DNA of 34,254 bases from an uncultured Oscillospiraceae bacterium (GTDB lineage: Bacteria > Bacillota > Clostridia > Oscillospirales > Oscillospiraceae): the NCBI GenBank assembly GCA_944385675.1, contig CALWYD010000058.1, forward strand, positions 1-34,254, written 5' to 3'. The notes beneath the pieces were generated by a model. The model was not told the origin of the DNA. It ran no database searches and saw only the letters and a program-made list of their open reading frames with translations. The position numbers and the translations under genes are program-made. Shown in pieces: positions 1 through 34,254 of the stretch. Position 1 is the stretch's first letter. Each line of letters begins with the position of its first letter.

Positions 1-140
1 GCGTGGAGGCCACTGTTGTGAAGAACGGAAAGGGCAAGAAGATCCGTATCTTCAAGTACACCCCCAAGAAGGGCTACCGGAAGCGTCAGGGCCATCGTCA
101 GCCCTACACCAAGGTGCAGATCGGCGCCATTAAGGCCTGA
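1..140 (+). CDS. rplU: Ribosomal protein L21, C-terminal part
   Basis: This is the 3' end of a gene cut by the window edge; the frame beginning at base 3 encodes a Lys/Arg-rich tail ending in KVQIGAIKA. It contains [17 protein letters not shown], which is the conserved C-terminal signature of bacterial L21 (FKYKxKKxYRRxxGHRQ). L21 is a 50S-subunit protein that binds 23S rRNA. Its stop codon (TGA, 138-140) shares one base with the start codon of prp, so the two are translationally linked, and rpmA follows. The order rplU-prp-rpmA is the standard Firmicutes operon. The N-terminal half and the promoter are outside the window. Confidence 0.95.
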
Positions 141-469
141 TGACCACTGTAACCTTTCACTCTCAGGGCAGCCGGATTGCAGGTTTTCAGGTTGAGGGCC
201 ACAGCGGCTATGCCCCTGAGGGAGAGGATATCGTCTGCGCCGCGGTTACCAGCGCCGTCCGCCTTGTGGAGTGTGCTGTAAACGACGTACTGGGGCTGGA
301 AGCCTCGGTGAAAGTGCGAGAGAAGGACGCGTTTCTCTCCCTTAAGCTCCCCAACGGCCTGGGGCAGACCAACGAGAGCACATGCCAGACTCTTCTGGCC
401 GCCCTGATGGTTCATTTTGTCCAGCTGGCCGAGGAGTACCCCGACTATATTACCGTCTTGGAGGTGTAA
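140..469 (+). CDS. prp: Ribosomal-processing cysteine protease Prp
   Basis: This 109-residue protein matches the Prp (YsxB, DUF464) family. Prp cleaves the N-terminal extension of ribosomal protein L27 in Firmicutes and related bacteria before L27 enters the ribosome. The catalytic signature is visible: GHSGYA with the conserved His at residue 21, followed by GEDIVCAAV with the nucleophilic Cys at residue 33. The length is typical of the family. The gene is sandwiched between rplU and rpmA, overlaps the rplU stop by one base (TGATG), and ends three bases before the rpmA start. Its substrate motif is present in the next gene, so the pair looks functional. Confidence 0.95.
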   Translation: MTTVTFHSQGSRIAGFQVEGHSGYAPEGEDIVCAAVTSAVRLVECAVNDVLGLEASVKVREKDAFLSLKLPNGLGQTNESTCQTLLAALMVHFVQLAEEYPDYITVLEV

Positions 470-472
470 GTT

Positions 473-763
473 ATGCTGAATATCGGTTTGCAGTTTTTTG
501 CCCACAAAAAAGGCGTGGGTTCCACCCGTAACGGCCGCGATTCCGAGGCCAAGCGCCTGGGCGTGAAGCGGGGCGACGGGCAGTTTGTACTGGCTGGCAA
601 TATCCTGGTCCGTCAGCGCGGCACCCACATCCACCCCGGCGTCAACGTGGGCAAGGGCAGCGACGACACCCTGTTTGCGCTCAAGTCCGGAAAGGTCAAA
701 TTTGAGCGTCTGGGAAAGGATCGCAAGCAGGTTTCTATCGTAGAGATGGAGATTGCCCAGTAA
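473..763 (+). CDS. rpmA: Ribosomal protein L27 with cleavable N-terminal extension
   Basis: This 96-residue protein is L27 of the 50S subunit, whose N-terminus reaches the peptidyl-transferase centre. It begins [14 protein letters not shown]; the mature form seen in other bacteria starts at AHKKG. The nine extra residues ending in LQFF form the Prp recognition motif, with cleavage expected between Phe9 and Ala10. The rest is typical L27 ([17 protein letters not shown], then [14 protein letters not shown]). An independent hairpin terminator lies 12 bases after the stop. Uncleaved L27 is expected to be non-functional, so this gene depends on the upstream prp. Confidence 0.97.
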
Positions 764-774
764 TTTGCTGATAG

Positions 775-815
775 GAAGCCGCAAACGAAGCGCCGTTTGC
801 GGCTTCTATTTTCAT
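775..815 (+). terminator. Rho-independent terminator after rpmA
   Basis: There is a perfect 13-bp stem, GAAGCCGCAAACG (775-787) pairing with CGTTTGCGGCTTC (794-806), around a six-base loop and followed by TATTTTCATT. It sits just after the rpmA stop and closes the rplU-prp-rpmA operon. Confidence 0.85.
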
Positions 816-834
816 TGGAAAGAGGGATACTGAC

Positions 835-1257
835 ATGGAATATCGCAGATTTCCCCAGGGCTTCGTGGTCCGCCTGGATTTGGGGGAAGAAATTGTCTCC
901 TGTCTTGCTCAGTTGACAGCGAAGGAAAATATCCAGCTGGCCAGCGTCTACGGGCTGGGCGCAACCAATGACGCAGTTATTGGCGTTTTTGACAACAGCC
1001 AGCAGAAATATTATCCCTTCCACTACCAGGGAGATTATGAGATTACTGCCCTGGTGGGCAATATTACCCGCAAGGAGGGGGAACCCTATATCCATCTCCA
1101 CATTACCATTGGCAACGCCCTCTTGGATCAGGTTCACGCCGGCCACCTTACCTCCGCCGTGGTAAGCGCCACTGCGGAACTCTTTGTCCATGTCTGGGAC
1201 GGCCAGGTGGGAAGGCGTTTCGACCCTCAGGTTGCTTTAAATGTATTTAAGTTTTAA
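835..1257 (+). CDS. PCC/DUF296 domain protein
   Basis: This 140-residue protein is a single PPC/PCC domain (DUF296). Similar proteins are annotated as DNA-binding because plant AT-hook proteins carry the same domain, but the bacterial function is not established. Family features seen are an early Arg-Leu-Asp/Gly-Glu-Glu strand (residues 13-20), SVYGLGATNDA (about 38-48), and a C-terminal half with clustered histidines (IHLHITIG, then HAGHL) that form a metal-like site in solved homologues. A modest Shine-Dalgarno (AGAGGGA) precedes the ATG. It follows the rpmA terminator and precedes obgE by 21 bases, so the two are likely co-transcribed. I saw no clear promoter in the short gap upstream. Confidence 0.8.
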   Translation: MEYRRFPQGFVVRLDLGEEIVSCLAQLTAKENIQLASVYGLGATNDAVIGVFDNSQQKYYPFHYQGDYEITALVGNITRKEGEPYIHLHITIGNALLDQVHAGHLTSAVVSATAELFVHVWDGQVGRRFDPQVALNVFKF

Positions 1258-1278
1258 GGAATAAGAAGGAGGCCGCCC

Positions 1279-2559
1279 ATGGCATCACCTTTTGTAGACA
1301 TCGCCCGCATCACCGTCCGCTCCGGCAACGGAGGCAATGGCGTGGTGTCCTTCCACCGGGAAAAATACGTGGCTGCAGGCGGCCCTGACGGAGGCGACGG
1401 CGGCCGTGGGGGCAATGTGGTGGTGAAGATCAACGACCATATGTCCACCCTCATGGACTTTCGATATAAACGCAAGTATGTGGCCGCCAACGGGATGGAC
1501 GGGCAGAGCAAGCGCTGCACCGGAAAAGATGGGGAGGATTTGATTCTCCGGGTTCCCCGGGGCACCGTTATTCGGGATGCGGAAACCCGGGAGATCATCA
1601 AGGACATGTCCGACGACGCTCCCTTTATCCTATGCCGGGGAGGACGGGGCGGCTGGGGCAACAAGCACTTTGCCACCCCTACCCGCCAGGTGCCCCGCTT
1701 TGCCAAGGCGGGACTGCCCGGGGAGAGCCGGGACGTTATCCTGGAGCTGAAGCTGCTGGCCGATGTGGGGCTGGTGGGCTTTCCTAACGTGGGCAAGTCC
1801 ACTCTGCTCAGTGTGGTTAGCCGGGCACAGCCCAAAATTGCCAACTACCACTTTACTACCCTCTTTCCCAACCTGGGCGTGGTCTATGTGGAGGAGGGGG
1901 TCTCCTTCGTCATGGCCGATATCCCCGGCATTATTGAAGGGGCGGCAGGGGGGGCCGGCCTTGGCCATGACTTCCTGAGACACATTGACCGCTGCCGCCT
2001 GCTTATCCATGTAGTGGATGTATCAGGCAGCGAGGGCCGGGATCCGGTGGAGGATTTTGAGACCATCAACGCCGAACTGCGGGAGTATTCCCCCGAACTG
2101 GCAGGTCGGAAAATGATCGTGGCAGCTAATAAGGTGGATATCATGACCGACCCCACCCTGCTGGACAAGCTCCGCACCCATGTGGAGGGGCTGGGACTGG
2201 AGCTGTTTGAGATCTCCGCCGCCGCCCACCGGGGCGTAGATGCGCTGGTCAAGAGGGCTGCCCAGGAGCTGCAGCAGCTGCCCCCTGTGGTGGTCTACGA
2301 GCCCACCTATGTGGAGCGTCCCCCCGAGGTGGACACCTCCGGCGAGGTGGATATCCAGCAGTTTGATGACACCTGGGTGGTGGATGCCCCCTGGCTGCAG
2401 CGGCTCATCGCCAACGTTAACTTCTCCGACTATGAGTCCCGCAGCTGGTTTGACCGGATGCTTCGCCAGTCCGGCCTTTTTGACAAGCTGGAGGCTATGG
2501 GCATTCACGATGGGGATATTGTATCTATGTATGACCTGGAGTTTGAGTACCAGAGGTAA
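1279..2559 (+). CDS. obgE: GTPase ObgE/CgtA
   Basis: This 426-residue protein is the essential Obg GTPase, which acts in late 50S subunit assembly and stress control. Three domains are visible: the glycine-rich Obg fold (residues 1-160, with GPDGGDGGRGG and RGGRGGWGN), the G domain with G1 GFPNVGKS at 167-174, switch II DIPGIIEGA and the NKVD specificity motif, and a C-terminal OCT domain (about 355-426, WFDRMLRQSGLFDKLE). The start is set by AAGGAGG six bases upstream of the ATG. Its location near rplU-rpmA is widely conserved. A strong palindromic hairpin follows the stop. Confidence 0.97.
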   Translation: MASPFVDIARITVRSGNGGNGVVSFHREKYVAAGGPDGGDGGRGGNVVVKINDHMSTLMDFRYKRKYVAANGMDGQSKRCTGKDGEDLILRVPRGTVIRDAETREIIKDMSDDAPFILCRGGRGGWGNKHFATPTRQVPRFAKAGLPGESRDVILELKLLADVGLVGFPNVGKSTLLSVVSRAQPKIANYHFTTLFPNLGVVYVEEGVSFVMADIPGIIEGAAGGAGLGHDFLRHIDRCRLLIHVVDVSGSEGRDPVEDFETINAELREYSPELAGRKMIVAANKVDIMTDPTLLDKLRTHVEGLGLELFEISAAAHRGVDALVKRAAQELQQLPPVVVYEPTYVERPPEVDTSGEVDIQQFDDTWVVDAPWLQRLIANVNFSDYESRSWFDRMLRQSGLFDKLEAMGIHDGDIVSMYDLEFEYQR

Positions 2560-2567
2560 GACACAGC

Positions 2568-2603
2568 AAGCCCGCGCGGCCCAAGTTGGGCCGCGCGGGC
2601 TTT
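2568..2603. terminator. Symmetric hairpin terminator between obgE and the Nudix gene
   Basis: A near-perfect palindrome begins AAGCCCGCGCGGCCCAA (2568-2584) and mirrors through 2602, giving a GC-rich stem of about 14 bp with a short loop. The gene to its left runs rightward and the gene to its right (stop at 2622) runs leftward, so it probably ends both transcripts. The T-run is short on both sides. Confidence 0.7.
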
Positions 2604-2621
2604 CCACATTACCTGGATATC

Positions 2622-3278
2622 TCAAATCTGGGCCTCCCCCCTGCTTTCCCCCATCTGCTTCAGAAGGGCGGCCACATGGCGGGTAATCCGTCCCGTCAGT
2701 CCCCAGATAGCGTGTCCCTGCCAGGGATAAACAGGCACATTTTCTTCCCCAGGCTGCCAGCGGTAATCCCGCGGAATTCCAATCAGCTCATAGGGGAACT
2801 CCTCTCCTGTCTGTGGGATGAGCCGGTAGGTATACTCCAGGGGCTCCTCTTCCAACAGGTGGTGTACCGGCATGAAAAAGGTCTCCTCTACCTCCCCCGG
2901 GTTCAAGGCCATGGACTCCAGGGCCCGGGCATCCGCCAGTGCTAAAACAGGGTACATAATAAAATTGGCCCGGTGGGCGATAAAGTCCAGCCGCCCCAAA
3001 ATCCGCACCGCCGAAGGGGGGATGGACAGCTCCTCCTCTGTCTCCCGCAGGGCGCACTCCTCCGGGCTCTCCCCCTCCTCCATCCGCCCACCTGGGAAGC
3101 AGACCTCCCCCGGCTGGCGGCGCATGGTGCGGGACCGCACCTCATAGAGTAGATACCAGCCGTCCTCCCGCTCCACCAGGGGCACCAGCACCGCATACCT
3201 GCCCGTGGCGTCCATTAGATTCGGCTCTCGCCCCTCCAGAAGGCGGGCCAGCCCCCCTGCCATATCCCGATGTTCCAT
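2622..3278 (-). CDS. Nudix hydrolase, CoA pyrophosphatase (NudL) type
   Basis: This protein of about 218 residues is a Nudix hydrolase. The Nudix box starts at Gly64 (GRMEEGE) and continues through RETEEEL near 78-84; the usual Gly after EE-x is Ser here. Just before it, RSRTMRRQPGEVCFPGG matches the extended motif of the CoA/acyl-CoA pyrophosphatase subfamily (YeaB/NudL), so the likely reaction is hydrolysis of CoA to 3',5'-ADP and phosphopantetheine. The start was moved to the ATG at 3278 because AGGAGG lies five bases upstream; a start eight codons earlier has no ribosome-binding site. It follows argS on the same strand across a hairpin, with no room for a separate promoter between hairpin and start. 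Confidence 0.85.
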   Translation of the reverse strand: MEHRDMAGGLARLLEGREPNLMDATGRYAVLVPLVEREDGWYLLYEVRSRTMRRQPGEVCFPGGRMEEGESPEECALRETEEELSIPPSAVRILGRLDFIAHRANFIMYPVLALADARALESMALNPGEVEETFFMPVHHLLEEEPLEYTYRLIPQTGEEFPYELIGIPRDYRWQPGEENVPVYPWQGHAIWGLTGRITRHVAALLKQMGESRGEAQI

Positions 3279-3294
3279 ATTGCTCCTCCTGAAG

Positions 3295-3326
3295 AAAAGC
3301 ACGCCCCTTTGCCGGGGCGTGCTTTT
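3295..3326 (-). terminator. Hairpin terminator/attenuator between argS and the Nudix gene
   Basis: The stem is 13 bp (AAAAGCACGCCCC, 3295-3307, against 3314-3326) with a six-base loop. On the minus strand it begins a few bases after the argS stop and is followed by TTTTCTTC and then immediately by the Nudix ribosome-binding site. It is probably a partial terminator that sets lower downstream expression. Confidence 0.75.
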
Positions 3327-3330
3327 CCTT

Positions 3331-5079
3331 TTACATTTTCTCCGGGGCGGACACGCCCAGAAGGCCCAGGCCGTTGGCCAGGACGGCGCGCACTGTGTCA
3401 GCCAGCTTCAGCCGGGCAGCCAGCACGCTACGCTCTTCGCCCTTGATGCGGCAGGAATTGTAGAACCTGTGGAAATCCCCCGCCAAGGCCACTAGATAGC
3501 GGTTGATGCGGCTGGGGTCAAAGTCCCGGGCAGCCAGGTGCAGCTCCTCAGGGAACTGGGCCAGCGCCTTCATCAGGGCCAACTCCTCTGCTGTGGTCAT
3601 GAGGGCTGTGTCCACATCTTCGGCTTTCGGCACCTTCTCCCCCTCCTCCCCCAGACGGGTAACCAGGGAGCAGATGCGGGCATGGGCGTACTGAACATAG
3701 TAGACTGGGTTCTCACTGTCCTGGCGTACCGCCAAATCCAAATCAAAATCCAGGGGGGTGGTGGCAGCCCGGGAATTGAAGAAATACCGGGCCGCGTCCA
3801 CGTTAATCTCATCCAGCAGATCGTGTAGGGCAATGGCCTTCCCCGAGCGCTTCGACATGCGCACAGGTTTACCGTCTTGCATCAGGTTCACCAACTGCAT
3901 GAGCACCACCACCAGCCGGTGAGAGCCATCCAGCCCCAGGGCGTCCAGGGCAGCCTGGAGCCGGGCCACATGGCCGTGGTGGTCGGCTCCCCAGATATTC
4001 ACAGCCAGATCAAAGCCCCGCACCTCCAGCTTGTTGCGGTGGTAGGCGATATCGGCGGCAAAGTAGGTGTAAAAGCCGTTGGCCCGGCGCAGTACGTCGT
4101 CCTTCAGATCCAGCTTATCTACCTGCTCCTGACTCTTACCCTCCCGGAGAAATTTCTCCTGGAGCAACCGGGTGGTGTTCAGCCACAGAGCCCCGTCCTT
4201 CTCATAGGTCCAGCCCCTCTGGGTGAGCAGGGCCACGGTTTGGGCCACATAGCCGCTCTCATGGAGGGAAGACTCAAAGAACCACTGGTCGTACTCGATG
4301 CCGTAGCGCTTCAGGTCGCTTTTCATGTTGGGGATATTGACGGACAGGCCGTACTGGGCCAGCTTCTCCAGCCGCTCCTCCTCAGGCAGGTCCTTCCAGC
4401 TGTCTCCGTAGGCGTCGTAAATAGCCCCGGCCAGGGCCTTGATGTCGTCCCCGTGGTAGCCCTCCTCCGGGAAGGGGAAGTTGTCCTCTCCCAGGATAAG
4501 CTGCATGTACCGGGCGTTGATGGACACCGCAAATTTGTGAATCTGATTGCCCGCGTCATTGACGTAGAACTCCTTCCAGGTGTCCCAGCCATCCCGCTTC
4601 AGGACGTTGGCCAGAGTGTCCCCCAGCACGCCTCCCCGGGCGTTGCCCATATGCATGGGTCCGGTGGGATTGGCGGAGACAAACTCCACCATCACACGCT
4701 GGCCATGTCCTTCATCGCTGCGGCCATATTGTCCGCCTTCCCTTTCCACAACGGAGAGCACCTCCCCAAACCACCTGGGGCCAAGAGTGAAATTCAGGAA
4801 ACCGGGGCCGGCGATCTCCACCTTTTGAAAGTAACTGCCCTCCAGCTCCAGATGCTCCACAATGATCTGGGCAATAGCCCGGGGGGCCATATGCAGGGCC
4901 TTGGCTCCCGCCATTGCGAAGGAGGATGCATAGTCCCCGTGGGCGGTGTCCTTTGGGATCTCAATGGTGGCATTCACTTGGACGCCGGCGGGCAGAAGGC
5001 CGGCGGCAGCGGCCTTCTCATAGGCCTGCTGGGTCAATTGGGCCACCTGTTGGCGGGCAGCCTTTATCATATTTGACAC
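3331..5079 (-). CDS. argS: Arginyl-tRNA synthetase
   Basis: This is class I arginyl-tRNA synthetase (about 582 residues), which charges tRNA(Arg) in the cytoplasm. The N-terminal additional domain is followed by the HIGH-type motif SANPTGPMHMGNARGG, then the catalytic core, a KMSKS-like loop VRMSKRSGKAI, and the alpha-helical anticodon-binding domain ending FYNSCRIKGEE. The exact start is uncertain: a GTG at 5079 has AAAGGTG eight bases upstream and is preferred; a GTG at 5088 and an ATG at 5070 are alternatives in frame. It lies 34 bases after a DUF1934 gene, the same pairing as argS-ywiB in Bacillus subtilis. No T-box is visible upstream. Confidence 0.95.
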   Translation of the reverse strand: MSNMIKAARQQVAQLTQQAYEKAAAAGLLPAGVQVNATIEIPKDTAHGDYASSFAMAGAKALHMAPRAIAQIIVEHLELEGSYFQKVEIAGPGFLNFTLGPRWFGEVLSVVEREGGQYGRSDEGHGQRVMVEFVSANPTGPMHMGNARGGVLGDTLANVLKRDGWDTWKEFYVNDAGNQIHKFAVSINARYMQLILGEDNFPFPEEGYHGDDIKALAGAIYDAYGDSWKDLPEEERLEKLAQYGLSVNIPNMKSDLKRYGIEYDQWFFESSLHESGYVAQTVALLTQRGWTYEKDGALWLNTTRLLQEKFLREGKSQEQVDKLDLKDDVLRRANGFYTYFAADIAYHRNKLEVRGFDLAVNIWGADHHGHVARLQAALDALGLDGSHRLVVVLMQLVNLMQDGKPVRMSKRSGKAIALHDLLDEINVDAARYFFNSRAATTPLDFDLDLAVRQDSENPVYYVQYAHARICSLVTRLGEEGEKVPKAEDVDTALMTTAEELALMKALAQFPEELHLAARDFDPSRINRYLVALAGDFHRFYNSCRIKGEERSVLAARLKLADTVRAVLANGLGLLGVSAPEKM

Positions 5080-5113
5080 TGCAATCACACCTTTATTTCT
5101 TTGCTTTTCCCTA

Positions 5114-5557
5114 TTACTGCTTTAGGCTCACACCCTGAGCCTCTTTTACTTTGATTTGAAAAATGTTTCTTCCGGCAATGGCATGGTCGATTTCAATGGC
5201 GTAATCGATCTCAATGTCCCCGCCCTGGTCGCTGAGCTGCGCCAATAAGCGGCGTGTATTCACCCCAATGGCCATGGCGCCATATGGTGTATTATACATA
5301 GAGAGATGCCGGCGTCCCTCCTGGAAGACCATCTGGGCGTTGACCTCTCCCACCCGCATCAGAGTGACTTGCTCCCCTTCCACCTGAATGGTGGTAAGGG
5401 TGCCTTCCAGTCCAGTCAGCTCGCTCTCCTGATACGACAGGGTATAGCCTCCCTCGTCCCGGATCAGACGTCCCTCTGTCACCAGTTCAATGGTATCTGT
5501 CTCAGCGCCCTCATATTCCTGCATCCCCTTGATGGAGATAACCACATCCTTTTCCAT
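5114..5557 (-). CDS. DUF1934 (YwiB-like) beta-barrel protein
   Basis: This 147-residue protein belongs to the DUF1934/YwiB family, which has a lipocalin-like beta-barrel fold and no proven activity. Family features are the opening MEKDVVISIKGMQ, an ELVTEG strand, LSYQESELTGLEGT and a C-terminal pattern of short beta strands (DIEIDYAIEID). It is encoded directly upstream of argS, as in B. subtilis. The start was chosen at 5557 because TTGGAGG lies just upstream; an earlier in-frame ATG at 5620 would overlap the promoter -10 element. A TTTACA-N17-TATAAT promoter is found 55 bases upstream and should drive this gene and argS. Confidence 0.85.
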   Translation of the reverse strand: MEKDVVISIKGMQEYEGAETDTIELVTEGRLIRDEGGYTLSYQESELTGLEGTLTTIQVEGEQVTLMRVGEVNAQMVFQEGRRHLSMYNTPYGAMAIGVNTRRLLAQLSDQGGDIEIDYAIEIDHAIAGRNIFQIKVKEAQGVSLKQ

Positions 5558-5611
5558 TGTGTGCCTCCAAACGGCTGCGGATTCCCTCCGGACAAACCGG
5601 CGGGTGGAGGT

Positions 5612-5640
5612 ATTATACACGCTTTCCCTCCACCTGTAAA
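5612..5640 (-). promoter_or_regulatory. Sigma-A promoter for the DUF1934-argS operon
   Basis: On the minus strand TTTACA (5640-5635) is separated by 17 bases from TATAAT (5617-5612). It points at the DUF1934 gene and leaves a leader of about 50 bases. Confidence 0.8.
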
Positions 5641-5756
5641 GGGATGAACAGCCTATTGCTGCCCCTGCCGTGCAACCTTGTTCATTTTACGTGACTTCCG
5701 CCGGAAATACAAGGAGAAATTTCCTTTTCCCTACGGTCTTTCCATCCCTTCCCCAT

Positions 5757-5784
5757 TTGACAAATCCCGCGGGCCGACTATAAT
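5757..5784 (+). promoter_or_regulatory. Near-perfect sigma-A promoter for the 5829 gene
   Basis: TTGACA (5757-5762) is followed after 16 bases by TATAAT (5779-5784). Both hexamers match the consensus exactly. The predicted leader is about 40 bases and ends in the ribosome-binding site GAGAGGAGG of the next gene. Confidence 0.88.
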
Positions 5785-5828
5785 ATGTAATACGCAACCC
5801 CTTCCGTTCCAGAGAGGAGGTCCCACTT

Positions 5829-6245
5829 ATGAATCTGGAATTGAATAAAAAACAGTTTCGCCGTCTTCTGGATCTGGTCTATATTGGAAACTGGATTTTG
5901 AATTCTACCCGAGGGGAACAGCGCTTTTCTGACTACGATGAGGTGGAAAGCCTGCTCTTCGGCCGGGCAGCGGCAGAGGGCATGCCCTCTTTGGCCGAGC
6001 TGTACCAGGGGGAAATTGTCCCCTCCCGGGCCTTTGTGGAGGGCGGCATTCACGAGGCCATTATGGAATACGAAAACAATGTCTTTTTTGATATCTTGGC
6101 GGAGGATTTAGCCCGCCGGGATATGGATGACGTGCCCATTGACGAGAGCAACTACGACGAACTGGCCAGCCGGATAGACGCCTATATTTCTGAGTTCGAG
6201 GAGCACGGTACTGACAACATCCTAGTGGACATTGACACTCCATGA
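5829..6245 (+). CDS. Hypothetical 138-residue acidic protein
   Basis: I do not recognise this family. The protein is soluble-looking, acidic, with no signal peptide or membrane segment. It has a basic-aromatic start (NKKQFRRLLDLVYIGNWILN), a middle section with alternating helices, and an acidic C-terminus with SRIDAYISEFEEHGTDN. Coding character is good: a strong Shine-Dalgarno (GAGGAGG) eight bases before the ATG, codon usage like its neighbours, and its own promoter and terminator make it a monocistronic gene. The two hexamers of the promoter are exact consensus, so it may be well expressed. Function unknown; no gene neighbour explains it. Confidence 0.8.
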   Translation: MNLELNKKQFRRLLDLVYIGNWILNSTRGEQRFSDYDEVESLLFGRAAAEGMPSLAELYQGEIVPSRAFVEGGIHEAIMEYENNVFFDILAEDLARRDMDDVPIDESNYDELASRIDAYISEFEEHGTDNILVDIDTP

Positions 6246-6260
6246 CCCATATCATACAGT

Positions 6261-6290
6261 GAGGGCCCCCGCATTGCGGGGGCCCTCTTT
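6261..6290 (+). terminator. Terminator after the 5829 gene
   Basis: There is a 12-bp perfect stem, GAGGGCCCCCGC (6261-6272) with GCGGGGGCCCTC (6276-6287), followed by TTTCTTATCC. It lies between convergent genes and also abuts the stop of the znuB-like gene at 6292, so it may serve both strands. Confidence 0.85.
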
Positions 6291-6291
6291 C

Positions 6292-7137
6292 TTATCCTTT
6301 TTTCCGAAACAGGAAAGACAAAAAGAACCAAACCGCCAAGTACAAAGTGATGGCCGAACCTGCGGAGGCGTCGATGTAGTAAGAGGTCATCAGTCCGGCA
6401 AACCCTGCCACTACCGCCCCCACAAAAGAAATGAGGTGATATTGAGTCATATTTCTGGCTACATTCCGGGCCGCGGCTGCAGGCAATACCAGGAGAGAAT
6501 TGATAACCAGCAGCCCCACCCAGGTCATGGACAAAGTAACCACCACAGCCACAGCCACAGAGAACATGGCCTCCTGCCAGAATACCTGTATCCCACGGCT
6601 GTCCGCCAGGGCGGGGTGCACGGCAGAGAGCATCAGCTGGTTGAAGGACAAGCACCACAACACTACCGCCAAAAACAGGATTACTGCCAACAGCCCAATT
6701 TTCCCCGGTTCCACAGACAGAATATCGCCGATGAGCAGGTTGTTGAATTTAGTAAAAGAACGCCCACCCAGGGTGGATAGGAAAATGCCCAGAGCCACGG
6801 CAGTGGAGGAAAATACGCCAATCACTGTATCACTGGCCAGATGGGTGCGCCGGCGCACCAGGTTGAAAAGCAGGGCAAAGAAAATGGAAAATATTACAGC
6901 CGCCCAGGTGGGTTCGGAAAAGCCACAGATAGCTCCAATGGCCATGCCCGTAAAAGCAGAGTGCCCCAGAGCATCAGAGAAGAAGGACATTCGGCTGTGC
7001 ACCACCATGGTGGACAGGATCCCGAACAGGGGCGAAATGACCAGCACTGCCAACAGTGCATTCTTCATAAAGTACATTCCACCCGGCTCCGCCCACTCAA
7101 AGGGCAGCAGTTCTACAAGGGAATACCAAAGCTCCAT
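6292..7137 (-). CDS. znuB: Zn/Mn ABC transporter permease (ZnuB type)
   Basis: This 281-residue integral membrane protein is an ABC-3 family permease, the channel part of zinc or manganese importers. It shows about eight hydrophobic segments and the conserved stretch SFFSDALGHSAFTGMAIGA (about 51-69), followed by the metal-family motif DTVIGVFSSTAVALGIFL. Its ATG overlaps the stop of the ATPase gene by one base (TGATG), indicating translational coupling. It is the last gene of the znuA-znuC-znuB operon. Zinc is favoured over manganese because the partner binding protein has a His-rich loop. Confidence 0.88.
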   Translation of the reverse strand: MELWYSLVELLPFEWAEPGGMYFMKNALLAVLVISPLFGILSTMVVHSRMSFFSDALGHSAFTGMAIGAICGFSEPTWAAVIFSIFFALLFNLVRRRTHLASDTVIGVFSSTAVALGIFLSTLGGRSFTKFNNLLIGDILSVEPGKIGLLAVILFLAVVLWCLSFNQLMLSAVHPALADSRGIQVFWQEAMFSVAVAVVVTLSMTWVGLLVINSLLVLPAAAARNVARNMTQYHLISFVGAVVAGFAGLMTSYYIDASAGSAITLYLAVWFFLSFLFRKKG

Positions 7138-7940
7138 CAGCCCTCACCCCCCCTTCCCACCCGCAGGTGGAAGGTCTGGTAAAACTCCGGAGATGAGAGT
7201 ACCTCATCCGGAGTGCCCACTTTCAAAACCCTGTGGTTTAACAAAACCACCTTGTCGGCAAACTGGCCCAGGGTAGCAAAATCGTGGGTGGATAGAAAGA
7301 TAGACAGGTCGTACTCCGTGCGCAACTCGTCCAGCATCTCCAGCAGTTGATGTTCTCCCTCAATATCCACCCCTGACAGGGGCTCGTCCAGAATCAGAAT
7401 GTGGGGTACCGGCTCTAGGGCCAGGGCCAGCAGCACTCGCTGAAGCTGGCCGCCGGACAGGGCCCCCATGGCTTTGTCCAGCAAATCTGCTCCATGAACC
7501 CGCTCCAGGCAGGCCGCCGCCCGCTCCCGGTATTTCCTGGGAACCGGCAACCACACAGGCCACCGGGCGGTGGCAGCTGTAAAAAAGTCCAGTACACTCA
7601 CCGGGTCTCCCCGGTCAAAACTGGGGGACTGGGGCACATAGCCTACCAAAGGCCGAGCCCCCCCTGTCACCGCCCCATCGGCCAAACGAACCGCCGGTTC
7701 TCCCGCCGGGGCAAAGGTGATGGACCCGGAATAGGGCATCTGGCCCAGAATGCAGCGAAACAGAGAGGACTTGCCCGCCCCGTTAGGACCGATGAGGGCC
7801 ACAATCTCTCCACAATGGAGATGGAAGGACACCTCCTCCAGAATCTCCTCCCCCTCCAGCCGGACATTGAGCCCCTCCAGTTTCAGGCAGCAGGAGTCCT
7901 CACAGCCCCCTGTCATTTTCCCATGCTTTATCTTCCTCAT
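7137..7940 (-). CDS. znuC: Zn/Mn ABC transporter ATPase (ZnuC type)
   Basis: This 267-residue protein is the ATP-hydrolysing subunit of the metal importer. Walker A is GPNGAGKS at residues 51-58, the ABC signature is LSGGQLQRVLLALAL, Walker B is ILILDEPLSGVD and the switch histidine is in STHDF. An unusual short N-terminal tail contains GCEDSCC before the ABC domain proper; whether its cysteines bind metal is unknown. AGGAGAGG precedes the ATG, which overlaps the znuA stop by four bases (ATGA), and the 3' end overlaps znuB by one base. The three genes are thus a tightly coupled operon. Confidence 0.9.
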   Translation of the reverse strand: MRKIKHGKMTGGCEDSCCLKLEGLNVRLEGEEILEEVSFHLHCGEIVALIGPNGAGKSSLFRCILGQMPYSGSITFAPAGEPAVRLADGAVTGGARPLVGYVPQSPSFDRGDPVSVLDFFTAATARWPVWLPVPRKYRERAAACLERVHGADLLDKAMGALSGGQLQRVLLALALEPVPHILILDEPLSGVDIEGEHQLLEMLDELRTEYDLSIFLSTHDFATLGQFADKVVLLNHRVLKVGTPDEVLSSPEFYQTFHLRVGRGGEG

Positions 7941-8887
7941 TGGAGTTCCTCTCCTGAAAAGCCGTTGACGATGGCGGTTACATTGTCCTTCAGCCCGCTA
8001 TAGTATGCCTCCAGACTGCTCTCAGTCCCGTCCATGAGCATGGTCAACTGGGCCACCGTACACCCCGTCTCCCGGGCAATGGCCTGGGCAGTGGCATCGG
8101 AGCCGTTCACCTCAGTGAAGATCACGGGGATATGGTTCTCTTTGACCAGGGCCACCGTCTCGTTAATCACCTGGGCACTGGCCTCGCTGCCCTCCTCCTC
8201 TTCGATAGCGGCCAGAAGGGGCAGTTCAAATGCCCGGGCGAAGTATTGGAACCCGTCGTGGAAGGTAATCAGGCCGGCGATCTCCGGACCCTCGTCCCAA
8301 TTGAGCAAGGACCTTAAACTACTGTCCCAGGAACTGAGAAGGGTAGTGGCTTTCAGCACATTCTCTTCATAGGCCGATTGGTTGTCCGGGTCGGCCTGGG
8401 ACAGCCCTTTTTCCAGGTTTTGGACCATTATGACAGCGTTCTCCGGATCCATCCAGATGTGGGGATCGTAGTGGCCGCTGTGCGCGTCCTCCTCATCCCC
8501 TTCGCCGTGGGTGTGCCCCAGACTCTCCAACAACTCCACTCCCTCGGAGCAGTCAATTACCGTCCCCCGGGCGGCGGCCAGGGCATCATCCATAAAGTCT
8601 TCCAGCCCCACGCCGTTAATGGCAATGACATCTGCCCCCTCGATGAGCTTCATATCCCCCACCGACAGGGTATAGTCGTGCAGGCAGCTCACCGCCCCGG
8701 TATTGAGCCGCTCCACAGTTACCCCGTCCACCCCTTGGGTCAGGGCACTGGCCAGCAGATAGACAGGGTAAGTGGAGGCTAGAACGGTCATTCCCTCCTT
8801 CTCCTGAGCGCTGTCACCCCTCCTACCACATCCAGGCAGAGCCAGAGCCAGGGCCAAAACAATCGCTATACAGATACGCTTTTTCAT
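7937..8887 (-). CDS. znuA: Zinc-binding lipoprotein of the ABC importer (ZnuA type)
   Basis: This 316-residue protein is the extracellular solute-binding component. It has a lipoprotein signal peptide with lipobox LPGC (Cys20), so it should be anchored to the outer face of the membrane. The cluster A-I fold is evident: a metal-site His in GHYDPHIWMDPENA, a second in TFHDGFQYFARAF, and an acidic ligand region EVNGSDATAQ. Between them is a His/Asp/Glu-rich loop (HTHGEGDEEDAHSGH), typical of zinc rather than manganese binding proteins. It is the first gene of the operon. I found no clear Zur operator or strong promoter in the short upstream region. Confidence 0.88.
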   Translation of the reverse strand: MKKRICIAIVLALALALPGCGRRGDSAQEKEGMTVLASTYPVYLLASALTQGVDGVTVERLNTGAVSCLHDYTLSVGDMKLIEGADVIAINGVGLEDFMDDALAAARGTVIDCSEGVELLESLGHTHGEGDEEDAHSGHYDPHIWMDPENAVIMVQNLEKGLSQADPDNQSAYEENVLKATTLLSSWDSSLRSLLNWDEGPEIAGLITFHDGFQYFARAFELPLLAAIEEEEGSEASAQVINETVALVKENHIPVIFTEVNGSDATAQAIARETGCTVAQLTMLMDGTESSLEAYYSGLKDNVTAIVNGFSGEELQ

Positions 8888-8991
8888 GGAATACCTCTTT
8901 AGTCCATTTCATCGGCAGATACTCCGCCATTTGTTAAAACTTGACGCCACATATCGCTATTTTCCACCCATATCTGCGTCCCATACGTTTC

Positions 8992-9032
8992 AGAAGGCCG
9001 CCTCCGCTCTTAAGAGACGGAGGCGGCCTTCT
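8992..9032 (-). terminator. Terminator after the foldase gene
   Basis: A 15-bp perfect stem pairs AGAAGGCCGCCTCCG (8992-9006) with its complement at 9018-9032, starting four bases after the stop of the minus-strand gene. The following T-run is poor (GAAACG), so termination may rely on the strong stem. Confidence 0.65.
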
Positions 9033-9036
9033 CCGT

Positions 9037-10602
9037 TCAGCCGCTAATGAAGTTCAGGCCAAAGCGGCTAACAGCCTCATAGCCAACAGCGATCTCTTCC
9101 TCCCAACTGCTGTAGCTCTCCTCCCGCAGGGCATCTCCGGCAGTCAGTTTCCACCCAGGCTCCCCGCTTCCCACATAGTACATAATATGGAAGCCCTGGT
9201 TGCTGTCATTGCGGACAATGCCGGTTTCCCCAGGCTGGTGGTCATCCAGCGCCCACTCCAGGAAAGGCTTAGCATAGCCGGAAGAAGCAGAAATACCGGA
9301 GAAAAGCCCCTCATTGCCGCTTACAGAAGAGTCATCACTGTATTCTTTAGCCAGTTCGACAAAAGATTCCTCTGTGGCCTCCCCAGCCTTCCACTGGGCC
9401 AACAGGTCCTCCGCCTCCTTCTGGGCAGCAGCATACTGCTCCTCAGTGGGTGCTTCAGCACCGTCGCTCACCTCGGCCCGGATCAGGATATGCCGCACAT
9501 CGGCAGTATTGTTGTCATCCCGCTGCCGGTCCTCAAACAAGACCACATAGCAGTAAGCAGACGTGCTGCTGGCAGAGACATCCACCAGCGTTACATCCCC
9601 TGCTTTGCGGGCGCTGTCTTTGGCCCAGTCGCTGTACTGGCTGTTCAGGCTGCTGCCTGTCACCAGCTCGCTGACGTTGCTGGAGGAGAGCTGGTCGGCA
9701 TAGGCATCGGCCAGCGTCTGGGGATCCTCCCCCGCCTCCAGTCTCTCCTGGAGCTCCTCTGCCACAGCTTTCACGTCCTCCTGAGCCTGAGCCAGGGCGT
9801 CCGCCTTCTCCTCATCAGTCATTTCAATGGTATTTCCCTCTTCGTCAGTGGTATCTACACTGGCTCGGAACGTAAATTGGGAGATGGTATATGTGTCCAG
9901 GTCGTCTGCGTTCTCCTGATAATATGCCTCGTAGTCCTCATCGGTATAGGTGAAGCTCTCCTTCACACTCTGACCATAGTCGCTGGCCAGAAGATCCCGG
10001 TTCAGCAGCTCTACAAAGCGGTCGTAGCTGATATAGGGGCCATAGGTCGCCCGCAGATAGGCATCCCGGCTGGAATAGGGGGTACCCACCCAGGCGGTTT
10101 CCAGTTCCTCCAGAGCATTATTCAGACCGTCCCGGGTCTCCTGGGTCATGGTAAAGCCTTCCGCCTGTGCTTTGTCCGCCAAGGCCATATTGGTGGTCAT
10201 GGTTTCAAGCGCCTGTTCCATCAGCTTCTCGTACCAAGTCTCCCCTGTCTCAGAGTTATATACTTGATCCTTGGTGGAAGTGGAATTGTCGAAAGGAGTA
10301 ATTCCGATCTGGCTGTAATATTGGTTGAGCACTGCGGTGCGCGTAGAGTTAAAATAGTACTGCACATCGACTGCAGTATAGTTCTTCCCGTTAATTGTCA
10401 CTGCGGGCATAGTACGGGGCATAATTCCGCTGTTCCAAAAAATAACACCAACCGCCAGCACGACACACACCAGGCCTACAACGGTATATAGGAGTTTGCG
10501 ACGCCGGGCCTCCTGGGCCTCCTGCTGCCGCTTCTGCTCCCGGGGAGTTGGGCCGTTGGCGGCCTCAGTCTGCCGGGTTTTCTTCTCTCTGGATGCACTC
10601 AC
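9037..10602 (-). CDS. PpiC-type peptidyl-prolyl isomerase / PrsA-like foldase
   Basis: This protein of about 521 residues has a basic cytoplasmic head (residues 1-35), a single membrane anchor LLYTVVGLVCVVLAVGVIFW (about 39-58), a SurA/PrsA-like N-terminal helical region with a TINGKNYTAVDVQYYFN motif, a long acidic Glu/Asp-rich linker, and a C-terminal rotamase domain starting DVRHILI with GLFSGI and GFHIMYYVG. It should act outside the membrane in folding secreted proteins. It is not a lipoprotein, unlike Bacillus PrsA. The start is taken as the GTG at 10602, preceded by GAGAGGA; the longer frame to 10785 runs through the promoter and is not coding. Confidence 0.85.
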   Translation of the reverse strand: MSASREKKTRQTEAANGPTPREQKRQQEAQEARRRKLLYTVVGLVCVVLAVGVIFWNSGIMPRTMPAVTINGKNYTAVDVQYYFNSTRTAVLNQYYSQIGITPFDNSTSTKDQVYNSETGETWYEKLMEQALETMTTNMALADKAQAEGFTMTQETRDGLNNALEELETAWVGTPYSSRDAYLRATYGPYISYDRFVELLNRDLLASDYGQSVKESFTYTDEDYEAYYQENADDLDTYTISQFTFRASVDTTDEEGNTIEMTDEEKADALAQAQEDVKAVAEELQERLEAGEDPQTLADAYADQLSSSNVSELVTGSSLNSQYSDWAKDSARKAGDVTLVDVSASSTSAYCYVVLFEDRQRDDNNTADVRHILIRAEVSDGAEAPTEEQYAAAQKEAEDLLAQWKAGEATEESFVELAKEYSDDSSVSGNEGLFSGISASSGYAKPFLEWALDDHQPGETGIVRNDSNQGFHIMYYVGSGEPGWKLTAGDALREESYSSWEEEIAVGYEAVSRFGLNFISG

Positions 10603-10729
10603 GATCTGTTCATTCCTCTCAATTGTAAATAAAGCTCCCCGGCCGTGGGGCCGACAGACTGTCCTGGCGGCGGGCCGCGCCCTTCCAGAAAAAACCTTAC
10701 TCTGGACGCCACATGGCCGTACGTGGGGT

Positions 10730-10758
10730 ATTATACTAAAAACTTGCTCTTCTTGCAA
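10730..10758 (-). promoter_or_regulatory. Sigma-A promoter for the foldase gene
   Basis: On the minus strand TTGCAA (10758-10753) lies 17 bases before TATAAT (10735-10730). The leader would be about 120 bases and contains a GC-rich, self-complementary stretch (GGCCCCACGGCCGGGG). Confidence 0.8.
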
Positions 10759-10833
10759 GTACTGAGAGGGAGAAAGGTCCCTCACTTATGGTTTATTTGC
10801 AATTTTTCAAACTCTCACGGGTCGACTTCAACA

Positions 10834-10862
10834 ATAAAAAGACCGCGGCATTGCTGCCGCGG
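10834..10862 (-). terminator. Terminator of the 6S RNA gene
   Basis: The stem CCGCGGCA / TGCCGCGG (10855-10862 with 10843-10850, loop of four) is followed on the minus strand by TCTTTTTATTG. It closes the transcript that carries the 6S RNA. Confidence 0.85.
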
Positions 10863-10884
10863 CCCAGATCCCAGTGTATTTTCT

Positions 10885-11080
10885 ATCCCCCGCTCTGGCC
10901 GTGTGGACCCGTTTAAAACCTGCACGTGTTGGCAGGTGGGTCGCCTCCACAGCGTTTTACTGCTTCCAACTTCCAGCTGACCTCAAAGGGGGGCCGGGAG
11001 GCCTGCAAGCCACGCTGTGAGGGTGCGTCCCGTTTAAGAGATGTGGGTTTAAAAGGACCCATCACGCACCGAGCAGGAAA
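10885..11080 (-). ncRNA. ssrS: 6S RNA
   Basis: This non-coding stretch folds like 6S RNA, the RNA polymerase sigma-A holoenzyme regulator that mimics an open promoter. On the minus strand a closing stem pairs GCTCGGTGCGTGATGGGTCC (11074-11055) with GGGTCCACACGGCCAGAGC (10910-10892), allowing a few wobble pairs. A large internal bubble with ATCTCTTAAACGGG and GGTTTTAAACGGG follows, then an inner stem CACAGCGT (11019-11012) with ACGCTGTG (10955-10948) and an apical arm containing GGCTTGCAGGCCTCCC. Length, bubble and arm sequences resemble clostridial 6S RNAs as I remember them. A terminator follows; the 5' end is estimated from a TAAAAT element at the end of the upstream gene. Exact ends are uncertain. 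Confidence 0.78.
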
Positions 11081-11093
11081 CACACCGGAGATT

Positions 11094-11408
11094 TTATTCC
11101 TCTTCCTCGTCCTGGAAAAAACGTTCCATAAACAAATTGTATATGGTATCTAACTCCTCATCGGAGTCCAGGGTGGACAGGATCTCCTCCCCATTCTCCT
11201 CAATAGCCTTCATAATGACCAGGCCGTACTCCTCATCATCTGCATCTACGTCCACCGGTTCCCCCGTCTCCTCATCTTCAGCCACTGCAGGGAACATGGC
11301 ATAATAAGTCACACCCTCATGCTCCAGGGTATCAACCAGCTCCAGCTCAAATTCATTGCCGTCCTCGTCGGTCACGGTGATAAAATCAGGGCCAAAGTCT
11401 TCGCTCAT
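11094..11408 (-). CDS. DUF1292 (YrzB-like, UPF0473) protein
   Basis: This 104-residue, highly acidic protein belongs to DUF1292. It begins with the family pattern ITVTDEDGNEFELELVDTLE, then EGVTYYAMFPA and a C-terminal EEYGLVIMKAIEENGEEIL helix, ending in a run of acidic residues. The B. subtilis homologue yrzB sits beside yrzL-yrrK; its function is unknown. GGAGGT lies eight bases upstream of the ATG and a TTGCAT-N17-TAAAAT promoter lies 45 bases upstream. The 6S RNA gene starts within 15 bases of the stop on the same strand, so read-through could feed it. Confidence 0.88.
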   Translation of the reverse strand: MSEDFGPDFITVTDEDGNEFELELVDTLEHEGVTYYAMFPAVAEDEETGEPVDVDADDEEYGLVIMKAIEENGEEILSTLDSDEELDTIYNLFMERFFQDEEEE

Positions 11409-11452
11409 GGGTAGGTACCTCCCAGTCGGTTTTCCTGTCTTTGTTCACGTCT

Positions 11453-11481
11453 ATTTTACCCCCCCGGCGGTAAAAATGCAA
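11453..11481 (-). promoter_or_regulatory. Sigma-A promoter for the DUF1292 gene
   Basis: On the minus strand TTGCAT (11481-11476) is 17 bases from TAAAAT (11458-11453); the spacer is unusually G-rich near the -10. Confidence 0.72.
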
Positions 11482-11556
11482 TAGTCCCCTCTTGTAAATT
11501 TTCCCCGGCTCTTCTTTCCTGCTATACTCCCGCTCCACCCTTTTGCGCTTTCATGG

Positions 11557-11584
11557 TGGACAAATGAGCAGAATCTGGTATAAT
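11557..11584 (+). promoter_or_regulatory. Extended -10 promoter for the penicillin-binding protein
   Basis: TGGACA (11557-11562) is followed after 16 bases by TATAAT (11579-11584), with an extended TGG just before the -10. The leader to the GTG start at 11705 is about 115 bases and has a run of seven T's (11593-11600 region). Confidence 0.8.
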
Positions 11585-11704
11585 GTTACTTGTATTTTTT
11601 TGTCCCGGTTTTCAAAAGCCGAGTATCAAGGCGTTTTTATTCTTCCCTTTTATCCTTTAGACCATCGGTGTGCGGTTTTGACCGCCCCGTTCGGAGGTAA
11701 CATC

Positions 11705-14371
11705 GTGTCTGACCAGAACCATAACAATACCCCTTCCAATTCCCTGTATGACAACAGCGAATATCCCTCCCGCCGACAGCCTTCCGGCCAAGGAGAGCGC
11801 CGCCCTCGCCGCAGCAGAAAGCGCCGGAAAGGCAACATACTGCGCACCATCCTCAAAGTGCTGGGTACTCTGGCGCTCATTGGTCTTTGTACCAGCGCTA
11901 TTTTATGCTGCTTTGCGGCAGTCTATATCAAGGCGGTCATCTTTCCCATCGCTGATTTGAGTGCCGATGACTTTACCCTGGGTGAAAACAGTATTATGTA
12001 CTACCAGGATAAGGAAACCGGTGAGTACAAGGAGCTGACTACCATCCTGACCACCACCAGTTCTATCTGGGTGGACTTTGACCAGATTCCCGAGAACCTT
12101 ATCAACGCCGCGGTGGCTATTGAGGATAGGCGTTTCTGGACTCACTCCGGCGTGGACTGGCTGCGCACCGGCAAGGCCGTACTGTCCATGTTCACCGGCG
12201 GTCAGATCCAGGGCGGCTCTACCATCACCCAGCAGACCATTAAAAACCTTACCGGCTATAATGAGACTACAGTGAAACGGAAAATTACTGAAATTGTTCG
12301 TGCCCTCCGTTTCACCCAGAATAACTCTAAGGAGGACACCATCACTCTCTACCTGAACATTATTCCCCTGGGCAGCGGTTGTGAGGGTGTGGGCTCGGCT
12401 TCCTACGTGTACTTTGGCAAATCAGTCAGTGATCTTACCCTGGCCGAGTGTGCCAGTCTCATTGCCATTACCAACAACCCATCTAAATACAGCCCCTACT
12501 CCGATGCCAAAAGCAAAAGCCCCGACGGCACCGAGGTTTGGACCTCCCGGCAGTGGAACAAGTACCGCCAGGAGGTCGTCCTGTATCAGATGCTGGATCA
12601 GGAGATGATCTCCCAGGAGGAGTACGATCAGGCTGTGGCCCAGGAGCTGGTCTTTGAGCGGGGTGAGAATGAGGACGCGCCTCAGGAGATTTACTCCTGG
12701 TATGAGGAGACCGTCCTGTCCGATGTGCGGGAAGACCTGTCCCAGCAGTTGGGCTGGTCGGACAGCTGGATTACCCAGATGTTCCAGCAGGGCGGTCTGC
12801 GTATCTACACCTGCCTGGATCCGGAGATTCAGGCTATAGCCGAGGAGATCTATACTAACCGCGAGAATCTGAACTACACCTCTAAAAGCGGGCAGGACAT
12901 GCAGTCCTCCATCACCATCATTGATAACGCCACCGGAAACGTGGTGGCCATCGTAGGCCAATTTGGGGAAAAGGAGGGCAACCTGCTCACCAACTACGCC
13001 AACACGGCCCAGCGGCAGCCCGGTTCCTCCATCAAGCCCCTGTCCGTCTACTCCCCTGCCCTGGAACTGGATCGCATTTCCCCCATCTCCATCATTGATG
13101 ACTATCCCTATCAGGTTATGGGTGGCCGGGCCTGGCCTACTAACTCCGGTGCAGCCAGTTACCGGGGACTGACCACCGTACGCAGCGGCCTGACTCGCTC
13201 AGTAAACACCATCGCCGTGCGCATCCTGGCCGACCTGGTCACACCGGAAACCAGCTTTAGCTTTGTAGAAGAGAAATACCACATCGACCTGGTGGAGGCC
13301 CTGGAAGTGGGCAATCAGATTAAAAGCGATATTGGCATTTCCCCCCTGGCCATGGGTGGCCTGACCAACGGCGTGTGTACCCGAGATATGGCCGAGGCCT
13401 ACGCTACCTTCCCCAACAATGGTATCTACACTTCCTCCCGTACCTACACCAAGGTTACCCAGCTGGTAGACGGACAGGAGGTAGTCCTGCTGGAAAATGA
13501 GCCGGAACGGGAGCAGGCGCTGAAGGAAACCACCGCTTATTATATGAACTCCATGCTCTCCGATGTACTGGACAGCGGCACCGGCAAGGGCTATGACCTG
13601 AGAGGCATGACCGCCGCCGGCAAAACCGGTACTACTACCGACAACTACGACCGTTGGTTTGTGGGCTATACTCCCTACTATACCGCCGCTGTCTGGACCG
13701 GCTACCCCCAGAACGAGAAAATGAGCACTGGCAGCGCCAACCCCGCGCTCGTCCTCTGGAACAAGGTAATGAGCAAAATTCACGAGGGACTGGAGAATCA
13801 GAAATTTTCTGTCCCAGCTGGTCTAACCACCGTGGATTACTGCCTAGACAGTGGCCTTTTGCCTACCGAGTACTGCTCTATGGATCCACGGGGAAGCCGG
13901 GTTACCAAAGGCAGCGTCTTCAAGGAGGATGCCCCCAGCGGAGTATGTACCATTCATACCGCTGATAGCGTGGTCACGGTTTGTACCGACTGCCCCATTC
14001 TCAACGCCAAAGGAGAGGAAACCGGCCTTTATCATATTGCCGGTCCCTACTGCCCTGAGGAGAGCTTGAAAGAGATTTGTCTGCCCAACTACGAGCGGGA
14101 GCAAGTAGGTTCTGCCACGGCGAATGACAACATGTACCGCCTGAGCGTGGTAGAAAGCTATGGCACCTGCACTGTCCACACAGAACCGCCAGTGGTAGAA
14201 CCCGACCCGGAAGATCCTCTCAACCCCTGGCTGCCTGTCGATCCGGTAGATCCCGATGGTTCCGGTGGTGAAACTACAGAGGATCCAGACGGTTCTGGCT
14301 CCAGCAGCTCTGATTCTAGCTCCAGCTCGGGCTCCCAGGATCTCCCCTCTCAAGATATTCCCCGCCCCTGA
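11705..14371 (+). CDS. Class A penicillin-binding protein (PBP1A-like)
   Basis: This bifunctional peptidoglycan synthase has about 888 residues. Order: basic cytoplasmic head with RRSRKRRKGN, one membrane anchor (about residues 50-80), a GT51 transglycosylase domain with catalytic Glu140 in AIEDRRFWTHSG plus GGSTITQQ, then a transpeptidase domain with SSIK (Ser441, Lys444), SVN (499-501) and KTG (640-642). A disordered extracellular tail rich in Pro, Asp, Gly and Ser ends the protein, with a run SGSSSSDSSSSSGS. The start is the GTG at 11705, preceded by GGAGGT with six bases between; an upstream in-frame ATG at 11543 lies in the promoter. It is a single-gene unit with its own promoter and terminator. 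Confidence 0.95.
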   Translation: MSDQNHNNTPSNSLYDNSEYPSRRQPSGQGERRPRRSRKRRKGNILRTILKVLGTLALIGLCTSAILCCFAAVYIKAVIFPIADLSADDFTLGENSIMYYQDKETGEYKELTTILTTTSSIWVDFDQIPENLINAAVAIEDRRFWTHSGVDWLRTGKAVLSMFTGGQIQGGSTITQQTIKNLTGYNETTVKRKITEIVRALRFTQNNSKEDTITLYLNIIPLGSGCEGVGSASYVYFGKSVSDLTLAECASLIAITNNPSKYSPYSDAKSKSPDGTEVWTSRQWNKYRQEVVLYQMLDQEMISQEEYDQAVAQELVFERGENEDAPQEIYSWYEETVLSDVREDLSQQLGWSDSWITQMFQQGGLRIYTCLDPEIQAIAEEIYTNRENLNYTSKSGQDMQSSITIIDNATGNVVAIVGQFGEKEGNLLTNYANTAQRQPGSSIKPLSVYSPALELDRISPISIIDDYPYQVMGGRAWPTNSGAASYRGLTTVRSGLTRSVNTIAVRILADLVTPETSFSFVEEKYHIDLVEALEVGNQIKSDIGISPLAMGGLTNGVCTRDMAEAYATFPNNGIYTSSRTYTKVTQLVDGQEVVLLENEPEREQALKETTAYYMNSMLSDVLDSGTGKGYDLRGMTAAGKTGTTTDNYDRWFVGYTPYYTAAVWTGYPQNEKMSTGSANPALVLWNKVMSKIHEGLENQKFSVPAGLTTVDYCLDSGLLPTEYCSMDPRGSRVTKGSVFKEDAPSGVCTIHTADSVVTVCTDCPILNAKGEETGLYHIAGPYCPEESLKEICLPNYEREQVGSATANDNMYRLSVVESYGTCTVHTEPPVVEPDPEDPLNPWLPVDPVDPDGSGGETTEDPDGSGSSSSDSSSSSGSQDLPSQDIPRP

Positions 14372-14385
14372 TGGGTGCAACAGTC

Positions 14386-14430
14386 CGCCGCTGTCCCGAG
14401 TAACATGGACAGCGGCGTTTTCTCTTCTTT
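14386..14430 (+). terminator. Terminator after the penicillin-binding protein
   Basis: The 11-bp stem CGCCGCTGTCC (14386-14396) pairs with GGACAGCGGCG (14407-14417) and is followed by TTTTCTCTTCTTTTC. Confidence 0.9.
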
Positions 14431-14510
14431 TCATTTTTCTTCTGTAAAAAATGACGAATTGCGGCGGCTCATTCTTCCAATTTTCCAGCATTCCACCAGG
14501 TATTTTGCCG

Positions 14511-14539
14511 TTGAAACCTGTCAGTGCATATGCTACAAT
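14511..14539 (+). promoter_or_regulatory. Promoter of the ACT-hom-lysC operon
   Basis: TTGAAA (14511-14516) is 17 bases from TACAAT (14534-14539), and TGC immediately before the -10 makes an extended -10. It points at the ACT-domain gene 60 bases downstream. No lysine riboswitch or T-box is visible between. Confidence 0.8.
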
Positions 14540-14603
14540 ATGCTTTGCTACGAGAACAAATGGCTTTGTGTGGCGGACAGGTTGAAAACAGGGAGGGTTG
14601 CCT

Positions 14604-15044
14604 ATGAGTATTCCCGCCAAATATTTTATTGTTGAGGCTTCAGCCATGCCGGAAATTTTTCTGAAAGTGGCAGAGGCAAAGCGTTTGTTGGATACCGGGG
14701 AGGCTGCTACTGTCAACGCCGCAGCACGGGCGGTAGGTATCAGCCGAAGCGCCTTTTATAAATATAAAGACACGGTGCGACCCTTTAACGACATGCTCCA
14801 CGGTCGGATTGTCACATTTCAGATCTTGCTCAAGGATGAGCCCGGTATTCTCTCCTCCGCTCTCAATGTCTTTGCGGGAACAGGGGTCAATATCTTGACC
14901 ATCAATCAGAATATTCCTGTAAATGGCTGCGCGGTGGTCACCATGACCGCTCAGACCTCCGCCCTGCGCCGCTCTATTGAAGAGGTGTTGGGCGCCGTGG
15001 TCAATAGTCCGGGCGTACTCAAGTGCGAAATTTTGGCCGGATAA
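14604..15044 (+). CDS. ACT domain protein (UPF0735/PheB-like)
   Basis: This 146-residue protein belongs to the UPF0735 ACT family (B. subtilis PheB type). Residues 1-60 look like a helix-turn-helix (TVNAAARAVGISRSAFYKY); residues 70-146 form an ACT domain with ILLKDEPGILSSALNVFA and a Gly/Asn-rich turn, a fold that usually binds amino acids. This suggests an amino-acid-sensing regulator, though that is inference. The start is the ATG at 14604, seven bases after GGGAGG; a TTG two codons earlier is the alternative. It leads an operon with homoserine dehydrogenase and aspartokinase, so a link to threonine, methionine or lysine levels is plausible. Confidence 0.87.
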   Translation: MSIPAKYFIVEASAMPEIFLKVAEAKRLLDTGEAATVNAAARAVGISRSAFYKYKDTVRPFNDMLHGRIVTFQILLKDEPGILSSALNVFAGTGVNILTINQNIPVNGCAVVTMTAQTSALRRSIEEVLGAVVNSPGVLKCEILAG

Positions 15045-15067
15045 ATCTTGTAATGAGGTGAAATGGA

Positions 15068-16279
15068 ATGGTTAATGTTGCAATTTTAGGGTTTGGCACT
15101 GTGGGTTCCGGCGTGGCCGAGGTGCTGACCAAAAACGGAGGGTTGATTGACCAGCGTGTGGATGACCTGGTTCGTCTGAAATATATTCTTGATGTGCGGG
15201 AGTTTCCTGGCAGTCCTTTCAAGGACTGCTTTGTAAAGGATTTTTCTATCATTGAAAACGACCCGGAAGTTGACATTGTGGTAGAAACCATTGGTGGTGC
15301 CACCATTGCTCTGGACTTTACGACTCGGGCCTTAAAAGCTGGAAAGAGCGTAGTCACCTCCAATAAGGAGCTAGTTGCCACTCACGGCTATGATCTGCTC
15401 CAGCTGGCTCGGGAAAACAAAGTCAGCTACCTGTTTGAGGCCAGTGTGGGAGGCGGTATCCCTATTCTACGCCCTCTCACCTCCTGTCTGGCCGCCAATG
15501 AATTGACCCAGATTACCGGCATTCTCAACGGCACCACCAACTATATCCTTACCCGCATGATTAAAGCGGGCCTCACTTTTGACCAGGCCCTGAAAGAAGC
15601 CCAGGACAACGGCTATGCCGAAAAGGATCCTACGGCTGGTGTGGATGGACATGATGCCTGCCGGAAAATCTGCATTCTGGCTGCTCTGGCTTTCGGCCAG
15701 CATGTCTACCCCCAGCAGGTGCCTACCGAAGGTATCCGCAACGTCACTCTGGAAGACGTGGCATATGCCGACTCCAAGGGCTACAAGCTGAAACTTCTGG
15801 GCCGTTGTATGCGCGAGCCTGAGGGTAAGATATGTGCCTTCGTGGCCCCTCATCTGGTATCCGACCACAACCCTCTGGCCGGGGTAGAAGATGTATTCAA
15901 TGCCATTGCAGTAACCGGAAACGCCATTGGCGATGTGATGTTCTACGGCCGAGGGGCCGGTAAATTGCCCACCGCCTCTGCCGTAGTAGCCGACGTCATC
16001 GACATTGCCAAGGATCGGAAAAAGGATCGGCACAACGCCTGGGGACCTGGTGCGCCCGACTTGGTAGTGTCCCCTGACATTCTCTCCTCCCGCTGGTACG
16101 TCCGTGCCAGCGCCACGGTGGATCAGGCCCGGCTGGCCTGCGGCGAGATTCTGCCCCTGGCCCGGGCGGGCGCACCCGCTGATGAAACGGCCTTCCTCAC
16201 CGACCTGATGACCCAGCCCCAGATTCGGGACTGCCTGAAGGGCATGGCGGTCAGTTCTCTGTTCCGGGTTCTGGACTAA
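15068..16279 (+). CDS. hom: Homoserine dehydrogenase
   Basis: This 403-residue enzyme reduces aspartate semialdehyde to homoserine with NAD(P)H, the branch to threonine and methionine. The nucleotide-binding loop is GFGTVGSG (residues 8-15), the core contains TSNKELVA and the substrate-site signature GILNGTTNYILT, and LMTQPQIRDCLKGM is near the end. Members with a full C-terminal ACT domain are longer (B. subtilis Hom about 433); here the C-terminal region RWYVRASA onward is short, so feedback control may differ or lie in the neighbouring ACT protein. AGGTGA precedes the ATG. The gene is 23 bases after the ACT gene and 98 bases before lysC. Confidence 0.95.
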   Translation: MVNVAILGFGTVGSGVAEVLTKNGGLIDQRVDDLVRLKYILDVREFPGSPFKDCFVKDFSIIENDPEVDIVVETIGGATIALDFTTRALKAGKSVVTSNKELVATHGYDLLQLARENKVSYLFEASVGGGIPILRPLTSCLAANELTQITGILNGTTNYILTRMIKAGLTFDQALKEAQDNGYAEKDPTAGVDGHDACRKICILAALAFGQHVYPQQVPTEGIRNVTLEDVAYADSKGYKLKLLGRCMREPEGKICAFVAPHLVSDHNPLAGVEDVFNAIAVTGNAIGDVMFYGRGAGKLPTASAVVADVIDIAKDRKKDRHNAWGPGAPDLVVSPDILSSRWYVRASATVDQARLACGEILPLARAGAPADETAFLTDLMTQPQIRDCLKGMAVSSLFRVLD

Positions 16280-16377
16280 ACTCACTGGCTCCTGAAGGAG
16301 CTGCAGCATAGGATACTGGGGGAGGTCTCTCTCCCTCTTCAACAAATATGATTTGACCTTTAGGGGGAACGACATAT

Positions 16378-17604
16378 ATGTCACTGATTGTACAAAAATT
16401 CGGCGGCTCCTCAGTGGCCGATGCGGATCGAATCCGCAACGTGTCCCGCATCATCACTGAAACCTACCAGAAAGGCAACAGCGTGGTGGTGGTACTCTCC
16501 GCCCAGGGCGATACCACCGATGACCTCATCGAAAAGGCTCGAGAGATTAACCCAAATGCCTCTAAGCGAGAGATGGATGTACTCCTGTCTACCGGCGAAC
16601 AGATCTCCATTGCCCTGTGCGCTATGTGTATTGAGGGTATGGGATTCCAGGTCACCTCTCTGACCGGGTGGCAGGCCGGTATGCTTACAAACTCCGCATA
16701 CAGCAGTGCCCGCATTAAGCGGATCAATACCGAGCGCATCCAGAAGGAGCTGGATAAAAAGAAAATTGTACTGGTGGCCGGCTTCCAGGGCATTAACAAA
16801 TATGACGATATCACAACCCTGGGTCGGGGTGGCTCAGATACCTCTGCCGTAGCTCTGGCCGCCGCTCTGCACGCCGACCTGTGCCAGATTTATACTGACG
16901 TGGACGGCGTCTACACCGCTGATCCCCGCACTGTCAAAGGGGCTCGAAAGCTGGAAGAAATTACTTTTGATGAGATGCTGGAGCTGGCCAGTCTGGGAGC
17001 CCAGGTGCTCCACAACCGCTCTGTGGAAATGGCCAAGCGGTACAATGTGAATATGGAAGTTATTTCTAGCTTTAGCGGGAATCCCGGTACCAAAGTCAAG
17101 GAGGTTGTAAAAACCATGGAAAAATCTCATGTCAGCGGCGTTGCCAAGGATAAAAATGTGGCTCGTATTGCTCTGGTGGGTCTGGCCGACCAGCCGGGCA
17201 TTGCCTTTAAAATCTTTTCTCTGTTGGCCAAAAAGAATATCAATGTGGATATCATTATCCAGTCTATCGGCCGTGACGAAAGCAAGGATATCAGCTTTAC
17301 CGTGGCTCGCAGCGACGCTGATGATGCTAAGGCTATCATGGAAGAGAATCAACAGGCCATTGGATTCCAGTCCATAGAGCTCAATAAACAGATTGCAAAA
17401 GTATCCATTGTGGGCGCTGGTATGGCACACAATGCTGGCGTGGCCTGCAAGATGTTTGAAGCCCTTTCCTCCGCCGGCATTAATATCAGCATGATTTCCA
17501 CCAGTGAAATTAAAGTATCTGTTCTGGTGGATGAGCGTGATGCTGATCGGGCGGTACAGGCGGTGCACGATCGTTTTTTCAGTGATTTCGGCAGCAACAG
17601 TTGA
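16378..17604 (+). CDS. lysC: Aspartokinase with C-terminal ACT domains
   Basis: This 408-residue enzyme phosphorylates aspartate, the first step of lysine, threonine and methionine synthesis. The kinase domain has KFGGSSVAD at residues 7-15, LSTGEQIS, and the TLGRGGSDTSAVALA nucleotide/substrate motif; two ACT domains fill residues 250-408 (VALADQPGIAFKIF-like and VSIVGAGMAHNAGVACKMFEAL). Length and layout match the lysine-sensitive aspartokinase II of Bacillus. An internal ribosome-binding site and ATG at codon 247 could yield the separate regulatory beta subunit. It is the last gene of the ACT-hom-lysC operon, with AGGGGGAA before the start and a strong terminator after the stop. Confidence 0.95.
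   Translation: MSLIVQKFGGSSVADADRIRNVSRIITETYQKGNSVVVVLSAQGDTTDDLIEKAREINPNASKREMDVLLSTGEQISIALCAMCIEGMGFQVTSLTGWQAGMLTNSAYSSARIKRINTERIQKELDKKKIVLVAGFQGINKYDDITTLGRGGSDTSAVALAAALHADLCQIYTDVDGVYTADPRTVKGARKLEEITFDEMLELASLGAQVLHNRSVEMAKRYNVNMEVISSFSGNPGTKVKEVVKTMEKSHVSGVAKDKNVARIALVGLADQPGIAFKIFSLLAKKNINVDIIIQSIGRDESKDISFTVARSDADDAKAIMEENQQAIGFQSIELNKQIAKVSIVGAGMAHNAGVACKMFEALSSAGINISMISTSEIKVSVLVDERDADRAVQAVHDRFFSDFGSNS
17098..17118 (+). promoter_or_regulatory. Internal ribosome-binding site and start for aspartokinase beta subunit
   Basis: A perfect AAGGAGG (17098-17104) lies 11 bases before an in-frame ATG (17116) at codon 247 of lysC. In B. subtilis aspartokinase II the beta subunit starts at Met246 of the same frame. 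Initiation here would give a 162-residue protein made only of the ACT region. The spacing is slightly long. Confidence 0.7.
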
Positions 17605-17618
17605 AGTTTGTCCCCCTT

Positions 17619-17650
17619 GCCGGGCCCACTAAAGTGGGCCCGGCTTTTTT
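17619..17650 (+). terminator. Terminator after lysC
   Basis: The 12-bp stem GCCGGGCCCACT / AGTGGGCCCGGC (17619-17630 and 17633-17644) is followed by six T's. Confidence 0.93.
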
Positions 17651-17676
17651 CTTATCCGCGTATCTTCTTTTAGGTG

Positions 17677-17705
17677 TTGCAAAAAATATAGCAATCTGGT
17701 ACAAT
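17677..17705 (+). promoter_or_regulatory. Extended -10 promoter for the membrane protein gene
   Basis: TTGCAA (17677-17682) is 17 bases from TACAAT (17700-17705), with TGG directly before the -10. The leader to 17785 is about 72 bases. Confidence 0.78.
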
Positions 17706-17784
17706 GTTTAAATGTCTGGACCACAACCTGTCCTGTTATCTAATCCAGACTTGGGAAGCCCGAGAACAAGGAGATTGAAGATGC

Positions 17785-18549
17785 ATGGATAAAAAACAGA
17801 GAGAGGCTCGTCGACGTCAGGAGGACATGGCCCTCAATCGTGCCCTGTTATGGGTCGGCGGCGCTATCATCCTGGAAGTTCTGTTGTTGTTTATAAACCG
17901 TTATTATATTAATTTCTTTGTCAGCGAAGTAGAAATTGCCTATGTTTTAAGCCGGGTTTTGCGCATTGCCCGTATAGCAGGAAGTGCTGGGGCACTGTTG
18001 TGCCTATTCTGGTTTGTTGTACGTTTCTGCCGTGGTATGAGTGTCACTTTGCCCATTGTGCTGACCCTGGTCTTGAGTGCCATAGCTGTTTGTTCCCATG
18101 TAGCGGTAACCTTTCAGCAGTCCGGAATGCGCATGCTATTTTTACTGGTACCTGCGTGGGCCGGTCTAGCTCTGGTGTACTATCTCTACCACAGAGATTT
18201 CTTTTTGTCTGCGATTGCCGTGGGCATGTCTATTTTGGGGCTTTGGTTTATTCGCTTTGGGGGCAGTATGGTGGAAAGCGCCCTTATTTTGGCTGGGATT
18301 GTCTTGGTAAGCGCTGTCGTCCTCTGGCTAAAAAAGACCGGTGGACTGCTCTATCGACCAGACGGTTCTCAGGTTCGAGTGTTGGCAAAGAACACCTCCT
18401 ACCCAGTGATTTTTCTCAGTTGTCTGGCCTCTCTTGTCTGTGTGGTGGCCGGACTTCTGGCCGGCAGCACGGTAGCCTACTACCTTATTTTTGTCATGGT
18501 AGCCTGGTTGTTCGCTCTGCTTGTATATTATACTGTGAAGCTTATGTAA
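17785..18549 (+). CDS. Hypothetical multi-pass membrane protein
   Basis: I do not recognise the family. The 254-residue protein starts with a charged cytoplasmic head (MDKKQREARRRQEDM) and then has about seven or eight hydrophobic segments, including LLWVGGAIILEVLLLF, AGSAGALLCLFWFVV, LPIVLTLVLSAIAVC and two near the C-terminus. A conserved-looking soluble loop (KKTGGLLYRPDGSQVRVL) lies between segments six and seven. AAGGAGA precedes the ATG; a three-codon ATG (ATGCATGGATAA at 17780) overlaps the start and may be accidental. It is a single-gene unit between its own promoter and terminator. GC content is visibly lower than in the flanking enzymes, as is common for membrane proteins. Confidence 0.85.
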   Translation: MDKKQREARRRQEDMALNRALLWVGGAIILEVLLLFINRYYINFFVSEVEIAYVLSRVLRIARIAGSAGALLCLFWFVVRFCRGMSVTLPIVLTLVLSAIAVCSHVAVTFQQSGMRMLFLLVPAWAGLALVYYLYHRDFFLSAIAVGMSILGLWFIRFGGSMVESALILAGIVLVSAVVLWLKKTGGLLYRPDGSQVRVLAKNTSYPVIFLSCLASLVCVVAGLLAGSTVAYYLIFVMVAWLFALLVYYTVKLM

Positions 18550-18575
18550 TTGAGGCTCCTGCGGAATGGATGCGA

Positions 18576-18608
18576 AAGGCCTGACGCCAAATGTGTCAGG
18601 TCTTTTTC
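18576..18608 (+). terminator. Terminator after the membrane protein gene
   Basis: GGCCTGAC (18578-18585) pairs with GTCAGGTC (18595-18602, one G-U) and is followed by TTTTTCTTT. Confidence 0.85.
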
Positions 18609-18639
18609 TTTGCTAACTAGCCGCGGCCTGCGGCCTTTT

Positions 18640-18682
18640 AATAAAAAAGCTCCTGCCCTACTTCATATCGTAGAGCGGGAGC
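18640..18682 (-). terminator. Terminator of the PTS operon
   Basis: On the minus strand GCTCCCGCTCTAC (18682-18670) pairs with GTAGGGCAGGAGC (18661-18649) with one mismatch, followed by TTTTTTATT. It ends the transcript that carries the EIICB gene. Confidence 0.88.
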
Positions 18683-18727
18683 AATCATTTCAACACTAGT
18701 TAGGCCTTTTTAGGCTTATGGCAAATC

Positions 18728-20185
18728 CTATGTCTGGGACTGCTGGAGCAGCTTCTTAAATTCATCCGCTACAAACTGAACTTTTGGTCCGATGACTACT
18801 TGCACAGAAGTTCGGCTTGGACGAATCACCCCGGCAGCTCCGGATTCCTTCAGTTTCTTCTCATCTACCAGCAGACGGTCCTTGACCTCCAGGCGCAGAC
18901 GGGTGATGCAGTTACCCATACTGACAACGTTTTCTGCACCGCCAACCCCCGCCAGGATTGCTTTAGCCATCTCCACGGAGTTATCCCCCCCCGGCTGAAT
19001 GTCCATCTTGGCAGTATTGTGCTCATCCTCACGGCCGTAAGTCTTTAGATTTAGCTTTACGATCAGAAGACGGAACACCATGTAGTAGACAACAAAAAAC
19101 ACCAAGCCGATAGGAATCAATAACAGCGGCTTCATGGCAAAGGGAACCTTGAAGGATAGCAGCCAATCCACAAAGCCGGCACTAAACTGGAACCCGGAAC
19201 GAATGGGTAATGCGGCCACCAGACCTACGGAAATTCCCGTGAGAACAGCATGGACAAAGTAGAGGCCGGGAGCCAAAAACATAAAGGAGAACTCCATCGG
19301 CTCAGTCACGCCCGTAAAAAACGCGCAGAGAGCAGCAGAGAGCAGGATAGCTCCCACACGCTTCTTTTTGGCTGGCTTAGCAGTGTGGTACATAGCCAGT
19401 GCCGCCCCGGGCAGCCCAAACATCATAACCGGGAAAAAGCCCGCCTGATACATACCTGTTTGGCCCAGTACACCGCCCTCTATCGTGCCCCAGAATTTTC
19501 CAATGTCATAGATATTGGCCACGTCAAACCAAAACACGCTGTTTAAAGCATGGTGCATGCCCACAGGTATCAGCAGACGGTTAAGAAAGCCGTAAAGACC
19601 AGCACCCACAGCGCCCAACCTCAGAATTACTTGTCCCAAGCCTACCAGGAAACTGTAAACCGCCGGCCAGATAAAATATAAAATGCAGCAAGCAACCAGA
19701 GAAGCCAACACCGTTACAATCGGCACAAATCGCCGCCCGGCAAACACGGCCAGAAAGCTGGGCATGTTGACCTTATAGAACATATTGTAGCAGAATGCCG
19801 CGATTAAACCGCAGACAATGCCGATGAATTGACTATCTATCTTGTCAAATGCAGCGGGAACTGCATCTGCCTCCACGCCTAAAACCAGCTGAACCATATC
19901 TCCACTCAGCATGGACTGAACCGTCAGCCAAGAGATAATAGCAGCCAGTGCGGCGGTGCCTTCTTGATCCTTGGACATGCCGATGGCCACACCCACTGCA
20001 AAAAGAACTGCCATGTTTTCAATAAGGATGCTCCCGGCCTTGATAAGAAGCAGCACTATCAGATTATCAGAGCCCAAGCCCGCAGGGTCGATCCAGTAGC
20101 CGATTCCCATCAGAACCCCGCAAATAGGCAAACAGGCCACCGGCAGCATCAGGGCCTTGCCCAAACGCTGAAGGAAGCGCATCAT
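18728..20185 (-). CDS. nagE: PTS EIICB permease, N-acetylglucosamine/glucose type
   Basis: This 485-residue protein imports and phosphorylates a hexose using the PTS. The EIIC domain (residues 1-375) has about ten membrane segments and the motifs FQRLGKALMLPVACLP-like start, NRLLIPVGMHHALN, GFFPVMMFGLPGAALAMY and FTGVTEPMEFSFMFLAP. The EIIB domain (about 405-485) carries the phosphorylated Cys426 in GNCITRLRLEV. The order IIC then IIB, with no EIIA, and the close match to NagE favour N-acetylglucosamine, but glucose is possible. It uses the EIIA encoded two genes upstream. The gap to ptsH is 160 bases of structured RNA. GGGAG lies ten bases before the ATG. Confidence 0.87.
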   Translation of the reverse strand: MMRFLQRLGKALMLPVACLPICGVLMGIGYWIDPAGLGSDNLIVLLLIKAGSILIENMAVLFAVGVAIGMSKDQEGTAALAAIISWLTVQSMLSGDMVQLVLGVEADAVPAAFDKIDSQFIGIVCGLIAAFCYNMFYKVNMPSFLAVFAGRRFVPIVTVLASLVACCILYFIWPAVYSFLVGLGQVILRLGAVGAGLYGFLNRLLIPVGMHHALNSVFWFDVANIYDIGKFWGTIEGGVLGQTGMYQAGFFPVMMFGLPGAALAMYHTAKPAKKKRVGAILLSAALCAFFTGVTEPMEFSFMFLAPGLYFVHAVLTGISVGLVAALPIRSGFQFSAGFVDWLLSFKVPFAMKPLLLIPIGLVFFVVYYMVFRLLIVKLNLKTYGREDEHNTAKMDIQPGGDNSVEMAKAILAGVGGAENVVSMGNCITRLRLEVKDRLLVDEKKLKESGAAGVIRPSRTSVQVVIGPKVQFVADEFKKLLQQSQT

Positions 20186-20225
20186 GCGAAAATTTCTCCC
20201 TTTCTAGAATTTCTAACACACACAT

Positions 20226-20316
20226 ATAGGGCCATAGAACGCCCCTGCTTATCTCACAGAAGGCCCTATGACTCCCCCATTTTTACACAAGATGTACGGG
20301 CTGCCTGCGGCAGCCC
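20226..20316 (-). promoter_or_regulatory. Structured intercistronic region between ptsH and nagE
   Basis: On the minus strand, a GGGCTGCC/GGCAGCCC hairpin (20316-20298) follows the ptsH stop and lacks a T-run. A second inverted repeat, ATAGGGCC / GGCCCTAT (20269-20262 with 20233-20226), spans a 28-base loop just ahead of the nagE ribosome-binding site. No promoter was recognised. These elements may stabilise or process the message, or act as an operator. Confidence 0.5.
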
Positions 20317-20344
20317 AAGCGTCCTAAAACGCAGCAAACATAAG

Positions 20345-20605
20345 CTACAGATTGGATTTCAAAAACTCCTCCAGGGCAGCAGCAGCCTCCTCTTCTCCTT
20401 CCCCGGAGACGGTAAAAGTCACGGTATTGCCTCCCTTGGCCCCCAATTGTATCACACCAATGATACGCTTGGCGTCCACCGTCTTATCATTGAGGGTAAT
20501 CTTAATGTCACAGTCCTTCCACAGCATGGCAATTTTGACCAGCTGCCCGGCAGGACGGGCATGAATACCCAAAGGGTCCTGAAGCACATAAGTTACTGTC
20601 TTCAT
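20345..20605 (-). CDS. ptsH: HPr phosphocarrier protein lacking the Ser46 site
   Basis: This 86-residue HPr passes phosphate from enzyme I to EIIA. The catalytic site is intact: GIHARPAG with His15. The second hallmark, the Ser46 site seen in Firmicutes HPr (LKSIMGVMSLG), reads AKRIIGVIQLG here: Arg47 takes the serine's place and both flanking methionines are changed. Thus phosphorylation by HPr kinase, and CcpA co-repression, should not occur. The start overlaps the ptsI upstream stop (ATGA, four bases), so it is tightly coupled. The C-terminal helix GEEEEAAAALEEFLKSNL-like segment is normal. It is probably a phosphotransfer-only HPr dedicated to this operon; a second, canonical HPr may exist elsewhere in the genome. 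Confidence 0.95.
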   Translation of the reverse strand: MKTVTYVLQDPLGIHARPAGQLVKIAMLWKDCDIKITLNDKTVDAKRIIGVIQLGAKGGNTVTFTVSGEGEEEAAAALEEFLKSNL

Positions 20606-22224
20606 TTGGGAGACACCTCGCTTTCACATACTCTTTTCCGCAGCTCCAACACCCGGGAAGGAGAGACCGACAGCTCATCATAACCCATATCCAGGAAGGT
20701 ATCGGTCATGGTAAGATCTCCCCCCAGTTCTCCACAGATGCCGCACCAAATGCCCGCCTCATGAGCATTTTGGGCAACTATACGCAAAAGCCGCAACATG
20801 GCCGGATGGTAGGGGTCATAAAACCTGTCCAGAGAGGGGTTCTGTCGATCCACCGCAAGGGTGTACTGGAGTAAATCATTGGTACCTACGCTGAAGAAGT
20901 CCACCTCCCGGGCCAACTGGTCGCTAATCAACGCGGCAGCGGGCGTCTCAATCATGATACCGTGCTCCACCTCTCCTACAGGGATGCCCTCCTGACGCAT
21001 CTCCTCACGAATGGAACGGCACATCTCCTTTACCTCACGAACCTCCCACACCGAGGCAATCATGGGGAACATAACGCTTATGGGGCCTAAGGCACTTGCG
21101 CGGTAAATGGAACGCATCTGCGTCCGAAACACCTCAGGGCGCCGGATACAGATACGGATACCCCGCAGACCAAGGGCAGGATTCTCCTCTGGCTCCAACT
21201 GAAAATAACCAGCCTGCTTGTCCGCTCCAATGTCCAAGGTTCGGATCACCACACGCCGTCCCTGGAGCCCCTCCACTACTTTGCGATAAGCATTAAAAAG
21301 CTCCTCTTCCGTGGGATAGCTGTCCCGGCCCAGGTAAAGAAACTCACTTCGCAGAAGGCCGACTCCCTCTGCATCTCCCTTCAATACATGTTCTACGTCA
21401 GAGGGGTTCCCGATATTAGCAAATAACTTTACCCGCTGTCCGCCCCGGGTCACACTCTCTCTTCCGCGATAGGCCTCCAGCTGGCGTTGATGCTCATCAG
21501 CCGTGCGCTTTTTCTCTTCCATAAGACGGATAACTTCTTCGTCCGGATCAATATAGTACCGTCCGTCAAAGCCGTCCACAATCATCATGTGTCCGTCCAC
21601 CGCGTCATCCAGATTGATTTCAGTTTTCACCAAGGAAGGAATCCCCATCACCCGGGCCAAAATGGCCGTATGGCTATTGGAGGAGCCTTGACGGGTTACA
21701 AAGGCTAAGATTTTGTCCTTGGGCATCTGCACCGTCTCGGACGGGGTCAAGTCTTCCGCAATGAGGATACCTGGATCCTCCATGGAAAAGCCCACTTTTC
21801 CCCCGCAAAGAATGGTTACCACTCTGCCGGACACATCCCGCATGTCCACAGCTCGGGCTTGCATATAGGCGTCATCCATGGCCGCAAACGCTGCAGCGAC
21901 GGCGTCTCCCGTCTCCTTCACCGCCTCTGCAGCACTGGCGCCATTTTGAATCATCGCCTGAATGCTATCCAGATAATCCTGATCGTCCAGCATCATCATC
22001 TGCACGTCCAGAATCATGGCCTGCTCTTCGCCTACGTTCTGAGCAGTGTCCTCCATAAGAGCCTGCAACTGTTCCAGTGCCGTTTGCTTAGCACGTTCAA
22101 AGTTCTGCTGCTCTACAGCCGAATCCCCGCAGGAGGCAGGGAGGGCAGTCTGCCCTCTCTTATAGATATAGGCCCGGCCAATGGCAATTCCTGAAAAAAC
22201 CGGTTGTCCATTCCCTACAACCAT
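20602..22224 (-). CDS. ptsI: PTS enzyme I
   Basis: This 540-residue enzyme takes phosphate from phosphoenolpyruvate and gives it to HPr. The phosphorylated residue is His185 in SSNSHTAILARVMG. The C-terminal PEP-binding barrel shows GLLRSEFLYLGRD, RTLDIGADKQ, GLRGIRICI, and the Cys-containing IWCGICGELGGD active-site motif. The start is the ATG at 22224, ten bases after GAAGGAGG; another in-frame ATG (22254) overlaps the EIIA stop as TAATG and would add ten residues. The stop overlaps the ptsH start. It lies in a single operon with antiterminator, EIIA, HPr and EIICB, an arrangement that gives one sugar system its whole phosphorelay. Confidence 0.96.
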   Translation of the reverse strand: MVVGNGQPVFSGIAIGRAYIYKRGQTALPASCGDSAVEQQNFERAKQTALEQLQALMEDTAQNVGEEQAMILDVQMMMLDDQDYLDSIQAMIQNGASAAEAVKETGDAVAAAFAAMDDAYMQARAVDMRDVSGRVVTILCGGKVGFSMEDPGILIAEDLTPSETVQMPKDKILAFVTRQGSSNSHTAILARVMGIPSLVKTEINLDDAVDGHMMIVDGFDGRYYIDPDEEVIRLMEEKKRTADEHQRQLEAYRGRESVTRGGQRVKLFANIGNPSDVEHVLKGDAEGVGLLRSEFLYLGRDSYPTEEELFNAYRKVVEGLQGRRVVIRTLDIGADKQAGYFQLEPEENPALGLRGIRICIRRPEVFRTQMRSIYRASALGPISVMFPMIASVWEVREVKEMCRSIREEMRQEGIPVGEVEHGIMIETPAAALISDQLAREVDFFSVGTNDLLQYTLAVDRQNPSLDRFYDPYHPAMLRLLRIVAQNAHEAGIWCGICGELGGDLTMTDTFLDMGYDELSVSPSRVLELRKRVCESEVSPK

Positions 22225-22253
22225 ATCTATTGTGCCTCCTTCGCTGTCGATCA

Positions 22254-22745
22254 TTACTTGGTAAGCGTTAGGATAGTATCTCCGATTTTTACGGTTCCTG
22301 TGCTACACTCCACCTGGGAAAAGTTGTCTGTATTGCACACCACGATGGGGGTAATGGTATCATATCCGTCGGCGGCAATGCCCTTGGGATCAAAGGTAAT
22401 AAGCAACTGGCCTTTCTTAACCTCCTGGCCATTGGTGGCATGGGTAGTATAGTGGGTACCCTGGAGCTTGACTGTCTCAAGTCCAATGTGGATGAGCACT
22501 TCCACTCCATCCTTGCTGGCAAGGGTGACGGCGTGGCCGGTGTCAAAGATCGTCTCGATAATACCATCAAAAGGAGCCACCACCTGATTTCCGGTAGGCC
22601 GGATGGCAATCCCCTTACCCAGAATCTCCGCGCTGAAAGTAGGATCCATCACCTGAGTGACAGGAACCAACTCACCTTCCAGAGGGGCGGTAATTTCAAT
22701 CTTTACCTCTTCCTGCTTCCCAAACAGCTTGTCAAAAAGTCCCAT
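22254..22745 (-). CDS. crr: PTS EIIA, glucose family (crr-like)
   Basis: This 163-residue stand-alone EIIA(Glc) domain accepts phosphate from HPr and passes it to EIIB. The active-site pair is seen at His71 (FDTGHAVTL) and His86 (VEVLIHIGLETV), matching His75/His90 of the E. coli protein. The N-terminus MGLFDKLFGKQEE also resembles Crr. The start is the ATG at 22745 with a GAGGAA upstream; nine extra codons in frame lead to a start without a ribosome-binding site. It sits between the antiterminator and enzyme I. It can serve the EIICB in this operon and may also serve the trehalose EIIBC nearby, which lacks its own EIIA. Confidence 0.93.
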   Translation of the reverse strand: MGLFDKLFGKQEEVKIEITAPLEGELVPVTQVMDPTFSAEILGKGIAIRPTGNQVVAPFDGIIETIFDTGHAVTLASKDGVEVLIHIGLETVKLQGTHYTTHATNGQEVKKGQLLITFDPKGIAADGYDTITPIVVCNTDNFSQVECSTGTVKIGDTILTLTK

Positions 22746-22788
22746 TTCTAAAATTCCTCGCTTTCTTTTCAATAATAATTGTAACCTT

Positions 22789-23625
22789 TTAAGCCCGGTT
22801 GACCCGGTGCAGGTTCACGGTAAGATAGGCCAGTTGTTCCGGTGTGGGTGCCCGGCCGCTGGCCTGTTCCAATGTCTGGGCCAGAACGGCTGCCAGACGA
22901 TAATCTTCTGGAAAAGACCGAGCTATCAGCTCTACAAATTGGCTTTCCCTGGGATTATCAGGGCGCTGAGAGAAGCGATCCAGTGCCAAAAATTTTAAGT
23001 GAATAATCAGCTCATTAAAATACAGGTTCTCCCTGTCCAGATGAAAGGCAGGATGGCTCTCCAACACATGGAGCATCTCCTTCAAGGCCTGGGTGACCTG
23101 CATGGTAATATCCAGAGAGTTCTCATACTCTGCATTGAGAAGATGCAGGGCGATGGAGGCCGCCTCATCCTCAGGCAGACTCACCTGGAAGCGCCTTTGT
23201 ATCTCTGCCAGCGCATAACACCCTACAGCATATTCCTTAGGGTAGAACAGCCGCACTTCTGTATGCAGCGCGTTGGTAAAGGTCATACCGCTACGGATGC
23301 GTTGAATCGCAAAGCATATATGGTCACTAAGCGTATAAAAAATACTTTCATTCAGCTTTCGACCCAACACGGTGCCAGCATATTCAATCAGCTCCGCGCA
23401 AAACTCCACCTGGTCATGGGGCAGGCTGGCAAACAGGCTGTTGAGCTGCTCAACGGTATCCTGGTCGGTGATGCGAAACATCTTTTCCGCCTGTCCCGGC
23501 AGAATCATCTGTCCCGCCTTAGCACCAAAGCCCAGCCCTCTGCCCATGGCAATATATTCGCAGCCATTCTCATCCTGACAACTGACCACGTTATTGTTGA
23601 TGGTTTTCAGCACACGAAAGCCCAC
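22789..23625 (-). CDS. BglG/LicT-type transcription antiterminator
   Basis: This 278-residue RNA-binding regulator prevents termination in sugar operons. The N-terminal CAT RNA-binding domain (about 1-55) starts GFRVLKTINNNVVSC, matching LicT/GlcT (KVINNNV), and includes GRGLGFGAKAG. Two PRD domains follow (about 65-165 and 170-278), with the usual regulatory histidines in LSDHICFAI, ALHLLNAEY, IIHLKFLALD and TVNLHRV. These are phosphorylated by HPr or EII proteins. The start is GTG at 23625, eight bases after GGAGGGG. It is the first gene of its own operon and the RAT target is in the leader just upstream, so it probably autoregulates. GlcT is the nearest analogue; the exact sugar is not certain. 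Confidence 0.93.
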   Translation of the reverse strand: MGFRVLKTINNNVVSCQDENGCEYIAMGRGLGFGAKAGQMILPGQAEKMFRITDQDTVEQLNSLFASLPHDQVEFCAELIEYAGTVLGRKLNESIFYTLSDHICFAIQRIRSGMTFTNALHTEVRLFYPKEYAVGCYALAEIQRRFQVSLPEDEAASIALHLLNAEYENSLDITMQVTQALKEMLHVLESHPAFHLDRENLYFNELIIHLKFLALDRFSQRPDNPRESQFVELIARSFPEDYRLAAVLAQTLEQASGRAPTPEQLAYLTVNLHRVNRA

Positions 23626-23677
23626 CGGTCTTTCCCCTCCCCCACGGCCCTCTCAGGTCTGCCCCCAACAGGAAAAG

Positions 23678-23761
23678 AAAAACCAGGTCCCACCCTCTAC
23701 ACGCAAAGTCCCCCAGAAAATTCGGCAGAGATTTTAGCGTATGTCGTGAGTCCCGGTTTTG
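23678..23761 (-). terminator. Conditional leader terminator overlapping the RAT
   Basis: On the minus strand CAAAACCGGG (from 23761) pairs with CCTGGTTTTT (23687-23678, one G-U) and is followed by CTTTTCCTG. The 5' arm is the 3' end of the RAT, so binding of the antiterminator excludes this stem. The loop is long and holds additional sequence. Confidence 0.8.
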
Positions 23762-23783
23762 CCCGCTTATGCGGTAACAATCC
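23755..23783 (-). promoter_or_regulatory. RAT antiterminator RNA site of the PTS operon
   Basis: The minus strand reads GGATTGTTACCGC, a four-base ATAA loop, and then GCGGGCAAAACC (23783-23755). This matches the LicT/SacY-type RAT consensus (GGATTGTTACTGC...GCAGGCAAAACC), with a compensating T-to-C / A-to-G change that keeps the stem paired. It lies between the promoter and the regulator gene and overlaps the terminator. Confidence 0.92.
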
Positions 23784-23799
23784 AAGCTTCCGTTCTGAT

Positions 23800-23827
23800 A
23801 TTATAAAAAATTTTGGTATAATGTCAA
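23800..23827 (-). promoter_or_regulatory. Sigma-A promoter of the PTS operon
   Basis: On the minus strand TTGACA (23827-23822) lies 16 bases before TATAAT (23805-23800). Transcription would begin just ahead of the RAT. Confidence 0.88.
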
Positions 23828-24112
23828 TGGATTTTTTGCGAAACATATAATTCAGTGATACATGCCAAATTATATGCCTGTTTTTTGTTCATATTTGCCC
23901 GATCATTTGAGTAATTTCCACCATTTTCCCTTTCCTTGCCTCTTTTCTGCGCCTCTTTGTGGAGGACCAAGAACCAGCGTTTGTCGGCTAACGACCAACC
24001 ACCTAAAACTGCCGAAACCGAACACTCCACAGAGCATTTTTATGCGCTTTCCTCCCTTTTATCAGGAGTATACCTAACGGCAGACTCATGTTTTCGCTCT
24101 CCCATCTGACGC
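23828..24112. other. Intergenic region without a recognised gene
   Basis: The stretch between the PTS promoter and the treC stop is lower in GC than its surroundings. Short open frames on both strands lack ribosome-binding sites and resemble no family. No convincing terminator for treC, promoter or repeat was seen, so the tre transcript may read toward the PTS operon. Confidence 0.5.
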
Positions 24113-25759
24113 TTACCCCCTGTGCAGCAGCACAGACTCATAGGGCCGCAGCTTCCATTCTTGTGTCGGATGGCTGTCAGGATAGTTGGACAGCAGCACT
24201 TGAAAGCCTTCCAGACTCCTCGGACAATTCCACAGACAGGGTCTGCGGAAAAAGTTGTTGACACATAACATCTCCTCCCCCTGCCATGCTCTTTTGTAGG
24301 CCAGAACCGCGGGATGGGCCGGGTCTATAGGGGTGAAGTCGCCAAGCGCAAACACATCCCACTGTTTTCTCAGCCGGATAAGAGCTTGATAGTGGAAAAA
24401 AACAGAATCCGGATCCTTCGTTTGGCTGGCTGCGTTAATGACGGCAGTATTGGGGTTAACTGACAACCAGGGTTTACCCTGGGTGAAGCCTCCATTCTCT
24501 CCCTCATCCCACTGCATGGGTGTGCGGCTGTTATCCCGTGAGTGCGCCCGTAGAATACTGCTGGCCCCCTCCTCACTCATACCCCGATCCCGCAGCAGAG
24601 CAAAATGGTTTATACTCTCCACATCCCTATACTGATCCAGTCTGGTAAAGTGGGCATTGGTCATTCCCAGCTCTTCTCCCTGGTATATATAAGGGGTTCC
24701 CCGCAGCCCATGAATGACTGTGGCCAACATTTTTGCCGACTGTTTCCAGTACACCCCTTCGTCCCCAAACCGGGACACTACCCGCGGCTGGTCATGGTTA
24801 CACCAGAACACTGCATTCCAGGCTCCGTGGCTGGCCATACCCTCTTGCCAGGAAAACAAAATATTTTTCAGCCGCTCAAAATCAGGGGGAATCAGTACCC
24901 ATTTATTGTTGCCTGCAAAATCCACCTTTAAATGGTGAAAAGAGAAGACCATCGACAGTTCTTCCTGTCCCTCCCCGGCGTAGGAAAAGCAGTGCTCCAT
25001 AGAAGTGGAGGACATCTCCCCCACCGTGATGATCTCCTTGTCCCGGCCAAAGCTCTGCCGATTAAGTTCCTTGAGAAATTCGTGTACCCTGGGGCCATCG
25101 GTGTAAAATTGCCGACCATCTCCCTGGGGATCATCCAAATACTCTCCCTTACTGATCAGGTTGACCACATCAAAGCGAAAACCCTTGACCCCCTTGGACA
25201 TCCAAAAACGCACGATTTCTGCTAGTTCCCGGCGCACTGCCGGGTTTTCCCAGTTGAGGTCTGCCTGGGTCTTGTCAAATAGATGCAGGTAATACCGCCC
25301 CAACTGGGGCACATATTCCCAGGCACTGCCGCCAAATTTACTGCACCAGTTGGTAGGCGGCCCTCCGTCTGGGCGGGGTGTGCGAAAGATATAATAGTCC
25401 TGATATGCCTCCTCCCCTGCCAGTGCCCGTTGAAACCATGTGTGCTGGGTGGAAGTGTGATTAAATACCATATCCAGCATCACCCGGATATTTCGTTTCC
25501 CTGCCTCAGCCACCAGTTCCTCAAAGTCTTTCATGGTTCCGTAAGAAGGATCCACCCCTCGGTAATTGGCCACGTCGTATCCATTGTCCCGCTGAGGAGA
25601 AGGAAAAAAGGGGGTCAGCCAAATATAATCCACTCCCAACTCCTCTAAATAGTCCAGTTTGCGGATTACCCCCTGCAAATCTCCTATTCCATCCCCGTTG
25701 GTGTCCAAAAAGGATTTTGGATAGATTTGATAAACCACCTTATTTTTAAATGGTTCCAT
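24113..25759 (-). CDS. treC: Alpha,alpha-phosphotrehalase (trehalose-6-phosphate hydrolase)
   Basis: This 548-residue GH13 enzyme should split trehalose 6-phosphate into glucose and glucose 6-phosphate. It follows the TreA/TreC pattern closely: VVYQIYPKSF, GIGDLQGVI, the nucleophile in GVKGFRFDVVNLISK, the acid/base Glu in TVGEMSST, and the transition-state Asp in WCNHDQPRVVSR. The stretches SFHHLKVD and YIYQGEELGMTN are also typical of phosphotrehalases rather than oligo-1,6-glucosidases. It lies 22 bases after the trehalose EIIBC gene in one operon. No transcriptional regulator (TreR) is encoded beside it. Confidence 0.92.
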   Translation of the reverse strand: MEPFKNKVVYQIYPKSFLDTNGDGIGDLQGVIRKLDYLEELGVDYIWLTPFFPSPQRDNGYDVANYRGVDPSYGTMKDFEELVAEAGKRNIRVMLDMVFNHTSTQHTWFQRALAGEEAYQDYYIFRTPRPDGGPPTNWCSKFGGSAWEYVPQLGRYYLHLFDKTQADLNWENPAVRRELAEIVRFWMSKGVKGFRFDVVNLISKGEYLDDPQGDGRQFYTDGPRVHEFLKELNRQSFGRDKEIITVGEMSSTSMEHCFSYAGEGQEELSMVFSFHHLKVDFAGNNKWVLIPPDFERLKNILFSWQEGMASHGAWNAVFWCNHDQPRVVSRFGDEGVYWKQSAKMLATVIHGLRGTPYIYQGEELGMTNAHFTRLDQYRDVESINHFALLRDRGMSEEGASSILRAHSRDNSRTPMQWDEGENGGFTQGKPWLSVNPNTAVINAASQTKDPDSVFFHYQALIRLRKQWDVFALGDFTPIDPAHPAVLAYKRAWQGEEMLCVNNFFRRPCLWNCPRSLEGFQVLLSNYPDSHPTQEWKLRPYESVLLHRG

Positions 25760-25781
25760 ATCTTCATACCCCCGTTGCTGT

Positions 25782-27221
25782 TTATTCCCTTTCTTTGCCT
25801 TGTGCCTGTTTCCAGCGGGAAAGTTTTCTCTTTCCCATCACCAGGGTCAGACTGAATGGGAGGACAATGGCGACAGCCATGGCCAACAAAAAATTGAGCC
25901 AGTACTCCGGCTGGATTGACAGAATGCCGGGCAGGCCTCCTACACCGATGGAGAACGCTGTCACACCTGTTCCCACGGAAATGACTGCGGCCAACCCGGA
26001 CCCTGCCATGCCGCACAGCAGAGGGAATCCGTATTTTAGGTTTACCCCATATAGCGCCGGTTCTGTCACCCCCAAATAGCAGGAGATACAGGCGGGAATG
26101 TTTATCTGCCGAGCACGGGGATCCCTGCGCTGAAGCACCGTCATAGCCAAAACAGCAGAACCCTGGGCAATGTTGGACAAGGCAATCATAGGCCAGAGAA
26201 TTGTGCCCCCATATAGGCTGGCAAGCTGGGTATCAATGGCATTTGTCATATGGTGCAGTCCCGTCATCACCACTGGGGCGTAAGCAAGTCCAAAAAGCGC
26301 CGCGAACAGCCACCTGCCCTTAGAGTTGAGCCCTGCGTAAACTACCCCGGCAATGGCGTCTCCGATTTTCCAGCCGATAGGCCCCACCACCGTGTGGGCA
26401 ATCAGTACCGCAGGCAGCAGGGAGCAGAAAGGCACCAATATCATACTTATCACCTGGGGACAGTGCTTTCTCCAAAAACGCTCCAGAAAAACCAGCACAA
26501 ACCCGGCCAGGATTGCAGAAATCACCTGTCCCTGATATCCGATCATCTCCACCTGGGCAAAACCGAAGTCCCACACCGGGATTTCCTGGGCACTCGCCAC
26601 GGAAAATCCGTTGAGCAGCTGAGGAGAGACCAGTGTCAGGCCTAATACAATGCCCAAAATCTGAGTGGTTCCCATTTTCTTCGTGATGGACCACACAATT
26701 CCCACCGGCAGCATGTGAAACACTGCCTCTCCAATCAGCCAAAGGAAGCTGTAAGTCCCCGCCCAGAATTGAGACGACTCTGCCAGACTTTTCGTTCCAC
26801 CCTCCAGAAGCCCGATTTCACCTATAATATTACGTGCTCCCAACAGCAGACCTCCGCAGATAAGTGCGGGGATCAGCGGGGCAAAAATTTCTCCCAATGC
26901 GCCTACCAGCCGCTGTACTGTAGACTGATGCGTGGCAGCGGTGGCCTTTACCTGCTGTGTGCTTACTCCCTCCACCCCGGCCACGGCAGTGAATTGGTTA
27001 TAGAAATTGGCCACATCGTTGCCGATAATTACCTGGAACTGTCCCGCTTGGGTAAACGTCCCCTTCACGGAAGACAACCGGCTAATTTGCTCTGCGTCCG
27101 CCTTGGACAGATCCGCCAATACAAAGCGCAGCCGTGTCATACAGTGAGACACAGCCTGGATGTTTTCCCTTCCGCCTACATATTTTAACAGGGCCTGCGC
27201 ATCGGCCTGATAATTGACCAT
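25782..27221 (-). CDS. treP: PTS trehalose EIIBC permease
   Basis: This 479-residue protein takes up and phosphorylates trehalose. The EIIB domain is first (residues 1-90) with phospho-acceptor Cys27 in SHCMTRLRFVL; the EIIC domain has about ten membrane segments, with GLHHMTNAIDTQL, LWPMIALSNIAQGSAVLAM and LGVTEPALYGVNLKYGFP, closely resembling B. subtilis TreP. No EIIA domain is present, so phosphate must come from a separate EIIA, for which the crr-like gene about 3 kb away is a good candidate. The start was set at 27221 by AAGGAGGAG just upstream; a frame extending 20 codons further has no support. treC follows. Confidence 0.92.
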   Translation of the reverse strand: MVNYQADAQALLKYVGGRENIQAVSHCMTRLRFVLADLSKADAEQISRLSSVKGTFTQAGQFQVIIGNDVANFYNQFTAVAGVEGVSTQQVKATAATHQSTVQRLVGALGEIFAPLIPALICGGLLLGARNIIGEIGLLEGGTKSLAESSQFWAGTYSFLWLIGEAVFHMLPVGIVWSITKKMGTTQILGIVLGLTLVSPQLLNGFSVASAQEIPVWDFGFAQVEMIGYQGQVISAILAGFVLVFLERFWRKHCPQVISMILVPFCSLLPAVLIAHTVVGPIGWKIGDAIAGVVYAGLNSKGRWLFAALFGLAYAPVVMTGLHHMTNAIDTQLASLYGGTILWPMIALSNIAQGSAVLAMTVLQRRDPRARQINIPACISCYLGVTEPALYGVNLKYGFPLLCGMAGSGLAAVISVGTGVTAFSIGVGGLPGILSIQPEYWLNFLLAMAVAIVLPFSLTLVMGKRKLSRWKQAQGKERE

Positions 27222-27509
27222 GGGCCACTCCTCCTTACTTATTGACACTGTCAGCCTCAAAATTAAAACACATAGGCTCACGTAAAGACAGTTTGCCCGA
27301 ATTCCCTCCGGATCTTTCAGTCCTTTTATCTATAATAAAGGTGTCGTCTCTCCACCGCATCTTTTTGGTTGTTCCTGCTCCCACCTGTTTTAGAAAAAAC
27401 AGGCAGCGTCCATTTGGGTATAGAAACATTGCCCCGGGCAAAGCTATGTGCGGATGTTCCATCCAACAAAAAACAGAAAATTCACAAAACAGTTAAAGGA
27501 GAGACCAAT
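27222..27509. other. Divergent intergenic region between treP and the SASP gene
   Basis: The tre operon leaves to the left and the SASP gene to the right. A CTGTTTT/AAAACAG-type inverted repeat (27385-27402 region) lies in the middle. I could not find a consensus sigma-A promoter or a RAT for tre here. GGTATA (27417-27422) with AAAGCTA 17 bases later vaguely resembles a sporulation-type promoter for the SASP gene. Confidence 0.4.
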
Positions 27510-27704
27510 ATGTCCAGCAGCAAGAAGACTGTGGTTCCCAGCGCTCGTGAGGCTATGAACAAGTTCAAGATGGAGGCCGCCAACGAGGTGGGCGTTTCCC
27601 TGAAGCAGGGTTATAACGGCGATCTGACCAGCAAGCAGGCCGGCTCTGTGGGCGGCCAGATGGTCAAAAAGATGATCGAGGCCTACGAGAACGGCATGAA
27701 GTAA
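27510..27704 (+). CDS. Small acid-soluble spore protein, alpha/beta type
   Basis: This 64-residue protein is an alpha/beta SASP, which coats and protects DNA in the dormant spore and is degraded at germination. It has the conserved first helix REAMNKFKMEAANEVGV, the LKQGYNGDLTSKQAGSVGG linker and the second helix GQMVKKMIEAYE. The germination-protease site should lie at the MEAANE segment, a mild variant of the usual E-I/F-A-S-E. AAAGGAG lies nine bases before the ATG. The codon choice is strongly biased, as expected of an abundant protein. A very elaborate hairpin follows the stop. Expression should need a forespore sigma factor, but no clear sigma-G promoter could be assigned. Confidence 0.94.
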   Translation: MSSSKKTVVPSAREAMNKFKMEAANEVGVSLKQGYNGDLTSKQAGSVGGQMVKKMIEAYENGMK

Positions 27705-27748
27705 CTTCCTGCGGGAAGAACTTTTTATAGGCTGTTCAAATAAGGCCG

Positions 27749-27867
27749 CGGGCCGGGGGAAGCTGAGCTTCATTCGGAGGGCGCTGTCAAAAGGATGTCA
27801 CACACTTGTGAACCTTATGACAGATCCTCTCCGCAGAAGCGGGCCCCCGGCCCGTTTTTTATTTTTT
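27749..27867 (+). terminator. Large multi-helix hairpin with U-run downstream of SASP
   Basis: An outer 11-bp stem CGGGCCGGGGG / CCCCCGGCCCG (27749-27759, 27844-27854) encloses 84 bases and is followed by TTTTTTATTTTTTG. Inside are CGGAG/CTCCG (27775-27779, 27829-27833), CTGTCA/TGACAG (27784-27789, 27818-27823), AAGG/CCTT (27791-27794, 27813-27816) and TCACA/TGTGA with a CACT loop, all nested, plus a small AAGCT/AGCTT hairpin. It acts as a terminator and may also be a stable small RNA. Confidence 0.7.
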
Positions 27868-28092
27868 GTTGAAAGAGGAGCCACGCTCTTTCACTGCTTC
27901 CCTACATACCTGCTTTTGGTCACTTCTCCTTACACGGCCTTTTAAGCTCCCCTTACCTGCCCCAACCAGCTGTGTCCGGCGGTTTCCTTCTCTTCTGACC
28001 GGCCCTGTTTTCCCCGTTCTTTTCACTTGCTGGCAGCCCCGGTTAAAATTTTTCTTTTCCTTCTTAGAAAGGAAAGCTTCATGGAAATTTCA
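27868..28092. other. Pyrimidine-rich non-coding stretch
   Basis: The plus strand here is dominated by C and T (for example TTTCCTTCTCTTCT near 27986). A short inverted repeat GAAAGAG/CTCTTTC lies at 27871-27892 and TTTCCTT/AAGGAAA at 28056-28075. No open frame with a ribosome-binding site was found on either strand. Confidence 0.5.
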
Positions 28093-28121
28093 TAGACTTT
28101 TCTCTCATTCCATGATAAAAT
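28093..28121 (+). promoter_or_regulatory. Probable promoter of the tagA-tmk gene group
   Basis: TAGACT (28093-28098) is 17 bases from TAAAAT (28116-28121). A small hairpin GGTGCC-TTCT-GGCACC (28135-28150) lies in the leader, ahead of the ribosome-binding site. Confidence 0.5.
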
Positions 28122-28182
28122 ATAAAAATCGTCGGGTGCCTTCTGGCACCTTGCCAGTTATCTGCCCATGGAGGAACTATTT

Positions 28183-28923
28183 TTGAAAACAGAAATTCTT
28201 GGCATCCGTTTTGACAACCTTACCCGCCAGGAGGCTGCCCAACAGGGAGCCGCCCTGCTGGCGGAAAACAAATTTCATTATGTCGTCACCCCAAATCCGG
28301 AATTCATCCTGGCCTGTGAGAAAGATCCTGATTTCCGGGATATTCTTAATCGGGCCGACTTGGTTCTGCCTGATGGCATCGGAGTGGTTTATTCTGCAAA
28401 AATCCTGGGCACACCCTTAAAGGAGCGGGTTCCGGGAATTGAATTTGCTTCGGACATGCTCTCCTGTCTCAACGATATGGGCGGTCGGCTGTACCTGTTA
28501 GGTGCCAAGCCTGGCGTAGCCCAGCAGGCGGGTCAACATATTTTAGATCGTTTTCCCAATATTGTCCTGTGCGGAACCCGGGACGGCTACTTCCGGGACG
28601 AGGAAGACGTGCTGCTCCAGGTTGCGGCTGCCCGCCCGGATTTGCTGTTTGTCTGTCTAGGGGCGCCCAAACAGGAGAAATGGATGGCCCGGTGGGGCGC
28701 ACATACCGGCGCCCGACTGGCTATCGGTTTGGGCGGCTGTCTGGACGTATTTGCGGGCAATGTAGAGCGAGCTCCTGATGCCTGGCAGAAGCTGGGTCTG
28801 GAGTGGGCCTATCGTCTGAAAAAGGAGCCAAAACGCATTGGTCGTATGGCCCGTTTGCCCCTGGTGCTGGTCAAGGCTGCCGGCCAACGACTGCGGGGCA
28901 GGCAGCGGGGAGGCGAGGAATAA
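28183..28923 (+). CDS. WecG/TagA/CpsF-family glycosyltransferase
   Basis: This protein of about 246 residues is a GT26 glycosyltransferase. Homologues add N-acetylmannosamine or an aminosugar uronate to a lipid-linked precursor for teichoic acid, enterobacterial common antigen or capsule. Family motifs: THRQEAA-like start, VVTPNPEFILAC, LPDGIGVVYSAKILG, ERVPGIEF, YLLGAKPGVAQQ and VCLGAPKQEKWM. The preferred start is TTG at 28183, because GGAGGA (28170-28175) lies seven bases before it; the ATG at 28168 has no ribosome-binding site and itself overlaps that Shine-Dalgarno. The TAA stop overlaps the tmk ATG (TAATG). Confidence 0.88.
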   Translation: MKTEILGIRFDNLTRQEAAQQGAALLAENKFHYVVTPNPEFILACEKDPDFRDILNRADLVLPDGIGVVYSAKILGTPLKERVPGIEFASDMLSCLNDMGGRLYLLGAKPGVAQQAGQHILDRFPNIVLCGTRDGYFRDEEDVLLQVAAARPDLLFVCLGAPKQEKWMARWGAHTGARLAIGLGGCLDVFAGNVERAPDAWQKLGLEWAYRLKKEPKRIGRMARLPLVLVKAAGQRLRGRQRGGEE

Positions 28924-29591
28924 TGTCCGGACGGCTGATTGTCTTTGAGGGCACCGACGGCTCAGGTAAGTCCACCCAATTCACCCAACTGTGCACACGG
29001 CTGGACAGCATGGGCTGCGCCTACCGCAAGTTGGTCTTTCCCCAATATGACCAGCCCTCCTCTGCCCTTATCCGCATGTACTTGGGCGGTGAATTTGGTT
29101 CCAGTCCTGCCGACGTCAACCCCTACGCCGCCTCCGCTTTCTATGCCGTTGACCGCTACGCCTCCCTGAAGAAGGTATGGGGGAACTATTATAGGGAAGG
29201 CGGGCTGGTTTTAACAGATCGGTATACCACCTCCAACGCTGTCCACCAGGCAGTCAAGTGTCCTCCCGGAGAGCGGGCCGATTTCCTGGGCTGGCTGGAT
29301 GACTTTGAACACCAAAAGTTGGAGCTGCCCCGGCCCGATCTGGTTGTCTATCTGGACATGCCCACCCCCCGTGCGGTGGAACTGCTGCGCAACCGGGAGG
29401 TCAGCACACACACCAGTGCCGACATCCATGAGTTGGATACTACCTATCTGGCTGCCTGCAGGGATTGTGCCCTCCAGGCCGCCCGTTTGCTGGGCTGGCG
29501 CGTGGTGTCCTGTGTGAATCAGGAGGGCAGCCTGCGCTCCATTGAGGATATTCGCCAGGAAATTTGGACTTTGGTGGCTCCCCTGCTGTGA
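28923..29591 (+). CDS. tmk: Thymidylate kinase
   Basis: This 222-residue P-loop kinase phosphorylates dTMP to dTDP. Walker A is GTDGSGKST (residues 10-18), the Asp-Arg motif is in LTDRYTTSNAVHQ, and the sequence LPRPDLVVYLDMP with RNREVSTHTSADIHE forms the lid region. It is a longer clostridial variant with an insertion near CPPGERADFLGWLDDFEHQKL. Its ATG overlaps the upstream glycosyltransferase stop by one base and follows GGAGGCGAGG, so translation is coupled. A DJ-1/PfpI gene follows after 24 bases. In Bacillus, tmk lies elsewhere (near the holB operon). Confidence 0.92.
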   Translation: MSGRLIVFEGTDGSGKSTQFTQLCTRLDSMGCAYRKLVFPQYDQPSSALIRMYLGGEFGSSPADVNPYAASAFYAVDRYASLKKVWGNYYREGGLVLTDRYTTSNAVHQAVKCPPGERADFLGWLDDFEHQKLELPRPDLVVYLDMPTPRAVELLRNREVSTHTSADIHELDTTYLAACRDCALQAARLLGWRVVSCVNQEGSLRSIEDIRQEIWTLVAPLL

Positions 29592-29615
29592 GCCGCTCGG
29601 GCAAGGAGGTTTTTT

Positions 29616-30155
29616 ATGGTACACATTCTTCTGGCCCCCGGTTTTGAAGAGGCCGAGGCTCTGGTTCCCGCCGACCTGCTCCGGCGGGCCGGTATTGAAA
29701 CTGCCCTGACTGCCCTGGAAGAGAAACAGGTCACCGGAAGTCACGGTATTACTGTGCTGGCCGACCGGGACGTGACCCAGGTGGATCTGACCCACACGGA
29801 AATGATCATACTGCCTGGTGGAACCAGGGGAGTCAATTATTTGAAGGCACACCCAGCCGTGTCCTCCCTTGTCCAGGAAGCTGCAGATCGGGACATTCCT
29901 CTGGCCGCCATCTGTGCAGCTCCTACTCTGCTGGGCTCTATGGGTCTGCTCAAAGGGAAAAAGGCGGTCTGCTACCCCGGGATGGAGGATCAGCTGGTGG
30001 GTGCCCAAGTGGAGTTGGGGGCCAAGGTGGTGCGGGACGGCCTGGTGGTTACAGCTCAGGCTGCGGGAAGCTCTATCCAGTTTGGCCTGGCGCTGGTGGA
30101 ATATTTGGCCGGCCCGGAGAAGGCTGCGGAGGTTCGCCATGCCATCCATGATTGA
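29616..30155 (+). CDS. DJ-1/PfpI family protein
   Basis: This 179-residue protein is of the DJ-1/ThiJ/YajL group (glyoxalase/deglycase-like cysteine proteins). The reactive nucleophile elbow is visible as LAAICAAPTLL, with Cys near residue 95, and the conserved early Glu in GFEEAEALVPAD; TAQAAGSSIQFGLALVE near the C-terminus completes the family pattern. AAGGAGG precedes the ATG. Its last 17 bases overlap the start of the following formyl-tetrahydrofolate cyclo-ligase gene, so the two are coupled. Whether it acts as a methylglyoxal detoxifier or has another role is not evident. Confidence 0.92.
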   Translation: MVHILLAPGFEEAEALVPADLLRRAGIETALTALEEKQVTGSHGITVLADRDVTQVDLTHTEMIILPGGTRGVNYLKAHPAVSSLVQEAADRDIPLAAICAAPTLLGSMGLLKGKKAVCYPGMEDQLVGAQVELGAKVVRDGLVVTAQAAGSSIQFGLALVEYLAGPEKAAEVRHAIHD

Positions 30156-30717
30156 TCAAGAGAAAAAGGAATTGCGCCGCCGGATACGCCAGCAGCTTTC
30201 TCAGCTGCCCCCTCACCAGGTCCAGCTAGAAGATGACGCCATGTTTGCCCGCTTCCTCTCCCTGCCCCAAGTGGAACGGGCCCAGGTTATTTTCGCCTTC
30301 TGGGGTATCCCCGGCCGTGAGCCGGAAACCGGCCGTCTAGTGGAGGAACTGACCCGCCGGGGCAAACGGGTAGGACTACCCCGTATGCTCCCCGAGCACC
30401 GGATGGAGGTGCGGCTATATGACCCCCATATTCCTTTGCGCAGCGTCTCCTTCGGGATTCTAGAGCCGGGCGAGGATTGTCCGCTTATTCCCCCGGAAGA
30501 AGTGGATCTGGCCCTGGTTCCTGCCGTGTGTTATGACCGGCAGGGATACCGGTTAGGTTTTGGCGGCGGATATTATGACCGGTGGCTGGAACAGTTCTTC
30601 GGGGAACGTGTGGGGCTTTGCCGTTCCTGTCTGCTGCAGTCCAAAGTGCCTGTCCAGGACCATGACAGCCGGGTAAACATCCTTATCACGGAGACCGACT
30701 GCCTGTCCCTGTGTTGA
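30139..30717 (+). CDS. 5-formyltetrahydrofolate cyclo-ligase
   Basis: This protein of about 192 residues converts 5-formyl-THF to 5,10-methenyl-THF using ATP, recycling the storage folate. It has KKELRRRIRQQL at its start, IFAFWGIPGREPET, PEEVDLALVPAV and the family signature RLGFGGGYYDRW near residues 135-146. It starts at 30139 because GCGGAGG ends six bases before it; an ATG three codons later is the alternative. The gene overlaps the upstream DJ-1 stop by 17 bases in another frame. A terminator hairpin on the opposite strand starts four bases beyond the stop. Confidence 0.93.
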   Translation: MPSMIDQEKKELRRRIRQQLSQLPPHQVQLEDDAMFARFLSLPQVERAQVIFAFWGIPGREPETGRLVEELTRRGKRVGLPRMLPEHRMEVRLYDPHIPLRSVSFGILEPGEDCPLIPPEEVDLALVPAVCYDRQGYRLGFGGGYYDRWLEQFFGERVGLCRSCLLQSKVPVQDHDSRVNILITETDCLSLC

Positions 30718-30720
30718 CAG

Positions 30721-30746
30721 GGAAAAGGCGGGGCTTGCGCCCCGCC
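30721..30746 (-). terminator. Terminator of the Cys-rich small gene
   Basis: GGCGGGGC-GCAA-GCCCCGCC (30746-30727) on the minus strand is followed by TTTTCC. On the plus strand the same hairpin is not followed by T's, so it chiefly ends the small minus-strand gene 30764-30937. Confidence 0.78.
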
Positions 30747-30763
30747 CTCGCCGGCTTGTGTAA

Positions 30764-30937
30764 TCAGCAGCAGCCGTCATCACAGCCACAGCCGTTGTTA
30801 CCGCAGCCGCAGCCGTTGTTGCCGCAGCAGCCGCTGTTCCCGTTTCCGCAGCAGCAGCAAAGCAGGATGATCAGCAGGATGATCCACAGGCAGCCGCAGC
30901 CGCCGAAGCCACCGAAGCCGTTGTTTCCGCAACACAT
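30764..30937 (-). CDS. 57-residue Cys/Gly/Asn-rich small protein with hydrophobic core
   Basis: A complete small frame, below common length cutoffs, runs from ATG 30937 to TGA 30764. It has 16 cysteines in 57 residues. Order: MCCGNNGFGGFGGCGC, a hydrophobic stretch LWIILLIILL (residues 17-26), CCCC, then repeats of Gly-Cys and GNNGCGC units, ending DDGCC. AGGTGA lies seven bases upstream, and a strong terminator lies 18 bases downstream. It is the only minus-strand gene among plus-strand neighbours, filling a 335-base gap. It resembles small coat-type proteins of spore formers in composition (YjcZ-like Gly plus hydrophobic block), but I cannot assign it. Metal binding, disulfide cross-linking or a spore-coat role are only guesses. 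Confidence 0.72.
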   Translation of the reverse strand: MCCGNNGFGGFGGCGCLWIILLIILLCCCCGNGNSGCCGNNGCGCGNNGCGCDDGCC

Positions 30938-30959
30938 ATGTTTTCACCTCGCTTATTCT

Positions 30960-30978
30960 GCGGGATGTGTTGTCCCGC
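30960..30978 (-). promoter_or_regulatory. Leader hairpin ahead of the Cys-rich small gene
   Basis: GCGGGA / TCCCGC (30960-30965 with 30973-30978, loop of seven) lies ten bases upstream of the Shine-Dalgarno of the small gene. A clear promoter for it was not found; GATACAGAAT near 30983-30992 loosely resembles a sigma-E -10 element. Confidence 0.35.
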
Positions 30979-31051
30979 GATTCTGTATCATTCTATGGTT
31001 TCCCCCTGTCCCCGGTGACAGGGTGGAGAAACTTAATTAGGAGCTGACCCT

Positions 31052-32176
31052 ATGGCACAGGAAAGAAATTCCCGGCAGCACACTTCCAGACACGACTCCC
31101 ATCAGTCTCAACGACGTCCTCGTCGCCGCTCCGTCGGCAGAACTGCCAGCTTTGCGGTACTATACGTGGTGGGTGTCATCAGCATATCCATTCTCTTGGC
31201 CTGTATCGGTTGGATTGCTGCCAACGATGTGCTGGCCCTAAACAAGCCGGAAAAGGAGGTTGTCATCACAATCTCCAGTGAGGACTCCTTCAATGATGTA
31301 GTCAACCGGCTGAAAGAGGAGGGGCTGATTGAGTATAAGCTGCTCTTCAAACTCTTTGCCTCCTTCACCCACGGCAAGGACAAAGTGACTATGGGAACTT
31401 ACACTCTGAACACCGATATGGACTACCGAGCTCTTCTCTCCGGCATGAGTATCAACTCCTCCACCCGGGCGGAGGTGTCTATTACCATTCCAGAGGGCTA
31501 CACCTTGTCCCAAATCTTTCAGCTGCTGGAGGAGAAGGGAGTTGCCACTGTGGAGGATCTCACCCAGGCTGCGGCTGAGCATGATTACGCTTTCTCCTTC
31601 CTCCAGGACATTCCCCTGGGGGAGGCCACCCGTCTGGAGGGTTTCCTTTACCCAGACACCTACACCTTCTATACTCCCCACGACGCTGTCTATGCCATTA
31701 ATAAGCTCTTGGTCAACTTTGACTCCAAATACACCGATGAGCTGCGCCAGAAGGTGGCGGACAGTGGCTACTCTATCCGAGAGATCCTTACCATCGCCTC
31801 CATGATTGAACGGGAAACCGATGGAGAGGATCGGGCCAAAATTGCCTCGGTCATCTACAACCGACTCAACAACCCGGATGCGGGCACTGTGGGCTATCTC
31901 CAGATTGATGCGACCTTGACCTATATTAACGGCGGTAAGGTGCCCACCGCGGCGGATAAGGAGATCGATTCCCCCTATAACACCTATAAGTACAAGGGGC
32001 TACCCCCCGCTCCCATTGCCAACCCAGGCCTGGAAGCCATTGAGGCCGCCTTGGAACCGGAGGACACCGGCTACTACTATTATGTCCTGGGAGATGACAG
32101 CAAGCACCACTTCTTCAAGACTTATGAGGAAATGCAGTCCTTCATGTCCACTCAGGAGCTGTATCAAAACGGGTAA
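31052..32176 (+). CDS. mltG: Endolytic transglycosylase MltG
   Basis: This 374-residue protein cleaves nascent peptidoglycan strands and sets glycan length. It has a basic head (RRPRRRSVGRT), one membrane anchor (AVLYVVGVISISILLACIGW, about residues 35-54), a LysM-like subdomain (about 70-140) and the YceG catalytic domain. The catalytic Glu253 is in ASMIERETDG; LEGFLYPDTYTF and PYNTYKYKGLPPAPIANPG are signature stretches. GGAGC lies upstream of the ATG. The gene is followed by a U32 gene, as in Bacillus (yrrL with yrrN-yrrO nearby). Confidence 0.95.
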   Translation: MAQERNSRQHTSRHDSHQSQRRPRRRSVGRTASFAVLYVVGVISISILLACIGWIAANDVLALNKPEKEVVITISSEDSFNDVVNRLKEEGLIEYKLLFKLFASFTHGKDKVTMGTYTLNTDMDYRALLSGMSINSSTRAEVSITIPEGYTLSQIFQLLEEKGVATVEDLTQAAAEHDYAFSFLQDIPLGEATRLEGFLYPDTYTFYTPHDAVYAINKLLVNFDSKYTDELRQKVADSGYSIREILTIASMIERETDGEDRAKIASVIYNRLNNPDAGTVGYLQIDATLTYINGGKVPTAADKEIDSPYNTYKYKGLPPAPIANPGLEAIEAALEPEDTGYYYYVLGDDSKHHFFKTYEEMQSFMSTQELYQNG

Positions 32177-32181
32177 AACCA

Positions 32182-32212
32182 GGGGCAAGGGCCTACGCCC
32201 TTGCCCCTTCCT
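32182..32212 (+). terminator. Hairpin after mltG
   Basis: GGGGCAAGGGC / GCCCTTGCCCC (32182-32192 and 32197-32207) forms an 11-bp stem with a four-base loop, followed by TTCCTT. It may be a partial terminator ahead of the U32 gene, whose ribosome-binding site begins within 15 bases. Confidence 0.6.
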
Positions 32213-32229
32213 TAAGAGAGGAAACAGAT

Positions 32230-33450
32230 ATGAGAGAAAAAAAGTTGGAGTTGCTGGCCCCCGCAGGAGATTGGGAACGGCTGGAAATGGCCCTGGCCTA
32301 CGGGGCGGATGCAGTATATTTGGCAGGCACCATGTTCGGAATGCGCTCCTTTGCCGGCAATTTTACTCCGGAACAGCTGAAGGCAGCGGTGCAGCTGTGT
32401 CATTCCAGGGAAGTGCGTGTCCATGTCACCTGCAACACTATGCCCCGAAACAGTGAGGTAGATAGGTTGCCGGAATGGTTGGCCTACCTGGAGGAGCTGG
32501 GTGTAGATGCCATCATTCTGGCGGATGTAGGCACCCTGTCACTGGCCCGTCGGCATGCTCCCCATGTTCAGTGCCACATCTCCACCCAGGCCAGCGTGGT
32601 CAACTATCAGTCCGCCCGGGCCTGGCACGAACTTGGTGCCAGCCGGGTTATTCTTGCCCGGGAACTCTCTCTGGACGAAATCCGGGAGATCCGGGCCAAG
32701 GCTCCCAAGGAGTTGGAACTGGAGGCCTTTGCCCACGGCGCCATGTGCGTGAGCTACTCCGGCCGGTGCCTGCTGTCCAACTACATGACGGGCCGAGACT
32801 CCAACCGGGGCGCATGTGCCCAGCCCTGCCGATACCGGTACGCCCTCATGGAGGAGAAACGGCCGGGAGAATACTTCCCTGTGTATGAGGAAAATGGAGA
32901 GAGCTACATCATGAACTCCCGGGACATGTGCATGATTGACCATGTACCTCAGCTGCTGGAGGCGGGGCTGGACTCCATTAAATTGGAAGGACGGGCCAAG
33001 AGCGCCTATTACACCGCCATTGTCACCGGAGCCTACCGCCACGCAGTGGACGCCGCTTTACGTGGGGAGCCCCTAGATGCAATCTGGCGGGACGAGGTGG
33101 AGCACATTAGCCACCGCCACTACTCCACCGGCTTCTACTTTGGCCAGCCGGGACAGTATACCCAAAGTGCACGGTACATCCGAGAGTGGCAGATTGTGGC
33201 CAAGGTGCTGTCCTGTGACGGGCAGGGCAACGCCCTGCTTACCTTAAACAACAAGTTTGCTCTGGGTGATGTTTTGGAGCTGATAGGGCCGGATGTTCCC
33301 CCTCAGTCTTTCTCCGTTGGACAGCTGTGGGATGAGGACGGCACACCGCTGACCGAGGTACGCAAACCCCAGATGAAATTTTCCATGCATTTGCCCTGCC
33401 CAGTTCCTCCTCTGTCCCTGCTTAGACGGCAGGCCGACCTCAGCCCGTAA
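32230..33450 (+). CDS. U32 family protein (tRNA hydroxylation, TrhP-like)
   Basis: This 406-residue protein is from the U32 family, once called collagenase-like peptidases. Related YrrO/TrhP proteins hydroxylate wobble uridine 34 of tRNA. The defining stretch EAFAHGAMCVSYSGRCLLS (about residues 170-190) is present, followed by GRDSNRGACAQPCRY with its metal-cluster type cysteines, and DSIKLEGRAKSAYY. A peptidase function is unproven. Location next to mltG matches the Bacillus yrrL-yrrN-yrrO area. GAGAGGAAAC lies before the ATG. The subsequent gene is 15 bases away. Confidence 0.88.
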   Translation: MREKKLELLAPAGDWERLEMALAYGADAVYLAGTMFGMRSFAGNFTPEQLKAAVQLCHSREVRVHVTCNTMPRNSEVDRLPEWLAYLEELGVDAIILADVGTLSLARRHAPHVQCHISTQASVVNYQSARAWHELGASRVILARELSLDEIREIRAKAPKELELEAFAHGAMCVSYSGRCLLSNYMTGRDSNRGACAQPCRYRYALMEEKRPGEYFPVYEENGESYIMNSRDMCMIDHVPQLLEAGLDSIKLEGRAKSAYYTAIVTGAYRHAVDAALRGEPLDAIWRDEVEHISHRHYSTGFYFGQPGQYTQSARYIREWQIVAKVLSCDGQGNALLTLNNKFALGDVLELIGPDVPPQSFSVGQLWDEDGTPLTEVRKPQMKFSMHLPCPVPPLSLLRRQADLSP

Positions 33451-33465
33451 AAAGGAGGTTTACAC

Positions 33466-33852
33466 ATGGTACCCACTTACCAGCAGATGGGAGATTGGCT
33501 GGAAGAGATTGCCCAACAGTTTCCCGATGCGTTTTTTGAGGAACTGGACGGCGGCATTCAGTTGGAACAGCAGGCGCTGCCGGACCCAGATTTTCCTCCG
33601 GGAGAAATGTATACCATGGGCGAGTACTGCCACGACATGCTGGGGCGGTATATTGTCCTCTACTATGGCTCCTTTGTGCAACTGCTTCAGGATGAGGATG
33701 AGGAGAGCTGGAAGGATGAAATTTTTGCCACTGTGGCCCATGAGTTTACCCACCATATGGAGGAAACAGCCGGCCTGCACGCCCTGGATGACAGGGACGC
33801 GGAATTCCTGCGGCAGGCCCGGGAGGAGTACGGAGATGGCGGCGGGCTGTAA
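33466..33852 (+). CDS. Small zincin metallopeptidase
   Basis: This 128-residue protein belongs to the zincin_1 family (PF06262-like metallopeptidase). The zinc-binding HEFTH motif is at residues 92-96, inside FATVAHEFTHHMEETAGLH, and LDDRDAEFL follows; the N-terminal half carries the usual PPGEMYTMGEYCHD turn. There is no signal peptide, so it is cytoplasmic. The substrate is unknown for the family. AAAGGAGG precedes the ATG, and the gene ends 14 bases before a tRNA-synthetase-like gene. Confidence 0.87.
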   Translation: MVPTYQQMGDWLEEIAQQFPDAFFEELDGGIQLEQQALPDPDFPPGEMYTMGEYCHDMLGRYIVLYYGSFVQLLQDEDEESWKDEIFATVAHEFTHHMEETAGLHALDDRDAEFLRQAREEYGDGGGL

Positions 33853-33866
33853 GGGGGAAGTCTAAC

Positions 33867-34254
33867 ATGACATCTGCCGGCGTGGTGGGACGCTTTGCGC
33901 CCAGCCCCAGCGGAAGAATGCACCTGGGCAACCTGTGGTCCTGCCTGCTGGCCTGGTTGGCCGCCCGCAGTGCAGAGGGCAGTATGGTCCTTCGCCTGGA
34001 GGATCTGGACCCGGAGCGGTGCAAGCCCGCCTACTGCCAGCAGATCATGCGGGATCTGGAATGGCTTGGGCTGGACTGGGACGGGCAGCCCGTCTATCAA
34101 AGCCGACGATCTGAGTTTTATGCCTGTGCCTTCCAACGTCTGAAAGAGCAAGATCTGGTCTACCCCTGTTTCTGCACCCGGGCCCAGCGAATGGCTGCCA
34201 GTGCCCCCCACCGCTCTGACGGTATCCAGATATACAACGGCCGATGCCGTTCCC
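33867..34254 (+). CDS. gluQ: Glutamyl-Q tRNA(Asp) synthetase, N-terminal part
   Basis: The frame is open to the end of the window with 129 codons. It starts MTSAGVVGRFAPSPSGRMHLGN, a class I glutamyl-tRNA synthetase HIGH motif (SGRMHLG), followed by RLEDLDPERC and YQSRRSEFY. Near residues 102-127 a C-x-C ... Y-x3-C pattern (CFCTR to YNGRC) is the zinc site of the short GluX paralogue GluQ-RS/YadB, which glutamylates the queuosine of tRNA(Asp), not tRNA(Glu). A full-length GltX is less likely because of that zinc motif. AAGGGGGAAG lies just upstream of the ATG. The gene continues beyond the window. Confidence 0.85.
   Translation, partial: MTSAGVVGRFAPSPSGRMHLGNLWSCLLAWLAARSAEGSMVLRLEDLDPERCKPAYCQQIMRDLEWLGLDWDGQPVYQSRRSEFYACAFQRLKEQDLVYPCFCTRAQRMAASAPHRSDGIQIYNGRCRS

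Follow-up and report, generated by a model that had tools for sequence, protein, structure and literature searches.

The window analysed here, a stretch of 34,254 nucleotides from an uncultured Oscillospiraceae bacterium, carries on its minus strand a short, solitary frame very rich in cysteine, and the question is whether this frame is a gene and, if so, what a peptide of such composition does for its host. The frame (30764-30937) has 57 codons ahead of the stop; of the encoded residues, 16 are Cys, 17 Gly and 8 Asn, and its translation, MCCGNNGFGGFGGCGCLWIILLIILLCCCCGNGNSGCCGNNGCGCGNNGCGCDDGCC followed by the stop, is without Lys, Arg and His. An earlier note on this DNA had described a complete short gene with a Shine-Dalgarno sequence, a terminator and 16 Cys in 57 residues, all of which can be seen in the sequence, and its placement of the gene alone on the minus strand between a folate gene and a cell-wall gene also holds, the neighbours being those for 5-formyltetrahydrofolate cyclo-ligase (5-FCL, TIGR02727) and the endolytic transglycosylase MltG (TIGR00247). 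The features of the locus are listed in Table 1. Terminator-like hairpins were seen by eye 3' of the stop codons of relatives too; the hairpin at 30749-30724, with a U-run just four long, was absent from the list of a simple terminator scan. A comparison of 20,472 overlapping stop-free stretches, each 40-57 residues long, puts the peptide first in cysteine density (0.28), and the next distinct stretch reaches 0.19, in agreement with the earlier view that it lies beyond chance. An open frame alone is little proof here, because the antisense of such DNA is mostly open too (of 94 coding sequences, 78 have antisense frame 1 open and 84 have frame 2 open, and none has frame 3 open). The earlier note had made its case depend on conservation of the reading frame in close relatives; this was examined, and the frame is conserved. 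Since the protein, the locus and the promoter are conserved among relatives, 30764-30937 is, on comparative sequence evidence, a real conserved gene.

Table 1 Features of the peptide locus in the window, with the details or evidence for each
Feature	Coordinates	Strand	Details and evidence
5-FCL gene	30148..30717	+	Convergent neighbour; conserved class A neighbourhood
Terminator-like hairpin, GC-rich, short U-run, after the stop	30724..30749	-	-26.7 kcal/mol, z -3.8
C-terminal tail of variable length, Gly-Cys and Asn-Asn-Gly-Cys repeats (codons 31-57 and stop)	30764..30847	-	Alignment; DNA repeats
57-codon gene for the Cys/Gly/Asn-rich peptide	30764..30937	-	Stop codon 30766-30764; translation, second copy, synteny, alignment, pN/pS, genus search
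Conserved core, codons 15-30, GCLWIILLIILLCCCC	30848..30895	-	Alignments; low-confidence helix 15-29
Shine-Dalgarno AGGTG	30945..30949	-	30949-30945, 7 nt ahead of ATG
Leader stem-loop	30960..30978	-	Part of the 51-nt leader, shortly after the predicted transcription start; weak covariation, class A alignment
Predicted sigma-K-type promoter	30989..31016	-	ACC 31016-31014, 16 nt, CATAGAATG 30997-30989
mltG	31052..32176	+	Divergent neighbour; conserved class A neighbourhood

The conservation of the gene can be followed from the host outwards. A second copy lies in the same genome (contig C1:47738-47884), and a search with the single peptide as query found matches in 33 of 60 genomes, the own genome included (E up to 0.01). 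Using a 57-row profile (A2), which includes members from part of the 61 genus genomes, 60 of these 61, the own genome among them, match, including all 31 of good quality; two copies were counted by hand with this profile in 50 genomes, three in two, one in eight and none in one. All 23 genomes first met in the A2 genus search (G1042-G1064) match as well. The copies split into two classes (31 loci). At the 13 class A loci the peptide gene adjoins an oppositely oriented mltG; 12 of these loci have 5-FCL at the far flank, as in the window, and at L028 mltG alone was seen within the stretch examined. Class B comprises 15 loci that adjoin a gene for an SLH protein, an identity confirmed at one locus, and 11 of them have in the stretch an rnfC-like gene, named by eye. 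Three loci (L015, L025 and L029) show neither neighbourhood. The class A arrangement extends to further genera of the family, with both neighbours at L060-L062, L064, L068 and L071 and with mltG at L074; beside a 28-residue member in another family of the order (L107), the flanking frames resemble 5-FCL and a DJ-1-type protein in their first residues. Pooled pN/pS is 0.48 in class A (66 pairs from 12 loci, not counting L007, whose peptide is identical to that of L005) and 0.33 in class B (105 pairs), and the window gene gives 0.22-0.68 when compared with 11 class A same-locus relatives. These substitution patterns are those of purifying selection on the protein.

When the relatives were aligned, M1, W18, I19, L26, C29, G31, G51 and C52 were invariant in the 26 sequences compared, and W18 was invariant across 57. 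The CCCC tetrad is represented among these 26 by one invariant Cys, C29, and the N-terminal Cys/Asn/Gly part and the tail are variable. The Trp-led hydrophobic run has 8-14 residues, the Trp included; in 79 of 84 members its length is 9-11, so that it is mostly short for a membrane-spanning helix. AlphaFold, run on 26 sequences, predicted a helix only at residues 15-29, with a mean pLDDT of 51.9; because a model of such low confidence gives meaningless matches, the fold search was left out and no fold is claimed. The 84 distinct members are 28-59 residues long. The tail is missing from the shortest of them, 15 members of 28-32 residues that stop just past the core, and the Cys tail can therefore be regarded as optional in the family; one 33-residue member has a Cys tail, and one 34-residue member a short tail. 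The mean composition of the 84 members is Gly 0.23, Cys 0.23, Asn 0.16, Ile 0.11 and Leu 0.07, with Lys and Arg absent from 79, His from all 84 and Pro from 82. A two-module relative was also observed in Claveliimonas, which we take to belong to the Lachnospiraceae, and in Lachnoclostridium (L034 2932-3168 (+), L032 and L033), in which the core C-[IL]-WIILLLCCCGG occurs twice within one protein of 78-79 residues.

The promoter region indicates when the gene may be expressed. A pattern was first read from the upstream regions (AC, about 16 nt, CATAnnnTR) and was tested as AC-N15-18-CATA-N2-3-T[AG] at no more than 120 nt from the start. This sigma-K-type pattern occurs at 43 of 53 distinct loci, a set that includes the loci from which it was read, compared with a mean of 0.96 and a maximum of 4 in 100 dinucleotide shuffles. 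When the pattern was fixed beforehand, it was found at 26 of 34 held-out loci, compared with a mean of 0.66 and a maximum of 3 in 200 shuffles; the held-out set started from 40 loci, of which 35 have the peptide frame (not L100, L105, L106, L109 and L111), leaving 34 distinct upstream DNAs. The pattern is missing at 10 of the 53 and 8 of the 34 loci, several of which carry AATA or TATA where others have CATA, and at L018 and L031 it was scored at a second, closer position, a better placed one being visible too. It also precedes all three genes of the two-module kind, those from Claveliimonas monacensis, Claveliimonas bilis and Lachnoclostridium sp. An118, two of which are nearly identical. Genome-wide, the specificity is weak, with 23 matches to a close version of the pattern versus 16 for the reversed control. 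Other promoter types were rejected: the sigma-E pattern was found at 0 of 53 loci and 1 of 34 held-out loci, the sigma-A pattern at none in either set, and the sigma-F/G pattern at 0 of 53 and 1 of 34. In a study of C. difficile (PMC3789822), sigma-K elements are given as AC at -35 with a -10 such as CATATAAT, and sigma-E promoters as having ATA at -35 and -10 elements similar to those of sigma-K. The promoter pattern makes it very likely that the gene is switched on late in spore formation, and we infer that it would depend on sigma-K.

Downstream of the predicted start, GAGGTGAA in the Shine-Dalgarno region is invariant in the 13 class A leaders. The window leader folds at -10.4 kcal/mol (z -2.67), and 68 distinct leaders were compared, 50 of them at least 40 nt long, with a median z of -2.13 and 26 at z of -2 or lower. 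Covariation in the leader is weak (two-sided changes in 2 of 5 pairs in alignment A4 and in 3 of 4 pairs in A3, with consensus energies of -2.09 and -0.18), and the idea of a strong shared RNA element was dropped for this reason. The stem-loop is kept as a supporting feature and is plausibly a 5'-proximal stabilising hairpin. Two further observations concern the promoter pattern. Small Cys-rich genes occur as tandem pairs at 12 loci (L132, L133, L135, L137, L143, L146, L147, L150, L151, L155, L156 and L158), and by hand count the sigma-K-type pattern precedes the first gene at 9 of the 12 (not L135, L146 and L150) and the second gene at none. At L052, in the own genome (C81 near 22971), a Cys-containing protein of 281 residues is encoded downstream of the same pattern; searches of Pfam at E up to 0.01 and of NCBIfam at E up to 0.001 gave no match for this protein, and it is possibly a further late sporulation protein.

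The genes that a sporulating host requires were then compared with the occurrence of the peptide. Of 60 genomes, the own among them, 53 have SpoIVA, and so do all 39 of good quality. In the own genome, SpoIVA and SigG score over their cut-offs, and SigE and SpoIIGA are partial, each with the named family as its best match (E 1.7e-64 and 1.7e-43) below the curated cut-offs. In the window itself, a gene for an alpha/beta SASP lies 3 kb from the peptide gene (27510-27704, plus strand; PF00269, E 2.9e-29), for which NCBIfam gave no match at E up to 0.001. In the class sample, where profile A2 matches 98 of 391 genomes including the own, SpoIVA is present in 90 of 97 peptide-positive genomes (own left out) versus 189 of about 293 negatives; with 189 negatives having SpoIVA and 105 lacking it (104 without the own genome), the Fisher p is 1e-8, kinship ignored. 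The seven peptide-positive genomes without SpoIVA are G473, G481, G510, G527, G531, G557 and G644, three of which are less than 80% complete. Relatives of the peptide thus concentrate in genomes with SpoIVA, and their occurrence tracks sporulation genes. Profile A1, which is narrower, finds 146 positives among the 394 genomes of the order sample, own included; four of the positives belong to the genus. In the phylum sample, 7 of 249 match, including the own genome and one family member, and the remaining matches, five in number, are weak, at E 7.8e-5 to 6.1e-4.

The gene for sigma-K itself appears to be interrupted in this host. A 260-bit match to the SigK model in the own genome was rejected as SigK, since it is the SigE gene beside spoIIGA, and SigK-like pieces lie elsewhere. 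The own draft genome has sigK matches in two pieces, both on contig C81, which cover model positions 4-73 and 64-114 and lie about 11.6 kb apart; in this draft, sigK beyond model position ~114 was not found, and the downstream piece meets a stop there. At this locus (L162: 11903-12295, 190-342 and 297-1964, all on the minus strand), a skin-like stretch of 11.6 kb apparently separates the two parts of sigK. The downstream piece is accompanied by a frame for a large serine recombinase, and the frames between the pieces resemble, by eye, formate dehydrogenase and molybdenum-cofactor genes. A prophage-like element in sigK is described for B. subtilis and C. difficile in PMC5025042. Across the genus, the SigK-type model matches in 61 of 61 genomes at E up to 1e-30, many of these matches being SigE, and by hand count a one-piece match over the cut-off starting at model position 3-9 occurs in 32 of 61. 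We read the latter as SigK rather than SigE, and on this reading the genus has SigK. Some other genomes have matches that start or end near model positions 64-67 or 108-127, which suggests that sigK is broken near these positions across the genus, at two insertion sites. Two minor observations concern SigE. The SigE gene next to spoIIGA in the own genome (C1:52131-52769, L159) has one TGA inside the HMM match, possibly an assembly error. In the own genome, 4.2 kb separate this SigE gene from the class B copy of the peptide gene; the corresponding distance to such a match is about 2 kb in G011, and in G007 the two are not close.

Sequence searches with the window peptide returned nothing in Pfam, NCBIfam or PDB. 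The 57 members gave weak scattered matches only, the best being ODV-E18 in Pfam (E 0.0084), TatA/E in NCBIfam (E 0.017) and a PDB entry at E 0.63, which we read as noise from the hydrophobic stretch. Judged by these searches, the peptide family is new to Pfam and NCBIfam, and no curated family searched describes its members. In the literature, the family is undescribed among the matches listed, as far as title and start of abstract go, with annotated Clostridia genomes and subscription papers outside the scope, and it is possible that the family has been annotated earlier under some label. Such proteins may carry an annotation label taken from silkworm chorion proteins ('chorion class high-cysteine'); a literature search with this label found one unrelated silkworm paper only.

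What, then, could this peptide do? We consider it probable that it is a late mother-cell peptide of the spore coat or exosporium, in which the core docks and the Cys tails cross-link by disulfides. A late mother-cell promoter, very high Cys content, almost no charge and a short hydrophobic core all fit a structural peptide of this kind. The earlier note had proposed a spore-coat cross-linker, a metal sink or a membrane-attached peptide; the first of these has gained the sigma-K-type promoter, the co-occurrence with SpoIVA and the host sporulation genes and is now favoured, and the other two stand as its rivals. In the proposed mechanism, tiny, nearly uncharged proteins of one family would be produced by the mother cell at a late stage of sporulation, under a sigma-K promoter. 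The Trp-led core, with mostly 9-11 residues of the Ile/Leu/Val type, would let the copies dock on one another and on a membrane or a hydrophobic surface of the coat. The flexible Gly/Asn-rich tails would present many Cys for intermolecular disulfides at spore maturation or on contact with oxygen, and an insoluble layer of the outer coat or exosporium would result. The spore location, the docking and the disulfide cross-linking are what we infer from these features. Counting against a coat role, the recognised neighbours are housekeeping or cell-surface genes and not coat genes.

Compared with known systems, the peptide has several likenesses and differences. First, CotY, CotZ and ExsY of the Bacillus crust and exosporium are likewise Cys-rich and belong to the outermost spore layers, but they are much larger than a 57-residue peptide, and the peptide members match no such family in Pfam or NCBIfam. 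CotY and CotZ are reported to self-assemble by disulfide cross-linking (PMC6101409). Second, CdeC and CdeM, which shape the C. difficile exosporium, are Cys-rich, regulated by sigma-K and proposed to be disulfide cross-linkers, and CdeC self-assembles in a redox-dependent manner into lamella-like structures, according to PMC9542656 and PMC6101409. In contrast, they have 405 and 161 residues with ~9% Cys (PMC6101409), compared with 57 residues and 28% here, and by this description they are set apart from the peptide. CdeC and CdeM are also reported in PMC6101409 to be absent from the Lachnospiraceae, whereas two-module relatives of the peptide occur in Claveliimonas.

A bolder form of the coat reading is rather doubtful, namely that the peptide is an air-set, trypsin-proof spore sealant, kept reduced in the anoxic mother cell and polymerised through its thiols by oxygen into a covalent layer on release. 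If it were true, the family would be a widespread component of anaerobe spore coats that is invisible to proteomics, and members with the core only and with core plus tail would tune the degree of cross-linking. Since 79 of 84 members are without Lys and Arg, tryptic proteomics would probably miss them, and the small size together with this composition would tend to hide the family from gene callers as well. To our knowledge, little is known of the coat proteins of commensal anaerobes. Coat proteins are poorly shared between spore-formers, and few of those of B. subtilis are conserved in C. difficile, as reported in PMC3789822. Here, a candidate family that has no model in Pfam or NCBIfam shows a promoter pattern of the late mother-cell type and occurs in a quarter of the class sample, and with it, what seals the spores of obligate anaerobes becomes testable.

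The rival that survives best, though in our judgement unlikely, is a small membrane peptide resembling YjcZ, placed in the outer forespore or mother-cell membrane, whose core would be the functional part and whose Cys tail would be accessory to remodelling, permeability or mother-cell lysis. The small sporulation proteins of the YjcZ_2 family (PF09680) of Bacillus are tiny, with a Gly-rich start followed by a hydrophobic stretch, and are in this respect like the peptide. We keep this rival alive because the core is better conserved than the tail, standing nearly alone in the members of 28-32 residues, and the low-confidence AlphaFold helix coincides with it. An earlier assignment of yjcZ to the sigma-K regulon of B. 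subtilis, reported in PMC517825, counts for this rival, as does the description of YjcZ-family proteins as membrane-associated in the sORFdb paper (PMC11796252). Against it, the hydrophobic run is short for a bilayer-spanning helix in those same 79 of 84 members, and the enrichment in Cys is left unexplained. Membership in YjcZ_2 was rejected, as neither the window peptide nor any of the 57 members matches the HMM at E up to 10; PF09680 was found in 0 of 101 genomes sampled from the phylum, with the B. subtilis control positive.

Less likely still is a metal buffer of the mother cell or spore, in which clustered CxC and CC thiols would bind Zn, Cu or Fe in the manner of a metallothionein and load or protect the spore. 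The dense GCGC and CGC motifs and the mean Cys fraction over the 84 members speak for it, metallothioneins themselves having very high Cys content and CxC motifs, and anaerobic hosts keep thiols reduced before release. However, it is the hydrophobic core that is conserved best and not the Cys tail, few Cys are kept in the 15 shortest members, and the 57 members together match 13 Pfam families at E up to 10, none of them a metallothionein family. The named neighbours (5-FCL, MltG, the SLH protein and the rnfC-like gene) are not metal-storage genes either. As for the idea that the frame is open by chance, in GC-rich DNA facing an element of the plus strand, the mostly open antisense frames and the repetitive DNA would allow it, but it is scarcely credible and is ruled out by conservation, as the protein, the two syntenic loci, the promoter and the leader hairpin all recur in relatives and pN/pS is below 1. 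An RNA gene at the peptide locus was rejected as well; at gathering score, Rfam matches the window only once, with a 6S RNA (RF00013, 67.9 bits) about 20 kb off, at 10883-11082 on the minus strand.
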